DNA from: Pedobacter sp. MC2016-15
GTDB taxonomy: Bacteria; Bacteroidota; Bacteroidia; Sphingobacteriales; Sphingobacteriaceae
DNA: 64,000 nucleotides
Assembly: GCF_026239695.1 (NCBI RefSeq)
Contig: NZ_JAPIVS010000001.1
Location: 124,001 to 188,000 of the forward strand
Direction of reading: 5' to 3'
Below are positions 1 through 64,000 of this stretch, in pieces (positions within the stretch are counted from its first letter, which is position 1; each line of letters starts with the position of its first letter). The translations under genes were made by a program, and so were the position numbers. The notes below the pieces were generated by a model. The model was not told the DNA's origin and did no database searches. It saw nothing but the letters and a program-made list of their open reading frames with translations.

Positions 1-1520
1 AACTTTTTCGCCAGCTGTGCAATACACCAGTCGTCATAAGCATACTCTAAAGTATTGGAAATAGATGTGCCGCTTTTTTCTGCCGGGATGAATCCCTTAT
101 CAATATAATATCCTATACCGTCATAATCTCTTTTATTGGATGAAGCAATACATGCCTGCAGTGCTGCCTCCGGATCACCTGTATACACACCTTTAATAAT
201 AGCGTCTGTAAGGACAGAAACACTGTGATAACCACTCATGCACCAGTTGTCATTGGCAGAGTTTGACCAGACAGGTAACATCTTTAATGCACTCTGGTCA
301 TAGTGTGCCATCATTGATTTTACCATGTCGTTATTGCGCTTAGGCTGGATGATATTGAAAAACGGATGCAAAGTTCTGTAAGTGTCCCAAAGAGAAAAAG
401 TGGTGTAATTGGTAAAACCCTCTGCTTTGTGTACACCCTGATCCAGCCCTTTATACTCGCCGTTCACATCATTATAGGTAGTTGGATTGATAAAGGCATG
501 ATACATCGCAGTATAAAAATTCACTTTATCATCCTCAGAGGTGTTTACTGCAATTTTGTTCAGTTCCTTGTTCCACTCTCCCCTGGCCTGCTTCCGTACC
601 TGCTCAAAATCCCATCCCGGGATCTCTGCCTGCATGTTTTCCAGTGCATTCTCCTGGCTCACAGGTGAGATGGCAAATTTGATCTTAATCTTTTCCTGCT
701 CTGTAGTATTGAAATCGAAATACATTCTCAGTTGTTTTGCAGCGAGTTCTGGGAAGTTTTTGCTTTGGTCGAACTTGCCCCAGAAACCACGATATGCCTG
801 CTTGCGATCGTAGTTTTTGGCACCATATGCCTTAAAAGCTTTGGAGAATGACATCGCAAAATATACGGTACGCGTTCTTGCCCAGCCGTTGGTCTGGCGG
901 TATCCTGTGATGAGACTGTCATTGACAACACGAACATAAGTCCATACGTTTTTATCCGGGTAGTTGTAAATGCCAGACATCAGATCGAGGATGATGTGCG
1001 ACTGATCCGACTTTTTGAAAGTATACTGATGCATTCCTACCCTGTTTGATGCGGTCAGTTCCGCAGTGATCTGATCATCATCCAGCTTCACTTTGTAGTA
1101 CCCTGCTTCAGCAGTTTCATTCTGGTGTGAAAATGCAGATCTGAATCCCGCTTTAGGATCTGTTGCTGTGCCGGGGTTCAACTGCAGTGCACCCTGTGTG
1201 GGCATAATCAGGAAATCGCCCAGGTCTGAGTGTCCGGTTCCGCTAAAATGTGTGTGGCTAAAACCCACAATTGTTTTGTCCTCGTACTTGTATCCGGCGC
1301 AATATTTATAAATATCGCCATTGTACTTTCCGTTCAGTTCATATGAAAGCGTATCGGTATCCGGACTAAGTTGTACTGATCCAAAGGGAACTGTTGCACC
1401 CGGATAAGTATGTCCCATCTTTTGTGTTCCAATAATAGGTTTCACATATTTCGCCAGGTCCTGCTGTGCAACAGCAAAAAATGGAATAAATAACAAACTG
1501 CAAATTAATTTTCTCTTCAT
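1..1520 (-). CDS. GH92 family alpha-mannosidase, C-terminus beyond window edge
   Basis: Reading leftward from an ATG at 1520 the frame stays open to the window edge, giving about 506 residues of a family that is usually around 750. Residues 1-19 form a signal peptide ending in VAQ, so the enzyme is exported. The GHTYPGATVPFG block at residues 36-47, GFSHTHFSGTG further on, and NTLEYAYDDW near the cut end are characteristic of glycoside hydrolase family 92, calcium-dependent exo-acting alpha-mannosidases that trim alpha-1,2 (and other) mannose linkages of N-glycans or yeast mannan. The family is known from established work; the exact linkage cannot be read from sequence. The catalytic C-terminal part is missing because of the window boundary, not because of a truncation in the genome as far as can be seen. 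Confidence 0.93.
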   Translation of the reverse strand, partial: MKRKLICSLLFIPFFAVAQQDLAKYVKPIIGTQKMGHTYPGATVPFGSVQLSPDTDTLSYELNGKYNGDIYKYCAGYKYEDKTIVGFSHTHFSGTGHSDLGDFLIMPTQGALQLNPGTATDPKAGFRSAFSHQNETAEAGYYKVKLDDDQITAELTASNRVGMHQYTFKKSDQSHIILDLMSGIYNYPDKNVWTYVRVVNDSLITGYRQTNGWARTRTVYFAMSFSKAFKAYGAKNYDRKQAYRGFWGKFDQSKNFPELAAKQLRMYFDFNTTEQEKIKIKFAISPVSQENALENMQAEIPGWDFEQVRKQARGEWNKELNKIAVNTSEDDKVNFYTAMYHAFINPTTYNDVNGEYKGLDQGVHKAEGFTNYTTFSLWDTYRTLHPFFNIIQPKRNNDMVKSMMAHYDQSALKMLPVWSNSANDNWCMSGYHSVSVLTDAIIKGVYTGDPEAALQACIASSNKRDYDGIGYYIDKGFIPAEKSGTSISNTLEYAYDDWCIAQLAKK

Positions 1521-1673
1521 TTATACTACGCTTTGTATATTTTTTTAAGCCCCTAATATATTACATTAAGTTTAAAATACTTAAACCTGCACCTAATATC
1601 ATTTAGTCGTTACACAAACCTGCCTTTTTACAAGTATCTGACGGCCCAAAAACATATTGTTTCAAAAAATCAG
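1521..1673. other. intergenic region between GH92 gene and mnmA
   Basis: Divergent intergenic region. It holds a small inverted repeat, GTTTAA and TTAAAC separated by five bases, at 1570-1586. The position between two divergent genes would suit an operator, but nothing else supports that. No RNA gene or small ORF was seen. Confidence 0.4.
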
Positions 1674-1681
1674 TATTTTTG
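1674..1681 (+). promoter_or_regulatory. Bacteroidota -7 promoter element of mnmA
   Basis: TATTTTTG matches the TAnnTTTG consensus of the primary sigma factor of this phylum. A clear -33 TTTG at the right spacing is not visible. Transcription should start about six bases downstream, so the upstream in-frame TTG at 1657 cannot be the mnmA start. Confidence 0.65.
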
Positions 1682-1698
1682 CAGCTTATAAAATTACA

Positions 1699-2790
1699 AT
1701 GAGTAAAAGGGGTAGAATTCTGGTTGCCATGAGTGGCGGTGTTGACAGTTCAGTGGCGGCAGTAATGCTGCATGAACAGGGGTACGAAGTAATCGGATTG
1801 ACGATGAAGACCTGGGACTATGCTACATCGGGCAGCAACAGTAAGGAAACGGGCTGCTGCAGCCTGGATAGTATCAATGATGCCCGTACTTTGGCCGTAA
1901 ATTATGGTTTTCCGCATTATATATTAGATATCAGAGATGAGTTTGGAGATTATGTTATTGATAATTTCGTAGATGAATATCTCGCAGGACGTACACCAAA
2001 TCCATGTGTGCTTTGTAATACCCATATCAAATGGGAAGCATTGCTGAAACGTGCGAATAAACTGGATTGCGAATTTATCGCGACAGGCCATTATGCCAAT
2101 ATCAGACAGCATACCAATGGAAGGCATGTGATCTCCAAAGGTTTGGATGAAAACAAGGATCAATCTTATGTACTCTGGGGTGTTTCGCAGGAAAACCTTG
2201 CACGTACACAGTTTCCGCTGGGCTCCTTTGCAAAATCAGAAATCAGACAGATGGCGCTGGATATGGGGCAGGAAGAGCTGGCTAAAAAAAGTGAAAGCTA
2301 TGAGATCTGCTTTGTGCCTGAAAATGATTACCGTTCTTTCCTGAAACATAAAGTTGAAAATCTGGAAGAACGTGTTGCCGGTGGTAACTTCATTACCAGC
2401 GACGGTATGGTTGTAGGACAACATAAAGGTTATCCGTTTTATACCATCGGACAGCGTAAGGGCCTCGGAATTGCTTTTGGTGAACCGATGTTTGTGACGC
2501 AGATACTTCCGGAAAGTAATACTGTTATGCTGGGAAGAGCCGAGGAACTGGAAAGAGGTGAAGCAATGGTGAGGAATCTGAACCTGATTAAATATGATAG
2601 TATTACAGAGCCTATGGATAATGTAATTACTAAGATCAGATATAAAGATGCGGGAATGCTGAGTACAATTGTACAGGAGAAAGATAAAATGCGTGTGGTG
2701 TTTGATCACAATGTATCGGCAATCGCACCCGGACAGTCTGCCGTATTCTATGAAGGAAATGATCTCCTGGGTGGAGGGTTCCTAATCTAA
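1699..2790 (+). CDS. mnmA: tRNA-specific 2-thiouridylase MnmA
   Basis: MnmA thiolates position 2 of the wobble uridine (U34) in tRNAs for Lys, Glu and Gln, using ATP and a persulfide sulfur. The 363-residue product has the ATP-pyrophosphatase P-loop SGGVDSS at residues 12-18, the TPNPCVLCN motif with the catalytic Cys103 and the second catalytic cysteine Cys204 in YEICF; these correspond to Cys102 and Cys199 of the E. coli enzyme. ATGHYA and GQRKGLGI blocks are also present and the length is normal. I chose the ATG at 1699 because the frame extension to a TTG at 1657 would begin upstream of the promoter element. It is a single gene, ending in a shared terminator with the convergent peroxidase gene. 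Confidence 0.97.
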   Translation: MSKRGRILVAMSGGVDSSVAAVMLHEQGYEVIGLTMKTWDYATSGSNSKETGCCSLDSINDARTLAVNYGFPHYILDIRDEFGDYVIDNFVDEYLAGRTPNPCVLCNTHIKWEALLKRANKLDCEFIATGHYANIRQHTNGRHVISKGLDENKDQSYVLWGVSQENLARTQFPLGSFAKSEIRQMALDMGQEELAKKSESYEICFVPENDYRSFLKHKVENLEERVAGGNFITSDGMVVGQHKGYPFYTIGQRKGLGIAFGEPMFVTQILPESNTVMLGRAEELERGEAMVRNLNLIKYDSITEPMDNVITKIRYKDAGMLSTIVQEKDKMRVVFDHNVSAIAPGQSAVFYEGNDLLGGGFLI

Positions 2791-2800
2791 TAAGATATAA

Positions 2801-2840
2801 GCAAAAAAAAATCCCATTCTCGAATGGGATTTTTTTTTGC
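2801..2840. terminator. bidirectional terminator between mnmA and the peroxidase gene
   Basis: ATCCCATTC and GAATGGGAT form a 9-bp stem around TC, flanked by an A-run on the left and a T-run on the right, so it works as an intrinsic terminator in both directions. It ends exactly at the stop codon of the peroxidase gene. Confidence 0.9.
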
Positions 2841-3358
2841 TAAAGGTTTTTGGTAATCTCAGTGCTCATCGGGACTACCTTTGAACGGAAGCGGTGTACC
2901 AGCTGTCCCTTCTCATTGATCAGGAACTTCTCAAAGTTCCAGTTGATGTCACCTGTGAAGTCAGGATTTGCTGCAGTAGTCAGATATTTGAAAATCGGAT
3001 TAATGTCATTTCCTTTCACACTTACTTTCTCACTTAATAAAAAAGTAACCCCAAAATTCTTTTTACAGAAATCCTGAATCTCTGTGTTGGTCGCCAATTC
3101 CTGACCGCCAAAGTTGCCCGCAGGGAAGCCAATCAATACAACATCATTACCGTATTGCTTATGCAACTTTTCCAGGTCCTCATACTGTGGCGTGTACCCA
3201 CATTTTGAAGCGGTATTGACAATTAGAATTTTTTTGCCCTTAAATTTTGATAACTTAACTTCTTTGCCGTCAATAGTTTTGAAGCTGTAGTCATAAATGC
3301 TGGCAGGTGGCGCCACAGGCGAAAATAATAAACTGAAGAGGATAATTAATAGGTTCAT
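2840..3358 (-). CDS. exported glutathione peroxidase-type (thioredoxin-dependent) peroxidase
   Basis: Reduces hydroperoxides. The 172-residue protein begins with a hydrophobic signal segment (about residues 1-17), so it probably acts in the periplasm. The peroxidatic residue is Cys53 in NTASKCGYTPQ (cysteine, not selenocysteine). The other members of the catalytic tetrad are present: Gln86 in FGGQE, Trp140 and Asn141 in NWNFEKFL. Cys98 in DFCKK lies where the resolving cysteine of thioredoxin-dependent plant and insect enzymes lies, so electrons probably come from thioredoxin rather than glutathione. The usual FPCNQFG block reads FPAGNFG. Expressed alone and convergent with mnmA. Confidence 0.92.
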   Translation of the reverse strand: MNLLIILFSLLFSPVAPPASIYDYSFKTIDGKEVKLSKFKGKKILIVNTASKCGYTPQYEDLEKLHKQYGNDVVLIGFPAGNFGGQELATNTEIQDFCKKNFGVTFLLSEKVSVKGNDINPIFKYLTTAANPDFTGDINWNFEKFLINEKGQLVHRFRSKVVPMSTEITKNL

Positions 3359-3538
3359 GGTCTTTGAATTTTATTGTTAAAACGAAGATATGTACAAAAA
3401 ATATATACATATATAATTATACAGTAAACTTATGATTTCAGCACCAATATTATTGCAAATAGAGCCTTCAGTTTTGCTTGATATGCAAATATTTTAAAAA
3501 GGCCAAATGACCCTATTTCACATTTATTCTCGATAGAA
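3359..3538. other. divergent intergenic region upstream of topA
   Basis: AT-rich stretch between the divergent peroxidase and topA genes. On the minus strand, TATCTTCG at 3383-3390 is one mismatch from the -7 consensus and may serve the peroxidase gene. No other structure was recognised. Confidence 0.35.
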
Positions 3539-3571
3539 TTTGGATTATAGGCTTAATTATAGTTTTATTTG
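3539..3571 (+). promoter_or_regulatory. probable topA promoter
   Basis: TTTG at 3539-3542 and TTTATTTG at 3564-3571 (one mismatch to TAnnTTTG) are 21 bases apart, close to the spacing expected for -33 and -7 elements of Bacteroidota promoters. The start codon follows 16 bases later. Confidence 0.5.
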
Positions 3572-3587
3572 CAGAAAAACGTTCTGA

Positions 3588-6191
3588 ATGGCCAAAAATT
3601 TATTAATAGTTGAATCACCGGCGAAAGCAAAAACAATAGAAGGGTATTTAGGTAAAGATTTTCTCGTTAAATCCAGCTACGGTCACATTCGTGACCTGGT
3701 TAAGGGCGATATGGGGATCGATACCGGAAATGACTTTGCCCAAACCTATGAGGTGCCTGCTGATAAAAAGCAAGTCGTAGCTGAACTTAAAAAACTAGCC
3801 AAGGATGCCGAAATGGTATGGCTGGCATCCGATGAGGACCGTGAGGGTGAAGCGATTTCGTGGCACCTTTACGAGACGCTGGGATTAAAAGAGAATAAAA
3901 CAAAACGCATCGTATTTCACGAGATCACAAAGCCGGCAATATTAAAGGCGATTGAATCTCCGAGAACTATCGATTATAACCTGGTGAATGCCCAACAGGC
4001 AAGACGAGTATTGGATCGTCTGGTGGGTTTTGAACTTTCACCTGTCTTATGGAAAAAGGTTAAACCATCGCTTTCTGCAGGTCGTGTACAGTCAGTAGCT
4101 GTGCGACTCATTGTAGACAGGGAGCGCGAGGTAAACAAATTCAACGCAGCAGCGGCTTTCAAAATTACTGCCCGCTTCAGTACTGGTAAAGGAAAAGAAA
4201 TCGTCAAAGCAGAATTACCACAACGCTTCGAAAAGGAAGCTGACGCAGAGAAATTCCTTAACGATTGTATCAATGCCAGTTTTAAGATCAGCAGCCTGGA
4301 AACAAAACCGGCGAAGCGTAATCCTGCAGCTCCATTTACTACCTCTACCCTGCAGCAGGAAGCATCCAGGAAACTGGGCTTTCCCGTATCCAGGACCATG
4401 CAGGTAGCACAACGCCTGTACGAAAGTGGAAAGATCACTTACATGAGGACAGATTCAGTAAACTTATCTGAGACGGCCCTTACAGCTGCAGCAAACGAGA
4501 TCAATTCTGCGTATGGTGAGAAGTATCATCAGCCAAGAACATATAAAACTAAATCCGCAGGTGCTCAGGAAGCGCATGAGGCCATCAGACCTACCTACTT
4601 TAATCAGCATACCGTTACCGGCGATAATTCCGAGCAGCGCCTGTATGAGCTGATCTGGAAACGTGCCATCGCATCGCAGATGAGCGAGGCCCTCTTTGAA
4701 AAAACTACTGCACATATTGCTGTAAGCTCGAGAGCAGAACACCTCGTAGCTGAAGGTGAAGTAATGAAGTTTGACGGTTTTCTCAAGGTCTACCTGGAAT
4801 CCAGTGACGATGAAGAAGCTGAAGACAGCGACAATGAAAATATTCTTCCTCCCCTGAGCCGGGGACAGGAACTCCTGCTTAAAGCAATGAACGCTACGGA
4901 ACGTTTCTCACGTCCGCCGGCAAGATATACAGAAGCCAGTCTGGTGAAGAAACTGGAGGAGCTCGGAATCGGCCGCCCCTCTACTTATGCACCAACAATA
5001 TCCACGATTCAGAACCGTGGTTATGTCGTAAAAGAAGACAGAGACGGAAGAAACCGTTCTTTCGGTTCGATTGTACTGGAGGATGGCAAAGTAACCAAGA
5101 CGGTTAAGACAGAAATTACCGGAGCTGAAAAAGCCAAGTTATTCCCTACTGATATTGGCGAAGTTGTAAATGATTTCCTTGTAGAGCACTTTAAAGGTAT
5201 TGTTGACTTTAACTTTACCGCCAGCGTAGAGAAAGAGTTTGACGAAATTGCCCAGGGTTTGCAGGACTGGACAAAGATGTTACACGCATTCTATACTCCT
5301 TTCCATAAAGAAGTTGAAGTAACAACAGAAACCGCTGAGAGGGCAAATGGTGAGAGGCTGCTGGGCGTAGATCCTGCAAGTGGCAGAAATGTATATGCCA
5401 AAGTAGGAAAGTTTGGACCATTGGTACAAATCGGGCAGGTTGACGACGAAGAAAAACCAAAATATGCCAGTCTGATGAAATCTCAGTCTGTAGCCACAGT
5501 AACTCTCGAAGACGCCCTGGAACAATTCAGATTGCCTTTTCACCTCGACAACTATAAAGATCAGGAAGTTTCTGTTGGTGTAGGACGCTTTGGTCCCTAT
5601 GTGAAATGGGGTGAAACTTATATCTCCATTCCCAAGAATGAAGATCCACTTACGGTAGACCAGGCACGTGCAGAAATAATCATCAATGAAAAAATAACAG
5701 CTGATGCTCCTGTAGCCCATTACGATGGATTGCCGGTGACTAAAGGTACAGGCAGATTCGGACCTTTTATCAAATGGAACAATTTGTTTATCAACGTACC
5801 TAAAGCTTATAATTTTGATAACCTTTCAGACAATGATATCAGGGAACTGATTGCTAAAAAAGTTGAAAAGGAATCTAACCGCTTCATACAGCAATGGCCG
5901 GAAGATAAAATAGCTATTGAAAACGGAAGATGGGGAGCTTTTATTCGTTTTGGTAAAGACATGCTTAAATTAGGCAGAAACCCGGTTACCAATGAGAAAT
6001 ATACACCAGAAGAACTGACTGTACTTTCTCTGGACGAAGTGAAAAAATTAATTGTAGAACAGGTGCCAAATGCCTTTGAGCCAAAAGCAAAAAAGAAAGC
6101 TGCTGCCGGCACCAAAGCCAAAGCTGCAGGTACGAAAGCGGTAGCTAAAAAAGCTCCTGCTAAAAAGAAGGCTGTTGCGAAAAAGAAATAA
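3588..6191 (+). CDS. topA: DNA topoisomerase I (type IA)
   Basis: Relaxes negative supercoils by transient cleavage of one strand. The 867-residue protein has a TOPRIM domain at the N-terminus (Glu9 in VESPAKAKTI and the acidic cluster Asp82-Glu83-Asp84 in SDEDREGE) and the catalytic Tyr285 in TYMRTDS. It lacks the tetra-cysteine zinc ribbons of the E. coli enzyme. Instead the C-terminal half carries four copies of a repeat with a GRFGP(Y/F)(V/I)KW core (near residues 602-617, 663-675, 722-733, 783-794), the arrangement usual in Bacteroidota. The last 40 or so residues are a basic tail of AAGTKAKA- and KKAPAKK-like units, resembling eukaryotic histone H1 tails, probably for non-specific DNA binding. 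The next gene follows after three bases. Confidence 0.97.
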   Translation: MAKNLLIVESPAKAKTIEGYLGKDFLVKSSYGHIRDLVKGDMGIDTGNDFAQTYEVPADKKQVVAELKKLAKDAEMVWLASDEDREGEAISWHLYETLGLKENKTKRIVFHEITKPAILKAIESPRTIDYNLVNAQQARRVLDRLVGFELSPVLWKKVKPSLSAGRVQSVAVRLIVDREREVNKFNAAAAFKITARFSTGKGKEIVKAELPQRFEKEADAEKFLNDCINASFKISSLETKPAKRNPAAPFTTSTLQQEASRKLGFPVSRTMQVAQRLYESGKITYMRTDSVNLSETALTAAANEINSAYGEKYHQPRTYKTKSAGAQEAHEAIRPTYFNQHTVTGDNSEQRLYELIWKRAIASQMSEALFEKTTAHIAVSSRAEHLVAEGEVMKFDGFLKVYLESSDDEEAEDSDNENILPPLSRGQELLLKAMNATERFSRPPARYTEASLVKKLEELGIGRPSTYAPTISTIQNRGYVVKEDRDGRNRSFGSIVLEDGKVTKTVKTEITGAEKAKLFPTDIGEVVNDFLVEHFKGIVDFNFTASVEKEFDEIAQGLQDWTKMLHAFYTPFHKEVEVTTETAERANGERLLGVDPASGRNVYAKVGKFGPLVQIGQVDDEEKPKYASLMKSQSVATVTLEDALEQFRLPFHLDNYKDQEVSVGVGRFGPYVKWGETYISIPKNEDPLTVDQARAEIIINEKITADAPVAHYDGLPVTKGTGRFGPFIKWNNLFINVPKAYNFDNLSDNDIRELIAKKVEKESNRFIQQWPEDKIAIENGRWGAFIRFGKDMLKLGRNPVTNEKYTPEELTVLSLDEVKKLIVEQVPNAFEPKAKKKAAAGTKAKAAGTKAVAKKAPAKKKAVAKKK

Positions 6192-6194
6192 ACT

Positions 6195-6599
6195 ATGAAG
6201 AAGGATCTGCCTGAAAATATTGTTGAAGACATGGCCATGGCAGTGGTCCTGATGAATGAAACACCGGAAATTAAGAACTGGACGGTATATCTGGTAAATC
6301 TGAAAGAAGTTCAGATCGACAATGTTCTGATCAGTTCCAAAGGTTACGGTGAAAAGGATGGCAGAATGGTTAAGACCTCTGTTCTGCGTCATTTTCTTGG
6401 AGATATCCCGGCGAATTCTTTCAAAGGCGTAGAGGCAATTGATACAGAAGTTTTTGGTTTAACCAATGAGTATTGGTTGAGCTATTACATCAACGGTGTC
6501 ATTTACGATAAGAAGTTTATCTTTTTGCCGGAAAGTATTGTTGACGAAAACCTGATTCGTATTCCCCTGGTGAACAAACCCGGGGTAATGATCAAATAA
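6195..6599 (+). CDS. conserved hypothetical protein coupled to topA
   Basis: A 134-residue soluble protein starting three bases after the topA stop codon, so almost certainly co-transcribed and probably translationally coupled. It has no signal peptide, no transmembrane segment and no cysteine. The sequence reads as an alpha/beta or mostly beta protein with alternating hydrophobic strands (WTVYLVNLKE, YWLSYYING, KFIFLPES). I do not recognise a characterised family; the tight spacing suggests a function linked to topoisomerase I or simply to its expression. The gene is convergent with the lysoplasmalogenase gene, with one base between them. Confidence 0.8.
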   Translation: MKKDLPENIVEDMAMAVVLMNETPEIKNWTVYLVNLKEVQIDNVLISSKGYGEKDGRMVKTSVLRHFLGDIPANSFKGVEAIDTEVFGLTNEYWLSYYINGVIYDKKFIFLPESIVDENLIRIPLVNKPGVMIK

Positions 6600-6600
6600 T

Positions 6601-7299
6601 TTATAAAGGGGTTTGAGTGTGAATAAGTTTTCGCTCTACCCCTCCTGTAATGATCAGTCCTTGTGCAATCATATAGGTTGCACTGATCAGCATATCTGCA
6701 TGTGCAAAAGGCATTACGAAATGTAACTGCGCCATCAGCGCATCAGTCAGGATAAAAAAGATCACTCCCGCCAGTATAAGGTTAAAACTGAGTCTATTTA
6801 CACGCTGGTTTCTGAATACAGCCATCATCACCATTAAAGCACCTGTAAACACGAAAATCAATACCGGTAGTTTCAATATGGGCAAATGTGGTCGCAGGTA
6901 AATATAAAAGCCGGTAAAAGCTACGGCGCAGACAGCAATTGCGATCCTCGCTCCTTTTTTATCCAGTTCTTTTGCAGAAAGAAAATCCAGGTAGAAAGCA
7001 CTGATATAAAAAATATGACAGATAAGGAAAGCTGCCAGTCCATAAAGAAACCACGATGGATTATAATCCATTAGCATCAGTAAAGTATCTCCTGTAAGGG
7101 CAAACACCAGTCCCGTAAATAATCTTTGATGAAAACGTCCTTTGAGTTTTGTTGATAAACAGAGAAAGACAAGCAGAACCAGGGATATACATGGCTTAAC
7201 TGCAAAATTCAATCTTGACCAGTGCCAGTATTCTGCTGCAAGGACAAGAATGAAAACCAGTGCATAAGCCAGTTTAAATACCGGATATTTTTTCAGCAT
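6601..7299 (-). CDS. YhhN family lysoplasmalogenase-like membrane protein
   Basis: A 232-residue protein made almost entirely of transmembrane helices (about eight). The FALTGDTLLML segment (around residue 67) followed by FLYGLAAFLICHIFY matches the YhhN/TMEM86 family, whose animal members hydrolyse the vinyl ether bond of lysoplasmalogens. The conserved aspartate in GDTLLML is the presumed active-site residue. Whether a bacterium of this group has plasmalogens cannot be judged here, so a wider role in ether or lysolipid turnover is possible. Confidence 0.85.
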   Translation of the reverse strand: MLKKYPVFKLAYALVFILVLAAEYWHWSRLNFAVKPCISLVLLVFLCLSTKLKGRFHQRLFTGLVFALTGDTLLMLMDYNPSWFLYGLAAFLICHIFYISAFYLDFLSAKELDKKGARIAIAVCAVAFTGFYIYLRPHLPILKLPVLIFVFTGALMVMMAVFRNQRVNRLSFNLILAGVIFFILTDALMAQLHFVMPFAHADMLISATYMIAQGLIITGGVERKLIHTQTPL

Positions 7300-7341
7300 A
7301 AAAACTTAGCTATAATACAATGACATCACCAGAAAAAGATA

Positions 7342-7378
7342 AGAACAAGGAATTTTTTATTAAATCATTCCTTGTTCT
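7342..7378 (-). terminator. hairpin terminator after the RRM gene
   Basis: Perfect 12-bp stem, AGAACAAGGAAT and ATTCCTTGTTCT, with a 13-base AT-rich loop. On the minus strand it follows the RRM gene stop codon by 40 bases and is followed by a short T-rich run. Confidence 0.75.
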
Positions 7379-7417
7379 CTATGTGATGATAGAAAATCAA
7401 TCTAAAGGAAAAGCTGA

Positions 7418-7732
7418 TTAGTAGCTTCTTTCCCTGTTGTTGTTGTTGCGTTTAAAACCGCCACCGCCAGCGTTTCCGCCACCAGTACCTGGTTTTTCCT
7501 GTGCTTCGGCAACTTTGATCCGGTTTCCGTTGTAATCACCACCGTTCATTCTCTTAATCGCTTCTTTAGCCTCTTCGTCTACTGGCATCTCTACGAAACC
7601 AAAACCACGACTCTGACCAGTTTCACGATCTTTGATAATTCTAAGTGATTTTACCTGACCGAAATCGCCGAACACGGCTGTTAATTCATCTTCCCCTACT
7701 TCTAAAGGAAGGCCTGTAATAAATATCTTCAT
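7418..7732 (-). CDS. small RRM-type RNA-binding protein
   Basis: A 104-residue single RNA recognition motif followed by a glycine/asparagine-rich tail. RNP2 is IFITGLP (residues 3-9) and RNP1 is SRGFGFVEM (about residues 41-49), with the aromatic residues that stack on RNA bases in place. Such proteins resemble cyanobacterial Rbp proteins and eukaryotic glycine-rich RNA-binding proteins, and are often cold- or stress-induced RNA chaperones. The low-complexity tail (GGGNAGGGGFKRNNNN) is typical of RNA-binding and condensate-forming proteins. It is monocistronic with its own promoter and terminator. Confidence 0.93.
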   Translation of the reverse strand: MKIFITGLPLEVGEDELTAVFGDFGQVKSLRIIKDRETGQSRGFGFVEMPVDEEAKEAIKRMNGGDYNGNRIKVAEAQEKPGTGGGNAGGGGFKRNNNNRERSY

Positions 7733-7752
7733 TAATGTCTAAAAGTTTTCCT

Positions 7753-7760
7753 CAAAGGTA
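7753..7760 (-). promoter_or_regulatory. -7 element of the RRM gene
   Basis: On the minus strand the sequence reads TACCTTTG, an exact match to TAnnTTTG, 20 bases upstream of the RRM start codon. A short leader of roughly 14 bases is predicted. Confidence 0.6.
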
Positions 7761-7849
7761 CAAAAATCATACCTCTTATTTACTATGGATTGTAAGGAAT
7801 CAGTAAAAAATTCGATTATTTTGAATTTTATCCTGGGACGCGTTTTTTA

Positions 7850-8095
7850 TTAACTCATAATAGCACCCGGGAGTACCTCAAAGGTCCTTTCCATGCAGAA
7901 ATCTCTTCCATCATAATTCCATTCCAGAACTACTTTCCAGGAACCATCCGGGATATCCACGATCGGAATCACAAGTGAACCGTCTTCATTACTGCGCAAA
8001 AATTGGATGTGATGTTTAAGATCCGGGTCAGATAAACAGCTAAAAAAAACTTTTACAGCTACCGGGTGGTCGAAACAAAAAGTCAGGCTTTTCAT
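7850..8095 (-). CDS. small hypothetical protein, possibly FixH-like
   Basis: An 81-residue protein without a signal peptide or membrane span. The segment IPDGSWKVVLEWNYDGRDF (about residues 47-65) has the spacing of tryptophans and glycine seen in the beta-sandwich part of FixH-like proteins, but the FixH membrane helix is absent. I treat the family assignment as tentative. It lies upstream of and in the same direction as the RRM gene, with its own intergenic spacing of about 117 bases, so it is probably a separate unit. Confidence 0.65.
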   Translation of the reverse strand: MKSLTFCFDHPVAVKVFFSCLSDPDLKHHIQFLRSNEDGSLVIPIVDIPDGSWKVVLEWNYDGRDFCMERTFEVLPGAIMS

Positions 8096-8149
8096 AATTG
8101 AAGTTCTAATATAGCTGATAACAACCCATTAGTCTGCAATGTTTTAAAA

Positions 8150-8920
8150 TTATTCTCGGCCTGCCATCTTCACCAGTTTTCCCGCAAGGTCCTTTCCAAG
8201 GTAACTGTCAATGATCGCGTGTGCCACGTAAAGTAATGGAGTCATTAGAATGGCCACCAGAAATTTGTAGGTATAATTAACCAGTCCGATGGCGGCAACC
8301 ATTTGCCAGCTCCAGTGATATTGGGGATTGAGATAGAACGCAATAAATATGACTACAAAACTATCAATCAATTGAGACACCAGCGTTGATCCTGTAGAAC
8401 GCAGCCAGAGCGCCCGCTCCCCTGTGATCTTCTTGATACGGTGAAAGATCAGCACATCAGCAATCTGCCCTACGAGAAAGGCAACGATAGAGCCTACGAT
8501 GATCCACATTCCCTGCCCAAATATTCCTGAGAATGCATTGTTCATATTCAGGTCCTCTCCGTTAATATTCTGATGCACCCAGAAATCTGAAGCCGGCAGG
8601 TTTGTAGCACCCCAAAGTACCACAAAAGCGAATGCAATCAATATGGAGGTGAGTACAGACAGGAATCGAACTTGTTTTACACCAAAATATTCATTGATGA
8701 TATCCGTCATGATGAAGATGATGGGCCATGTGAGTACACCGGCTGACATGTTAAAAGAAAGATTGGGAACCCCCAGTAAGTTGATGTCAAAATGTTTGAT
8801 ACCCAAGGTACCTTCAACACTAAAGATCTTAACCCCAATAAATTCAGAAAGAATAGCGTTGGCTACGAAGAAAGTTGCTAACACGAGCAGCAGCCTGCTC
8901 TCCTTTGTTTTAAAAGTCAT
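8150..8920 (-). CDS. queuosine precursor transporter (VUT/YhhQ family)
   Basis: A 256-residue protein with about six transmembrane helices. The segment IIFIMTDIINEYFGVKQVR (around residues 66-84) is the signature of the VUT/YhhQ family, which imports preQ0, preQ1 or related 7-deazaguanines used to make queuosine in tRNA. A de novo gene, queE, is only 7 kb away in this window, so the cell seems able both to make and to salvage the precursor. Divergent from the aminotransferase gene over a 63-base spacer. Confidence 0.9.
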   Translation of the reverse strand: MTFKTKESRLLLVLATFFVANAILSEFIGVKIFSVEGTLGIKHFDINLLGVPNLSFNMSAGVLTWPIIFIMTDIINEYFGVKQVRFLSVLTSILIAFAFVVLWGATNLPASDFWVHQNINGEDLNMNNAFSGIFGQGMWIIVGSIVAFLVGQIADVLIFHRIKKITGERALWLRSTGSTLVSQLIDSFVVIFIAFYLNPQYHWSWQMVAAIGLVNYTYKFLVAILMTPLLYVAHAIIDSYLGKDLAGKLVKMAGRE

Positions 8921-8968
8921 AGTTCATGAAATTATTAAATAAATCGCATATTCCGGTACGTTTTTTTA

Positions 8969-8976
8969 TAATTTCG
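8969..8976 (+). promoter_or_regulatory. -7 element of the aminotransferase/omega-amidase unit
   Basis: TAATTTCG, one mismatch from TAnnTTTG, ends seven bases before the ATG at 8984, which predicts a leaderless or nearly leaderless mRNA. Confidence 0.45.
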
Positions 8977-8983
8977 TATTTAC

Positions 8984-10129
8984 ATGATAGCTACTTATTC
9001 GAAACTCCCGGGTACATCTACCAGTATTTTTTCTGTAATGTCTCAGTTAGCAGCAGAACATAATGCCATTAATCTTTCTCAGGGCTTTCCTGATTACGAT
9101 TGCGATCCCAAACTGATCAGTCTGGTTGCAGAAGCGATGAAAAGCGGATACAATCAATATGCTCCTATGGCTGGTATTTCCTCTTTAAGAACACTCATCG
9201 CAGATAAAGTAAATGCTCAGTATGGCTCAGATTACAATCCGGATACAGAGGTCACGATTACCGCGGGTGGTACACAAGCGATCTTTACTGCTTTAACGGC
9301 CTGCATTCAGCCAGGCGATGAAGTAATCATTTTCGAACCGGCATATGATGCTTATGCACCGATTATCAAGTCGCTCGGAGGATTGGTGAAATCTTATGAA
9401 ATGGCTCCTCCAGATTACAGCATAGATTGGGAAATGGTGAAAAAGCTCTTTACTTCCAGTACAAAGATGCTGATCCTGAACAGCCCCCATAACCCTACCG
9501 GAACAACGCTGAAGGACGAGGACATCAGAGCACTCATCAAACTTGTAAAAAATAATGACGTACTGATCATGAGCGATGAAGTTTACGAGCATCTGATTTA
9601 TGACGGGGAAAAACACCATTCCCTGGCGATGTATCCTGAACTGAAAGAACGTACATTTATAGCTGCATCGTTTGGGAAATTACTGCATGCCACTGGTTGG
9701 AAAACGGGTTACTGTCTGGCACCTGAAAATCTCATGAAAGAGTTCCGGAAAATTCATCAGTTCAACGTGTTCAGCGTAAACACTCCGATGCAGGTGGGCA
9801 TCGCCAATTACCTGCAGGACCCTTCTGTCTACCTGGGTCTGGCCGATTTTTTCCAGCAAAAACGCGATCTGTTTCGCAGCTTGCTTGCTGAGACCAAATT
9901 TAAATTGTTACCTTGTAAAGGCTCCTATTTTCAGTGCGTAACCTATGATCATTTCAGTGATGAAGCAGATACTGACATCGCGATGCGACTGATCACAGAT
10001 TTCGGGGTGGCATCGATACCTGTTTCTGCATTTTATATGCGAAATACAGACCATCATGTGTTGCGTTTTTGTTTTGCGAAGAAGCAAGATACCTTAGAAA
10101 AATCCGTTGAAAGGTTAATGAAAGTATAA
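8984..10129 (+). CDS. methionine/glutamine-type aminotransferase (class I/II, PLP)
   Basis: A 381-residue fold-type I PLP aminotransferase. Hallmarks are INLSQGFPDYDC at the N-terminus, the NSPHNPTGTT block around residues 166-174, and the Schiff-base lysine Lys232 in SFGKLLHATGWKTGY. The closest known group is YbdL of E. coli and the kynurenine/glutamine transaminase K group, which prefer methionine, glutamine and aromatic amino acids. The next gene encodes an omega-amidase, the usual partner that removes the amide from the 2-oxo acid made from glutamine, or acts in the methionine salvage pathway by pulling transamination of 4-methylthio-2-oxobutyrate forward with glutamine as donor. Confidence 0.92.
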   Translation: MIATYSKLPGTSTSIFSVMSQLAAEHNAINLSQGFPDYDCDPKLISLVAEAMKSGYNQYAPMAGISSLRTLIADKVNAQYGSDYNPDTEVTITAGGTQAIFTALTACIQPGDEVIIFEPAYDAYAPIIKSLGGLVKSYEMAPPDYSIDWEMVKKLFTSSTKMLILNSPHNPTGTTLKDEDIRALIKLVKNNDVLIMSDEVYEHLIYDGEKHHSLAMYPELKERTFIAASFGKLLHATGWKTGYCLAPENLMKEFRKIHQFNVFSVNTPMQVGIANYLQDPSVYLGLADFFQQKRDLFRSLLAETKFKLLPCKGSYFQCVTYDHFSDEADTDIAMRLITDFGVASIPVSAFYMRNTDHHVLRFCFAKKQDTLEKSVERLMKV

Positions 10130-10156
10130 TTTACACCTCTCTTACCTATTTATTAT

Positions 10157-10963
10157 ATGGAAAGTTTAAATTCTCTCAATATCAATAATCTTAAAGTCAC
10201 CATTTTTCAGGCTTATTTATTTTGGGAAAATGTTGACAAGAATCTGCAGAATATATCCCTGCGCTTATCAATGGGCGTTAAGGAAAAAACAGATCTGATC
10301 GTACTTCCAGAGATGTTCAATACAGGTTTCAGTATGAATGCACTGGAACTGGCAGAAGAGATGGACGGCAAGACGATGAGCTGGATGGCCCAGGCGGCAA
10401 AAAGATATGAATGTGTGGTAACCGGCAGTCTGATCATTCAGGAAGACGGACATTTTTATAACAGGATGATCTGGATGTTGCCTTCAGGAGAATACCAGCA
10501 GTACGATAAACGGCATCTGTTTGGAATGGGCGAAGAAGACCAGACCTATACTGCGGGACAGGACGAGGTGATTGTAGATCTGAAAGGCTGGAAAATCAGG
10601 CTGGCAATATGTTATGACCTCAGATTCCCCGTTTATCTGCGCAATCACGATGCGGCTTATGATATCCTGCTGATCATCGCCAGCTGGCCCGACAAACGGA
10701 TTGCGCACTGGAAGGCACTGATTCCGGCCAGGGCAATTGAAAACCAAAGTTATGTCATTGCTGTAAACCGTGTTGGACACGATGGCAATGAAATTTATCA
10801 TAGTGGTCATTCCATGTGTATCGACGCCTATGGAAATACTGTATATTATAAGCCTGAAGATGAAGATCTGTATACCTTTAGTATCAATTACGAAGAGATG
10901 GTCAAAATCAGGCAGAGCTTTCCCTTTTTAAAGGATGCGGACAACTTTACTCTCAACCAATAA
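10157..10963 (+). CDS. omega-amidase (nitrilase superfamily, YafV/NIT2-like)
   Basis: Hydrolyses alpha-ketoglutaramate or alpha-ketosuccinamate to the dicarboxylic acid and ammonia. The 268-residue product has the nitrilase-family triad Glu52 (VLPEMFNTGFS), Lys118 (YDKRHLFGMGEE) and Cys152 (AICYDLRFPVYLRN). The GFSM and LFGMGEED context is that of YafV/NIT2 omega-amidases rather than nitrilases or carbamoylputrescine amidases. It starts 27 bases after the transaminase, so the two form an operon that makes glutamine transamination irreversible. Confidence 0.94.
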   Translation: MESLNSLNINNLKVTIFQAYLFWENVDKNLQNISLRLSMGVKEKTDLIVLPEMFNTGFSMNALELAEEMDGKTMSWMAQAAKRYECVVTGSLIIQEDGHFYNRMIWMLPSGEYQQYDKRHLFGMGEEDQTYTAGQDEVIVDLKGWKIRLAICYDLRFPVYLRNHDAAYDILLIIASWPDKRIAHWKALIPARAIENQSYVIAVNRVGHDGNEIYHSGHSMCIDAYGNTVYYKPEDEDLYTFSINYEEMVKIRQSFPFLKDADNFTLNQ

Positions 10964-10992
10964 CACAAAATACCAGAAACAATTAACCTTTT

Positions 10993-12027
10993 ATGTTCGA
11001 CCGTAGAAAATTTATTAAATCATCTGCGATCTCTGCTTCTTTGCTGGCAATCGGCAAAAGTGGTATCGCCAATATTATCCCCGCTCCGTTACATACTGCT
11101 GAAACAAAACCATTGGTCATTTCTACCTGGGATTTCGGTATCGCCGCAAATCAGGCTGCCTGGAAGGTACTTTCTGCGGGTGGACCTGCCCTTGATGCGG
11201 TAGAAAAAGGTGTGCAGGTGCCGGAGTCGGATCTGAAAAATCAGTCGGTTGGACGTGGCGGACTGCCTGACCGCGATGGAAAGGTGACTTTAGATGCGTG
11301 CATCATGGATTTTGAAGGTAACTGCGGTTCGGTAGCAGGTCTGGAACATATTGAACACGCCATTTCCGTGGCCAGAATGGTGATGGAAAAGACGCCACAC
11401 GTGATGCTCGTTGGCGATGGTGCCTTGCAGTTTGCACTGGAAAATGGATTTAAAAAGACCAACCTTTTGACGCCGGAAAGTGAAAAAGCCTGGAAGGAAT
11501 GGTTAAAAACGGCCAAATATGCGCCGGTAATGAACATAGAGAATAAATTATACGATAAGGCGTCTCCTACCCGCCTGCCGGGTAATCAATACAACCATGA
11601 TACAATTGGTATGCTGGCGCTGGACGCGAAAGGTAATTTATCCGGTGCCTGTACAACCAGTGGTATGGCCTACAAGTTACATGGCCGTGTGGGCGACAGC
11701 CCGATTATTGGTGCGGGACTATACATTGATAATGAAGTTGGCGGCGCTACTTCAACAGGAGTAGGCGAAGAAGTAATCAGGAATGTAGGCAGTTTCCTTG
11801 TAGTGGAGCTGATGCGTCAGGGTTATCCTCCTGAAGAAGCCTGTAAAGAGGCTGTGATGCGTATCATCAAAAAGAAACCCGCAAAAGCAAAGGAGATACA
11901 GGTAGGTTTTCTGGCACTGAACAAGAAAGGACAATACGGAGCCTATGCCATTCAGCAGGGTTTCAGCTATGCCGTTTGTAATGAAGAAAACCAAAGTTTA
12001 CTGATTCCCGGAAAAAGTTATTATTAA
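10993..12027 (+). CDS. Tat-exported glycosylasparaginase (N4-(beta-N-acetylglucosaminyl)-L-asparaginase)
   Basis: Cleaves the GlcNAc-asparagine bond left after degradation of N-glycoproteins. The 344-residue precursor starts with a twin-arginine type signal (DRRKFIK followed by a hydrophobic stretch, residues 3-24), so it is exported folded. It is an Ntn-hydrolase: self-cleavage before Thr204 in YNHDTIGM would create the beta subunit with Thr204 as nucleophile; GRVGDSPIIGAG and GATSTGVGEE further on are conserved parts of the active site. It matches the well-studied enzyme of Elizabethkingia in layout. Downstream of the omega-amidase by 29 bases and upstream of cutC by nine, likely one transcription unit. 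Confidence 0.94.
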   Translation: MFDRRKFIKSSAISASLLAIGKSGIANIIPAPLHTAETKPLVISTWDFGIAANQAAWKVLSAGGPALDAVEKGVQVPESDLKNQSVGRGGLPDRDGKVTLDACIMDFEGNCGSVAGLEHIEHAISVARMVMEKTPHVMLVGDGALQFALENGFKKTNLLTPESEKAWKEWLKTAKYAPVMNIENKLYDKASPTRLPGNQYNHDTIGMLALDAKGNLSGACTTSGMAYKLHGRVGDSPIIGAGLYIDNEVGGATSTGVGEEVIRNVGSFLVVELMRQGYPPEEACKEAVMRIIKKKPAKAKEIQVGFLALNKKGQYGAYAIQQGFSYAVCNEENQSLLIPGKSYY

Positions 12028-12036
12028 ATACAGCTT

Positions 12037-12777
12037 ATGATTGAAATGGAAGTTTGCGCCAACTCTGTTACCTCTGCCATAGAGGCTCAGTTGGGTGGTG
12101 CAAAACGCGTCGAACTATGTGCCAGCCTTACCGAGGGTGGCACTACACCGAGTTACTCGGAGATTGTCATGTCCAAAAAGATGCTTGATATCGAAGTGTA
12201 CCCGATTATCAGGCCGCGTGGCGGAGACTTCCTTTACTCTGCGCTGGAATTTGAGCTCATGAAGGAAGATGTGCGTCTCTGTAAATCGCTCGGTTGTGAG
12301 GGAATCAGCACGGGAATCCTCACCAGTGATGGAAAGGTGGATAAAATCCGCTGTGCAGAGTTATTTGAACTGGCAAGTCCCATGAAAGTGACTTTTCACC
12401 GGGCTTTTGATATGACAGATAACCTGGAGGAGGCATTGGAAGATATCATTGCTCTTGGGGCTGTGAGGATACTCACGTCCGGCGGAAAATCTTCTGCATT
12501 GGAGGGGGCTGCTGTACTTTCAAAACTGATTGAACAGGCAGATGGACGCATCAGTATCATGCCCGGAGCAGGTGTGAATATCAATAATCTCGCAGAGATT
12601 ATCAGCATCACCGGAGCTAAAGAATTTCACGCCTCGGCAAGGCTTGTTGTGAGCAGTGATATGACGTACCGGAATGATGCGTTGAATATGGGCGCAGATG
12701 CGGATGAATACAGCACAACGCTGACAAATGCCGGATTGGTCAAAAAATTATTGGAACTGGCAAACAGTGCGGAATAG
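12037..12777 (+). CDS. cutC: CutC family protein
   Basis: A 246-residue TIM-barrel protein of the CutC family, recognised by MEVCANSVTSAIEAQLGGAKRVELC at the start (split here as MEVCANS and GGAKRVELC), IRPRGGDF near residue 55 and RILTSGG near residue 145. The family was named for copper homeostasis in E. coli, but that role has been questioned and the enzyme activity is not settled. It begins nine bases after the glycosylasparaginase gene and belongs to the same operon. Confidence 0.93.
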   Translation: MIEMEVCANSVTSAIEAQLGGAKRVELCASLTEGGTTPSYSEIVMSKKMLDIEVYPIIRPRGGDFLYSALEFELMKEDVRLCKSLGCEGISTGILTSDGKVDKIRCAELFELASPMKVTFHRAFDMTDNLEEALEDIIALGAVRILTSGGKSSALEGAAVLSKLIEQADGRISIMPGAGVNINNLAEIISITGAKEFHASARLVVSSDMTYRNDALNMGADADEYSTTLTNAGLVKKLLELANSAE

Positions 12778-12791
12778 TCAAGCGAATATTC

Positions 12792-12799
12792 TATATTTG
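12792..12799 (+). promoter_or_regulatory. -7 element of lepA, implying a near-leaderless mRNA
   Basis: TATATTTG is an exact match to TAnnTTTG and ends eight bases before the lepA ATG. Since the start of LepA is fixed by homology, the transcript should have a leader of no more than about three bases. Confidence 0.65.
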
Positions 12800-12807
12800 C
12801 GGCACTG

Positions 12808-14595
12808 ATGAAGCACATACGTAATTTCTGCATAATTGCACATATTGATCACGGGAAGAGCACTCTGGCCGACCGTTTATTAGAATATACAAACACAATC
12901 ACTCAGCGCGAGTCTCAGGCTCAGCTGCTGGATGATATGGATCTGGAACGTGAGAGAGGTATTACCATTAAAAGTCACGCCATCCAGATGGAGTATCTCT
13001 TCGAAGGTGAGACTTATATCCTCAACCTGATCGATACCCCCGGACACGTGGATTTCTCTTACGAGGTTTCCCGTTCCATCGCCGCCTGCGAGGGCGCTTT
13101 ACTAATTGTAGATGCTTCGCAGGGTATCCAGGCACAAACGATTTCAAATCTTTACCTTGCCCTGGAGCACGACCTGGAAATTATCCCTATCCTGAATAAA
13201 ATGGACCTTCCCGGAGCTATGCCAGAGGAGGTGAAAGACCAGATCATTGACCTGATCGGATGTAAGAGAGAAGATATCATTCCTGCTTCCGGAAAAACCG
13301 GATTGGGTGTTCACGATGTGCTCCGTGCAATTGTAGAACGCGTTCCTGCACCTATTGGAAATCCCGAAGGTGAATTGCAGGCGTTGATTTTTGACTCTGT
13401 ATTTGATTCTTTCCGCGGTATCGTGGCTTATTTTAAAGTATTGAACGGAGAGATCCGTAAAAAAGATAAAGTTAAATTTGTTGCTACAGGCAAAGAATAT
13501 ATCGCTGAGGAGGTTGGTACACTGAAGCTGAAGCAGTCACCAAAAGACGTGATTAAAACCGGTGATGTAGGTTATATTATCTCAGGAATCAAAGAGGCAC
13601 GTGAAGTTAAGGTTGGTGATACTATCACCCATAAAGACCGCCCTAGTCTGGAACCGATTAAAGGTTTCGAGGAAGTAAAACCCATGGTTTTCGCAGGGAT
13701 CTATCCGGTAGATACGGACGAGTTTGAGGAACTGAGGGAAGCGATGCATAAGCTGCAGCTGAACGATGCTTCAATCGTTTTTGAGCCTGAATCATCTGCG
13801 GCGTTGGGCTTTGGATTCCGATGTGGTTTCCTGGGCATGTTGCATATGGAGATCATCCAGGAACGTTTAGAGCGTGAATTTGATATGACGGTGATCACTA
13901 CGGTGCCCAACGTATCCTATCAGGCCATGACTACAAAAGGTGAATTGATCATTGTCAATAACCCTTCCGATCTTCCTGATCCAAGTAAGATGGAATATGT
14001 GGAAGAACCTTATATTAAAGCCAACATTATCACGAAATCTGAATTTGTAGGTCCGGTGATGTCATTGTGTATTCAGAAACGAGGAATCATCGTGAACCAG
14101 TCTTACCTGACATCAGACCGCGTTGAACTGGTATTTGAAATCCCTATGGGAGAGATTGTATTTGACTTTTATGACCGCCTTAAAACGATCTCTAAAGGAT
14201 ATGCCTCATTCGACTACCACCAGATCGGTTACCGCAAATCTGACCTCGTTAGATTAGATATATTGCTGAACTCAGAACCTGTTGATGCATTGTCATCGCT
14301 GATTCACCGCAGTAATTCTTATGATTTCGGAAAAAGAATCTGTGAGAAATTGAGGGAACTGATTCCGCGTCAGCAGTTTGAGATTATTGTTCAGGCTTCA
14401 ATAGGTGCTAAAATCATTGCCCGCGAAACCGTGAAAGCATTGCGTAAGGATGTTACTGCCAAATGTTATGGTGGTGATATTTCCCGTAAGCGTAAGCTGT
14501 TGGAGAAACAGAAAAAAGGTAAAAAACGTATGCGCCAGGTAGGAAATGTGGAGATCCCGCAAACTGCGTTTATGGCGGTACTGAAATTAGATTAA
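12808..14595 (+). CDS. lepA: elongation factor 4 (LepA)
   Basis: Ribosomal GTPase that promotes back-translocation or affects 30S maturation. The 595-residue product starts [20 protein letters not shown], matching the E. coli start exactly. The G motifs are AHIDHGKS (G1), RGITIK (G2), DTPGHVDF (G3) and NKMD (G4), followed by the EF-G-like domains and the LepA-specific C-terminal domain ending in [16 protein letters not shown]. Length is normal. It may be transcribed on its own from the element just upstream, and folD follows after 28 bases. Confidence 0.98.
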
Positions 14596-14613
14596 TCGAA
14601 AGCAATATTATAT

Positions 14614-14618
14614 AGGAG
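14614..14618 (+). promoter_or_regulatory. Shine-Dalgarno-like AGGAG before folD
   Basis: AGGAG lies five bases before the folD ATG. This is notable because nearly all other genes in the window lack any such sequence, as is usual in Bacteroidota. Confidence 0.45.
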
Positions 14619-14623
14619 CTCAC

Positions 14624-15505
14624 ATGCAATTACTGGACGGAAAATTCGCATCAGAAAAGATTAAATTGGAGATTGCTGCAGAGGCTGCAGAATTTTATCA
14701 GCAGACAGGCAGAAAACCGCATTTACTGGCTATTCTGGTAGGAAATGATGGTGGAAGTGAAACGTATGTTGCCAGCAAGATGAAGAACTGCGAAAAAGTG
14801 GGTTTTGAATCTTCCCTGGTTAGATATGATAACGATGTTACTGAAGAAGAACTGATAAAAAAAGTTCTGGAAATCAATGCTGATGCAGGGGTTGACGGGA
14901 TGATTGTACAGTTGCCTCTTCCAAAACATATCGATCCCGAGAAAATTACTGAAGCTATTGATTACCGTAAGGACGTGGATGGTTTTCATCCGGTAAACCT
15001 GGGTCGTATGATGCGTAACCTGCCATGTTTTATTCCGGCAACACCTTATGGGATTTTGCTGATGCTGCAGGCTTATGGGATTGATACCACCGGAAAACAT
15101 TGTGTAGTTGTTGGCCGCAGTAATATTGTGGGCAGCCCAATGAGTATCCTGATGGCGCGTAACGCTAATCCCGGAAACTGTACTGTAACGCTTACCCACA
15201 GCAGAACAGCCAATCTCAAAGAGATGGTGCTACAGGGAGATATTGTGGTAGCTGCAATAGGAAAGAAAAACTTTGTAACTGCAGATATGGTGAAACCAGG
15301 TGCGATCATTATTGACGTAGGTATCAACAGGGAGAGCTCTGAGACTACAAAATCAGGATATAAATTGTATGGTGATGTGGATTTCGAGAACGTAGCTCCC
15401 CTTGCATCATGGATTACTCCTGTTCCGGGTGGAGTTGGCCTGATGACGATTGTGGGATTATTGAAAAACACACTGGCATCTGCAAAGAAAGAAATTTATC
15501 AGTAA
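14624..15505 (+). CDS. folD: bifunctional methylenetetrahydrofolate dehydrogenase/cyclohydrolase
   Basis: Interconverts 5,10-methylene-, 5,10-methenyl- and 10-formyl-tetrahydrofolate in one-carbon metabolism, with NADP. The 293-residue protein has the catalytic lysine region [14 protein letters not shown] (around residues 45-58), the substrate-binding [20 protein letters not shown], and the Rossmann nucleotide site [13 protein letters not shown]. The C-terminal [11 protein letters not shown] signature is present. Length is that of the family. It follows lepA and is convergent with the Rieske gene with only three bases between the stop codons. Confidence 0.97.
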
Positions 15506-15508
15506 GGA

Positions 15509-15847
15509 TTAACCAAAGAATCTGCTGAACAGGCTTTTTCGAAAGCCTGCATAGACCCCATCATTCTCTACGCGGACAGGATAGATATTGATATAATCTC
15601 CCTGTCCCGCTGCGCCCCTGCCATTCTCCAGGTGATAACTATACCTATGGATCGGGCAGATCAGCATGCCTTCCTTACACCAGCCACCGCTCAGAATCCC
15701 GCCGGCATGCGGACAGGTATTTTGTACCAGATGAATTATTCCATCATGCCTGAGCAGGCAGAGCTTTTTTCCGGCAACTACAACCTGGCGGATAAAATCA
15801 CCTTCCGGAATTTCTTCTTCAATTTTATACCAATGCAGATCGGCCAT
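15509..15847 (-). CDS. Rieske [2Fe-2S] ferredoxin-like protein
   Basis: A 112-residue soluble Rieske domain. Cluster ligands are Cys45 and His47 in NTCPHAGG and Cys64 and His67 in ICPIHRYSY. The length and lack of a signal peptide fit a stand-alone Rieske ferredoxin (as the small subunit of nitrite reductase or a dioxygenase electron carrier), not a quinol oxidase subunit. No oxygenase or reductase gene is adjacent, so the electron partner is unknown. Confidence 0.9.
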   Translation of the reverse strand: MADLHWYKIEEEIPEGDFIRQVVVAGKKLCLLRHDGIIHLVQNTCPHAGGILSGGWCKEGMLICPIHRYSYHLENGRGAAGQGDYINIYPVRVENDGVYAGFRKSLFSRFFG

Positions 15848-15923
15848 CAGGGATAATGTTCACAGATTAGTCATTAAACAAGCCTAATATACAGATATTC
15901 GCTTTTCCCGTATATATTTTCTT

Positions 15924-15931
15924 TAACTTCG
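15924..15931 (+). promoter_or_regulatory. probable -7 element of queE
   Basis: TAACTTCG differs from TAnnTTTG by one base and ends 10 bases before the queE ATG. Confidence 0.4.
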
Positions 15932-15941
15932 CGAAATTAAT

Positions 15942-16565
15942 ATGGCACACAATATTCCCGCTGACGGCACATTGCTTCCTTTGATGGAAGAGTTTTACAC
16001 TATACAGGGTGAAGGTTTTAATACAGGCAAAGCTGCCTACTTTATCCGTTTAGGAGGATGTGACGTGGGTTGCCATTGGTGCGATGTGAAGGAAAGCTGG
16101 GACGCGGAACTTCATCCTTTAACGGCTGCTGATGCTATCGCTGAAAAAGCAGATACCTTCCCTGGTAAAGCTGTAGTGATTACTGGTGGTGAGCCATTGA
16201 TCTATAATATGGATTATCTCACGAAAAAGCTTCACGAAAGAAATATCCTGACTTTTATTGAAACGTCTGGTGCCTACCCGCTGTCTGGCGACTGGGACTG
16301 GATCTGTCTTTCTCCAAAAAAGTTTAAAGCTCCACGACCGGATATCACTCCTTTCGCCAATGAGTTAAAGGTCATTGTGTTTAACAAAAGTGACTTTGAA
16401 TGGGCAGAAAAGTATGCAGAAACGGTATCCCCGAGCTGTAAATTATATCTGCAACCAGAATGGTCAAAGTCTAAGGAGATGACACCGCTTATCATTGATT
16501 ATGTAATGGCAAACCCTAAATGGGAAATTTCACTGCAGACGCATAAGTACCTGAATATTCCTTAA
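15942..16565 (+). CDS. queE: 7-carboxy-7-deazaguanine synthase
   Basis: Radical SAM enzyme that makes the 7-deazaguanine ring of queuosine from 6-carboxytetrahydropterin. The 207-residue protein has the three cluster cysteines Cys40, Cys44 and Cys47 in GGCDVGCHWCD, a CX3CX2C spacing, preceded by FYTIQGEG which is typical of QueE. VVITGGEPL (about residues 76-84) is the GGE SAM-binding motif. No queC, queD or queF gene is adjacent; the transporter at 8150-8920 may supply later precursors. Confidence 0.95.
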   Translation: MAHNIPADGTLLPLMEEFYTIQGEGFNTGKAAYFIRLGGCDVGCHWCDVKESWDAELHPLTAADAIAEKADTFPGKAVVITGGEPLIYNMDYLTKKLHERNILTFIETSGAYPLSGDWDWICLSPKKFKAPRPDITPFANELKVIVFNKSDFEWAEKYAETVSPSCKLYLQPEWSKSKEMTPLIIDYVMANPKWEISLQTHKYLNIP

Positions 16566-16620
16566 ATACCTTCTTGCTGCTTTTTTTTTGCTAAGTTTAT
16601 CTTTAAAGAATGCTTATCAA

Positions 16621-18534
16621 ATGAATCGAATACTGTCAATCTATCTGAGAATGCTGACCTGCTGCAGCCTGCTTGTTGCATCCTTGTCTGTTGTTGCACA
16701 GGAGTCTGTGGTCAGAAAAGCACAGCAGAATTTTGAATATGCACAAAGGTCTCTGCAAAACAGAGATTATGATGCTGCTATCAAGTCGCTGCAGGAAGCA
16801 GCAGCTGCAGATCCGGCTTTTCAGCTGGCCTTTGTACAGCTGGGAGATGTATACCGGCTGAAGAAAGATTTTGAAAAAGCCAGGTCGAGTTATTTAAAAG
16901 CGGTCGGGATCAGTACTGCGGATGCAAGAGTTTATTATTCCCTTGCTGATGTTGAGCTCAAGAGTGGCGACTATGAGAATGCGGGCAAACACTTCAGAAT
17001 TTTTAAAGAGACGTATAAGGGAAAAGATCGGGAACTGCTCCTGAAGACTGATAAGTACATTAAAGATTGTGATTTCTCTGTTATTGCAATAAAAAGCCCT
17101 GAAAAATATCAACCGCTAAACCTTGGCGCTGCTGTAAACACAAAAGATCGTGAATATTTCCCGGCACTGACGGCTGATGGATCAAGTTTAATCTTCAGCC
17201 GCACGGTAGATGGTAATGAAGATTTCTACATCTCGCACCTGGGCGCTGAAAAAAAATGGTCTGCAGCTGTTCCTTTGAGCAATCAGATCAATACTCCACA
17301 GAATGAAGGCGCACAATCGATCTCACCTGATGGGATGTATCTGTTCTTTACGGGTTGTAACCGTGAAGATGGCTTTGGCAGCTGTGATCTGTACCTGAGC
17401 CATAAAAATGGGAATGACTGGGATAAACCTTTCAATCTTGGTGCAGCGGTAAATTCATCAGCCTGGGATTCTCAGCCTGCAGTAAGTCCGGACGGTAATA
17501 CCTTATACTTTGTGAGTAACCGTCCCGGCGGATTGGGCGGCTATGATCTCTGGAAGACGATGCTGAATTCGGAGGGTGAATGGAGCAAACCTGTAAATCT
17601 CGGACCTGAAATCAATACGGTTTTCGACGAGATGACTCCTTTTATTCATCCTGATGGTAAGACTTTATATTTCTCTTCAAATGGATGGCCTGGTCTGGGT
17701 AATATGGATATTTATTTCTCCCGTATGCAGGACAACGGTAGCTGGGGAAAACCTGTAAACATTGGCTACCCTATCAATACCTTCAGTGAAGAAACCGGGC
17801 TGATGGTCAGTGCCGATGGTAACAAGGGTATGTTTTCCTCTGTTCTTAAGGAAGGTTTCGGTGATATGGATATCTACAGTTTTGATCTGCCCAAAGCAGC
17901 CAAACCCCTTCCCATCACCTACGTTAAAGGTATTGTAAGGGATAAAGAAACGAAAAACTTCCTGGAGGCAAAGGTGCAGGTGGTTAACTTAAAAACTAAG
18001 GAAACCAAGTTCACTGATTATACTTCTAAAGTCAATGGAGAATTTTTGGCAGTAATGCCGCTGGGCAGCACCTATGCGTTCAATGCAATCGCCGATGGAT
18101 ATCTATTTTATTCTGATAATTTTGAATTGACGACAGCATCAACCGGGAAACCTTATGTAGTGGAAATCTACCTGGAAAAACTAAAAACCGGGGGTAACGT
18201 GGTACTCAGGAATATCTTTTTTGACACGAATAAATATGAATTGTTGCCAGCCTCAGTCACGGAGCTTTCCAGTTTGCTGGAGCTGATGCAGGCCAATACC
18301 AGCATCAGTATTGAAATACAGGGGCATACCGACAATGTAGGCGTTGCTGCTGACAATCAGAAGCTTTCCCTGCAACGGGCAAAAGCAGTGTATGATTATC
18401 TGATCACTCATCAAATTGCAGCGGAGCGGCTGAGCTTTAAAGGATTTGGTTCTACAGTGCCGATCGCTAAAAACGACACTGCAGAAGGCCGCCAGAAGAA
18501 CAGAAGGACGTCCTTCCAGATTACAAAAGTTTAA
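16621..18534 (+). CDS. PorE-like envelope protein: TPR, beta-propeller, CarboxypepD-like and OmpA domains
   Basis: A 637-residue exported protein. I start it at the ATG at 16621 because the signal peptide (residues 1 to about 27, ending VVAQ) begins there; the earlier in-frame TTG at 16588 adds no plausible signal. Domains in order: TPR repeats (about residues 30-140), a six-bladed propeller of PD40/WD40-like repeats with SPDG(N/M)YLFFT, SPDGNTLYFVSN and HPDGKTLYFSSN motifs (about 170-430), a CarboxypepD_reg-like beta domain with VKGIVRDKETK (about 440-520), and an OmpA peptidoglycan-binding domain with IEIQGHTDNVG (about 530-637). This order is that of PorE of the type IX secretion system and its paralogues. 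PorE is a lipoprotein, while here no lipobox cysteine follows the signal, so it may be a paralogue. Convergent with kdsA. Confidence 0.88.
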   Translation: MNRILSIYLRMLTCCSLLVASLSVVAQESVVRKAQQNFEYAQRSLQNRDYDAAIKSLQEAAAADPAFQLAFVQLGDVYRLKKDFEKARSSYLKAVGISTADARVYYSLADVELKSGDYENAGKHFRIFKETYKGKDRELLLKTDKYIKDCDFSVIAIKSPEKYQPLNLGAAVNTKDREYFPALTADGSSLIFSRTVDGNEDFYISHLGAEKKWSAAVPLSNQINTPQNEGAQSISPDGMYLFFTGCNREDGFGSCDLYLSHKNGNDWDKPFNLGAAVNSSAWDSQPAVSPDGNTLYFVSNRPGGLGGYDLWKTMLNSEGEWSKPVNLGPEINTVFDEMTPFIHPDGKTLYFSSNGWPGLGNMDIYFSRMQDNGSWGKPVNIGYPINTFSEETGLMVSADGNKGMFSSVLKEGFGDMDIYSFDLPKAAKPLPITYVKGIVRDKETKNFLEAKVQVVNLKTKETKFTDYTSKVNGEFLAVMPLGSTYAFNAIADGYLFYSDNFELTTASTGKPYVVEIYLEKLKTGGNVVLRNIFFDTNKYELLPASVTELSSLLELMQANTSISIEIQGHTDNVGVAADNQKLSLQRAKAVYDYLITHQIAAERLSFKGFGSTVPIAKNDTAEGRQKNRRTSFQITKV

Positions 18535-18539
18535 TGGGA

Positions 18540-19355
18540 TTAGATTACAGCCTGTCTGATCCTGATGAGCTTGACCATCAGATCTTCAAGCAAATCTATC
18601 TGAAGCATATTTGCGCCATCGGATTTTGCATTTGCAGGATCTGGATGGGTTTCAATAAATAAGCCGTCAGCGCCAACTGCAATTGCAGCTTTAGCAATGG
18701 TCTCTATCAACTGCGGTTTACCACCAGTAACTCCGGAGCTTTGATTGGGTTGCTGCAGTGAATGTGTAACATCCATGACAACTGGCACACCAAAGCCCTG
18801 CATTTCAGGTAATCCCCGGTAATCAACAATCAGGTCCTGGTATCCAAAGGTATTTCCCCTGTCGGTCAGAATAACCTTGTTGTTTCCTGAATCCTGGATT
18901 TTTTCTACCGCAAACTTCATGGAACCGGCAGAAAGAAACTGTCCTTTTTTTACATTCACCACCTTACCCGTTTTTGCAGCAGCAATCAGCAGGTCTGTCT
19001 GGCGACATAAAAATGCAGGAATCTGTAACACGTCCACATAAGCCGCGGCCATTGCAGCCTCCTCACTTTCGTGGATATCTGTCACTGTCGGCACTCCGAA
19101 GGTCTGCCCTACTTTTTCAAGGATTTTTAAGGCTTTTTCATCGCCGATACCCGTAAAGCTGTTCCCTTTTGAACGGTTTGCCTTGCGATAGGAGCCTTTG
19201 AAAATAAAAGGAATTTCAAGTTTGTCAGTAATGGTAACGAGTTTCTCCGCAATTCTCAAGGCAATCTCTTCCCCTTCTATTGCACAGGGACCAGCCATTA
19301 AAAAGAAATTTCCGGATGTGGTATATTTTAGTTTTTCTAATTCGAAATTGATCAT
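18540..19355 (-). CDS. kdsA: 3-deoxy-8-phosphooctulonate synthase (KDO-8-P synthase)
   Basis: Condenses arabinose 5-phosphate with phosphoenolpyruvate to make KDO 8-phosphate for lipopolysaccharide. The 271-residue product has FFLMAGPCAIEG near residue 17, KGSYRKANRS, VPTVTDIHE, and the DGLFIETHPDP block near the C-terminus, all standard for KdsA. It is the second gene of a unit behind recQ (8-base gap). The isomerase that makes its substrate, kdsD, is divergent from recQ, so the two KDO enzymes flank the helicase gene. Confidence 0.97.
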   Translation of the reverse strand: MINFELEKLKYTTSGNFFLMAGPCAIEGEEIALRIAEKLVTITDKLEIPFIFKGSYRKANRSKGNSFTGIGDEKALKILEKVGQTFGVPTVTDIHESEEAAMAAAYVDVLQIPAFLCRQTDLLIAAAKTGKVVNVKKGQFLSAGSMKFAVEKIQDSGNNKVILTDRGNTFGYQDLIVDYRGLPEMQGFGVPVVMDVTHSLQQPNQSSGVTGGKPQLIETIAKAAIAVGADGLFIETHPDPANAKSDGANMLQIDLLEDLMVKLIRIRQAVI

Positions 19356-19363
19356 TCTCAGTT

Positions 19364-21553
19364 TTAATTTCCAAGTTCAGACATGAACTTGATACGCATT
19401 AATTGTATCTCCTCACGGGTATAATCCGTTTCACCCAAATCTTTGAGTGCTTCATCAATAGAGTCATTCTCTGCAGAACGGAAGTAATCAAATACTTCAT
19501 CCTGACGGTCATCATCCATGATTTCATCCACAAAATAGTTCAGGTTCAGCTTTGTTCCGGAATTGACAATGGCCTCAATTTCTTTAAGAATCTCAAAGTA
19601 GGTGATGCCTTTAGACTTAGCAATATCTTCCAGACCAATTTGTCTGTCAACATTCTGTATGATGGAAACTTTCAGCTGCGACTTATTAGCCTGCGTTTTG
19701 ATGATCAGGTCGATAGGCCTTTCAACATCATTATCCGCAACATACTTTTTGATCAGCTCCAGGAAAGGAGTACCAAACTTCAGCGCTTTACCATTTCCAA
19801 CACCGGAGATCTGTTTCAGCTCTTCCATGGTAATTGGATAGTGTGTACACATCTCTTCAAGTGAAGGGTCCTGAAAAACTACAAAAGGAGGAACATTTTT
19901 CTGTTTCGCAATCTTCTTGCGAAGATCCTTAAGTAACTGCAGTAATTGTGTATCTAAAGTTCCGCTGCCATGTTTCACGTCGTCTTCATCATCATCAGAA
20001 GCACTGTCAATAGGCTCATTCATGATGAATTTGAGGGCGTAAGGATTGGCTATAAAATCTGATCCTGAGTTAGTCAGGCGCAGTAATCCATAATTATCGA
20101 TATCCTTGGAGAGGAAATTATTCAGCACTGCCTGTCTTACCAGGGATTTCCAAAGGTTTTCACCTTCTACTTTACCCAGTCCGAATTCCGGCAGTTTGCT
20201 ATGCTCGTAGGCAATAGTCTGTGCAGTTTCTGATCCCATCAGCACATTCAGGATATGCGCATCATCAAATTTCTCCCCGATATCCCTGATCATGAGCAGC
20301 AACGTTTTCAGATGCTCTTCGGCCTCAAACAATTGCTTGGGTTTCTTGCAATTGTCGCACATGCAGTTACAGCCGGCTTCATTGAAGTTTTCACCAAAGT
20401 AGTGCAGGATCTGCTTTCTGCGGCAAACACCGGATTCAGCGTAATCAATCACTTCTTTCAGGATCTGCGTACCGATCTCACGTTCGGCCACAGGTTTATC
20501 CTTCATGAATTTAGCGAGTTTATCTACATCTTTCTGGGCATAAAATGCGATACATACTCCTTCACCCCCATCACGTCCGGCCCTTCCAGTCTCCTGATAG
20601 TAACCTTCCATACTTTTAGGGATGTCATGGTGTATTACAAAACGTACATCCGGTTTATCGATCCCCATCCCAAAGGCAATGGTGGCAACGATCACTTCGG
20701 CGTCTTCCATTAAGAATTTATCCTGGGTTTCTGCTCTGACCTTCGGTTCAAGACCCGCATGATATGGCAGTGCCTTGATGCCATTCAGATTCAATGCCTC
20801 CGCTACCTCTTCAACTTTCTTCCTGCTCAGGCAGTAAATGATACCGGACTTGCCCGTATTGTATTTGATATACCTGATAATTTCTTTGAGTACATCCCGT
20901 TTAGGGCGGATCTCATAAAAGAGATTGGGTCTGTTAAATGAGGATTTGAATAATGTCGCATCACTCATCTGCAGATTCTTGATAATGTCCTGCTGAACTT
21001 TAGGTGTGGCAGTGGCTGTTAATGCAATAATTGGAATATCAGGGCCAAGGCCGCTGATCACCTGTCTGATCCGCCGGTATTCCGGACGAAAATCATGTCC
21101 CCATTCCGAAATACAATGGGCTTCATCAACCGCAACAAAAGAAATAGTAATGAGCTTTAGAAATTCTATATTATCCGCTTTGGATAGGGATTCAGGTGCT
21201 ACATATAATAACTTGGTCTGTCCACTAAGAAGGTCATTTTTTACCTGCGTAATTTCAGATTTGTTCAAAGAAGAATTGAGAAAATGTGCGATGCTGTCAC
21301 TGCCCCCAAATGCCCTGAGCTGGTCCACCTGATTTTTCATCAGCGCAATCAGCGGTGATATCACGATGGCAGTACCCTCAGACATGAGTGCCGGTAATTG
21401 ATAACAGATGGATTTACCACCACCTGTGGGCATAATCACGAAGGTGTTTTTGCGCTCAAGAACATTAGTAATAATTGATTCCTGATCGCCTTTAAAGTTG
21501 TCGAAACCAAAGAAGGTTTGTAAGTTGTCAAACAACGACTTTTTCACGTCCAT
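19364..21553 (-). CDS. recQ: ATP-dependent DNA helicase RecQ
   Basis: 3'-5' DNA helicase of recombination and replication fork repair. The 729-residue protein has Walker A PTGGGKSICYQLPA (residues 42-55), Walker B DEAH (VAVDEAHCISEWGHDFR), helicase motif VI QETGRAGRDG, four zinc-binding cysteines in the CRRKQI and CNCMCDNC segment (about residues 375-405), a winged-helix region and an HRDC domain (about residues 530-610). The extra C-terminal part of about 110 residues after HRDC, acidic and helical, is longer than in E. coli RecQ (609 residues) and is common in Bacteroidota. kdsA follows after eight bases. Confidence 0.97.
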   Translation of the reverse strand: MDVKKSLFDNLQTFFGFDNFKGDQESIITNVLERKNTFVIMPTGGGKSICYQLPALMSEGTAIVISPLIALMKNQVDQLRAFGGSDSIAHFLNSSLNKSEITQVKNDLLSGQTKLLYVAPESLSKADNIEFLKLITISFVAVDEAHCISEWGHDFRPEYRRIRQVISGLGPDIPIIALTATATPKVQQDIIKNLQMSDATLFKSSFNRPNLFYEIRPKRDVLKEIIRYIKYNTGKSGIIYCLSRKKVEEVAEALNLNGIKALPYHAGLEPKVRAETQDKFLMEDAEVIVATIAFGMGIDKPDVRFVIHHDIPKSMEGYYQETGRAGRDGGEGVCIAFYAQKDVDKLAKFMKDKPVAEREIGTQILKEVIDYAESGVCRRKQILHYFGENFNEAGCNCMCDNCKKPKQLFEAEEHLKTLLLMIRDIGEKFDDAHILNVLMGSETAQTIAYEHSKLPEFGLGKVEGENLWKSLVRQAVLNNFLSKDIDNYGLLRLTNSGSDFIANPYALKFIMNEPIDSASDDDEDDVKHGSGTLDTQLLQLLKDLRKKIAKQKNVPPFVVFQDPSLEEMCTHYPITMEELKQISGVGNGKALKFGTPFLELIKKYVADNDVERPIDLIIKTQANKSQLKVSIIQNVDRQIGLEDIAKSKGITYFEILKEIEAIVNSGTKLNLNYFVDEIMDDDRQDEVFDYFRSAENDSIDEALKDLGETDYTREEIQLMRIKFMSELGN

Positions 21554-21597
21554 TTTGTGTATAAAATATTCAGTGCTATTTTTGATTCAAAATAACA

Positions 21598-21605
21598 TAA
21601 TTTTG
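21598..21605 (+). promoter_or_regulatory. -7 element of kdsD
   Basis: TAATTTTG is an exact match to TAnnTTTG. It lies downstream of every in-frame start candidate before 21600, and so forces the kdsD start to the TTG at 21642. Confidence 0.6.
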
Positions 21606-21641
21606 CGTCAATTAAAGCATCAATATACTAATAATTTCTCT

Positions 21642-22610
21642 TTGAAAAGTAAAAAATCGATTATTGAGGCGGGGATCAACACTTTACAGGCGGAAGCTCA
21701 GGCAATTCTGGGGCTCGTCCAGCACGTAAATGATGAATTTGTGGCCATTGTGGAGCGTATTATTGCGGGAAAAGGCCGTGTAATTGTCACAGGAATTGGC
21801 AAAAGCGCTATCATAGCGCAAAAAATTGTAGCTACTTTTAACTCTACAGGTACTCCTTCCATCTATATGCATGCCTCGGATGCAGTCCATGGAGACCTCG
21901 GAATGATACAGGAAAATGACATCATTATTTGTATATCCAAGAGTGGAAATACCCCAGAAATTAAGGTCCTCACACCCCTGCTCAAACAGGCCGGAAATCT
22001 GCTGATCGGCATGGTCGGGCAGTTGGAATCTGAACTGGCAAAACAGGCCGATATGATTCTTAATACATCCATCGAAAAGGAAGCATGCCCTAATAACCTT
22101 GCTCCTACCACCAGTACAACGGCCCAGCTTGCAATGGGTGACGCCCTTGCCGTAAGCCTGCTCACTGCCCGGGATTTCAATGCTGATGATTTTGCCCGGT
22201 TTCATCCGGGTGGCTCGCTTGGAAAAAAACTCTATCTAAAGGTATCAGAACTCGCAGAACGTAATGCTAAACCAAGTGTTTTGGCAGATGCTTCAGTTAA
22301 GGATGTGATAATTGCAATTAGCAAAAACCGTTTGGGTGCCGTAGTTGTTATTGATGCAAATCATCAGGTGAAAGGTATCATTACTGACGGCGATATCAGA
22401 AGAATGCTGGAAAAATACTCAAATCTTGATGATCTCACAGCCAGTGACATTATGAACAGCAATCCAAAAACGATAGACAAAGATACCTTAGCCGTTACCG
22501 CTTTTGAACTCATCCGCGAATATAATATTACCCAATTATTAGTTACTGATGCTGAAAATTACTTTGGTATTGTACATTTGCACGACCTTTTACACGAGGG
22601 TTTAATATAA
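21642..22610 (+). CDS. kdsD: arabinose-5-phosphate isomerase (SIS plus CBS pair), TTG start
   Basis: Converts ribulose 5-phosphate to arabinose 5-phosphate, the precursor of KDO. From a TTG at 21642 the product is 322 residues, the normal size for KdsD/KpsF. It has an N-terminal SIS sugar-isomerase domain (VIVTGIGKSA about residues 47-56; SASDAVHGD-like ASDAVHGDLG; CISKSGNTPE) and two CBS domains in the C-terminal 120 residues (ITDGDIRRML; LLVTDAENYFGIVHLHDLL). No ATG exists between the promoter and the conserved SIS domain in this frame, and the open frame upstream overlaps the recQ start, so TTG initiation is the best reading. manC follows after two bases. Confidence 0.93.
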   Translation: MKSKKSIIEAGINTLQAEAQAILGLVQHVNDEFVAIVERIIAGKGRVIVTGIGKSAIIAQKIVATFNSTGTPSIYMHASDAVHGDLGMIQENDIIICISKSGNTPEIKVLTPLLKQAGNLLIGMVGQLESELAKQADMILNTSIEKEACPNNLAPTTSTTAQLAMGDALAVSLLTARDFNADDFARFHPGGSLGKKLYLKVSELAERNAKPSVLADASVKDVIIAISKNRLGAVVVIDANHQVKGIITDGDIRRMLEKYSNLDDLTASDIMNSNPKTIDKDTLAVTAFELIREYNITQLLVTDAENYFGIVHLHDLLHEGLI

Positions 22611-22612
22611 TT

Positions 22613-23719
22613 ATGTCTAACCACATTATGAACAAAGATAATTTTGTATTGATCATGGCCGGCGGAGTTGGAAGCCGGTTCTGGCCAGTAAGCAGAATAG
22701 AACACCCAAAACAGTTCATCGATTTCTTTGGTGTTGGAAAAACACTGATTCAAAGTACGTACGACAGATTTCTGAAAATTTGTCCCGCGGAAAATATATT
22801 TGTTGTCACGAATGAGATCTACACGGATATCTTAAAAAAACAACTGCCTGAGCTTTCAGAAAATCAGATTCTCGCAGAACCTATCATGCGCAATACCGCT
22901 CCATGTATCGCCTATGGTTCGATGAAAATTGCAGAGATTAACCCAAATGCAACCATTATCGTTGCACCTTCTGACCACACAATCGCTCATCTGGATACTT
23001 TTGTAGCTTCTATCGAAGAAGCTTTGATTGCAGCCAGGGAAAACGACTGCCTCATCACGCTTGGGATCAAGCCAAGTCGCCCGGATACAGGCTATGGTTA
23101 TATCCAGTACATGGATAATACGCTTTCTGGCGATGACCGTATACACAAGGTTAAGCTATTTACGGAAAAGCCGAACCTCGAGCTGGCCAAATCATTTGTA
23201 CAGAGCGGTGATTTTCTTTGGAACGCCGGTATTTTTGTCTGGTCGGTAAATGCCATCAGCGATGCTTTCAGTACTCACCTGCCGGAAATGTATGATATCT
23301 TCCATCTGGGTGCCTCTGCTTATAATTCAGCAGAAGAAAAAGATTTTATTGCCAATGCCTACACGCAGTGCACCAATATATCGATTGATCTGGCAATCAT
23401 GGAAAAAGCAGACAATGTTTATGTGCTGCCTACTGATTTCGGATGGTCTGATCTCGGAACCTGGGCTTCTGTATATGATATGGCAGAAAAGGATTATGTA
23501 GGCAATGCTGTGATGCCTTCAGAGCAGGTGATGATGTTTAATTCATCTAATTGCATGGTGAATGTACCGGAGGATAAACTGGTGATCCTGCAGGGCTTAC
23601 ATGATTATATCGTAGTTGAATCAAACAATACATTGCTGATCTGCCCAAGGACTGAAGAACAAAGTGTAAAACAGATTGTAGCTGATGTAAAATCCAACTT
23701 TGGCGTCAAATTTATCTGA
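22613..23719 (+). CDS. manC: mannose-1-phosphate guanylyltransferase
   Basis: Makes GDP-mannose from mannose 1-phosphate and GTP, for surface polysaccharide and O-antigen. The 368-residue protein has the nucleotide-binding signature MAGGVGSRFWPVSR followed by PKQF, then NTAPCIAYG, VAPSDH, FTEKP and WNAGIFVW, all characteristic. It lacks the C-terminal phosphomannose isomerase domain of the bifunctional type. Start is either the ATG at 22613 or that at 22628; both come just after the kdsD stop codon, so the two genes are co-transcribed. Confidence 0.95.
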   Translation: MSNHIMNKDNFVLIMAGGVGSRFWPVSRIEHPKQFIDFFGVGKTLIQSTYDRFLKICPAENIFVVTNEIYTDILKKQLPELSENQILAEPIMRNTAPCIAYGSMKIAEINPNATIIVAPSDHTIAHLDTFVASIEEALIAARENDCLITLGIKPSRPDTGYGYIQYMDNTLSGDDRIHKVKLFTEKPNLELAKSFVQSGDFLWNAGIFVWSVNAISDAFSTHLPEMYDIFHLGASAYNSAEEKDFIANAYTQCTNISIDLAIMEKADNVYVLPTDFGWSDLGTWASVYDMAEKDYVGNAVMPSEQVMMFNSSNCMVNVPEDKLVILQGLHDYIVVESNNTLLICPRTEEQSVKQIVADVKSNFGVKFI

Positions 23720-23725
23720 TAAAAT

Positions 23726-23765
23726 AGCTGATGTGTGAGCTGGAACCAGCACCTGCACATCAGCT
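23726..23765. terminator. large hairpin between convergent manC and rlmB
   Basis: AGCTGATGTG and CACATCAGCT form an outer 10-bp stem, with GCTGG and CCAGC pairing inside, separated by small internal loops. No T-run follows on either strand, so it is a stable hairpin acting as terminator or mRNA 3' end protector for both convergent genes. Confidence 0.6.
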
Positions 23766-23772
23766 AATTCTA

Positions 23773-24540
23773 CTAAGCAGTACGCTGCCTTATCGCTTCA
23801 TAAAGAATTACTCCCGTAGAAACGGAAACATTGAGCGAGCCAATCTCTCCGAACATCGGAATTTTGGCCAGGTGATTGGCCATGCGCATAATATCATTTG
23901 AAATCCCTTCATCTTCAGCCCCCATTACAATTGCCGTAGGCGCTGTATAATCCGGTGCATAAATCAGATCATTTGTTTTCTCTGTACAGGCTACAATCTG
24001 TAAACCACATTCCTGCAGGTAAAGTGCAGTTTTATGCAGGTTCTGATGACGGCAAACCGGAATCGTAAATAAGGCACCCGCAGATGTTTTTATCGCATCT
24101 GCATTAATCTGAGCAGAGTTTTTAGCCGGAACAACAATTGCATGTACACCGGTGCAGGCAGCAGTTCTTGCAATAGCGCCCATGTTTCTGACATCGGTAA
24201 TTCCATCCAGTATCAGGATCAATGGCACTTCCCCTTTTTCATAAATCTGTGGGATAATATCTTCAATTTTCTGGAAGGTTATTGAGGAAATCACAGCGAT
24301 CACACCCTGGTGATTTTTCTGTGTCATCCTGTTTAGCTTTTCAACCGGGACATTGTGAACCGGGATATCTGTATCTCTCAGTAAGCCTTTTAGTTCTGGA
24401 ATAATCTCTCCGCTGAGGCCCCTCTGCATATATAAAGATTCGATATCTTTACCTGCTTTAATTGCTTCTATAACAGCACGGATACCAAATACAAACTCAT
24501 TATTTTCTTTAGGTCTGGGAGACCTTCTAAAGTTTTCCAT
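23773..24540 (-). CDS. rlmB: 23S rRNA (guanosine-2'-O-)-methyltransferase RlmB family (SpoU)
   Basis: Methylates the ribose of a guanosine in the peptidyl-transferase region of 23S rRNA. The 255-residue product has an N-terminal substrate-binding domain and a C-terminal trefoil-knot SPOUT domain with the three motifs: LDGITDVRNMGAIARTA, IVMGAEDEGIS and IPMFGEIGSLNVSVS. The knot motifs are complete. Expressed from its own promoter; convergent with manC. Confidence 0.93.
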   Translation of the reverse strand: MENFRRSPRPKENNEFVFGIRAVIEAIKAGKDIESLYMQRGLSGEIIPELKGLLRDTDIPVHNVPVEKLNRMTQKNHQGVIAVISSITFQKIEDIIPQIYEKGEVPLILILDGITDVRNMGAIARTAACTGVHAIVVPAKNSAQINADAIKTSAGALFTIPVCRHQNLHKTALYLQECGLQIVACTEKTNDLIYAPDYTAPTAIVMGAEDEGISNDIMRMANHLAKIPMFGEIGSLNVSVSTGVILYEAIRQRTA

Positions 24541-24557
24541 TTATTTTATTTTACCTG

Positions 24558-24565
24558 CAAAAATA
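24558..24565 (-). promoter_or_regulatory. -7 element of rlmB
   Basis: On the minus strand this reads TATTTTTG, an exact match to TAnnTTTG, 17 bases upstream of the rlmB start codon. Confidence 0.6.
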
Positions 24566-24732
24566 GCTGAAATAATGGGAACTGAGGCATCCATTTTCAG
24601 CTGAAAGCCTCCGGCCTGTTCTCCACAGGAAACTGTTGGCAAATTTTTCGTCCTGAAATACGCTCCAAAAAAAGGATAAAGCGAGCTGTAAGAATGTGTA
24701 AAAACAATTCTTATCAGGACTGTAATTTTGTA

Positions 24733-24740
24733 TATTTTTG
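24733..24740 (+). promoter_or_regulatory. -7 element of dnaB, implying a leaderless mRNA
   Basis: TATTTTTG matches TAnnTTTG and ends five bases before the ATG at 24746. The in-frame TTG at 24728 lies upstream of the element and so cannot be the start. Confidence 0.6.
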
Positions 24741-24745
24741 CATAT

Positions 24746-26323
24746 ATGAATATCGATAACGGATCACAAGGTCAGGAGAGACAAAATTTCACATCTTCAA
24801 AAAAAAGCAGACTGGCAATCCCAACCATGGGCCAGGGTAAAATACCGCCTCAGGCGCTGGATTTGGAACAGGCGGTGCTCGGTGCACTGATGCTGGAGAA
24901 GGATGCCCTCTCAACTGTAATTGATATCCTTAAACCCGATGTTTTCTACGATGAAGCCCACAAGAAAATCTTTGAAGCGATTGCCCTACTTTTCCAGAAA
25001 TCAAAACCAGTAGATATTTTAACGGTGACCTCAGAGCTACGGACGCTGGGAACACTAGAAATGGTAGGTGGCGCCTATTATGTGACTAACCTCACTAACC
25101 GGGTAGCTTCAGCGGCCAACATTGAATACCACGCAAGGATTATCTCTCAGAAATATATTCAGCGTGAGCTCATCAGGATCTCTTCAGAAATCATTCAGAA
25201 TGCCTATGAGGATACCACTGATATTTTTGACCTGCTGGATACCGCAGAAAAGGGACTGTTTGATATCGCGCAAAATAACCTGCGTCGTGACACCCAGAAA
25301 ATGGATGAGATCATTAAACAATCTCTTGCTACACTTGAAGAACTCAGAACAAAATCTGATGGTCTGACGGGAGTACCTTCAGGATTTACGGCTCTGGACA
25401 GGATCACAGGTGGATGGCAACCATCAGATCTGGTGATCATCGCTGCACGTCCGGCGATGGGAAAAACGGCCTTTGTACTTACCTGCGCCAGAAATGCTTC
25501 CGTAGAGTTTAAGCGACCAGTTGTCGTTTTCTCGCTGGAGATGTCCTCTGTGCAGTTAGTCAATCGTCTGATTTCAGGAGAAACGGAAATCGAACAGGAG
25601 AAGATCAGGAAGGGTAATCTCGCAGAATGGGAATGGCAGCAGCTCCACAGTAAGATCGGTACGCTCACTGAGGCCCCTTTGCTGATAGATGATACTCCAG
25701 CCCTGAATATCTTTGAGTTCAGAGCGAAATGCCGAAGATTAAAATCACAATACGACATACAGATGATCATCATCGATTACCTGCAGCTGATGCATGGTAA
25801 AGGTGAAGGTCAGAGCGGAGGTGGTAACCGTGAACAGGAGATCGGTAGTATCTCCAGAGCCTTAAAATCTGTGGCCAAGGAGTTGAACATACCAGTACTT
25901 GCACTCTCGCAGTTGAGCCGTGCCGTAGAATCGAGACCAGGTGTGAATGGTAAACGACCACTCCTCTCGGATTTGAGGGAATCTGGTTCCATCGAGCAGG
26001 ATGCAGACATGGTGCTCTTCCTGTACCGTCCTGAGTACTATGGTATCACTGAAGATGAACAGGGAAGATCACAGGCCGGTGTTGGTGAAGTAATCATTGC
26101 GAAGCACAGGAACGGTGAAACGGGTATTGTACCACTGAGGTTTATTGGTAAGTACGTAAAGTTTGCTGATCTGGAAGAAGATTTCATGCCGCCAAATTCG
26201 TTTTCTATGGACAGCCCGAGTGCAGGGATGATGCCTTCCGCGGATTTTGATAAACCATCAGGAAATGTCATCATTAAGCCTTCCCGTATGGATGATTTCA
26301 ATGATGATGACGCGCCGTTTTAA
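24746..26323 (+). CDS. dnaB: replicative DNA helicase DnaB
   Basis: Hexameric 5'-3' helicase of the replication fork. The 525-residue product from the ATG at 24746 has the N-terminal collar domain (PPQALDLEQAVLGALML, about residues 31-47), a linker, and the RecA-like motor with Walker A ARPAMGKTAF, the VFSLEMS motif, Walker B IIIDYLQLM and the H4 region LSQLSRAVE and LLSDLRESGSIEQDAD. The C-terminus is acidic and disordered. No intein is present. It ends just before a strong bidirectional terminator shared with chrA. Confidence 0.98.
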   Translation: MNIDNGSQGQERQNFTSSKKSRLAIPTMGQGKIPPQALDLEQAVLGALMLEKDALSTVIDILKPDVFYDEAHKKIFEAIALLFQKSKPVDILTVTSELRTLGTLEMVGGAYYVTNLTNRVASAANIEYHARIISQKYIQRELIRISSEIIQNAYEDTTDIFDLLDTAEKGLFDIAQNNLRRDTQKMDEIIKQSLATLEELRTKSDGLTGVPSGFTALDRITGGWQPSDLVIIAARPAMGKTAFVLTCARNASVEFKRPVVVFSLEMSSVQLVNRLISGETEIEQEKIRKGNLAEWEWQQLHSKIGTLTEAPLLIDDTPALNIFEFRAKCRRLKSQYDIQMIIIDYLQLMHGKGEGQSGGGNREQEIGSISRALKSVAKELNIPVLALSQLSRAVESRPGVNGKRPLLSDLRESGSIEQDADMVLFLYRPEYYGITEDEQGRSQAGVGEVIIAKHRNGETGIVPLRFIGKYVKFADLEEDFMPPNSFSMDSPSAGMMPSADFDKPSGNVIIKPSRMDDFNDDDAPF

Positions 26324-26337
26324 TATTGAAGCTGAAA

Positions 26338-26370
26338 TTTTGTTAGGTTAAATAAAATAACCTAACAAAA
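26338..26370. terminator. bidirectional terminator overlapping the end of chrA
   Basis: Perfect 13-bp stem, TTTTGTTAGGTTA and TAACCTAACAAAA, with a 7-base A-rich loop. It terminates dnaB rightward and chrA leftward. The chrA stop codon (26348-26350) and its last codons lie inside the stem and loop. Confidence 0.85.
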
Positions 26371-27547
26371 TACCGGCAAGAACGATAAGTGGCGGACTGA
26401 TCTTTGTGAAGTTGAGAATAAGGAAGGTGACAATGATCAGGCTGATTTGAAGGACATCAAACCCTATCGGTTTTGCGAGCAGGATAAAGGCTGCGATGAT
26501 GAAACCAACGCTGACTGCACTAATGCCAGACAAGGAGTGTTTAATACGCGTGATCTTTTTCAGGTCTTCCCAGAAAGGCACTATAAACAACACAAGGATC
26601 AATCCCGGCAGATTAATCCCGATCACACCAATGATACCTCCCAATACCTGTCCAAAGATCCCGTAACCAAAGTTCTTCATGCTCAGCGTACCCAGGTAAC
26701 TGGTAAAAGAAAAAGTTGGCCCCGGTAAAGCCTGCTGCAGGGCAAAGCCCGATAAAAATCCGCTCGAACTCAGGTAATGTTTCATCTGTACAAACTCTGT
26801 AAACATCAGCGGTACCAGCACCTGCCCTCCACCAAAAATAAGTATGCCGTTGCGATAGAAGTTCTCAAACAGCCTGATAGGCAAACTGAATGGTGAGGTT
26901 CTGTTGATGATCGCACCAAGCATTGCCATTACCAGAAGGACACCTAGGTAATAGGCCAGTTTCTTGGGATTGATATTGGCAAATAATTTGGTCCTGATCT
27001 CTGTTTCTTCTTTAGGCGTCTCCAGCGCCGATGAAATCATTCCGCCGACAAGAATTGCCAGAGGAAATACGTATGCATTACGCAACACCAGCGTCACAAT
27101 AACCGCTGCAATTGCCAGAAATACTGCCGATTGTGAAATGAGAACTTTCCGTGAGAGATTGTAGGCCCCAAAAGCCACAATTCCCAGCGCTATGGGTTGA
27201 ATATACTTCAGGATTTCGATAAATTTTTCCTTCTGATCGAGTTGAGCATAACTGATACCTGCGAAGGTCATAATGGCGGCTGAAGGAATAATCCAGATCA
27301 GAAAAGAGATCAGCGCCAGTTTAAGTCCCCCCACCTTATGTGCAATTCCCACAAGGGTCTGTGTAGAGGCTGGCCCCGGAAGAACCTGTGCAAGCGCATT
27401 CAATTCCAGCAGTTCCTCTTCGGAGATAAATTTTACGTCCTTTACAAAATACTTCAGCAGCAATGAAATATGCGCCTGTGCGCCTCCAAATGCTGTGAAA
27501 GTAAACAGAAATACATTTCTGATAAATAATAATTGCCGGTGTGCCAT
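26348..27547 (-). CDS. chrA: chromate transporter family protein (long-chain CHR)
   Basis: A 399-residue membrane protein made of two homologous halves, each with about five or six transmembrane helices. The signatures FTAFGGAQAHI (near residue 16), LAQVLPGPASTQ (near residue 52) and LQQALPGPTFSFT in the second half are those of the CHR family, proton-driven chromate efflux pumps. Some CHR members probably move other anions, so the substrate is not certain. Its gene is preceded by a TPR gene nine bases upstream, and the two form an operon. Confidence 0.93.
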   Translation of the reverse strand: MAHRQLLFIRNVFLFTFTAFGGAQAHISLLLKYFVKDVKFISEEELLELNALAQVLPGPASTQTLVGIAHKVGGLKLALISFLIWIIPSAAIMTFAGISYAQLDQKEKFIEILKYIQPIALGIVAFGAYNLSRKVLISQSAVFLAIAAVIVTLVLRNAYVFPLAILVGGMISSALETPKEETEIRTKLFANINPKKLAYYLGVLLVMAMLGAIINRTSPFSLPIRLFENFYRNGILIFGGGQVLVPLMFTEFVQMKHYLSSSGFLSGFALQQALPGPTFSFTSYLGTLSMKNFGYGIFGQVLGGIIGVIGINLPGLILVLFIVPFWEDLKKITRIKHSLSGISAVSVGFIIAAFILLAKPIGFDVLQISLIIVTFLILNFTKISPPLIVLAGILLGYFI

Positions 27548-27556
27548 TGCTAGGGG

Positions 27557-27892
27557 TTAGTCGTCTTCATAATCAAGACCTGCTGCCGTATTATATGCAC
27601 CCTGCAATTCAGCGAAAGCATGTCCGTCGCCTTTTTCCCTTGCCCTCTCCATTCCCTGCTCGTAGATAGCTATCGCTTTGTCGGTTTCACCATGTTTCTG
27701 ATATAGCTTACCTAAATGATAATAAGTTCCTACATAAGCAGGATGTTCATCAACAAGTTTCAGATAATAATGATAAGCCTGTTCGGTATCATTAAGTGAG
27801 TTATACTCTGTCGCCAGCGCATATAAGATAAATGGGTCGTTAGGTTCTGTGGTTAAAAACGCCAATAACTTGTTTAATCGGGTACTTTGCAT
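27557..27892 (-). CDS. small TPR protein
   Basis: A 111-residue protein with about three tetratricopeptide repeats: FILYALATEYNSLNDTEQAYHYY, then HPAYVGTYYHLGKLYQKHGET and a helical end (motifs abbreviated). No signal peptide, so cytoplasmic. TPR modules bind other proteins; no partner is evident. It lies nine bases upstream of chrA and is probably co-transcribed with it, although a functional connection is not implied by the families. Confidence 0.85.
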   Translation of the reverse strand: MQSTRLNKLLAFLTTEPNDPFILYALATEYNSLNDTEQAYHYYLKLVDEHPAYVGTYYHLGKLYQKHGETDKAIAIYEQGMERAREKGDGHAFAELQGAYNTAAGLDYEDD

Positions 27893-27914
27893 TTTAAATC
27901 CCTGCTTTTTTAAT

Positions 27915-27922
27915 TAGATTTG
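27915..27922 (+). promoter_or_regulatory. -7 element of the etfBA operon
   Basis: TAGATTTG matches TAnnTTTG. The etfB start codon is at 28045, so a leader of about 116 bases is predicted, much longer than for other genes here. AAGCTGT and ACAGCTT within it could pair. Confidence 0.5.
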
Positions 27923-28044
27923 CAAAAAGACATTTTGAAGAAGCTGTATATAAATTGCCGAACTTAAGGATAAAATCAGCAAATCAAAACCTGAAAACAG
28001 CTTGCTCATTAGAAATCAGACCTTTAAAAATCAATATATAAATT

Positions 28045-28782
28045 ATGAAAATATTAGTTTGTATCAGTAACGTCCCGGACACCACCACAAAAATAACTTT
28101 TACCAGCGATAATACACAATTCAATACTGCAGGGGTACAATATATTGTAAACCCGTATGATGAAATTGCCTTATCCAGAGCTATAGAATTAAGTGAAGGC
28201 GGCAAGGGTACTGTAACTGTTTTAAATGTGGGCGAAGCCGCTACTGACCCAACCATCAGAAAAGCTTTGGCTATCGGTGCTGACGATGCTGTAAGAATCA
28301 ATGCAGTACCTCGTGATGCTTATTTCACAGCTTATCAGATTGCAGAATATGTTAAAACTGCAGATTTTGATATCATCCTTACAGGACGCGAGTCTATTGA
28401 TTATAATGGTAACCAGGTAGCAGCGATGATTGGTGAGTTCCTGGAAATTCCTTCCATCTCTATCATTAAAAAATTAGACTATGATGGTACTACAGCTACC
28501 ATCGAACGTGAAATTGAAGGTGGTAAGGAAATAGTAACAGTTACTGGAAAATTTGTCGCAAGTTGTGCTGAAGGTGTTGCTGAACCAAAAATTCCGAATA
28601 TGAGAGGCATTATGTCTGCAAGGACAAAGCCTTTAACTGTTGTGGAGGCTAAAGATATTGAAGAAGTGGCAAAAGTAGTTTCTTTCGAAACTCCAGCCCC
28701 GCGCGGTGCAGTAAAATTGATCCCTGCTGATGAGGCCACAAGCCTGATAGGATTATTGCATACCGAAGCGAAAGTAATCTAA
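28045..28782 (+). CDS. etfB: electron transfer flavoprotein beta subunit
   Basis: One half of the FAD/AMP heterodimer that accepts electrons from acyl-CoA dehydrogenases and passes them to the quinone pool. The 245-residue product starts MKILVCISNVPDT and has the NPYDEIALSRAIEL and GRESIDYNGNQVAAMIGE segments typical of ETF beta; the final third contains the recognition loop region. etfA follows, but after an unusually long 113-base gap. Confidence 0.95.
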   Translation: MKILVCISNVPDTTTKITFTSDNTQFNTAGVQYIVNPYDEIALSRAIELSEGGKGTVTVLNVGEAATDPTIRKALAIGADDAVRINAVPRDAYFTAYQIAEYVKTADFDIILTGRESIDYNGNQVAAMIGEFLEIPSISIIKKLDYDGTTATIEREIEGGKEIVTVTGKFVASCAEGVAEPKIPNMRGIMSARTKPLTVVEAKDIEEVAKVVSFETPAPRGAVKLIPADEATSLIGLLHTEAKVI

Positions 28783-28895
28783 ACTATTAATAACCCAATT
28801 GAATTAAACAGCAGTAAAAGCCGCAGGAACCAGTTTATCTGTCAATTATGCTGATGATCAGCGCGGCCGGAACCATATAAATTTAGAAAGAAATT
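28783..28895 (+). other. 113-base spacer between etfB and etfA
   Basis: Subunit genes of this dimer are usually adjacent. This spacer holds a small GCTGAT/ATCAGC hairpin (around 28849-28861) and, 19 bases before the etfA ATG, TAAATTTA, a one-mismatch -7 element, so etfA may have its own promoter. A short repeat (GCAGGAACCA and GCCGGAACCA) is also seen. No ORF. Confidence 0.4.
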
Positions 28896-29867
28896 ATGTC
28901 AGTTTTAGTATATGTAGAACAAGTAGATGGCAAGTTTAAAAAATCAGTATTTGAAGCAGTTTCATATGCTAAAGCTATCGCCGCCCAAACAGGAACAACA
29001 CTCAGTGCTTTATCTATAGGAGAAGTTTCAGAGACTGAACTTCAGGAATTGGGTAAATATGGCGCAGAAAAAATCCTGAGCGTTACCACTACAGAGTTGA
29101 AAAAATTTGTCAACCAGGCTTATGCTGCTGTGGTTGCAGAAGCAGCACAAAAGGAAGGTGCTGACATTATTGTATTGTCAAACTCTTTTTCAGGAAAGGG
29201 CCTTGCTCCACGTGTGGCTGTAAAACTTAAAGCAGGATTAGTTGATGGCGCTATCGAGCTGCCGAAAACTGATGGTGGTAAATTCCTGGTAAAGAAAACT
29301 GCATTTTCAGGAAAAGCTTTTGCCGTAACAGAACTTACTTCTGCTGTTAAAGTTATTGCTCTAAATCCAAATGCTTTTGGCGTTAAGGAATCTCCCGCAA
29401 CTCCTGTAGTTGAGGCCTTCTCTCCTGCTGTTCAAGCCGGCGATCTTACTGCTATTGTAAAAGAAATTGTCAGGGCAACAGATAAAGTTTCTCTGCCGGA
29501 TGCAGAACTGGTAGTATCTGCCGGACGCGGATTAAAAGGACCAGAAAACTGGGGTATGATCGAGGAACTTGCCGGACTCTTAGGAGCAGCTACAGCTTGT
29601 TCAAAACCAGTGTCAGATGCCGACTGGAGACCTCATGCAGAACACGTAGGACAAACTGGTATTGCCATCAGTCCGAATTTATACATCGCTATCGGGATAT
29701 CGGGAGCTATTCAGCATTTGGCTGGGGTGAGCTCATCAAAAGTGATCGTAGTGATCAACAAAGACCCTGAGGCTCCATTTTTCAAAGTTGCCGATTACGG
29801 AATTGTCGGTGACGCCTTTGAGGTAGTTCCAAAATTAATTGAAGCATTAAAAGCACATCAGGCTTAA
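28896..29867 (+). CDS. etfA: electron transfer flavoprotein alpha subunit
   Basis: FAD-binding partner of EtfB. The 323-residue protein has an N-terminal domain (about residues 1-190) and the C-terminal FAD domain with the signature VVSAGRGLKGPENW, GAATACSKPVSDADWRP, VGQTGIAISPNLYIAIGISGAIQHLAG (motif abbreviated) and VIVVINKDPEAPFF. All FAD-contacting segments are present. It is followed by a bifunctional nuclease family gene after 43 bases. Confidence 0.96.
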   Translation: MSVLVYVEQVDGKFKKSVFEAVSYAKAIAAQTGTTLSALSIGEVSETELQELGKYGAEKILSVTTTELKKFVNQAYAAVVAEAAQKEGADIIVLSNSFSGKGLAPRVAVKLKAGLVDGAIELPKTDGGKFLVKKTAFSGKAFAVTELTSAVKVIALNPNAFGVKESPATPVVEAFSPAVQAGDLTAIVKEIVRATDKVSLPDAELVVSAGRGLKGPENWGMIEELAGLLGAATACSKPVSDADWRPHAEHVGQTGIAISPNLYIAIGISGAIQHLAGVSSSKVIVVINKDPEAPFFKVADYGIVGDAFEVVPKLIEALKAHQA

Positions 29868-29875
29868 TAATATCC

Positions 29876-29896
29876 GGCGGAGACTCCATCTCCGCC
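29876..29896 (+). other. intercistronic hairpin after etfA
   Basis: GGCGGAGA and TCTCCGCC form a perfect 8-bp GC-rich stem with loop CTCCA, nine bases after the etfA stop codon. There is no T-run, so it looks like a stabilising or attenuating hairpin between co-transcribed genes rather than a terminator. Confidence 0.55.
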
Positions 29897-29910
29897 AGGT
29901 ATTCTAATAT

Positions 29911-30528
29911 ATGAAAAAAGTAAAACTAGATATTGTTGGCTTATCTTACAGCCAGACCCAATCCGGAGCCTACGCACTGGTACTTGGAGAAGTGAATGGC
30001 AGAAGACGTTTACCGATCATTATCGGTGCGTTTGAAGCACAGGCAATTGCGATAGAGATTGAAAAAATGACTCCCAGCAGGCCACTTACCCATGACCTCT
30101 TCAAAACATTTGCTCAAACGTATAATATAGAAATTAAAGAAATACTGATTTACAACCTTGTAGATGGTGTATTTTTCGCAAAGCTGATTTGTACTGACGG
30201 AGAGAAAACACAGGAAATTGATGCACGTACATCTGATGCCATCGCATTGGCTGTCCGCTTCAATTCTTCAATTTATACATATGAATTTATCCTGTCATCG
30301 GCAGGCATCGTTATCGAAGGCAATGATTTCGTATTTCTCGAAAACATGGACAACCTGAGTAAAGAACAGGGACAGGAAGATATTGATACGTCTATTCCCG
30401 GAACAGGTTACACCAACCTCAGCATAGAAGAACTTAACCAGAAACTGCAGGAAGCCATTACAGATGAGGCTTATGAGAAAGCTGCACGGATCAGGGATGA
30501 ACTGAACAAAAGAAATTCATCTCAATAG
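29911..30528 (+). CDS. bifunctional nuclease family protein (DUF151) with UVR motif
   Basis: A 205-residue protein. Residues 1 to about 135 form the BFN/DUF151 domain: LPIIIGAFEAQAIAIEIE, RPLTHDLF, DARTSDAIALAVRFNSSIYT. Homologues in plants and Mycobacterium show nuclease or regulatory activity. The C-terminal 40 residues (LNQKLQEAITDEAYEKAARIRDELNK, abbreviated as AYEKAARIRDEL) form a UvrB/UvrC-type helical hairpin, which normally mediates protein contacts. It follows etfA closely; this order is familiar from other Bacteroidota, though the reason is unknown. Confidence 0.9.
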   Translation: MKKVKLDIVGLSYSQTQSGAYALVLGEVNGRRRLPIIIGAFEAQAIAIEIEKMTPSRPLTHDLFKTFAQTYNIEIKEILIYNLVDGVFFAKLICTDGEKTQEIDARTSDAIALAVRFNSSIYTYEFILSSAGIVIEGNDFVFLENMDNLSKEQGQEDIDTSIPGTGYTNLSIEELNQKLQEAITDEAYEKAARIRDELNKRNSSQ

Positions 30529-30598
30529 CATTAATCTACAGGATTATACACATCTTTATTTACTATTATACCTAACAAATCTTATTTGATCAATTTTT

Positions 30599-31864
30599 AT
30601 GGAGCGTTTTCACGGAATCATTGGTATCCTTTTTATATTGGGCCTCGCATATCTGTTTTCTAATAACAGAAAAAAGATAAATTACAGGCTGGTTGCCAGT
30701 GGCCTTACACTCCAGGTTCTGATCGCAGTGCTGATCCTCAGAGTTAGTCCTGTACAGCACTTCTTTGAATTTCTGGGCAAGGGAATGCAGAAAATTGAAG
30801 AGTTCGCTAAAGTAGGTGTAAATTTCGTTTACGGTGGTGTGGCAGTGATCGGTTATGATGGTCAGCCTCATCCCTATTCTGCGCCGGATGGATTTGTATT
30901 CGCCTTCAACGTAACCGCCACCATTATCCTGGTATGTGTGCTTGTCGCTATATTTTATCACTTTGGAATCATGCAAAAAATTGTTGCAGTGATTGCCCGC
31001 GGAATGAACTTCATTATGCGTGTCAGCGGTGCCGAGGCATTGAGCAACGTAGCCAGTGCATTTGTGGGACAGGTTGAAGCACAGGTAATGATCAAACCTT
31101 ATCTTAAAGGAATGACCAAAAGTGAGTTGCTGGCCTCGATGAGTGGAAGTTTGGCTTGTATTGCCGGCGGTATCCTAATTGTATACGTAAATATGGGTGC
31201 ACAGGCGGGAATGAACCTCGCTCCTAAGTTAATTATGGCAAGTTTGATGGCAGCACCCGGTGCACTGATTATTGCCAAGATAGTTTTTCCTGAAACTGAG
31301 GTTTCACAGACCATGGGTAAGGTTAAACTGGAAGTGAAAAGTGAATATACCAACCTGATCGATGCCATTTCACATGGCGCCGGTGAAGGCTTTAAAATTG
31401 CAATGAATGTGATTGCCATGCTGATCGGTTTTATTGCACTGATCGCGCTGGTGGATTATATTTTCATACATATCGGGCACCTGTTTAATCCAAATTTCAA
31501 TCTGTCGCTCGACTGGATTTTTGGTAAATTGTTTTATCCCTTCGCCTGGTCGATGGGTATACCTGAACAGGATGTAAACAATGCGGCTACCCTGCTTGGG
31601 CAAAAACTGACAGTAAATGAATTCCTGGCCTTCAAAAACCTTACGACAAAAGCAGTTCCTATCGTAACCGAGAAGGGTATTCTCATCATCAGCATTGCGA
31701 TATGTGGTTTTGCCAATTTTAGTAGTGTGGGTATGCAAATCGGAGGAATTGGTGAACTCGCACCGGAGCGCCGTGCAGATCTGGCCAAATTAGGGCTTAA
31801 AGCACTCATGTGTGGAACGCTTGCATCCTATCTTTCCGCATCAATTGCAGGAATTTTAATGTAA
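30599..31864 (+). CDS. concentrative nucleoside transporter (NupC/CNT family)
   Basis: A 421-residue inner-membrane protein that imports nucleosides with protons or sodium. Recognised by the sequence GAEALSNVASAFVGQVEAQVMIKPYL (abbreviated core SAFVGQVEAQVMIKPY, about residues 150-165), which is the nucleoside-binding GQxEA motif, and by MASLMAAPGAL, plus a C-terminal GFANFSSVGMQIGG motif. The gate and core domains are both present, and about ten transmembrane segments. It starts 70 bases after the BFN gene. Confidence 0.93.
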   Translation: MERFHGIIGILFILGLAYLFSNNRKKINYRLVASGLTLQVLIAVLILRVSPVQHFFEFLGKGMQKIEEFAKVGVNFVYGGVAVIGYDGQPHPYSAPDGFVFAFNVTATIILVCVLVAIFYHFGIMQKIVAVIARGMNFIMRVSGAEALSNVASAFVGQVEAQVMIKPYLKGMTKSELLASMSGSLACIAGGILIVYVNMGAQAGMNLAPKLIMASLMAAPGALIIAKIVFPETEVSQTMGKVKLEVKSEYTNLIDAISHGAGEGFKIAMNVIAMLIGFIALIALVDYIFIHIGHLFNPNFNLSLDWIFGKLFYPFAWSMGIPEQDVNNAATLLGQKLTVNEFLAFKNLTTKAVPIVTEKGILIISIAICGFANFSSVGMQIGGIGELAPERRADLAKLGLKALMCGTLASYLSASIAGILM

Positions 31865-31930
31865 AGACTAAAAATCTAGTTATTTTCATAGAATATTAAT
31901 ATCTTTCAGTGGATATTTTCTATTATTTAT

Positions 31931-33070
31931 ATGTCAGGACACTATCGTAAGGAAAAAAACTGTCTCAATTGCGGACATCATGTTGAAGAACATTACTGTA
32001 CGCATTGCGGGCAACCCAATTTGGAATTAAAAGAACCTTTCTGGCATTTTATCGGCCATAGTATTGGTCATTATTTTCATTTTGATTCCAAGTTTTTTCA
32101 TACGCTGGTTCCTCTGCTGAGCAAACCGGGACAAATTACATTGGATTACCTTGCAGGGAAAAGAGCAAGATATATCCACCCTGTCAGTCTGTACATCTTT
32201 GTATCTATTGTTTATTTTATTGTTGTTCCACATTCGCTCAAAGAAAAGAAAGTAAAAACTGAGCTTACAAGCGCACAAAAAGACAGTGCCACAGTTGCGG
32301 TAAGAAAAAGCAAAGCTCAACTGAATTCAATTGCACCAGGTCTGGGAAATTCTATCAGATTAAGCCTGGATACCGACAGCCAGTTCAATGCACTGAATAG
32401 GGAATCACAGGTCCGCTATATCGACAGTCTTGAGAAGGTGATGAAGGCAAAGCCCAATGAAGGGCTACAAAATCAAATTGATGATTACAAGGATTTAATT
32501 TCCGAGAACCAGGATACCAGTTATTCTGCCTATCTCGCACGGCAGCAGAAATTGCCGGCTGATGAACGCGACTCCTGGTTGGAAAAGAAAGCGCAGAAAC
32601 TGAAATATGACAAGAGAACCAAAAAGCTGAAAAAGGGAGAACATGCTGATTCTTCAGAGCACAAGGTAGACATTGAAGAAGAAGTAAAGAAATACCAGCC
32701 TAAACAGTATTTCCTCCTGATGCCTTTGCTGGCTTTATTTATCATGATTAACTTCAGAAAAAACCGGATTTATTATATAGACCACCTGGTGTTTACTATT
32801 CATGGTATGACTGCCTATTTCATCGTATCAATTGTCACTCAACCTATCGAGAAATATATCTTTGGCCTCGGTTCATTTATGAGCGAAGCCATTGAACTGA
32901 TTGTATTTGCAGGCATAGTCTGGTATCTCTATTCCGGTCTGAAATTGTTTTATCAGCGTTCACGGAATGTGACTATTCGTAAAACGATAACTGTCATGTT
33001 CATGTACACGCTCACATTTTATATCTCAGAGGAGATTATCAGACAGATCGTTATCATGATGATGACTTAA
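31931..33070 (+). CDS. DUF3667 zinc-ribbon membrane protein
   Basis: A 379-residue protein of a family common in Bacteroidota and without known function. The N-terminus has a zinc ribbon with Cys11, Cys14, Cys23 and Cys26 (CLNCG and CTHCGQPN). Then come the family block PGQITLDYLAGKRARYIHP (about residues 66-84), one membrane helix (VSLYIFVSIVYFIVV), a long charged segment (about 100-260) with many Lys and Glu, and three or four C-terminal membrane helices. The charged insert sits between the first and later helices. It has its own terminator. Confidence 0.85.
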   Translation: MSGHYRKEKNCLNCGHHVEEHYCTHCGQPNLELKEPFWHFIGHSIGHYFHFDSKFFHTLVPLLSKPGQITLDYLAGKRARYIHPVSLYIFVSIVYFIVVPHSLKEKKVKTELTSAQKDSATVAVRKSKAQLNSIAPGLGNSIRLSLDTDSQFNALNRESQVRYIDSLEKVMKAKPNEGLQNQIDDYKDLISENQDTSYSAYLARQQKLPADERDSWLEKKAQKLKYDKRTKKLKKGEHADSSEHKVDIEEEVKKYQPKQYFLLMPLLALFIMINFRKNRIYYIDHLVFTIHGMTAYFIVSIVTQPIEKYIFGLGSFMSEAIELIVFAGIVWYLYSGLKLFYQRSRNVTIRKTITVMFMYTLTFYISEEIIRQIVIMMMT

Positions 33071-33113
33071 AAGCTGAATATAATTTAAACTGTCTTCAAA
33101 AAACTATGTATTC

Positions 33114-33154
33114 AATGTTAAATTATAATGAACTAAAATAATTTAACATTTTTT
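33114..33154 (+). terminator. terminator after the DUF3667 gene
   Basis: Perfect 13-bp stem, AATGTTAAATTAT and ATAATTTAACATT, with an 11-base loop, followed by TTTT. All AT-rich apart from the middle. Confidence 0.75.
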
Positions 33155-33164
33155 AAGAGTATAA

Positions 33165-33172
33165 TATTTTTA
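33165..33172 (+). promoter_or_regulatory. possible -7 element of the outer membrane barrel gene
   Basis: TATTTTTA, one mismatch from TAnnTTTG, 44 bases before the start codon at 33217. Confidence 0.35.
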
Positions 33173-33216
33173 CATTGGCTTTTTTAGTAATATATTAGGC
33201 ATACCAACGCCAATGT

Positions 33217-36012
33217 ATGAAACGAAAATGTCTCTCTCTGCTCCTGCTCACTTTCCTAAGTTATCACGCATTTGCACAAAGTAAATACACCGTTAAAGGT
33301 GTTGTTCTGGATACTGCTTCCGGCAAAAAATTAATGAATACATCTATCAGTGTGTTGAGGAGTAAAGATTCTACTCTTGTTAAATATACCCGGGCAGATG
33401 AAACAGGAAGATTTTTGATATCCTCACTTCCTCCGGGCAAAATGTTCCTGCTGGTTACCTATCCTGGTTTTGCAGATTATGTAGAAGAGTTCAGATTGGA
33501 CAGTACAAAAAGCAGTGCAGACTTTGGGAACATCAAACTCATACTCAAAGCAAAATTGCTGGCAGATGTAATTATCAAAGGAAAAGCCGCGGCGATAAAG
33601 ATCAAAGGCGATACCACAGAATTTGACGCCGCCGCCTATGCCATACAACCTAATTCTAAGGTTGAAGATCTACTCAAACAGCTCCCAGGTATACAGGTGG
33701 ATAAAGATGGTAAGATTACCGCACAGGGCCAAACCGTCAGCAAAGTATTGGTGGATGGTGAGGAGTTCTTTGGAGATGACCCTACACTCGTGACAAAAAA
33801 CATCAGGAGTGACATGGTTGATAAGGTGCAGCTGTTCGACAAAAAAAGTGATCAGGCGGCATTTACGGGTGTGGATGACGGTAAAACGAGTAAAACCATC
33901 AATCTGAAACTGAAAGAAGATAAGAAAAACGGATATTTTGGTAAACTCGATGCAGGAGCTGGAACTGATGACTTTTATCAGGCACAAGGCATGTTTAATG
34001 CTTTTAAGGGTAAAAAGAAGTTTTCTGCCTATGGTACTTTAGCAAATACCGGCAAAATTGGTTTGGGCTGGCAGGATAACAGCAAATTTGGGTCCTCTGA
34101 CAATGTTGAATATGGTGATGACGGTGGAATCTATATCAGTGATGATGGCAGTGATCAGTTATCATCTTATAATGGACAGTATAATAATCAGGGAATCCCG
34201 GTAGCCAGGACAGGTGGAACACATTACGATGCTAAATGGAACAACGATAAGCAGAGCATCAATGCTAACTATAAAATTGGTTCGCTCAATGTTGAGGGTG
34301 ATAACAATACTCAGAATCAGAACAACCTTCCCACCGGAACAATTATATCGGGCACTAATGAACATTTTGATAATTATATGTTTCGTCAAAAGCTGGACGG
34401 TACTTACACTATAAATCTGGATACTACCACTACCCTCAAAATCTCGGCAGATGGATTGCTCAAAAACAGTGAAGTCAGAAGTGATTTTGCGACCAGCAGC
34501 ATTCGTGGCAATGGAATACGCCTTAATGAAACTGAAAGAAATATTACAAATGATGTACGCAACAAGGTCTTTAACGCCAGGGCTCTGTTAACAAAAAAGT
34601 TAAGTAAACCACGCCGGACCATATCTGTAGATCTCAGAGAATCTGTCACACAGACGGAAGGTAAAGGTTTTCTGAAAGCTACCAATGAATTTTATAATAT
34701 TGAAGGAATCCTGGAAAGTGATTCGCTGACGGACCAGTACAAAACCAGCATTGTAAAAACCTCCGCACTGCATGCTAATGTTGCCTACACGGAACCTCTG
34801 GCTAAATATCTGACAATTGTACTTAATTATGGTTTCGGCCTGAATAACAGTACCGCTGACCGAAGATCTTTTAACGCTTCAGGAAACGGGCAGTACAATA
34901 CACTGGATTCCCTTTTTAGTAACAATTATGATTTTCAGCAGATATCCAATCAGGGTGGTGCCATATTTAACTTTAAAAAAGCAAAAAATACATTTGATTT
35001 CGGAACTAAAGTGGCGAGCGTAAACTTCAGACAAAAGGACTTGTTTTATAATTCTTTGTTTAAAAGAGATTTTGTGAACTGGTCACCACAAATGAGATAT
35101 GTGTACAAAATATCCAGTCAGGGATCGCTGAGTTTCAACTATAACGGAAGTAATGTTCAACCGACGCTGGACCAGATTCAGCCGGTAAGGGTAAATAATG
35201 ATCCGCTCAATATTACTGTAGGTAACCCGGATTTAAAACCTGCTTTCAGACATTCAATTCAGGGTAATTATAACTCTTACAAAGTTATCAGTGGTACAAG
35301 TGTTTATGCTTATGCAAATTACACCATTACTGATAATCCTATCGTGAGCAATGTAAGCACTGATTCTGCTGGCAGAAGCACTTTTCGTTCTGTCAATCTC
35401 TCCGGCAAAAATTCAAATTCCTTCAATTTTTATCTTTCTACCGGACAAAAGATCAAGCCAATTGATACCTACGTAGGTATCAATGCTAATGTGAGTAGAA
35501 ATATATCCTATAATTATGTTAATGATGAATTGAATAAACTGCAGTCGGTTTTATATTCTGCACAGCTCACTGTTTCCAAATATAAGGAGAAGAAACATGA
35601 AGGGTTTTTCTATTTCGGTCCAACTTACACAACGAATGAGTCTTCTTTGCAAAAAAATATTAATGATAATGGATGGGGATTCAGAGGGTATGGCAATATA
35701 GGTTTGGTGTTTCCTTTGAAATTCGAGATCAATACTACCGGAGAATACGAGTACAGAGCAAAAACACAATCCTTCAATACCGACTTCCATCGTTTTATCT
35801 GGAATGCGAGCTTCAGCAAAAAATTCCTGAAATCTGATGGATTAAAGTTATCACTTTCTGTAAATGACCTGCTTAACCAGAATGTAGGGTTTAGCAGAAC
35901 AGCCTCGGGAAATATGATCACGCAAAGTAATTACACGACTATCAAAAGGTATTTTATGGGATCGATAGCATGGGATTTTAACAAAATGGGTGGATCTGCA
36001 ACAAAAAAATAA
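33217..36012 (+). CDS. TonB-receptor-like outer membrane beta-barrel protein
   Basis: A 931-residue outer membrane protein. Signal peptide at residues 1-20 (ending AFAQ), then a CarboxypepD_reg-like domain (YTVKGVVLDTASGKKL, about 24-110), a plug-like domain with VEDLLKQLPGIQVDKDGKI and KVLVDGEEFFGDDP (about 145-190), and a large C-terminal barrel of the OMP_b-brl_3 type (about 230-931) with many alternating beta strands. This group lacks a clear TonB box and its ligands are mostly unknown. It is followed after four bases by a GLPGLI-family gene, a pairing often seen in this phylum. Confidence 0.88.
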   Translation: MKRKCLSLLLLTFLSYHAFAQSKYTVKGVVLDTASGKKLMNTSISVLRSKDSTLVKYTRADETGRFLISSLPPGKMFLLVTYPGFADYVEEFRLDSTKSSADFGNIKLILKAKLLADVIIKGKAAAIKIKGDTTEFDAAAYAIQPNSKVEDLLKQLPGIQVDKDGKITAQGQTVSKVLVDGEEFFGDDPTLVTKNIRSDMVDKVQLFDKKSDQAAFTGVDDGKTSKTINLKLKEDKKNGYFGKLDAGAGTDDFYQAQGMFNAFKGKKKFSAYGTLANTGKIGLGWQDNSKFGSSDNVEYGDDGGIYISDDGSDQLSSYNGQYNNQGIPVARTGGTHYDAKWNNDKQSINANYKIGSLNVEGDNNTQNQNNLPTGTIISGTNEHFDNYMFRQKLDGTYTINLDTTTTLKISADGLLKNSEVRSDFATSSIRGNGIRLNETERNITNDVRNKVFNARALLTKKLSKPRRTISVDLRESVTQTEGKGFLKATNEFYNIEGILESDSLTDQYKTSIVKTSALHANVAYTEPLAKYLTIVLNYGFGLNNSTADRRSFNASGNGQYNTLDSLFSNNYDFQQISNQGGAIFNFKKAKNTFDFGTKVASVNFRQKDLFYNSLFKRDFVNWSPQMRYVYKISSQGSLSFNYNGSNVQPTLDQIQPVRVNNDPLNITVGNPDLKPAFRHSIQGNYNSYKVISGTSVYAYANYTITDNPIVSNVSTDSAGRSTFRSVNLSGKNSNSFNFYLSTGQKIKPIDTYVGINANVSRNISYNYVNDELNKLQSVLYSAQLTVSKYKEKKHEGFFYFGPTYTTNESSLQKNINDNGWGFRGYGNIGLVFPLKFEINTTGEYEYRAKTQSFNTDFHRFIWNASFSKKFLKSDGLKLSLSVNDLLNQNVGFSRTASGNMITQSNYTTIKRYFMGSIAWDFNKMGGSATKK

Positions 36013-36016
36013 AGAC

Positions 36017-36793
36017 ATGAAGAAAACAGTGTTTATAATCGTACTGCTCGTGCAGGGTATAAGTTATCTGGGAACTGCGCAAAATGCCAGGTTTCCTGAA
36101 CAAGGCGTCATTCAGTTTGAGCGTAATACCAATATGTATGCCGTTCTTCAAAAAAGATTTGGCAAGTCGGATGAAGACTGGTCATCACGAATGATCGAGC
36201 AGTATAAAAAAGCAAATCCGCAGTTCAAAGTTTTGAAAAGCACGATGTACTTCAGTAAAGACAAAACGCTGTTTAAACCTGAGGATGACCCTGCTCCTGG
36301 TAGTTCCTACCTTACGCAAGGCCCGGATGTTAACCAAATCAATACCATCTATGCTGATTTGACTACACATATGCAAACGACCAGGAAATCAGTTTTCGAA
36401 GATACTTTTTTGATCAAAGACAGTATCAGGAATATCAATTGGAAAATCACCAGCGAAACACGTGAAGTTGCAGGCTACACGTGCAGAAGGGCGAATGCCA
36501 TAGTCATGGATTCTATTTATGTTGTCGCATTTTATACTGACCAGATACCAGTATCCGGAGGGCCTGAATCTTTTGGTGGGCTTCCGGGAATGATCCTGGG
36601 CCTTGCTTTACCCCATGATAACGTGAGTTGGTTTGCAAAATCAGTAACGGACAAACCAGTGGAAGCTTCTATTGTTGTCCCCCCGTCAAAAGGTAAGCCC
36701 ACCGACATTAAGGGCTTTGCGCTGATCATGAAAGATGTCATGAAGAACTGGGGAGATCATGGTAAAGCTTATCTCAAAGCGCTGATGTTATAG
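36017..36793 (+). CDS. GLPGLI family exported protein
   Basis: A 258-residue protein with a signal peptide (residues 1-21, ending GTAQ). The name-giving motif appears as GGLPGMILGL around residues 187-196, followed by the conserved LPHDNVSWFA. I start at the ATG at 36017, since the upstream frame extension overlaps the previous gene and lacks a signal peptide. Function is unknown; the gene sits behind an outer membrane barrel protein gene with four bases between, suggesting a joint role at the cell surface or in the periplasm. It overlaps the convergent TerC-family gene by six bases. Confidence 0.9.
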   Translation: MKKTVFIIVLLVQGISYLGTAQNARFPEQGVIQFERNTNMYAVLQKRFGKSDEDWSSRMIEQYKKANPQFKVLKSTMYFSKDKTLFKPEDDPAPGSSYLTQGPDVNQINTIYADLTTHMQTTRKSVFEDTFLIKDSIRNINWKITSETREVAGYTCRRANAIVMDSIYVVAFYTDQIPVSGGPESFGGLPGMILGLALPHDNVSWFAKSVTDKPVEASIVVPPSKGKPTDIKGFALIMKDVMKNWGDHGKAYLKALML

Positions 36794-37576
36794 GGTATCG
36801 TGATGATCGGTAGTATGCTTTTTGGGGAAATTGAACAACAATGAACTCAGAACCGGTAGCACAAAAATGACCACGGTAAAGATGGAAACAACCAGATCTG
36901 TTCTTTCGCCCTCTAAAGCTTTAGATACCGGCGACTCAGGATAGAAATGGGTAAGTACAGAAGAACTGAGCTTTAAACCCAGTACGGCTATTACAATAAA
37001 AGCTGCAGTTTCAAGAAAAGTAAATTTCTCCATGAGCTTCACAAATCCCTGAGCGACAAAACGCATGGCGAGTATTCCGATAAAGACCCCAATATAGATC
37101 AACCAAATGTGATCGGTGAAAGCCACTGCTGCAAATACGTTATCAATAGAAAATGCCAGGTCCATTACCTCTACCAGCGCGACAGTAGCCCAGAAATTAC
37201 CCAGTAATCCTACGGTCGATTTATAGATCCAGCTTTGGCTTTTGTCTATCTCTTCCTCTTCAACATTACCTTTGGAATTTTTCTTTCTGAAGTAATCAAA
37301 TGCAAGGTACAGCAAATAAAAACCACCCAAAGGCTTTAACCACCAGATTTTTACGAGCCATGCTGCAAGAAATAGACAGATACCCCGGAAAACATAAGCG
37401 CCGATAATACCATATTTCAAGGCCTTCTCCCGCTGATGTTTTGGTAAATCCATCACCATGGTAGCGAGAACAGCCGCGTTGTCTACAGACAAAAGGCTCT
37501 CTATCACTATCAGATTCAGAATGATAAGGAGACCGGCTTGTATATCATCTCCCAAAATAGTATGCAAAAAATCCAT
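36788..37576 (-). CDS. TerC/YkoY family membrane protein
   Basis: A 262-residue inner-membrane protein with about seven transmembrane helices. The acidic membrane motifs ESLLSVDNAAVLA (about residues 25-37) and EVMDLAFSIDNVFAA (about 135-149) are those of the TerC family; members such as YkoY export manganese during insertion of metal into secreted proteins, and others are linked to tellurite resistance. Which of these applies is not known. A charged cytoplasmic loop (KKNSKGNVEEEE) lies between the two halves. Confidence 0.9.
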   Translation of the reverse strand: MDFLHTILGDDIQAGLLIILNLIVIESLLSVDNAAVLATMVMDLPKHQREKALKYGIIGAYVFRGICLFLAAWLVKIWWLKPLGGFYLLYLAFDYFRKKNSKGNVEEEEIDKSQSWIYKSTVGLLGNFWATVALVEVMDLAFSIDNVFAAVAFTDHIWLIYIGVFIGILAMRFVAQGFVKLMEKFTFLETAAFIVIAVLGLKLSSSVLTHFYPESPVSKALEGERTDLVVSIFTVVIFVLPVLSSLLFNFPKKHTTDHHDTL

Positions 37577-37643
37577 CTGTGTTGCGTTGTTTGGCCTAAA
37601 TTACTAAAATATTGATGAAGCAGCGTGGCAATAGTCCGATAAT

Positions 37644-37675
37644 AAAAAAAGGCATCGAAAAACGACGCCTTTTTT
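37644..37675 (-). terminator. terminator after citrate synthase
   Basis: Hairpin AAAAAAGGCATCG and CGACGCCTTTTTT with one A/C mismatch and a five-A loop. On the minus strand it follows the gltA stop codon by about 25 bases; A- and T-runs on both sides make it work in either direction. Confidence 0.8.
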
Positions 37676-37698
37676 AAACAAGCCTTAAGGCTGTGAGA

Positions 37699-38985
37699 TT
37701 ATCTTTTTTCAGCTTCTACAAAAGTCCTGTTGGTATGGCCAACATAGATCTGACGCGGACGACCGATTGGTTCTTTGTTTTCGTGCATTTCTTTCCATTG
37801 TGCAATCCATCCTGGTAAACGTCCAAGTGCAAACAGCACGGTAAACATATCCGTAGGGAAACCTAAAGCTCTGTAAATAATTCCGGAGTAGAAATCCACG
37901 TTCGGATACAGTTTGCGCTCTACAAAATAAGGATCACTTAGTGCAGCCTCTTCCAGCTTTTTAGCAATTTCCAGAACAGGATCATTGATACCTAATTTCT
38001 CCAGGATATCATCGCAGGCTTTCTTGATGATCTTGGCACGCGGGTCAAAGTTTTTGTATACGCGGTGACCAAAGCCCATCATACGGAAAGGGTCATTTTT
38101 ATCTTTTGCCTTGTTGATCCATTTTTCAGTATCACCACCATCTTCCTTAATGCGTTCCAGCATTTCAATTACGGCCTGGTTGGCACCACCATGCAGCGGG
38201 CCCCACAGTGCGGCAATACCTGCAGACACAGAAGCATAAATATTACAGTCTGAAGAACCTACCATTCTTACTGTAGATGCAGAACAGTTCTGCTCATGGT
38301 CAGCATGCAGGATCAGCAATGTATTCATTGCTTTTACTACAACCGGATCAATCTCAATCTCTTCTGTACGCTGACCAAAAGTCATGTTCAGATAGTTACT
38401 TACATAGTCGTATTTGTTCTTTGGATAAATCAGTGGATGACCCAATGATTTTTTATAGATAAAAGAAACAATCGTAGGGAATTTTGCCAGCAGTTTAATC
38501 ATCTCACGGTTCATAGTTTCCGTTGATGAGTTTGCATCCAGAGATTCAGGATAGAAAGTTGAAAGTGAGCAAACCAGCGATGCCAGCTGTGCCATTGGAT
38601 GAGATTTTGAAGGATAACCATCCAGGAATTTCTTCATATCCTCATGGATCAGCGTGTGCTTTGTAATCTGAGCCTGGAAATTTTCCAGTTCATCTGATTT
38701 AGGAAGATCGCCGTATATCAGCAGATAAGCAACTTCAAGAAAGGTTGATTTTTCAGCAAGTTCCTCAATAGGGTAACCTCTGTATTTTAAAATGCCTTTT
38801 TCACCATCTAAAAAGGTAATTGCACTTTTCGTAGATCCTGTATTCTTATACCCGAAATCCAGGGTAATATGACCTGTTAAATCTCGTAATTTTGAAATAT
38901 CAATTGACTTTTCTCCTTCAGTACCAGTTACAATGGGAAATTCATATACTTTTCCATCAATCTTAATTTCTGCAATATCTGACAT
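37699..38985 (-). CDS. gltA: citrate synthase
   Basis: First enzyme of the citric acid cycle, joining acetyl-CoA and oxaloacetate. The 428-residue product is of the hexameric, NADH-type length. It has the catalytic histidines in LILHADHEQNCSAST and in GPLHGGANQAVIEML, and MGFGHRVYKNFDPRA, together with the final catalytic aspartate in VDFYSGIIYRALG. The N-terminal beta domain (AEIKIDGKVYEFP) is also typical of the type from Gram-negative bacteria. Monocistronic, with its own promoter and terminator. Confidence 0.97.
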   Translation of the reverse strand: MSDIAEIKIDGKVYEFPIVTGTEGEKSIDISKLRDLTGHITLDFGYKNTGSTKSAITFLDGEKGILKYRGYPIEELAEKSTFLEVAYLLIYGDLPKSDELENFQAQITKHTLIHEDMKKFLDGYPSKSHPMAQLASLVCSLSTFYPESLDANSSTETMNREMIKLLAKFPTIVSFIYKKSLGHPLIYPKNKYDYVSNYLNMTFGQRTEEIEIDPVVVKAMNTLLILHADHEQNCSASTVRMVGSSDCNIYASVSAGIAALWGPLHGGANQAVIEMLERIKEDGGDTEKWINKAKDKNDPFRMMGFGHRVYKNFDPRAKIIKKACDDILEKLGINDPVLEIAKKLEEAALSDPYFVERKLYPNVDFYSGIIYRALGFPTDMFTVLFALGRLPGWIAQWKEMHENKEPIGRPRQIYVGHTNRTFVEAEKR

Positions 38986-39007
38986 ATATCTTCTAATTTA
39001 TAAATAA

Positions 39008-39015
39008 CAAAAATA
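39008..39015 (-). promoter_or_regulatory. -7 element of gltA
   Basis: On the minus strand the sequence reads TATTTTTG, an exact match to TAnnTTTG, 22 bases upstream of the gltA start codon. Confidence 0.55.
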
Positions 39016-39104
39016 ACTATTCTGCTGACAATCGCCTACTAACAATCATAACAATGCTGTTAAATTATTGTTAAGTGCTGATCATCACTCCTAAAAAATT
39101 AATC

Positions 39105-39641
39105 TTATATTTTAGGTTTAATTTCTTCAACTACTCCGCCGCATTCCAGCATTTCATCGCCATAATATGGATTGTTGATCTTCTTTTCTGAAGCCAGCCA
39201 ATCGCCCCCATCCCCATTGTTTGCCATCGGGCAATGCTGTACATAGATGGTACCTTTTTTTAGTTCAGCGTGTTTAAATAGTGCAATAACATCTGAGCTC
39301 AGCGCGGTAAATTCCTTACGCTGTACTTTGAGATCTTCAGTAGCAGCAATTTTATCTGCAATGAGGGCAGTGTTCTCACAGCCAGAATAGGCAGAAAGAG
39401 ATTTTGACAACTCGGCAGCACTTTGGTGTGCTCCTGCAGCTTCACTCCCTACCAGCATGTTTTTCAGCTTGATATATCCATTATAGATATCCTGCAGTTT
39501 GGGATCGGTAAGTTGCAAATCCGAATCTCCAACAGCAGCATTCCTTACAACCGTAGTATCTGTAGCGGCAGCCTCTTCTTTGGGAGCGTTTGAACAAGCT
39601 CCTAAAGCCAGTAAAAGTGCTATTCCTATATATGATTTCAT
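39105..39641 (-). CDS. DUF3347-like lipoprotein with putative metal-binding tail
   Basis: A 178-residue lipoprotein: the signal ends in LALGAC, with Cys16 as the lipidated residue. The body is helical (about residues 45-135: DPKLQDIYNGYIKLKNML). The C-terminal part contains YVQHCPMANNGDGGDWL and NPYYGDEMLECGG, i.e. His, Cys and Met residues in a pattern seen in DUF3347 proteins, often fused to CusB-type copper efflux proteins. Copper binding is therefore plausible but not shown. The gene appears monocistronic. Confidence 0.85.
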   Translation of the reverse strand: MKSYIGIALLLALGACSNAPKEEAAATDTTVVRNAAVGDSDLQLTDPKLQDIYNGYIKLKNMLVGSEAAGAHQSAAELSKSLSAYSGCENTALIADKIAATEDLKVQRKEFTALSSDVIALFKHAELKKGTIYVQHCPMANNGDGGDWLASEKKINNPYYGDEMLECGGVVEEIKPKI

Positions 39642-39762
39642 TAATTTCTTTTTTTGGTCAAAATACTATTTTAATTCTAAATAAGTAAAAAAGCACAGTA
39701 TTAATGACGTGCTTTTTGAAAATATTGCAATTGATAAAGATGATTCCTCCTGTTAATAAAAA

Positions 39763-39790
39763 AGCAGCCCTGATATCGATCAGGGCTGCT
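39763..39790 (-). terminator. terminator after the small OMP gene
   Basis: Perfect 12-bp stem, AGCAGCCCTGAT and ATCAGGGCTGCT, with loop ATCG, followed on the minus strand by TTTTTT. Confidence 0.9.
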
Positions 39791-39826
39791 CTCACTATTC
39801 CTCCTTAAATGGAGGCCTGTAATTTA

Positions 39827-40372
39827 TTACAATTTAAAACCATAAGCGATACGCAAAGCGATCTGGCCTGTACGGTTTTTGTCGTCAATCAGGCGTAATG
39901 CATCACCTTTACCTGCGTTTTCATACTTGATACCCAAGTCAAGACCATTGCTCCATGAATAACCCAGCGTTGGCGCATAAAGGAACGTAGTTTTAGCATG
40001 ATCGGTCACTCCGAATGCAGCACCTACCTCACCCATCGCATATACACCTGAGCCTGATGGATCAAGGAAATACTTCAGACCTGTTTTCACAGGAATATAG
40101 CCATAGTCAGGAAGGTCTACATTTCCAGCGCCAAAATTAACAGTTCTGTCTTTGGCGAAGAAGTTTGTATAACCTGTGGCTACAGGAACAGAAAGTTGTT
40201 TGGTCACATCAAATTGCAGACGAACGTCCAGCCCTGCTGCGAAACTGTATGCATCATCTGTTGGGATACCTACGTTAGCGCCAATACCTATTTTTTGTGC
40301 ATTTACATTTGTCGAGAAAAAGATTGCTACTGCAGCTACTGCTGAAGCAAAAAGTTTAGTAGATTTTTTCAT
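39827..40372 (-). CDS. small outer membrane beta-barrel protein
   Basis: A 181-residue protein with a signal peptide (residues 1-25, ending VNAQ) and alternating hydrophobic strands (AFDVTKQLSVPVATGY, LDLGIKYENAG and others), ending in the aromatic-rich IALRIAYGFKL, where the last residues are typical of outer membrane barrels. It is the OmpA/OmpX-like eight-stranded porin-type barrel. No specific ligand can be inferred. Own terminator; the 219 bases upstream are otherwise empty. Confidence 0.85.
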   Translation of the reverse strand: MKKSTKLFASAVAAVAIFFSTNVNAQKIGIGANVGIPTDDAYSFAAGLDVRLQFDVTKQLSVPVATGYTNFFAKDRTVNFGAGNVDLPDYGYIPVKTGLKYFLDPSGSGVYAMGEVGAAFGVTDHAKTTFLYAPTLGYSWSNGLDLGIKYENAGKGDALRLIDDKNRTGQIALRIAYGFKL

Positions 40373-40591
40373 GTTGTATAAGTTGTTATATGTTCCAGAT
40401 TCACTCTGTTATGGCCACAATTACAAACAACATGCCAATAGCGTCAAAAGATTATTAATCTCCTGATCAAACACGTCCCGCGGCTTTAACGAGAGATTTT
40501 TTTACAAAATATCAAACAACAAGAAATTTGACCGGTCATTGGCGGCGGAAGAAAACGACGAAAAATCGTGATTTCGCTGTCAAACAGTAAA
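40373..40591. other. intergenic region between the small OMP gene and miaA
   Basis: About 219 bases, AT-rich, containing a GACCGGTC palindrome near 40533 and a CGAAA/TTTCG inverted repeat near 40558. No tRNA, ORF or clear terminator after miaA was seen. The region includes the promoter of the small OMP gene. Confidence 0.35.
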
Positions 40592-41518
40592 TTACAACGA
40601 ATATTTTTCCCTAAATTGCTTCAGAACATTTTGCTGCAACAATTCAGGTTTCATGTCTGTATTCAACCAGTTTATCACGACACCGTCTTTTTCCATCTTC
40701 CTGAAAAACGTCATCTGTCTTTTGGCAAACTGACGGATAGCAATGTATAGTTTCTCCTTCAGATCGGACAGACTAAGCTCATTTTGCAGATATAAAGTCA
40801 CGAATTTATATTCCATTCCATAGAAAACTAGCCTTTCCGCACTTACTCCCTGCGTTAATAAACCCTGCACTTCATCGATCAGCCCCTCTTCAAAACGCTC
40901 ATTCAACCTTTTCATAATCCTTGATCGCCGCGACTCCACATCACCTGTAAGCCCGATAATCAGGGGGGCGATCTCAGGACGAAGCTCTTCAGATAAGGTA
41001 TGATGCTGCAGGTAATCGGCAATTTCTATGGCCCTCACCAACCGCTTTGCAGATGACAGATCAGCCTGGACAGTTAGTTCTCCGGGATATCCGGATAGGG
41101 TTCGTCTCAGTTCCTCAATATCATGTGCCGGCAATTGTTCCCTGAGTGCTGCGTTGACGGGGACCGCCGTATACTGATGATTTTGCAGGATACTATGCAT
41201 ATACATCCCTGTACCTCCGCAGAGAACAGGAATCTTATTCGCAGTAGTAATCCTTTCATAAACCTCATAGAAGTCATCTTTGAAAGCGTTGACATTATAC
41301 TGATCTCCGGCATCTCTGATATCGATCAGGTGGTAAGGAATATCCTTGCCGTTCAGATGATACTCTTTCAGATCTTTCCCTGTACCAATGTCCATTCCCC
41401 GGAACACCTGCCGGCTGTCGGCACTGATAATTTCCCCGTTCAAAGCAGCAGCTACAGACACAGCCAGCCTGGTTTTACCGGATGCTGTAGCGCCAAGAAT
41501 GATTAATAGAGGATTCAT
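40592..41518 (-). CDS. miaA: tRNA dimethylallyltransferase
   Basis: Adds an isopentenyl group to N6 of A37 next to the anticodon in tRNAs reading codons beginning with U. The 308-residue product has P-loop LGATASGKTRLA (residues 8-19), the SADSRQVFRGMDIGTGK segment and the GGTGMYM motif. Its ATG overlaps the stop codon of the upstream gene by one base (TAATG), so it is translationally coupled to a protein with GNAT/Mom-like features. That coupling is unusual. Confidence 0.96.
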   Translation of the reverse strand: MNPLLIILGATASGKTRLAVSVAAALNGEIISADSRQVFRGMDIGTGKDLKEYHLNGKDIPYHLIDIRDAGDQYNVNAFKDDFYEVYERITTANKIPVLCGGTGMYMHSILQNHQYTAVPVNAALREQLPAHDIEELRRTLSGYPGELTVQADLSSAKRLVRAIEIADYLQHHTLSEELRPEIAPLIIGLTGDVESRRSRIMKRLNERFEEGLIDEVQGLLTQGVSAERLVFYGMEYKFVTLYLQNELSLSDLKEKLYIAIRQFAKRQMTFFRKMEKDGVVINWLNTDMKPELLQQNVLKQFREKYSL

Positions 41519-42372
41519 TAGGTTTTGAGGATATATTTTAGATTACCTGTATTGTAAACACGAAGGTAATGTTTCGCCGCCAGATAAACATCAGCTTCTG
41601 CGGAGCTCATCCCGCTGATAGCAGATCTGATTTCCGGTGGCAAACGATGCGGGAAAACACGCGTCATGTTTTCTGTGTTGAGCCATATCTCAGCAGGAGC
41701 TGATGCAGACACCAGTTCAAAGCCCAGCCGGGTATATCCTTGTCCGTACGACCAGTCCATATCTGCGTAGGTCATCACATCATCCGGCGCAATAGTTTTA
41801 ATAAGGTGTTTGATCAGTTTACTGAGCCCTCCCTGAACAGTAATCCCATCTTTGGTAGCAAAACGGATCAGTTCCACGGAGGTATAACCCGCTTTCTCCC
41901 TTCGGGTCATATTTCTTTTGGCACTAAAGGAAGCCATGGCCACTACCTCATTATCAAGAGTAAGGCCATATTTATATCGTGAACTTGCAGAGGCCTGTAG
42001 ATGATAACAATCAAAAAATGAATCCGCTTCGGGCTGACTCAGGGCCACCACTTTAGTTTTACGACCATGAACGGTGCAGTTTTTTCCAAGTATCGAATTT
42101 ATTCTGCTCAAGACCTGCATGGGCCTGGTGATCCAGATATCTTCCCAGAGTTGCACCAGCAAAACACCATTTGCACGATAGGCCAACTGCAGATTGAGCA
42201 TATCCTCTACAGGCATATGATCCGCGGAGGATATCAGATTTAATACCAGCTGCCTGGCATCCATAAATTTTAACAAAAGGGCATTGCCTTCAGCAGAAAC
42301 ATCTGCGGCAATGCCCTTTTTCAATAAGTTTTCCAGTAAATTATGCTGCCAGCCGGCAATTGTTATACCCAC
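41518..42372 (-). CDS. GNAT/Mom-like protein with a nuclease-like N-terminal half, coupled to miaA
   Basis: A 284-residue cytoplasmic protein of unknown function. Residues 115-230 contain FFDCYHLQASASS, YGLTLDNEVVAMASFS, VELIRFA, VQGGLSKLIKHLI and YADMDWSYGQGYTRLGF, a set I recall from phage proteins related to Mom (DNA adenine modification) with a GNAT fold, in which GGLSKL would bind the acyl donor. Residues 1-105 contain VQLWEDIWITRP, like the nuclease-related domain joined to this module in phages. The start is a GTG overlapping the previous gene's stop codon, and the end overlaps miaA. Assignment is by remembered motifs, not a search. Confidence 0.7.
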   Translation of the reverse strand: MGITIAGWQHNLLENLLKKGIAADVSAEGNALLLKFMDARQLVLNLISSADHMPVEDMLNLQLAYRANGVLLVQLWEDIWITRPMQVLSRINSILGKNCTVHGRKTKVVALSQPEADSFFDCYHLQASASSRYKYGLTLDNEVVAMASFSAKRNMTRREKAGYTSVELIRFATKDGITVQGGLSKLIKHLIKTIAPDDVMTYADMDWSYGQGYTRLGFELVSASAPAEIWLNTENMTRVFPHRLPPEIRSAISGMSSAEADVYLAAKHYLRVYNTGNLKYILKT

Positions 42373-42695
42373 TCCTGTTCTTTAAAAATTTTGTAAGCTG
42401 CTGCCACCCGGTCTTCAATGAGATTCAGTGTCAGGTCGTCCAGCTCCCTGATGACCGTTTCGCGTTCGTGCTGAGGCAGATGCTCGGGCAGAAGCTCCAG
42501 GGATACATGACCTTCTTTGATATCTACTGATACAAAAAAAGTTTCCGTACGCTGTTCTCCGTCAATTTCAAGATTTTTTTCAGACCAAAGATCGTATTTT
42601 TCTTCGCTGTTGGTTCTGTTTGTGAAACCCAATGTAGCATAAGGCTGCAATGCCGCCCTGATGGTTTGAAATATTTCTATCTGATCCGTTTTCAT
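42363..42695 (-). CDS. conserved hypothetical protein, first gene of the miaA unit
   Basis: A 110-residue acidic soluble protein. It has no signal peptide, no membrane span and no cysteine. The C-terminal half is predicted helical (REELDDLTLNLIEDRVAAAYKIF, abbreviated core ELDDLTLNLIED). I do not recognise a family. Its stop codon overlaps the GTG start of the following GNAT/Mom-like gene by 10 bases, so the three genes here are one translationally coupled operon. Confidence 0.75.
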   Translation of the reverse strand: MKTDQIEIFQTIRAALQPYATLGFTNRTNSEEKYDLWSEKNLEIDGEQRTETFFVSVDIKEGHVSLELLPEHLPQHERETVIRELDDLTLNLIEDRVAAAYKIFKEQEWV

Positions 42696-42730
42696 AAATT
42701 ATATTTTTTAGATATAACAGCAGCTTAAAA

Positions 42731-43828
42731 CTATTGTTTAGCGGCAGCAACATTTAACCACCATTTGCTTGAAGGATATTTTGCTCCCAAAAGTATCGTT
42801 TCACCAAGTAAGGGGGTTGTAATATGCTGGTGTTGTTCTTCAGCGCTTTTCACCACCCTGCGGATAGAGTCGTCCCAGTTATGCAGGGCCAGAGAAAACT
42901 TAGCCCAGTGTACAGGCAGCAGAAGCTGTGCCTTCAAATCTTTAGCAGCCAGTACCACCTGCTCAGGAAACATATGTATATAGGGCCAGAAGGCATTGTA
43001 CTGTCCGCATTCCAAAATAGCCAGATCAAAGGGGCCGTATTCTTCTCCAATCTTTTTGAAGTGATCTTCATATCCCGAATCTCCGCCAAGAAAAAGCTTG
43101 TAAACTGGTGTTTGAATCACAAAACTGGACCAGAGCGTTTGTCCCCGTTTAAACTTCCTGCCGCTGAAGTGCCGCGCAGGAGCAGCTGTAAATGTTAAAC
43201 CTAACAAACTTGTAGATTCAGACCAGCACAGTTCAGTAATATTCTCCGGCGCCACTCCCCACCTTTCCAGGTGTGCACCTACTCCCAGTGAGGTTATAAA
43301 ATATCCGGTCCTATCCTTTAGTTTGATGATGCTATCCATATCCAGGTGATCATAATGGTCATGCGTAATCAGTACAATATCTACATGATCAAAATCCTCC
43401 GCATGGATAAAATCCGTTCCGTCATAACTCCTGTTTCCAATAAATGAAAATGGGGATGTGCTCTTGCTGAACACAGGGTCAACCAGTATCTTGAGTTTAT
43501 CAATCTGCAGCAGATATGAAGAGTGGCCAAACCAGGTGACTTTAGTACCTTCAACAGAACCAATTTCGGGCTGTACAAAAGGTAAGGGTGCTGGTGGCCT
43601 TTTGTTAGGATTTCCCTGAATCATTGCCTTTAGTACATCCCAATAAGTCACCCCCGCAGGGAGATCCGGGGTATCAACAAAATTTTTAATTGCTCCGTCA
43701 TGATAAACAGGCAAAAGTTTGATCTTTTCAAGCCTTGCACCGCTGGGTAGTCGCCCAAAAGCGGGAATGTTGAGTATCAGGATAATAATTAGTGCCGAAA
43801 ATAAGATGAGGGCCAAACAGATATACAT
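42731..43828 (-). CDS. membrane-anchored MBL-fold hydrolase (NAPE-PLD/RomA-like)
   Basis: A 365-residue metallo-beta-lactamase fold protein. I start at the ATG at 43828 because that gives an N-terminal membrane anchor (MYICLALILFSALIIILIL, about residues 1-20); the frame extension further upstream is mostly non-coding. The zinc-binding motif is THDHYDHLD (His, His, Asp, His) and HSSYLL, followed by GGDSGY and LPVHWAKF. The family includes N-acyl-phosphatidylethanolamine-hydrolysing phospholipase D and RomA. Substrate is unknown, but anchored location suggests lipids. Confidence 0.88.
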   Translation of the reverse strand: MYICLALILFSALIIILILNIPAFGRLPSGARLEKIKLLPVYHDGAIKNFVDTPDLPAGVTYWDVLKAMIQGNPNKRPPAPLPFVQPEIGSVEGTKVTWFGHSSYLLQIDKLKILVDPVFSKSTSPFSFIGNRSYDGTDFIHAEDFDHVDIVLITHDHYDHLDMDSIIKLKDRTGYFITSLGVGAHLERWGVAPENITELCWSESTSLLGLTFTAAPARHFSGRKFKRGQTLWSSFVIQTPVYKLFLGGDSGYEDHFKKIGEEYGPFDLAILECGQYNAFWPYIHMFPEQVVLAAKDLKAQLLLPVHWAKFSLALHNWDDSIRRVVKSAEEQHQHITTPLLGETILLGAKYPSSKWWLNVAAAKQ

Positions 43829-43937
43829 ACTAAACGTTACTAAAGTTAAATAGTGCCATACGCAGCTAATATAAGTATTGGCATATACAGAGCACACAGA
43901 TTTTTTTTATTATTGCAAATCTTAAACCTAATGGTTA

Positions 43938-44768
43938 ATGGCAGCAAAATACGTTTACATCAATGATACTTTTATAGCCACGGATAAGGCATCCGTGCTG
44001 ATCACAGACCTCGCTATACAGCGTGGATATGGGATATTCGACTTCTTTAAAACTATTGGCGGCAAACCGATCTTCCTGGACGACCACCTGGACAGATTTT
44101 ACAATTCAGCCCGCAAGATGCATCTGCATATAACTTATACGCCGGCACAATTAAAAGCCATCATAGCTGAACTGATGGAAAAGAATGATCTGCCGGATTC
44201 CGGTATCAGGCTTACGCTCACCGGAGGATATTCTCCGGATGGTTTCCAGCTTCCTGAGGCACATAACCTGATCATTACTCAGCAACCATTCCTGATGAAT
44301 CTTAGCTTTAACAACACAGGTATTAAGGTAATACTGTATGATTATCAGCGCCAGTTGTCCGGAATGAAAACTATAGATTATTCAATGGCCATCTGGCTGC
44401 AACCTTTTATCAGGGAAAACGGTGCCGACGATGTACTTTACCACCACAATGGACAGGTAAAGGAAGTTCCAAGGGCCAACTTCTTTATGGTAAATGAACA
44501 ACAGGAAATCATCACCGCAAAGAGCGATGTTCTTCCGGGAGTCATCCGCAAGAACCTCCTGACCTTAGAAAATCACAACTATAAGATTATTGAACTTGAT
44601 TTCAACCTGCAGGATCTGGATCATGCCACAGAAGCCTTTATCACCAGTACTACTAAACATATTATGCCAGTAATTCAGATAGACGGAAGACCTGTTGGAG
44701 ATGGTAAGCCAGGCAAAATATCGGAAGCTCTCCTCAACCTGCTGCTGGAAAAAGTAAAGCAACATTAA
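43938..44768 (+). CDS. class IV PLP aminotransferase
   Basis: A 276-residue fold-type IV protein (branched-chain aminotransferase, D-amino acid transaminase and aminodeoxychorismate lyase family). Lys in MKTIDY (about residue 145) is the Schiff-base residue; QRGYGIFDFFKT, ANFFMV and VLPGVIRKNLL (phosphate-binding region) are present. The substrate cannot be told within the family; being single-domain and lacking the branched-chain signature favours D-amino acid or an orphan transaminase. It is convergent with topB. Confidence 0.87.
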   Translation: MAAKYVYINDTFIATDKASVLITDLAIQRGYGIFDFFKTIGGKPIFLDDHLDRFYNSARKMHLHITYTPAQLKAIIAELMEKNDLPDSGIRLTLTGGYSPDGFQLPEAHNLIITQQPFLMNLSFNNTGIKVILYDYQRQLSGMKTIDYSMAIWLQPFIRENGADDVLYHHNGQVKEVPRANFFMVNEQQEIITAKSDVLPGVIRKNLLTLENHNYKIIELDFNLQDLDHATEAFITSTTKHIMPVIQIDGRPVGDGKPGKISEALLNLLLEKVKQH

Positions 44769-44775
44769 ATGAAAC

Positions 44776-46632
44776 TTACACAGCGGCTGTTTCCTCTTTT
44801 TTTGGTTCCAGCCGCGCCGCAAGCCCTGCTCCTGCAGCCAGCAGCTCATTGGTAATGGAGCGTGTATATTCAGAGATCTCTGCTTTGAAATCTGTGACCG
44901 ATGCACCCGAGCGGATTTCTTCAAGACGCTTTTCCCATGAACCTGTCAGCTCTGCCTGTGCAATCTTCTGATCTTTAACTACATCATATACCGCCAGTCC
45001 CTTGTGTGTAGGAACCAGGTTTCTTTTTTCCCTTTGTATATATTCTCTCGTGATCAGGGTTTCGATGATCGAGGCACGCGTTGCAGGAGTACCCAGTCCA
45101 CTGTCCTTCATTGCATAACGCAACTCTTCATCTTCAATCTCTTTACCTGAAGTCTCCAGCGCTTTTAACAAGGATGCTTCATTGTACAATGCTTTCGGTT
45201 TAGTTTGTTTCTCCAGGAATACCTTTTCCACGATCGGAAGCTCCTCTCCTTTTTTTACCTTGGGCAGTGAAGGGTTGTCCTCATCTTTTTTCTCTTCATC
45301 CTTATCGTTTAAAACCGAACGCCAGCCCGCAGAGCGGATAACAGTACCATTGGCAATAAAAACTGAACCAGATTCAATGGTGATCTTTGTTACCTCTTTC
45401 ACACATTCCTGATGAAAAGCTTCCAGCATACGTGCAACCACCATGTCATAGATGGCCTGTCTGTCAGAACTTAAACCCTGTGGGGTCACCCCTGTGGGCA
45501 ATATGGCATGGTGATCCGTTACTTTCTTTGCATTTACACTCCTCTTGTTCAATGGAACAGTCTGCAGGAAATCGGCTGCCTTCCCAAAATCCGGGTGCGA
45601 TGCCAGTTGCGCGATCAGCTGTGGTACTCCGGCAAATACATCATCACCGATATACCTGCTTCCGGTACGCGGATAGGAAACCAGTTTGCTTTCATAAAGA
45701 TTCTGCAGCAGCCCCAGAGTTTGGTCGGCAGTATAGCCCTTTCTTTTGTTCGCCTCTTGTTGCAAACTACTCAGATCGTGCAATAAGGGTGGTGGTTCCT
45801 TTCTCGGTTTGGCCTCTACATCAAGTATTTTACCACCGTTGGGAAATCCTGATGGTACATCTTCAATTTTATCAAATAAAGCCTGTGCTTCCTCCTTAAC
45901 GTTAAAATTGGCTACAGACACTGCTTTAAACAGTTGTCCGGCCTTATCCAGTTGTATGCCCAGTTGATAGTATAACTGCGGCACAAAATTCTTGATCTCA
46001 AGATATCTTGAACAGATCATCGCCAGTGTAGGTGTTTGTACCCTCCCAAGAGATAACACGGAGCGTGATCCCGCAGAAATACTCAGGGCCTGAGTGGCAT
46101 TCATCCCGACCAGCCAGTCTGACTCTGACCTGCAATGTGCGGAGTTGAACAGCGTATCATAATCAGTACCCGGTTTCAGATTCCGGAACCCTTCTTTGAT
46201 GGCTTCATCAGTTTGAGAAGATATCCATAGTCTTTTGAAGGGCTTCTTACATTTCAGAAAGTAATAGATATAGCGGAAAATGAGTTCGCCTTCCCTCCCG
46301 GCATCCGTGGCAACAATGATCTCAGTAGATTCATCAAACAGCCTTTTAATGATATCCAGCTGCTTTCTTACGCCGGGGTCTTCCACAAAGCCATCTTTGG
46401 TTTTGATCTTTCTGATCGCCAGTTTGAACTTTGCGGGCAGCATTGGCAGGTGTTGTCTTCTCCAGCCAATAAAACCATACTCCTGTGGAGGTGCCAGTTG
46501 CAGCAGATGTCCGAATGCCCAGGTAAATGAATATCCTTTACCTTCAATGTATCCGTCTTTCTTTCCCGTTGCACCAAAAACTTTAGCAAGCTCGCGGGCA
46601 ACGGATGGTTTTTCTGCAATTACAATCTTCAT
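44776..46632 (-). CDS. topB: DNA topoisomerase III (type IA)
   Basis: Decatenating type IA topoisomerase, the usual partner of RecQ. The 618-residue protein starts at the ATG at 46632 (MKIVIAEKPSVARELA); the in-frame TTG six bases before is not needed. TOPRIM has Glu7 and the acidic motif TDAGREGE at residues 109-116, where the second Asp of the usual DxD is Gly. The catalytic Tyr320 is in SYPRTGSRYI, with TGS instead of the TDS of TopA. Both variants are, as far as I recall, common in TopB from Gram-positive bacteria and Bacteroidota. recQ is also in this window. Confidence 0.95.
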   Translation of the reverse strand: MKIVIAEKPSVARELAKVFGATGKKDGYIEGKGYSFTWAFGHLLQLAPPQEYGFIGWRRQHLPMLPAKFKLAIRKIKTKDGFVEDPGVRKQLDIIKRLFDESTEIIVATDAGREGELIFRYIYYFLKCKKPFKRLWISSQTDEAIKEGFRNLKPGTDYDTLFNSAHCRSESDWLVGMNATQALSISAGSRSVLSLGRVQTPTLAMICSRYLEIKNFVPQLYYQLGIQLDKAGQLFKAVSVANFNVKEEAQALFDKIEDVPSGFPNGGKILDVEAKPRKEPPPLLHDLSSLQQEANKRKGYTADQTLGLLQNLYESKLVSYPRTGSRYIGDDVFAGVPQLIAQLASHPDFGKAADFLQTVPLNKRSVNAKKVTDHHAILPTGVTPQGLSSDRQAIYDMVVARMLEAFHQECVKEVTKITIESGSVFIANGTVIRSAGWRSVLNDKDEEKKDEDNPSLPKVKKGEELPIVEKVFLEKQTKPKALYNEASLLKALETSGKEIEDEELRYAMKDSGLGTPATRASIIETLITREYIQREKRNLVPTHKGLAVYDVVKDQKIAQAELTGSWEKRLEEIRSGASVTDFKAEISEYTRSITNELLAAGAGLAARLEPKKEETAAV

Positions 46633-46695
46633 CAGCAATCATTCTATTGGAACCGATAAATCTCATAAAAATTATCTGGAAACGGAACAGATGTG

Positions 46696-46703
46696 CAAAA
46701 CTA
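46696..46703 (-). promoter_or_regulatory. -7 element of topB
   Basis: On the minus strand reads TAGTTTTG, an exact match to TAnnTTTG, 63 bases upstream of the topB start codon and just after the stop codon of the HDAC-like gene, so topB has its own promoter. Confidence 0.55.
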
Positions 46704-46714
46704 GTAACAGGAAA

Positions 46715-47620
46715 TTAATCCCCAAGCAGGTCTATTCCGATCTTAAAAGTATGGCAGTGCGCATCAACAATGTCCCTGATTTCCGGAGAATAGCCCCCGC
46801 CCATACTTACCTGCACCGGCAGCTGGTGATCCCTGCAAAACTGGAATACCATTCTGTCCCGCTCCCGGCAACCGGCTTTTGTTAAAGCAAGTTTCCCCAG
46901 TTTATCAGTAGCCAGCACGTCTACACCCGACAAATAAAAAACAAATTGCGGTTGCTGCCGGGCATACAGTTGAGGTAAGGTCTCTGCGAGGATGGAAAGA
47001 TAAGCTTCGTCCTCCAACCCGTCCTCCAAGCCGATATCCAGGTCAGACACTTCCTTGCGGAAAGGAAAGTTCTTCTCGCCATGCATCGAAAAAGTGAAGA
47101 TGCGGGATTCATTTTGAAGCATTTCAGCTGTTCCATTTCCCTGATGAACATCTAAATCGATAATTAATATACGCTCGTATATTTTATTAGCTATCAGATA
47201 ATTGGCCGCAATAGCCTGATCGTTGAGGATACAAAAACCTTCACCCCAGTCAGAACCTGCGTGATGCGTACCGCCAGCTACGTTAAAGGCGATGGCATGC
47301 TTTCCGGCATGCAAGGCGCCATCTATTGTGCCCCGGGCAATACGGAGCTCCCGTTCCAGCAACTGTGCATTGAGTGGAAAGCCAATCCTGCGCTGCTCCC
47401 GCGGCGGCAGTGTCAGATTTTTGAGCTGTTGCCAATATCCTGCATCATGCGAACGAAGAACTTCCTCCTCGTCCAGCAGTTCCGGCGAAAAGAGGTTATC
47501 CTGGATGATGACTCCTTCGTGGAGCAGCTGTGCTGGTATCAGCTCATATTTGAGCATGGGAAAGCGGTGCCCTTCGGGCAGTGGATGGGCGTATATTGGA
47601 TCATAGGCAATCTTCACCAT
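46715..47620 (-). CDS. histone deacetylase family amidohydrolase
   Basis: A zinc-dependent deacetylase-fold enzyme of 301 residues from the ATG at 47620, which follows the stop codon of the bestrophin gene by one base (TAAGATG). It has the catalytic histidine pair GGTHHAG, the zinc ligands in DLDVHQGNG and the active-site tyrosine replacement region GVDVLATDKLG. Bacterial members remove acyl groups from polyamines, acetoin utilisation proteins or other amines, not from histones. The coupling with kynureninase suggests an amidohydrolase role in amino acid or kynurenine metabolism, by inference. Confidence 0.92.
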   Translation of the reverse strand: MVKIAYDPIYAHPLPEGHRFPMLKYELIPAQLLHEGVIIQDNLFSPELLDEEEVLRSHDAGYWQQLKNLTLPPREQRRIGFPLNAQLLERELRIARGTIDGALHAGKHAIAFNVAGGTHHAGSDWGEGFCILNDQAIAANYLIANKIYERILIIDLDVHQGNGTAEMLQNESRIFTFSMHGEKNFPFRKEVSDLDIGLEDGLEDEAYLSILAETLPQLYARQQPQFVFYLSGVDVLATDKLGKLALTKAGCRERDRMVFQFCRDHQLPVQVSMGGGYSPEIRDIVDAHCHTFKIGIDLLGD

Positions 47621-47621
47621 C

Positions 47622-48482
47622 TTAGCCCAGAATTTCTGCGATATGTTTTTCGATATTGTTGCAGATATCATCTACCGGCAGGTCGTTTGCATCATTTCCA
47701 AATGGATCTTCAATCTCTTCAGCTATAAGCTCCAAACTCGCTAATACATAGAGGATAAAAGGAACAATGGGCACTACAAAAAAGCCCAGGCTAAATACCC
47801 ATCCAAAAGGAAGTGTGATGACATATACGAAGAGAAACTTCTTGATGAAAGTACTGTATGAGAAAGGAATCGGTGTCTTTTTGATCCTTTCGCAACCACC
47901 GCAGATATCTGTAAAGCGGCTCAGATCGGCACTCAGAATAATCTGTTGCTCCCCTGACAGCTTTCCGGCAGCGACAAGGTCATAGATTCTTGCGGTCAGA
48001 CTTCCGGCAATCTGGTTCGGAATATGTTTGCCTCCGTCAACCTCAATCAGAAAACTGTTTTTTCCAAAGTATTGTTTTTCCCTCAGATGTTCCTTTAAGG
48101 CAAAAGCATATTTGGGGATGCCGTAGTTAAAAAACTCGTGGTCTTCTCTGTTCAGTTTGAGCGACTTGATTTTAATGGCGAGATTGCGGCTCACATTTGT
48201 GAGCTCCCCCAGCAGGCGCCTGGCTTCCCACCACCTGTCATAGGCAGTATTGGTACGGAACACGAGCAGCAAAGAGATAACGAAACCCAGTACACTGTGC
48301 ATCATATTGATGTTGCTGACGGCATTGCTTTCAGAAAGTTTAAAGAAATGCAGCTCCAGGAATGCGATCAACCCTGAAAAGGCTCCTACACCAAGCATCA
48401 TTGGCCATAGTTTTCTGAAAGTATCGGCTTTATGAATATGGAAGATAAAGGTAAACCAGGCCTTGGAGTTGTATTTGATCAT
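47622..48482 (-). CDS. bestrophin family (UPF0187) membrane protein
   Basis: A 286-residue homologue of bestrophin anion channels, which in bacteria form pentameric channels (the Klebsiella homologue conducts cations). Four transmembrane helices; the segment RTNTAYDRWWEARRLLG (about residues 77-93) is the family signature, and the neck and C-terminal helix motif ISLELIAEEIEDPFG-like LIAEEIEDPFGNDANDL is present. Its start codon overlaps the stop codon of kynU by four bases and the HDAC-like gene follows one base after its stop, so three genes are coupled. Confidence 0.92.
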   Translation of the reverse strand: MIKYNSKAWFTFIFHIHKADTFRKLWPMMLGVGAFSGLIAFLELHFFKLSESNAVSNINMMHSVLGFVISLLLVFRTNTAYDRWWEARRLLGELTNVSRNLAIKIKSLKLNREDHEFFNYGIPKYAFALKEHLREKQYFGKNSFLIEVDGGKHIPNQIAGSLTARIYDLVAAGKLSGEQQIILSADLSRFTDICGGCERIKKTPIPFSYSTFIKKFLFVYVITLPFGWVFSLGFFVVPIVPFILYVLASLELIAEEIEDPFGNDANDLPVDDICNNIEKHIAEILG

Positions 48483-49768
48483 AGTGCTTCTTCTTGGCAG
48501 ACCTGCAACAGCAGCTTGCCGGTATGGTAAATATCTTCAAAAGAGTTGTACAGTGGTGCCGGTCCAAAACGGATTACATTTGGCTCCCTCCAATCACCCA
48601 GCAAATTGTTTGCCACCAATTGATTGAATATTCCCTTTGCGTCTCCTTTAGCAATTACAGACAGCTGTGCCCCATGCTGCTCATCCTCCGCTGGAGTGAT
48701 GATCTGATATTGCTGAAAACCCAAAGCAGAATTTACCTGTTCAATCACAAACCTCAGGTAAGCGGTTAACTTAAGGCTTTTCTGACGCAGTGGGTCCATA
48801 TATCCGGCTTTCTCAAAAATGAGCAATGAGGCGTGGTACAAAGCCATGGGCATCACCTGGGTACAGCTGACCTGCCATCCATCGGCACCTGGTTCGGCTA
48901 TAAAGCCCTTTTCCATTTTAAAACGTATTGATTCCTGGTAGCCCCACCATCCCGCAAAGCGGTTCATACTGTTATCAGTAAAATGATTTTCATGAACGAA
49001 GATGGCGCCAATGCCTCCCGGACCGCTGTTCTGATATTTATAGGTACACCAGCAGGCAAAATCTACCTGCCAGTCGTGCAGTTGCAAGGGGACATTTCCA
49101 GCTGCATGAGCCAGATCAAAGCCTACGATAGCGCCTGCCTCATGTCCAGCTTTGGTAATGGCTGCCATGTCAAAACACTGACCTGTGAAATAATTGATGC
49201 CCCCAAAAAGTACCAATGCCAGGTCATCTGCATGGTCAGCAATGGTATTGATGATATCTTCGGTTCTCAATGTATATTCCCCGGCTCTCGGTGCAATCTC
49301 TATAATCGCCTCTGCGGGATCGAATCCATGAAAACGTACCTGGCTTTCCAGGGCATACTGATCTGATGGAAAGGCTCCTGCTTCCATGATGATCTTAAAT
49401 CTTTTCTGGTCAGGTCTGTAAAAACTGACCATCAGCAAATGGAGATTGACAGTAAGCGTATTCATCGGGCATACCTCTTCCGCTCTGGCCCCAACAATTG
49501 GTGCCATCAGCTTTTTCAGTTCTTTATGATAATACATCCATGGACTTTCCCCCTCAAACCAGCCTTCCACTGCAAGGTTTTGCCAGTTGTCAAGCTGTTT
49601 GCTCATCACTTCGCGTGCTGATACAGGTTGCAGCCCCAGGGAATTACCACAGAGGTAAATGAAGGGCTTACCATTCTGTTGAGGAAACAAGAATTCTTTC
49701 CGAAGCGGATGCAGGGGATCACTGGCATCCATTTCCTTTGCAAAGGATAGCGTATTTTCAAAGTTCAT
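48479..49768 (-). CDS. kynU: kynureninase
   Basis: Hydrolyses kynurenine to anthranilate and alanine (or 3-hydroxykynurenine to 3-hydroxyanthranilate) with PLP. The 429-residue product from the ATG at 49768 has the YLCGNSLGLQP signature near the N-terminus, the PLP lysine in CTYKYQNSGPGG, and GFDLAHAAGN. No other kynurenine pathway gene is in the window, so the source of the substrate is unknown. First gene of a coupled operon with a bestrophin and an HDAC-like gene. Confidence 0.94.
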   Translation of the reverse strand: MNFENTLSFAKEMDASDPLHPLRKEFLFPQQNGKPFIYLCGNSLGLQPVSAREVMSKQLDNWQNLAVEGWFEGESPWMYYHKELKKLMAPIVGARAEEVCPMNTLTVNLHLLMVSFYRPDQKRFKIIMEAGAFPSDQYALESQVRFHGFDPAEAIIEIAPRAGEYTLRTEDIINTIADHADDLALVLFGGINYFTGQCFDMAAITKAGHEAGAIVGFDLAHAAGNVPLQLHDWQVDFACWCTYKYQNSGPGGIGAIFVHENHFTDNSMNRFAGWWGYQESIRFKMEKGFIAEPGADGWQVSCTQVMPMALYHASLLIFEKAGYMDPLRQKSLKLTAYLRFVIEQVNSALGFQQYQIITPAEDEQHGAQLSVIAKGDAKGIFNQLVANNLLGDWREPNVIRFGPAPLYNSFEDIYHTGKLLLQVCQEEAL

Positions 49769-49804
49769 AGATTTCAAATATCTGGAAAAAATGATTAAAA
49801 TAAC

Positions 49805-49812
49805 TAAATTTA
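49805..49812 (+). promoter_or_regulatory. probable -7 element of yjbQ
   Basis: TAAATTTA, one mismatch from TAnnTTTG, ends five bases before the ATG at 49818; the mRNA should be leaderless. Confidence 0.45.
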
Positions 49813-49817
49813 GCCGA

Positions 49818-50240
49818 ATGAAGATGTACCAGCAACAGATACGCCTGCAGGAAAAACGCAGAGGCTTTCATTTAATCACCGCAGAGATTGTACATGCCTT
49901 TCCGCAGATCAGCGAAATCAGAACAGGAATATGCCAGGTGTTTATCCAGCATACTTCTGCCTCTCTCAGCATCAATGAAAATGCAGACCCCACGGTGAGG
50001 CACGACTTCGAGATGTTCTTTAATAAAGCCGTTCCGGAAAACGATCCTGACTACCTGCATGATGACGAAGGCTCTGATGATATGCCGGCACACCTCAAGG
50101 CTTCGTTGCTGGATACCTCGCTGATGATCCCCATCCGCAATGGAAGGCTCGCACTGGGGATGTGGCAGGGCATCTATCTCTGTGAACACCGGAATTATGG
50201 CGGGGCCCGCAATATCATGCTTACTGCCTGGGGCGAATAA
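49818..50240 (+). CDS. yjbQ: YjbQ/UPF0047 family protein
   Basis: A 140-residue protein of a universal family whose E. coli and archaeal members have weak thiamine phosphate synthase activity in vitro. The signature FIQHTSASLSINENADP (about residues 43-59), DDMPAHLKASLL and LGMWQGIYLCEHR are present, with the three conserved histidines. Start at 49818, because the -7 element lies just upstream of it and the ATG at 49791 lies before that element. Divergent from kynU over about 50 bases. Confidence 0.92.
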   Translation: MKMYQQQIRLQEKRRGFHLITAEIVHAFPQISEIRTGICQVFIQHTSASLSINENADPTVRHDFEMFFNKAVPENDPDYLHDDEGSDDMPAHLKASLLDTSLMIPIRNGRLALGMWQGIYLCEHRNYGGARNIMLTAWGE

Positions 50241-50316
50241 TTGCTGAATTATACCATAACGCAATTTGATATCACTAAATTAAGGGATATGCTATACAAG
50301 GTAAGTCTGATTTGAA

Positions 50317-50324
50317 TATCTTTG
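50317..50324 (+). promoter_or_regulatory. -7 element of the yghO-like/mscS unit
   Basis: TATCTTTG is an exact match to TAnnTTTG, with a leader of about 45 bases to the ATG at 50377. Confidence 0.5.
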
Positions 50325-50376
50325 AAGCTATATTTAAAAGCCGCTATCAAGGCTTATCAATCTTGCTCAAAAATAT

Positions 50377-51498
50377 ATGAAGACAATAGTCGAGGTCAAA
50401 TCAAAAAAAGAATTAGCCGCATTCATTGATTTTCCACATGATCTGTACAAAAATGATCCTGTGTATGTTCCCGAACTTTTTATCGCACAGCGCGATCTGC
50501 TGACCACACATCCTTTCCATAAACATTCATCATTGCAGTGCTTTTTACTGTTTGACGGGGATAAAATCATTGGTCGTATAGCGGCCATCCTGAATAACCG
50601 CCACAATGAGTTTAACCATGTGAAAGACGGTTTTTTTGGCTTCTTCGATGTGATCAATGATGCTGAAAGTGCTAAAATGCTCATCGATACGGCGGAGAAG
50701 TGGTTAAAGCAGCAGGATAGTACGATCAATAACCTGGTGGGACCGGTAAACCTGACCACCAATGATACCGCAGGTCTGCTGATCAAGGGCTTCGAATATC
50801 CTCCGGTGATACTTACACCACATAATTTTGCCTATTATGAAGCGCTGCTGGAAAAAACAGGTCTAAAAAAACAAGTAGACCTGATCTCCTGGAGATGGGA
50901 CAAAACTTCTTACGATGACCGTTCTGTAAGGATTTCTGATAAACTGGAGGAAAGGATCAACACCCGTGGAATCACCATCAGAAAGCTGAACATGAAGAAA
51001 TTCAAAGAAGAGGCAGAAAAGTTCAAGCAGGTATACAATAGCGCCTGGGACAAAAATATGGGATTCGTTCCTCCTACTGACGAGGAGTTCGACTTTATTG
51101 CCAAAGATCTGAAAATGATAGCTGATCCCGATTTTGTGTTTGTAGCTGAAAAAGAAGGAAAATTTGTAGGAATATCCATTGCACTTCCGGATGTGAACCA
51201 GATCCAGAAGAGAATTCCAAAAGGACGTTTGCTCCCTACAGGCATATTCAAATTGCTTTTCGGTCTGAAAAAAATTAAAGGAATTCGGATTTTCATGCTC
51301 GGTGTGATCGAGGGTTACCGCCATATGGGAATCGAAGCAGTTTTATATGCGAAGATTATCAAGACCTACAAGGCCAAGGATTATGATTATGCTGAAGCCG
51401 GCTGGACGCTTGAACATAACCATCCTGTTAATAATGCCATCAAGGCTATCAAAGGTGATCCGTATAAAACGCATAGAATTTACGAGAAAGCCATTTAA
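50377..51498 (+). CDS. YghO-like GNAT-fold protein
   Basis: A 373-residue protein resembling E. coli YghO. It seems to have two GNAT-like segments: an N-terminal one (about residues 50-150, IGRIAAILN) and a C-terminal acetyltransferase-like segment with FVFVAEKEGKFVGISIALPD and FMLGVIEGYRHMGIEAVLYAKI, in which the last motif is the acyl-CoA-binding loop (RHMGIE). The end, HNHPVNNAIKAIKG, is also typical. The substrate is unknown. The gene is followed after 12 bases by the MscS gene, so the two form an operon. Confidence 0.78.
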   Translation: MKTIVEVKSKKELAAFIDFPHDLYKNDPVYVPELFIAQRDLLTTHPFHKHSSLQCFLLFDGDKIIGRIAAILNNRHNEFNHVKDGFFGFFDVINDAESAKMLIDTAEKWLKQQDSTINNLVGPVNLTTNDTAGLLIKGFEYPPVILTPHNFAYYEALLEKTGLKKQVDLISWRWDKTSYDDRSVRISDKLEERINTRGITIRKLNMKKFKEEAEKFKQVYNSAWDKNMGFVPPTDEEFDFIAKDLKMIADPDFVFVAEKEGKFVGISIALPDVNQIQKRIPKGRLLPTGIFKLLFGLKKIKGIRIFMLGVIEGYRHMGIEAVLYAKIIKTYKAKDYDYAEAGWTLEHNHPVNNAIKAIKGDPYKTHRIYEKAI

Positions 51499-51510
51499 GA
51501 AAAAGTTCAG

Positions 51511-53895
51511 ATGAAGATCAAACACCCGATATTCCATTTATTCCGCAATTTTCTGCTGATCCTGGTGATCGGTGTTTGTTTCAACATCTCCTCGGCGGTA
51601 GCGCAACGCTCAAAAGCCCGGCAAAATCCTCCAGACAAATCAGCTGATGTCTCTTATCTGGCAGACTCTACATTGCTTACCAGAGGCGATTACCTCGCCC
51701 GTTTACAACGGGTATTCGAAGCGATCAACAAGGTAAAGGTTACTACTGCATCTTTTTATAAGACCCCTGCAATCTCCAAATACCTGACACAGGATGAAGC
51801 GGCTATCGCTTTAATTAAGGAGCGTCTTACACAGAACGACAGAACGCTCAACCTGCAAAACGTGCAGATGTACCAGACACTGCTTGATGAGCTGGAAAGC
51901 AGCAATGTAGAATGTCTTGCTGATCTCGACGATTACGAAAAGAAGCTGAATGAAGTGAAAACCGGAATACTGACGCTCAGAAAGGATACAGTTCTGGTCA
52001 AGATTTTTACGGTCGACTCACTCAGGAGGATCTTCAGACCTCAACTGCTCGAATTAAAGGGCAAAAAAGTAGAGATGGACAGTCTGATTAAAAGCAACAC
52101 CAATCTGATCAACACATTGCAGGCCAGAACCTCTGCCAATATTATTAACGTTAAAGAATTACAGTACACAACGGATAACCAGCTCAAAGCTGTGGGCATC
52201 AAAGCTTTTGGCAAAGAAAGGCGATACCTCTGGGAGACGGTCAACCAGAAAGCGAATGGCAGCATGGGCTTCAGACGCTTTATGAAAAGCGAACAGGAGA
52301 TTTCAAGATATTACTTTGTTTATACCAGAAGCGGCCGCGCAGGATTGATCCTGCTTGGTGCGGTCTTCTTTTTCTGGGTATTCTTTAACTTCAAAAGCCT
52401 GATCAACAGGGATAGGCTGGATGCTGTAGAATCTTTCAAATTTCTTTTTATCAGACCAAAGCCTTATCAGGTTTCACTCATATTTATTTTAACCCTGGCG
52501 CCAGTATTTGACCTGCTGGCACCGGCATTGTATATCGAAGGGGTACATGTGGCACTGGCATTAAGCCTGACCACCCTGCTCTATAAGAGGTTACCGCGGA
52601 GGGTTTTCTATCAGTGGTGTATCTTTGTGGTGCTGCTCATTGCTCCTGTGGTCCTGAGACTTCTGGGAATGCCACCACGTTATCAGCGCTGGAACCTGGT
52701 CATCTTTAGTATGGCTTCTACAGCGTTCGCCTTATTATCCTTTATTAAACTCAGGAATCAGGCAGGTCGGTACAGGATTTTTCTGCCTGTCGCCGTTATC
52801 TTTATTGTCTTTAATCTCTTATCGATCCTCTGCAATTTATTCGGCCGCTTTACACTCACACAGATATTTTATACGACTGCCTCCAGCGCTTTTCTGCATG
52901 CCGTATCACTGGTTATCCTTGTTGGGATGATTACGGAAGCTTTCCTCTTACAGATCAAGAGCAGTCGTATACGCAAGCATTATCCCGAGTATTTCGACTG
53001 GGAGCCAGTGGTGAAGAGCATCCGCGGACTGCTGAATATTATTGCATTTTTTATCTGGCTGAGCCTTTTCCTGGTGAATCTGAATATTTTTAATGAATTA
53101 TATGATAGCCTGTTAACTGTCCTTACCGAAAAAAGAACTATAGGTACACTGGCATTTACATTTGGAGGTATTCTATTGTTCCTGCTGATCATCTGGACGG
53201 CAAACTTCCTGCAGAAATATATAGCCTACTTTTTTGGTGACACCGGAGACGATACCCTGGATGATAATAAGGGGGAGCGTTCAAAGCTGATCGTGACCAG
53301 GCTGATCCTGCTCATTGGAGGATTCCTGCTGGCAGTGGCTGCATCGGGACTACCAATTGATAAGATTACGGTTGTACTTGGAGCCCTTGGTGTGGGTATC
53401 GGTTTGGGACTTCAAAATATCGTCAGCAACTTCGTATCAGGTATCATTTTGATCTTTGATAAAACCTTGCGCATAGGCGATGTGGTGGAACTGAGCGACA
53501 AAAAGGGTCGGGTCAAGGAAATTGGCATCCGTGCCAGTACTTTGCTGACTGATGAGGGCGCAGAGATCATCATTCCCAATGGAAATATTTTGTCTAATAA
53601 TATCATCAACTGGACGCTTACCAATAACCAGATGAGGATCACAATTTCCTTTACACTGGCTAAACCTTTTCTGAGACAGGATGTGGAGGATATCATTAAA
53701 TCTGCCGTTACATCCAATGACAATATTTTGCAGAATAAGGAAGCCAGAATCATTATGGCGCCAGCGTCAAAAACAAGTATTAATGTAACAGTGTATTTCT
53801 GGTGTAAGGACATTTCAATGTCCGAAAGCACCCGTAGTACGGTCAATGCGATGATTTATGACGACTTGGAAGAAAAAGGAATTGATGTGCTGTGA
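51511..53895 (+). CDS. mechanosensitive channel, MscS family with long N-terminal domain
   Basis: A 794-residue membrane protein. Signal peptide at residues 1-32 (ending AVAQ), then a periplasmic helical domain of about 230 residues (coiled-coil rich: LNEVKTGILTLRKD, MDSLIKSNTNLINTLQAR), about ten membrane helices from residue 255 and the MscS core with the pore helix GALGVGIGLGLQNIVSNFVSG (abbreviated core GVGIGLGLQNIVSNFVSG) and the beta domain LRIGDVVE. This is the MscK/YbiO-type layout, which opens under membrane tension and protects against osmotic downshift. It belongs to the operon with the YghO-like gene. Confidence 0.92.
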   Translation: MKIKHPIFHLFRNFLLILVIGVCFNISSAVAQRSKARQNPPDKSADVSYLADSTLLTRGDYLARLQRVFEAINKVKVTTASFYKTPAISKYLTQDEAAIALIKERLTQNDRTLNLQNVQMYQTLLDELESSNVECLADLDDYEKKLNEVKTGILTLRKDTVLVKIFTVDSLRRIFRPQLLELKGKKVEMDSLIKSNTNLINTLQARTSANIINVKELQYTTDNQLKAVGIKAFGKERRYLWETVNQKANGSMGFRRFMKSEQEISRYYFVYTRSGRAGLILLGAVFFFWVFFNFKSLINRDRLDAVESFKFLFIRPKPYQVSLIFILTLAPVFDLLAPALYIEGVHVALALSLTTLLYKRLPRRVFYQWCIFVVLLIAPVVLRLLGMPPRYQRWNLVIFSMASTAFALLSFIKLRNQAGRYRIFLPVAVIFIVFNLLSILCNLFGRFTLTQIFYTTASSAFLHAVSLVILVGMITEAFLLQIKSSRIRKHYPEYFDWEPVVKSIRGLLNIIAFFIWLSLFLVNLNIFNELYDSLLTVLTEKRTIGTLAFTFGGILLFLLIIWTANFLQKYIAYFFGDTGDDTLDDNKGERSKLIVTRLILLIGGFLLAVAASGLPIDKITVVLGALGVGIGLGLQNIVSNFVSGIILIFDKTLRIGDVVELSDKKGRVKEIGIRASTLLTDEGAEIIIPNGNILSNNIINWTLTNNQMRITISFTLAKPFLRQDVEDIIKSAVTSNDNILQNKEARIIMAPASKTSINVTVYFWCKDISMSESTRSTVNAMIYDDLEEKGIDVL

Positions 53896-53913
53896 TAATG
53901 AATATATAAATTA

Positions 53914-53942
53914 TGTAAATCTGTAAAGCGTGTTGATTTACA
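53914..53942. terminator. possible terminator hairpin between mscS and the MocR gene
   Basis: TGTAAATC and GATTTACA form an 8-bp stem with a 13-base loop between the convergent genes; the right flank is T/A-rich but has no long T-run. Confidence 0.4.
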
Positions 53943-53982
53943 AATAGATATAATTATAATTTTATCAAATGATAAGTAGTGA

Positions 53983-55500
53983 TTAACTGTCTTTTACAGC
54001 AAGGCTAAGTACATGCACAGCCTCTTCCAGCTCTGCTGTAGTCAGGTTTCCAAAACCCAGCCGCATCGCTGTAAAACTTTCATTCTGATAGAGGAGTTCC
54101 TGCGGCAGATAAAGATTTCGCTTCTGACATTTTTTGCTGATCCTCATGAGATTTAATCGTGGATTCCATTGCGTCCAAACCGACAGGCCACCTGGCGGTG
54201 ACACAAAATTCAACTCCTCTCCCAGCTGCTTTTGCAATAAGCCTGTAAATACATCCCTTCGCTCCTGATAAATCTTCAGCGCTTTTTTCAGGTGCCGCTG
54301 AATCTCTCTTTCTTCCAGCAGCTCTGCCAAAGCCTGCTCCATCAGCATATCTCCCTGCCGGTCTACCAGCCGGCGTAGTTTAGCCATCTCCACAATCAGA
54401 TTTTCCGGAGCTACCAGATAGCCCGAACGGAAACCCGGAGCGAGCGACTTGCAGAATGAACCAATATATACAACCATCCCATTCGTATCTGCACTGGCTA
54501 AGGGCAATACAGAGTTCCCGTTGTAATGAAAATCGTAATCGTAATCATCCTCCAGAATGATAAAACCATAGGTAGCAGCAAGTTGCAGCAACTCAGTACG
54601 CCTCTCGGCACTCAGCGTTACTGTGGTAGGATAATGATGATGTGGTGTAAGGTATAACATCCTGATAGATTTCTTTTTACAAAGCTCACGTATAGCTTCT
54701 ACTGAGATACCCTCCTCGTCCACAGGTACAGAAATGATCTTACCTCCACATTGCTGAAAACACATGTTTGCCAGGTAATAGCTTAAATCTCCAACGATAA
54801 CCAGATCTCCTGGTTCAATCAGTATACTGGAGGCCATATAGATACTCATATGTATTCCGCGCGTCGTTAAAATATTGTTTTTGTTGATATGAAGCCCGCG
54901 TGTATTATTGAGGTAAGAAGCCAGAGTTTCGCGAAAAAACTCATTTCCTTCAACATGCGAATAACCGAAGTGCCGGTAGTTGGTTTTACTTTTGAGAATT
55001 CCTCCATATACTTTAGAAAGCCTTTCAAGGGGTAACAGTCTGATATCAGGCAACCCGTCATTAAATTCAAGTCCGGATGTCGCAGTAACAGGAAGCACAT
55101 CCAGTAAAATGCTTTGTTTAAAGGTGTAACCAGTTTTTGAGGGGTAGCTGTTCAGGAATTTTTCGTGGTCATCAGGGCCGCCTTCAGCGGTTTTACGCCG
55201 ATAACTTTTCGGCTGTATTGCCGGCAATGGCACTTTATTGCGTACAAAGGTGCCCTTATTGGGCCTGATCTCTGTCCATCCCTGAGCATCCAGTTCATAA
55301 TAAGCCGCAATAATGGTCTTGCGGTGTACCTCGAGGTCATCCGCAAGGCTCCTCGTGCCCGGGAGCTGTATGCCATCCAGCAGTACCCCCCGCTGAATCG
55401 CATTAATCATCTGATGGGCAATCTGCAGGTATACTGGTCTGTCCAGCGACTTATCAATGCGGATTACACTTTTAAAAGGAATATTAACCGGACTACTCAT
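53983..55500 (-). CDS. MocR-type (GntR/aminotransferase) transcriptional regulator
   Basis: A 505-residue regulator with an N-terminal GntR-type winged helix (about residues 15-88; recognition helix region PGTRSLADDLEVHRKTI) and a C-terminal fold-type I aminotransferase domain (about residues 130-505). The PLP lysine is Lys351 in GSFCKSLAPGFRSG, and LEDDYDYDF precedes it, so it probably still binds PLP. The best-known members are PdxR, GabR and TauR. It is divergent from the biotin operon with 64 bases between, and the intergenic region has a GGTACC core. A role in biotin control is inference from position only. Confidence 0.9.
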   Translation of the reverse strand: MSSPVNIPFKSVIRIDKSLDRPVYLQIAHQMINAIQRGVLLDGIQLPGTRSLADDLEVHRKTIIAAYYELDAQGWTEIRPNKGTFVRNKVPLPAIQPKSYRRKTAEGGPDDHEKFLNSYPSKTGYTFKQSILLDVLPVTATSGLEFNDGLPDIRLLPLERLSKVYGGILKSKTNYRHFGYSHVEGNEFFRETLASYLNNTRGLHINKNNILTTRGIHMSIYMASSILIEPGDLVIVGDLSYYLANMCFQQCGGKIISVPVDEEGISVEAIRELCKKKSIRMLYLTPHHHYPTTVTLSAERRTELLQLAATYGFIILEDDYDYDFHYNGNSVLPLASADTNGMVVYIGSFCKSLAPGFRSGYLVAPENLIVEMAKLRRLVDRQGDMLMEQALAELLEEREIQRHLKKALKIYQERRDVFTGLLQKQLGEELNFVSPPGGLSVWTQWNPRLNLMRISKKCQKRNLYLPQELLYQNESFTAMRLGFGNLTTAELEEAVHVLSLAVKDS

Positions 55501-55540
55501 AAACTAAAAACTGGTACCATTAAACTATCCGGCAAGATAA
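55501..55540. promoter_or_regulatory. possible MocR operator between regulator and biotin operon
   Basis: The intergenic region holds CTGGTACCAT at 55511-55520, a palindromic GGTACC core, and a shorter TTTGGTCAAAC at 55545-55555. MocR proteins often bind repeated TGG-type half sites (as I recall for TauR and PdxR), so this is a candidate operator. No direct evidence. Confidence 0.35.
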
Positions 55541-55548
55541 TACTTTTG
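55541..55548 (+). promoter_or_regulatory. -7 element of the biotin operon
   Basis: TACTTTTG is an exact match to TAnnTTTG, 16 bases before the ATG at 55565. It overlaps the putative regulator-binding region. Confidence 0.6.
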
Positions 55549-55564
55549 GTCAAACATTATCACT

Positions 55565-56191
55565 ATGGAACTGGAAGAACTACTCAATCATATCGTCGGC
55601 AATGATTACATACATGCTCGTTTTCTCAATACGCTGTCGCTGCAGGAAAATATCGGCGCACGTAAGATCTCAGCAAACGAACTGCCGGAAACATCAACAT
55701 ATATGGTCTTAAAACATGCCGCAGAAGAACACCGCCATGCTTTTTATCTGAAAAAACAAATCGGGAAGTTGAATACTGAAGCATGTCCTACTTATGAACC
55801 GCAGTATCTGCTGGCGCCCTACAGCAGCAAATATTACCTGAATAAACTGGATATGTCTACGAGTCGTTATCTGATGGAGCATATGAATCTGCGTGGTGCC
55901 AGGCTGAAATTTGCGGCATACCTGCTGGTAACCTATGCTATTGAAGTTCGTGCAGATCTGATCTATCCTGTTTATCAGGAAATACTCAGCAAAAATAGCA
56001 GTAAGGTGAGTGTGCGCTCGATCATTCTCGAAGAACAGGGTCACCTGGAAGAAATGATCGCCCAGCTGAGGACCTTTTCGGCTGACTGGGAATTTCATGC
56101 AAACAACATCATTTCTGTGGAGAAGAATCTCTACCAGAACTGGATCAATGACCTCGCGGCAGCGATTCAGGAGGAACACCAGCTATCCTGA
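55565..56191 (+). CDS. ferritin-like diiron protein, first gene of the biotin operon
   Basis: A 208-residue helical, soluble protein. It has the full ferritin-like diiron ligand set: Glu28 (SLQENIG), Glu55 and His58 (AAEEHRHAF), Glu127 (YAIEVRAD) and Glu157 with His160 (LEEQGHLEEM). The ligand spacings, 27 and 30 residues between paired helices, fit a four-helix diiron oxygenase or oxidase. I do not recognise a named family. It is followed by bioF after three bases, then bioD, bioB and bioA, with no internal promoter seen. No known biotin gene encodes a ferritin-like protein, so it could serve in making the pimeloyl precursor or in protecting or supplying iron. Confidence 0.85.
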   Translation: MELEELLNHIVGNDYIHARFLNTLSLQENIGARKISANELPETSTYMVLKHAAEEHRHAFYLKKQIGKLNTEACPTYEPQYLLAPYSSKYYLNKLDMSTSRYLMEHMNLRGARLKFAAYLLVTYAIEVRADLIYPVYQEILSKNSSKVSVRSIILEEQGHLEEMIAQLRTFSADWEFHANNIISVEKNLYQNWINDLAAAIQEEHQLS

Positions 56192-56194
56192 GAC

Positions 56195-57337
56195 ATGTTG
56201 GAAAATCTCACAGACATACTAAACACCAAATTGAATGAGCGTACTGCTGCCGGAAACTTACGTAAGTTACAGCATGAAAACGCTTTATATGATTTTAGCT
56301 CAAATGATTATTTAGGTTTTGCAAGATCACCGGAACTCAAAGAAAGTATATCAGCGGAGCTGGAAAAACATCCTCTGACATTACTCGGTGCTACCGGATC
56401 ACGCTTGCTCAGCGGGAATACGGCCTTTGCAGAACAACTGGAAAAAGAACTGGCAATTATACATCAGGCAGAAAATGGACTGATCTTCAATTCCGGTTAT
56501 ACAGCCAACCTCGCCCTGTTTTCCAGCGTACCGCAAAAAAACGATACGATCATTTACGATGAACTGATCCATGCATCAGTCATAGACGGCTCCAGGCTGA
56601 GTCTGGCAAAAAGACTAAAATTTAAACACAATGATCCCGAAGATCTGGAAAAAAAGATCAGGCTCAGCACAGGACAGTGTTTTGTGGCCGTTGAAAGTGT
56701 CTATTCAATGGAGGGCGACCTGGCCGATCTTCTGCAAATCGCTGCTGTGTGCAGAGATTTGAATGCACATCTGATCGTTGATGAAGCTCATGCCTTTGGC
56801 GTATGGGGCACCGGCTTAGTCGACCTGCTCAAACTTCATCAGCATGTATTTGCAAGGCTGGTTACTTTTGGAAAAGCACTTGGATTACATGGAGCAATCA
56901 TTTTGGGTAGCAATTTATTAAAAGATTACCTCATCAACTTTGCCCGTCCTTTTATTTACAGTACAGCTACCCCTTTCAGTCAGCTGTTGGCCATAAAGAT
57001 CGCTTATGAGCGACTTTTAAGCCGCCCGGAGGATCAGCTAAGACTTAGGGATAAGTCCTCGCTTCTGAAAGCGCATATGCCCTCCCAGGATAAACTCATC
57101 AGCAGTCTCAACCCTTCAGCCATCCAGTGCATATACCCCGGAGACAATGCAAGGGTCCTGCGCTTTGCTGCTAAGCTGCAAAAACAGGGCTTCGATGTAA
57201 GGGCCATACGCAGTCCTACAGTCCCTGCAGGGAAGGAAAGATTACGCATCTGCCTGCATCTCCACAATAGCGATGAAGAAATTCTGGCGCTTTGTGATCA
57301 ATTTCATCAACTGACCCACACACATTATGCGAAATAA
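56195..57337 (+). CDS. bioF: 8-amino-7-oxononanoate synthase
   Basis: Joins pimeloyl-ACP (or pimeloyl-CoA) with alanine to give KAPA, using PLP. The 380-residue protein has the family signatures YDFSSNDYLGFA (about residues 31-42), GATGSRLLSGN, VDEAHAFGVWG and the PLP lysine segment VTFGKALGLHGA. Its start codon follows the diiron gene by three bases and its end overlaps bioD by 11 bases, so it is tightly embedded in the operon. Confidence 0.95.
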   Translation: MLENLTDILNTKLNERTAAGNLRKLQHENALYDFSSNDYLGFARSPELKESISAELEKHPLTLLGATGSRLLSGNTAFAEQLEKELAIIHQAENGLIFNSGYTANLALFSSVPQKNDTIIYDELIHASVIDGSRLSLAKRLKFKHNDPEDLEKKIRLSTGQCFVAVESVYSMEGDLADLLQIAAVCRDLNAHLIVDEAHAFGVWGTGLVDLLKLHQHVFARLVTFGKALGLHGAIILGSNLLKDYLINFARPFIYSTATPFSQLLAIKIAYERLLSRPEDQLRLRDKSSLLKAHMPSQDKLISSLNPSAIQCIYPGDNARVLRFAAKLQKQGFDVRAIRSPTVPAGKERLRICLHLHNSDEEILALCDQFHQLTHTHYAK

Positions 57338-57944
57338 ACCTCTATTTGTCACCGGCATAGGTACATCCGTAGGCAAAACTATAGTTTCGGCTGTACTCTG
57401 CGAGCAGCTGAAAGCAGATTACTGGAAACCTGTACAATCAGGGGATCTTGATCATTCAGATAGTGATCAGGTCAGGAGACTAATCAGTAACTGCCGTACC
57501 ATTATTCATCCTGAAACCTTCAGACTGAACCTTGCGGCCTCGCCACATCAGTCGGCCAGACTGGAGGGAATTCAGATCAATCGGGATGCGTTTCATCTTC
57601 CTGTAACAGATCATCAGCTGCTGATCGAGGGTGCGGGAGGTTTGTTTGTACCCCTGGCTTCAGGATTTTTGATGTCAGATCTGATCACTCAGCTTGAAGC
57701 AGAGGTAGTGCTGGTTGTCAGGGATTATCTGGGCTGCATCAATCACACCTTACTGAGCCTTCATGCGCTGGCTACTTTACAGATTCCAATCAGACATCTG
57801 ATACTCAACGGGAATTTCAATCCGGACACAAAAGCAATTATTCTTGAGCATATCCCAGCCGGTAGCAGTTGGAGTCAACTCCCGGAATTAGCCAGGCTGG
57901 ATCAAGGATCAGTATCAAATTCTCCAATACAAATAGCTGGATAG
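57327..57944 (+). CDS. bioD: dethiobiotin synthetase
   Basis: Makes dethiobiotin from DAPA, CO2 and ATP. The 205-residue product has the P-loop [16 protein letters not shown] (residues 8-23), the substrate motif YWKPVQSG and [10 protein letters not shown]. It overlaps the end of bioF by 11 bases and is followed by bioB after 22 bases. Confidence 0.94.
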
Positions 57945-57966
57945 ACAATACATTAAAACCATTGAT

Positions 57967-58959
57967 ATGAACAATTACATTAAAAACGACTGGACCGTCC
58001 AGGAGATAGAAAACATTTACCATCAGCCCTTACTGGAGCTGGTATATCAGGCTGCAACAGTTCACAGGATGTACCATAAGCCGGATGAAGTGCAGGTTTG
58101 CACGCTGCTTTCCGTAAAGACCGGCGGATGTCCTGAGGATTGCTCTTATTGTGGACAGGCGGCGCGTTACCATACCGGGATCACCGTAAAATCGCTAATG
58201 TCAAAAGAAGATGTGGTAGCGATAGCGCAGCGCGCCAAGGACGCAGGATCTTCCCGTTTCTGCATGGCTGCGGCATGGCGCGAAGTTCGGGATAACCGTG
58301 ACTTCGAAAACATTCTGCAGATGGTAGAAGGTGTAAACGACCTCGGACTTGAAGTATGCTGCACGCTGGGGATGCTCACAGAGAGTCAGGCCCAGCGTTT
58401 ACAGGAAGCAGGTTTACATGCCTATAACCATAATCTGGATACTTCCAAAGAACATTATGAAGAGATCATCACTACAAGAACTTTCGACAACAGGCTGGAT
58501 ACACTCACCAATGTGCGTAAAGCAGGTATCACCGTATGTTCAGGGGGTATTATAGGTCTCGGGGAAACACATGCTGACCGGATCAACATGCTGCACACCC
58601 TGTCTACCTTACCAAAACATCCGGAATCAGTACCGGTAAATGCCCTGGCGCGTGTAAAAGGCACACCGCTGGCCGACCTGCCGAAGGTAGACTCATGGGA
58701 GATGGTGAGAATGATTGCTACTGCAAGAATTCTGATGCCACAATCAATGGTGAGGCTCAGTGCAGGACGTGCAGAGATGACTACAGAAGAGCAGTCATGG
58801 TGTTTCATGGCTGGGGCAAATTCGATATTTACGAGTGAAAGTGAAGAGCTGCTGGTTACACCAAACCCGCGACTGGATGACGACAGGAAAATGTTCAGCC
58901 TGCTGGGATTAAAACCTATGGTAAAGGAAAAATCATCACAAATCACAGCTAAGGCATGA
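57967..58959 (+). CDS. bioB: biotin synthase
   Basis: Radical SAM enzyme inserting sulfur into dethiobiotin. The 330-residue protein has the three cluster cysteines in [12 protein letters not shown] (CX3CX2C, around residues 54-61), CMAAAWRE, and [18 protein letters not shown], all standard. The last four bases overlap the bioA start codon (ATGA). Confidence 0.97.
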
Positions 58960-60221
58960 CTTTAACTAAAAGGGATGCTGAAGTCATTTGGCATCCTTAC
59001 ACACAACAACTTATGGCACGCCCACCCTTACCGGTAATACGTGCCGAAGGGGCGTCATTATATGATGAACACGATCGCCGCTACATTGATGCAGTATCCT
59101 CATGGTGGGTAACACTGCATGGACATTCACATCCTTACATCGTGCAGCGGGTTACTGAACAGCTGAAAAAACTTGATCAGGTCATCTTTGCCGGGTTCAC
59201 ACATGAGCCCGCGATTGAGTTGGCAGAGGCGCTGCTTAAAATTCTACCAAAACAGCAAAAGAAGGTCTTTTACACTGATAACGGATCAACGGCTGTAGAA
59301 GTGGCCTTAAAAATGTGCCTTCAATACTGGTATAACAAGGGACAACCCAGAAAGAAAGTCCTTGCCTTCAGCAACGGTTACCATGGTGACACTTTTGGCG
59401 CCATGTCTGTGAGCGGAAGAAGCGCCTGGACTGCTCCTTTTGATTCTTTTCTCTTCGAAGTGATCTTTATCGACACGCCGGCAGCACAAAACCTGGCTTC
59501 TCTAAAAGAAACCATATCGTCACACGCAGATGATCTGGCCTGCTTTATCTATGAGCCCCTGGTACAAGGTTCTGCAGGAATGCTGATGTGTGCTGCCGAA
59601 GACCTTGACCAGTTGCTCCAACATTGCAGGGATGAAGGTGTGCTGATGATTCAGGATGAAGTGTTCACGGGATTTGGCCGCACCGGGAAAAACTTTGCTG
59701 CTGATCACCTTGTGAACAAGCCGGATGTGATGTGTTTTTCCAAAGGGCTTACCGGAGGGACTATGCCGCTTGGCCTTACTACCTGCAGTACTGAAATTTA
59801 TGAGGCGTTTCTATCAGAGGATAAGATGAAGACGCTTTTTCATGGCCATTCGTTTACAGCAAACCCACTGGCCTGTACAGCGGCGCTGGCCAGTATCGAA
59901 CTTTTATTACAGGATGAAGCACAGGAGAATATCCGGCGTATCAGCAGCAGACATCAGCTGTTCTTAAAAGAGCTCATTGATCACCCCAGAGTTGCATCTG
60001 TGCGTCAGACCGGGACAATTATTGCCATAGAATGGAAAACCGAATCAGGAACTTCTTATTTTTCTGAATTGCGAAACCTGCTGTATGACTACTTTTTGGA
60101 TAAAGGTATTCTGATGAGGCCCCTGGGCAATGTGATTTATATCCTGCCACCCTATTGTATCAGCAATGAAGATCTGGATACGATTTATGCAGAAATCAGG
60201 AAGGCTCTGGAAATATTTTAA
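58956..60221 (+). CDS. bioA: adenosylmethionine-8-amino-7-oxononanoate aminotransferase
   Basis: Transaminates KAPA to DAPA with S-adenosylmethionine as amino donor. The 421-residue protein has IWHPYTQQ near the N-terminus, [12 protein letters not shown], the PLP lysine in [13 protein letters not shown], and [17 protein letters not shown]. It overlaps bioB by four bases. Convergent with the following gene, whose stop codon overlaps bioA by four bases. No terminator seen between them. Confidence 0.96.
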
Positions 60222-60943
60222 AATTTCCTGCGCTCACCCAGGCCGGTTGCCCAGAATGGAAAAGTACTGAATTCGCATATAAAGTCAAAAAAATACTCTC
60301 TTGTTGGAACAATATCCACCCCATACATTTTACGGATGACGCTGAAGATACTTTGATCGTTGCGGTGTGAAATAAAATCTCTGCCCTGCGGTAAAGTTCT
60401 CAGCTCGTCTGTAAATAAAAACGGGTGAGCAGATGCTGTCTCAAACCAGGCATCCACCATCATGCAGCTATGCTGACATTTCCTCAGCATCACAATAGTA
60501 GCCATTAGCTGCCTGGATTTGATCACGTCTTCAGAGGAATTGAAATGATGAAACACCTCAAGCTTGGTATATTCACATTCTGTATGGGGCAGTTCAAATG
60601 CCAGAGCTCCGGTATCACAGGTCAATAAACGTTCAATATATCCGTCAAATCGCTTTTTTCCGCTTGAGTTCAGCACACAATTTGCACCGCAGTAAACCAG
60701 CACATCCCCTTCTTCCAGTCCATCCAGCGCCTTTTTTATAAAGTATGGTTTCCATAACCAAAACCCGCCGCCTTTACTGACATTCAGGGTTTCTCTCATT
60801 CTAGATGCAAATCCTTCATCAAAATCTTCCGGTGTAAAGATGGTCACTGCATCAAAAAATGCTGAAGAGACAGCTGCAGTTCTGAATACTTCTCTTTGCA
60901 ATGCATACTTTTCACAGCCATAACTGATTAAATGTTTCTTCAT
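60218..60943 (-). CDS. glycosyltransferase-like protein with a lost acidic motif
   Basis: A 241-residue protein. The segment GGGFWLWKPYFIKKAL (about residues 58-73) and the following EEGDVLVYCGANCVLN resemble a family of polysaccharide and phage glycosyltransferase-like proteins that usually have YADAGCELN here. The catalytic-looking Asp and Gly are replaced by Gly and Asn (YCGANC), which suggests altered or lost activity. No signal peptide. The gene overlaps the end of bioA. The family assignment rests on a remembered pattern. Confidence 0.65.
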   Translation of the reverse strand: MKKHLISYGCEKYALQREVFRTAAVSSAFFDAVTIFTPEDFDEGFASRMRETLNVSKGGGFWLWKPYFIKKALDGLEEGDVLVYCGANCVLNSSGKKRFDGYIERLLTCDTGALAFELPHTECEYTKLEVFHHFNSSEDVIKSRQLMATIVMLRKCQHSCMMVDAWFETASAHPFLFTDELRTLPQGRDFISHRNDQSIFSVIRKMYGVDIVPTREYFFDFICEFSTFPFWATGLGERRKF

Positions 60944-61183
60944 GGGATTCGCAATTCACGGTCTGAAAATCCAGCATGATGAATTTTTTTATCAACGAAT
61001 ATATTGAGATAAAATACGCTAAAAAAACGCCAAATACCCTGTTTAATACACTTTAAAGCAGTAAACTGATTTAGCAATTAGAAGAATGAAATAAAATATT
61101 TTAAAATATTTGTGATAACACGGGTTACCTTTTCCGGATTAAGGCATTAACCTATGAACAAAACGTATCAAAAAAAAATAATT
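60944..61183. other. 240-base intergenic region with an 18-bp AT palindrome
   Basis: The longest gene-free stretch in the window. It contains the perfect palindrome AAATATTTTAAAATATTT at 61094-61111, about 70 bases upstream of the small lipoprotein gene, which may be an operator or a nucleoid protein site. No RNA gene or ORF was seen. Confidence 0.4.
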
Positions 61184-61381
61184 ATGAAAAACGCATTCAA
61201 ATTTGGCTTTTTAGCTTTAGCGATCTCTCTTTCAGTTGCAGCTTGTGGTGGTAACAAAGAAACTTCTTCTACTGACTCTACTACTACAACTGTAGATTCT
61301 ACAATCACAACTGTTGATACTGCTGCTGCTGATTCAGCTGCAACAGACACTGTAGTAAAAGACACTACTGTAAAAATGTAA
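61184..61381 (+). CDS. small Ser/Thr/Asp-rich lipoprotein
   Basis: A 65-residue lipoprotein from the ATG at 61184, where a signal peptide begins (MKNAFKFGF). The lipobox is LSVAAC with Cys21 as the modified residue. The mature part is low-complexity: repeated Thr, Asp, Ser and Ala (DSTTTTVDSTITTVDT and similar), with no recognised fold. The in-frame ATG at 61154 gives an extension without a proper signal and is rejected. Followed by a strong terminator. Confidence 0.8.
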   Translation: MKNAFKFGFLALAISLSVAACGGNKETSSTDSTTTTVDSTITTVDTAAADSAATDTVVKDTTVKM

Positions 61382-61397
61382 GTTTAACTACCTATAT

Positions 61398-61438
61398 AAA
61401 AAAAGGGTCCGGAATTTTAAATTCCAGACCCTTTTTTT
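61398..61438. terminator. bidirectional terminator after the small lipoprotein gene
   Basis: AAAAAAAGGGTC and GACCCTTTTTTT form the outer stem, GGAATT and AATTCC the inner stem, with one C/A mismatch. A- and T-runs on both sides make it work in both directions. Confidence 0.9.
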
Positions 61439-61485
61439 ATTGCCTGCCACCGCCGCCGCCACCTGTCTCTTCGGCTTCAATATTA

Positions 61486-62382
61486 TCATTTTAAAATTCC
61501 TGTATGAGCAGGATCAAAGATCAGCGGTTCTTCAACAAATGGAGCGATCAGCCATTCTTTATGATAAGAGGAGTATCGTGTGATCTGTAATTTTTGATCA
61601 ACACTGCTGAAGAAGTATATTTTACTTACATAACGTAGCCTCTGCTGTGCAAACTCCTTCGTGTCCTCCAGAAATCCCAGATACGTGAATGACAAAACAT
61701 TGGTAAACTCAATGTTATTCCGCAACATTGGCCGTAAATGATCTGCGATGAAATCAGTCTCTGAAGTAAGATTAGTTTTCTCGAACAAGTTTTCCCTGGT
61801 AGAAAGCACATGAAGTTCTCCAGGGCTCATCTTGTCGGAGAAAATGATCTTGCTGATCTGTCCGGTTTTCATATCAAAACTAAAGAGATTCGGCATCACG
61901 ATATGGCTTAATCCCAGATAAAAAAATAGCTGATCATTTACCCTGCTAAATGTTGCAAATCCCTTCGGAGGGCCCCATATGCCTGTAGTCACCACCCGGT
62001 TGATTGGTGTCTCATTTTTCCTGAATTCTCTGGGACCACTAAACCGGTAATACTTTAAACTGATATAACCATAATTCTGATAGATAGCATATATAGTTTG
62101 ATCATATAGAACTGCGCCACAAATCTTGAGATAATGCCCGCGATCTTTAGCTGCATCATCGGGAAATGGCGGTCGGTAATCTCTTATATTTTCAAGGATC
62201 AGACTATCATTTTTTTTGGTGTTATAAAGTATGGTCTGCCAGCTCAACTGTTTTCCAGGCTGCTCAATAAAATGCTGTTCTAAACGCAGCGTATCATTAA
62301 GCGTGGTTGTATATAAAACTTCATTTGCCATGAGACTTGTGGGGATTAGAATAGAAAAAAATAAAATAAATTTTGGTACCAT
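61486..62382 (-). CDS. hypothetical exported protein
   Basis: A 298-residue protein with a signal peptide (residues 1-18, SLMANE). It is probably a mostly beta protein with repeated aromatic strands (YRFSGPREFRKN, FFYLGLSHIVMPNLF, IYFFSSVDQKLQI). No recognised family. It starts five bases after the transglutaminase-like gene, so it belongs to the same operon. Its stop codon (TGA) is followed by a short Gly-rich reading frame in another phase. Confidence 0.75.
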   Translation of the reverse strand: MVPKFILFFSILIPTSLMANEVLYTTTLNDTLRLEQHFIEQPGKQLSWQTILYNTKKNDSLILENIRDYRPPFPDDAAKDRGHYLKICGAVLYDQTIYAIYQNYGYISLKYYRFSGPREFRKNETPINRVVTTGIWGPPKGFATFSRVNDQLFFYLGLSHIVMPNLFSFDMKTGQISKIIFSDKMSPGELHVLSTRENLFEKTNLTSETDFIADHLRPMLRNNIEFTNVLSFTYLGFLEDTKEFAQQRLRYVSKIYFFSSVDQKLQITRYSSYHKEWLIAPFVEEPLIFDPAHTGILK

Positions 62383-62387
62383 GCCGG

Positions 62388-64000
62388 TCAGGTTCTGAGT
62401 ATAAAGTCAACCATTTGATCACCTGTCACTGTATTGTACTGATAACCCGGAGGAGCACCAGGTCCCTCATGTACATTTCTTTCAAACAAATTGATATACT
62501 TGTCACTATGTAAATTATCGAACAATCCATGAGCTCCATCCTTGACCGGTGCTGCCTGTAAAACGCCAGAGAATGCATTTTCGCTGTAATCGGTCAATAA
62601 ATCTCTGTCACTGTCAAATGTAAAATCCGAACTGATTCCATACGAAGGGTCAAAATACGTTTTCGTTCCGTCGTTGTACTCAAATTCCGTAAATACATGA
62701 TCCCAAAACAGGCTCAATGGACGGTCATTGCCCTGCGCACGGCTGTCCAGTGGCTGCGGTGGCATAGGATCATTGATGCGCCAGTTTTTTACTAAAAATA
62801 CGCAGGTCCGGAACTCATCATAAAGCAGCGCGGATGGAGGCAGAAAGGCATCAGGGAACGTATATTTTCTTCCTCTTAATACGCGTGTACCAGTCCCTGA
62901 AGAAACCAATTCGTTCTTTACATCTGTGACATTTATATCCCAGTCATGCCCTGTAAAGCTGGTACCGGAAACCTTATATGTCTTCGAATATGGATCAGAG
63001 CTGATGGGAGAATAGGCGGAGGCCTGCATTTCTGTCACTATCGCCAAAGGATTAATTGAATCAATTCCCTGTGCGTAGATAATGTGAGACAGTAAACCTT
63101 CCCATTCCCCGCAGCGTCCTTCTCCGTAGCGCAGCAGCGCACGTGCACCTCTGAATGGAGGCACCGAATCTACCCGGAATTTGCCTCTCCAGTATCCCAG
63201 ATAAATACCGGCTGATAAGGGATCACGCTTCCTTCGTAACATCAGGTTGGTAAAAGCAGCAAAGATGTTGGAGATAATATCCCATTCATTCTGATCAGAG
63301 GAATTCAGGGCATTGCCGCGACCCGCTGCTTTGCTGCATCCCAGAAATAAGATACTCTCAGGTATATAATATTTCCCCCCTGTTCTTAAGCATTTAATCA
63401 GCATACTTTCCTTACAATAAAGATCATCAGGATCCCGTTCAAAATGTGTAAGTACCAGTGGTTCCTTCCAGGTGATATATACTTCATTTGTTGATGTCCC
63501 TGCCCATTGATATTCACTCTGTTCGGGCAGGAAATACTCAAATTTGAGCTCCAGGTGTTCAATATATCCCACAAGTTCCTGATAGGGAGTGTTTGAGGCC
63601 CTAAAAGTAATTTCAAATTCTCCCGAAGTTTGTCCGTACTCGGCAGAAAATTTGAATGTCAGATTTTCCGCAGGCTCAATCCTGATCAATGGATTGCCGG
63701 ATAAAGTTTTGCCTTCATCCACTTTGAATGTTGCCGTAAGCCTCAGCGTTTTATCACCAGATATAGCTAAGGGCAAAAATTCTGGTTTGTCCAGGTCTTG
63801 TGGATCAGTCCGCTCCAGCAGCCAATGATAATAATCCCCATCATTTAAGATGTAGAATCTTTTGTAATCGGCATCCCCCTCAACTACATCAGAACATACA
63901 TCAAATTTGGTGTCAAATTTCAGTTTAGTCAATTTTAGCAGTCCACCCGGCAGTTTTTTGATGGGCTTGATAGCTTTACTCACGCCCGTAGTGACCTTTC
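62388..64000 (-). CDS. transglutaminase-like protein, 5' end beyond window edge
   Basis: At least 531 residues, with the frame open to the window edge, so the N-terminus is missing. It has a transglutaminase-like triad (numbers from the GTG at 63983): Cys291 in GEGRCGEWEGLLSH, His429 in WDHVFTEFEY and Asp445 in YFDPSYG. The His-to-Asp distance of 16 residues is that of the transglutaminase core, but Cys to His is 138 residues because of a long insertion. The first 270 residues are mainly beta. It could act as an isopeptidase, protease or crosslinking enzyme. The following gene encodes an exported protein. Confidence 0.75.
   Translation of the reverse strand, partial: KVTTGVSKAIKPIKKLPGGLLKLTKLKFDTKFDVCSDVVEGDADYKRFYILNDGDYYHWLLERTDPQDLDKPEFLPLAISGDKTLRLTATFKVDEGKTLSGNPLIRIEPAENLTFKFSAEYGQTSGEFEITFRASNTPYQELVGYIEHLELKFEYFLPEQSEYQWAGTSTNEVYITWKEPLVLTHFERDPDDLYCKESMLIKCLRTGGKYYIPESILFLGCSKAAGRGNALNSSDQNEWDIISNIFAAFTNLMLRRKRDPLSAGIYLGYWRGKFRVDSVPPFRGARALLRYGEGRCGEWEGLLSHIIYAQGIDSINPLAIVTEMQASAYSPISSDPYSKTYKVSGTSFTGHDWDINVTDVKNELVSSGTGTRVLRGRKYTFPDAFLPPSALLYDEFRTCVFLVKNWRINDPMPPQPLDSRAQGNDRPLSLFWDHVFTEFEYNDGTKTYFDPSYGISSDFTFDSDRDLLTDYSENAFSGVLQAAPVKDGAHGLFDNLHSDKYINLFERNVHEGPGAPPGYQYNTVTGDQMVDFILRT

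What the first reader, a model, noticed from the sequence alone, without database searches (positions are those of the whole stretch)
55565..56191. Ferritin-like diiron protein heads the biotin operon
The first gene of the bio operon encodes a four-helix protein with all six ligands of a diiron centre (E28, E55xxH58, E127, E157xxH160). It is followed by bioF with three bases between. No known biotin pathway uses a diiron protein. By analogy with the P450 BioI, which cleaves an acyl-ACP chain to give pimeloyl-ACP, this could be a diiron oxygenase that makes the pimeloyl precursor.
Basis: partly seen in the sequence, partly recalled or inferred. Interest (0 to 1): 0.78.

Follow-up and report, generated by a model that had tools for sequence, protein, structure and literature searches.

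The report
Diiron BioE heads biotin operon
The first gene of this bacterium's biotin operon encodes a protein of the recently published BioE family, which likely uses two iron atoms to cut long fatty-acyl chains into the seven-carbon starting piece of biotin; the reading is sound, but the enzyme family is already in print.

Summary
In detail: window 55565-56191 (+) is a 208-aa protein with E28, E55/H58, E127, E157/H160, first of a bioF-bioD-bioB-bioA operon. The proposed function is right in substance, but its premise ("no known biotin pathway uses a diiron protein") is out of date. BioE, a ferritin-like diiron oxygenase cutting long-chain acyl-ACP/CoA to pimeloyl-ACP/CoA, and its MocR-type repressor BioL were published in 2025 (PMC12915131). 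The window ligands have exactly the published spacing; the protein is 55-56% identical to two Chryseobacterium indologenes homologues; the divergent gene has BioL's R50 and PLP lysine, and the gap between them holds a motif shared with Chryseobacterium. In 76 of the 80 best named loci the homologue adjoins bioA, bioF or bioB. In 20 sampled genomes of the genus, bioE and bioB are both present (13) or both absent (7). None of 11 bioE genomes in a phylum sample has a BioC-like gene. The window's genome shows no BioW and no P450. So it is an untested member of a known kind. Two leads remain: a carrier-binding face like the ACP-only chlamydial enzyme, and 26 of 104 bioB-bearing relatives with neither BioE nor BioW.

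The parts
55565..56191 (+). bioE: ferritin-like diiron oxygenase predicted to make pimeloyl-ACP/CoA from long-chain acyl-ACP/CoA; ligands E28, E55, H58, E127, E157, H160
   Evidence: published BioE ligand numbers in PMC12915131
53983..55500 (-). bioL candidate: MocR-type regulator (GntR HTH + class I/II aminotransferase domain), R50 in LPGTR, PLP lysine K351 in GSFCK
   Evidence: the Chryseobacterium homologue has the same residues at 50 and 340, the published BioL numbers
55509..55535 (+). operator-like motif AACTGGTAC-N10-TCCGGCAA between bioL and bioE; its core (AAACTGG, AC, GGCAA) is invariant in 23 of 23 aligned bioL-bioE gaps; the only exact match to AACTGGNAC-N10-TCCGGCAA in the window's genome
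   Evidence: BioL binding itself not tested here
55541..55548 (+). TACTTTTG, fits the Bacteroidota -7 promoter element TAnnTTTG (consensus recalled, from no call), 16 bases before the bioE start codon
   Evidence: TA-n-TAC-n-TTT invariant in the alignment
56195..57337 (+). bioF, 8-amino-7-oxononanoate synthase (best model TIGR00858, below its cut-off)
57327..57944 (+). bioD, dethiobiotin synthase
   Evidence: TIGR00347 over cut-off
57967..58959 (+). bioB, biotin synthase
   Evidence: TIGR00433 over cut-off
58956..60221 (+). bioA, DAPA aminotransferase
   Evidence: TIGR00508 over cut-off

Best explanation
This gene encodes a BioE-family ferritin-like protein that likely cleaves long-chain acyl-ACP (perhaps also acyl-CoA) at C7-C8, with O2 at a predicted diiron centre, to give the pimeloyl thioester that BioF would use to start biotin. 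Shown here: the six ligands with the published BioE spacing, conserved pocket residues, the bio-operon setting in relatives, loss and retention together with bioB, and no BioC over the cut-off, no BioW and no P450 (BioI) found in this genome. Predicted: the ferritin-like fold. Published for homologues, not shown here: iron content, the cleavage reaction, rescue of E. coli bioC/bioH mutants. Inferred: that the divergent MocR gene is BioL, that it represses the operon by binding AACTGGNAC-N10-TCCGGCAA upstream of the bioE promoter element, and that the electron donor is a general cellular redox protein, since none is encoded in the operon.
Confidence: 0.93

Rival explanations
1. It is a diiron oxygenase of the biotin operon with a different step, for example oxidising a free fatty acid to pimelate, or acting after BioF.
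For: Only homologues were tested in print; the exact catalytic mechanism of BioE is stated there to need further work.
Against: bioF, bioD, bioB and bioA already cover the later steps; no BioW to activate free pimelate was found in the genome; pocket and ligands match published BioE.
Confidence: 0.04
2. It is a MiaE-like tRNA hydroxylase or an aldehyde deformylating oxygenase that happens to lie in the bio operon.
Against: Sequence identity to them is only 12-17%; no Pfam or NCBIfam family matches the window protein; genomic setting and loss follow biotin genes.
Confidence: 0.02
3. It is a small ferritin or rubrerythrin-like iron or peroxide protein protecting BioB's iron-sulphur clusters.
For: Some databases name homologues 'rubrerythrin'; one of ten members of alignment A2 has a weak Pfam rubrerythrin match, E 0.0094; in four of 80 loci bioE is directly before bioB.
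Against: In 61 of 80 loci it is beside bioA, with no bioB in the fetched stretch; no BioC over cut-off, BioW or P450 that would otherwise make pimeloyl thioester was found in the genome.
Confidence: 0.01

Closest known systems
BioE of Elizabethkingia, Chryseobacterium and Chlamydia psittaci (Zhang et al. 2025, PMC12915131, sections 4, 6-9 and 13 part 1 read; discovery paper Xu et al., PNAS 2025, seen only as reference 37, text not held)
   Same: Six ligands with identical spacing, pocket residues, length close to Chryseobacterium's 202-207 aa, bio-operon position, divergent bioL
   Different: 55-57% identical to Chryseobacterium proteins; carrier-facing residues differ from EmBioE (V48, K89, Y90, N93 against K46, R87, Q88, H91) and K89-Y90 equal CpBioE K102-Y103
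BioL, MocR-family repressor (same paper)
   Same: GntR HTH with R50, aminotransferase domain with PLP lysine, divergent from bioE; intergenic motif shared with Chryseobacterium
   Different: 11-residue insertion in the linker moves the lysine to 351; binding and AON response untested
BioI (Bacillus subtilis P450)
   Same: Works alike: oxidative cleavage of acyl-ACP to pimeloyl-ACP (as described in PMC12915131)
   Different: Haem P450 against non-haem diiron; no P450 found in this genome
Cyanobacterial aldehyde deformylating oxygenase and MiaE
   Different: 12-17% identity, other substrates, no family-model match

Membership tests
BioE | Six diiron ligands E, E..H, E, E..H at spacing 27-3-69-30-3 | tested here: met
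   numbers; invariant in 23 of 23 and 10 of 10 sequences
BioE | Over 40% identity and over 85% coverage to EmBioE (the paper's own search rule) | tested here: inconclusive
   55-56% over the full length to two C. indologenes proteins, a BioE genus; the EmBioE sequence used in the paper was not in hand
BioE | Acyl pocket residues (EmBioE L22, Y117, I124, L131) | tested here: met
   L24, Y119, I126 identical; I133 for L131, a position that is I or L in alignments A1 and A2
BioE | Gene lies with biotin genes and genomes lack BioC | tested here: met
   76 of 80 loci; 0 of 11 bioE genomes with a long BioC-like match
BioE | Two Fe per monomer, cleavage of acyl-ACP/CoA to pimeloyl thioester, rescue of E. 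coli bioH mutant | not testable with these tools
   needs bench work
BioL | MocR architecture with R50 and PLP lysine (K340) | tested here: met
   R50; K351, aligned to K340 of the Chryseobacterium protein
BioL | Binds the bio promoter, represses, senses AON | not testable with these tools
   only a conserved motif was found
BioI (P450) | Cytochrome P450 domain | tested here: not met
   no Pfam match of the protein; no P450 in the genome at E <= 0.001
MiaE / aldehyde deformylating oxygenase | Match to their family models (that Pfam holds such models is recalled) | tested here: not met
   no Pfam or NCBIfam family up to E 1e-3 nor Pfam up to E 1; fold alone is shared

The most novel reading that the evidence does not exclude
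The BioE of this Pedobacter-like lineage is an acyl-ACP-only enzyme like the chlamydial one although it sits beside a BioL. Its carrier-binding face reads L26, R33, K34, V48, K89, Y90, N93; K89-Y90 equal CpBioE K102-Y103, not EmBioE R87-Q88, and K89 and Y90 each hold in 19 of 23 close homologues. If true, the published idea that BioL is needed because EmBioE also burns acyl-CoA would fail, and BioL's role would be general thrift.
Probability: 0.3. Interest if true: 0.45.

Novelty: new member of a known kind. Interest (0 to 1): 0.3.

Why it matters
It places the 2025 BioE-BioL module in a further lineage with its own gene order and regulator, gives a genome-scale test of it (presence and absence together with bioB in 20 sampled genomes of one genus, no BioC-like gene in 11 bioE genomes of a phylum sample), and names a candidate BioL operator. 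It also points to bioB-bearing relatives with neither BioE nor BioW, where another pimeloyl source may exist.

Tried and rejected
Rejected: naming it MiaE or aldehyde deformylating oxygenase from the fold alone, as no family model matches.

Led nowhere: Foldseek against PDB gave no match at E <= 0.001 and listed F-BAR domains and a designed protein first; the aligned second look was more informative. No solved relative by sequence up to E 1. TIGR02072 at E <= 0.001 rings in 296 of 296 genomes and 14 of 14 controls (general methyltransferases), so I counted only the 61 over the cut-off plus 35 more with 126-172 bits; that lower limit is mine, set at the gap before 102.5 bits, and one of the 35 (G157) is a piece at a contig end. 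TIGR00858 rings for several paralogues per genome and none of 11 passes its cut-off, so bioF could not be placed with certainty in the genomes where bioE stands with bioB alone (L003, L004, L009, L010). A substitute for BioE was looked for beside the best bioA match in the 26 relatives that have bioB but no BioE; only 20 of the 26 have bioA over the cut-off. ORFs of those 26 loci and of longer stretches from six of the genomes showed no consistent candidate.

Not done: a tree of BioE, a search for the electron donor, searches for BioH or BioZ, and BioC in the 26 BioE-less genomes other than G122. Literature: searches. The PNAS discovery paper is not held; I know it only from the reference list and from the description in PMC12915131.

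Full report
What is there. The ORF at 55565-56191 (+) encodes 208 aa and is followed after three bases by bioF, then bioD, bioB and bioA on the same strand with short gaps or overlaps. bioD, bioB and bioA exceed their NCBIfam cut-offs; bioF is best matched by the bioF model but below its cut-off. No Pfam or NCBIfam family covers the ORF product. A divergent gene at 53983-55500 (-) is a MocR-type regulator: GntR domain plus aminotransferase domain. The window is part of a 5.14-Mb assembly; the nearest named relatives listed are Pedobacter.

Already in print. A literature search for biotin, diiron and pimeloyl found 'Balanced Expression of the Diiron Oxygenase BioE...' (PMC12915131; abstract, sections 4, 6, 7, 8, 9 and part 1 of 13 read; part 1 of the reference list; passages). 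It describes BioE as a non-haem diiron oxygenase that cuts long-chain acyl-ACP/CoA at C7-C8 to pimeloyl-ACP/CoA, needing O2 and an electron donor; its repressor BioL is MocR-type and senses AON. The distribution given there includes Sphingobacteriaceae. EmBioE ligands are E26, E53, H56, E125, E155, H158; CpBioE E41, E68, H71, E140, E170, H173. Subtracting shows the same spacing as the window, 27-3-69-30-3. The discovery paper (PNAS 2025) is cited there but not held.

Test of membership. A Chryseobacterium homologue was reached through the phylum search (G265, locus L087, whose product is identical to a C. contaminans protein). The window protein is 57% identical to it and 55-56% identical to two C. 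indologenes proteins. The Chryseobacterium regulator beside it has R50 and the lysine at 340, the published BioL numbers; the window regulator has R50 and, after an 11-residue linker insertion, K351. The bioL-bioE gaps of the window and 22 relatives (15 named loci, L002-L013, L015, L036 and L044; five of the Chryseobacterium group; one of another family; one of another genus of the window's family) align with an invariant core AAACTGG-n-AC ... GGCAA ... TA-n-TAC-n-TTT. The pattern AACTGGNAC-N10-TCCGGCAA occurs exactly once in the genome, here; with up to 3 mismatches there are 60 matches against 34 for the reversed control, so weak matches mean little.

Neighbourhood. One scan of genome contigs found 339 relatives and kept the best 80. 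In these 80, bioE has a bio gene within 250 bases on the same strand in 76: bioA 61, bioF 11, bioB 4. The four misses are L018 (bioE at a contig edge) and L032, L034, L039, where the usual neighbours upstream of bioA (cation-efflux and NUDIX genes, named by eye) are present but bioA is not. In ten unnamed loci (L083-L092) it is 9 of 10; in the tenth, L085, bioF is convergent with bioE. A BioL-like gene (45% identity or more) is adjacent in 15 of the 80 and 7 of the 10. A search of 14 BioE genomes with the window BioL found, besides the window's own, a close copy (88%) in Pedobacter hartonius; among the other 12 the best match was 42-46% in four, a broken gene of up to 52% in one, and under 30% in seven. 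As a second MocR gene of the window's own genome is 40% identical to BioL, the 42-46% genes may be other MocR proteins; whether those genomes have a BioL is open.

Genomes. In an even draw of 296 genomes of the phylum, 11 have BioE. BioC over the cut-off is in 61, and 35 more have long matches of 126-172 bits; none of these 96 is among the 11 (Fisher p 0.019, not corrected for ancestry). In 151 genomes of the family, BioE is found in 80 and bioB over cut-off in 104; both 78, BioE alone 2, bioB alone 26, neither 45. Of the two 'BioE alone', G378 holds only a remnant: a 120-codon ORF that runs from about the first 54 codons of bioE straight into the end of bioB (L145 6618-6980), as if the operon between had been deleted; G431 is 7% contaminated. 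In the window's genus 13 of 20 sampled genomes have both and 7 of 20 neither. No BioW and no P450 was found in the window's genome at E <= 0.001; its best BioC-model match is E 5.7e-19, below the cut-off and not among the long matches.

How it most likely works. Shown here: sequence marks, setting and co-occurrence; predicted: the fold. Inferred from the published homologues: cleavage of C14-C18 acyl thioester to pimeloyl thioester, passed to BioF; repression by BioL at the shared bioL-bioE promoter region. The redox partner is unknown, also in print. A finer prediction: residues that face CoA or ACP in the published models are F24, R31, K32, K46, R87, Q88, H91 in EmBioE and F39, K46, K47, K102, Y103, D106 in CpBioE. 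In the window these positions are L26, R33, K34, V48, K89, Y90, N93, and in alignment A1 K89 and Y90 hold in 19 of 23 each. K89-Y90 equal the ACP-only chlamydial pair; L26 and N93 match neither. This is a hint, not a test.

Verdict. The interest lies in the genome-scale agreement, the operator candidate, the ACP-only hint and the 26 bioB-positive relatives without BioE: none of 26 has BioW, and one of them (G122), the only one so tested, also lacks a BioC. Six of the 26 have no bioA over the cut-off, so not all of them need be biotin makers.

Noticed in passing
26 unnamed family genomes, e.g. G122 (L141), G365 (L142), G432 (L143): Relatives with bioB over cut-off but no BioE; none of 26 has BioW, 20 of 26 have bioA over cut-off; G122, the only one so tested, also lacks BioC. 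G122, G365 and G432 keep what looks like an intact bioB-bioF-bioD-bioA cluster (bioF and bioD named by eye), so their pimeloyl source is unexplained.
   Followed up: partly
L145 6618-6980 (genome G378): A 120-codon ORF that begins as BioE and ends as BioB, apparently left by one deletion of the operon between them.
   Followed up: partly
L003, L004, L009, L010 (Pedobacter polysacchareus, P. gandavensis and kin): bioL diverges from a bioE-bioB pair only; bioF, bioD and bioA are not in the fetched stretch, up to 10 kb each side.
   Followed up: partly
L032, L034, L039 (Mucilaginibacter) 9444-10612: bioE stays behind the usual NUDIX gene but bioA, normally between them, is missing.
   Followed up: no
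L013 9678-10001: About 260 extra bases with short tandem repeats (seen by eye) lie between the conserved bioL operator-promoter and bioE.
   Followed up: no
L085 409-2103 (genome G214): bioF and bioE are convergent and their 3' ends overlap by 60 bases.
   Followed up: no
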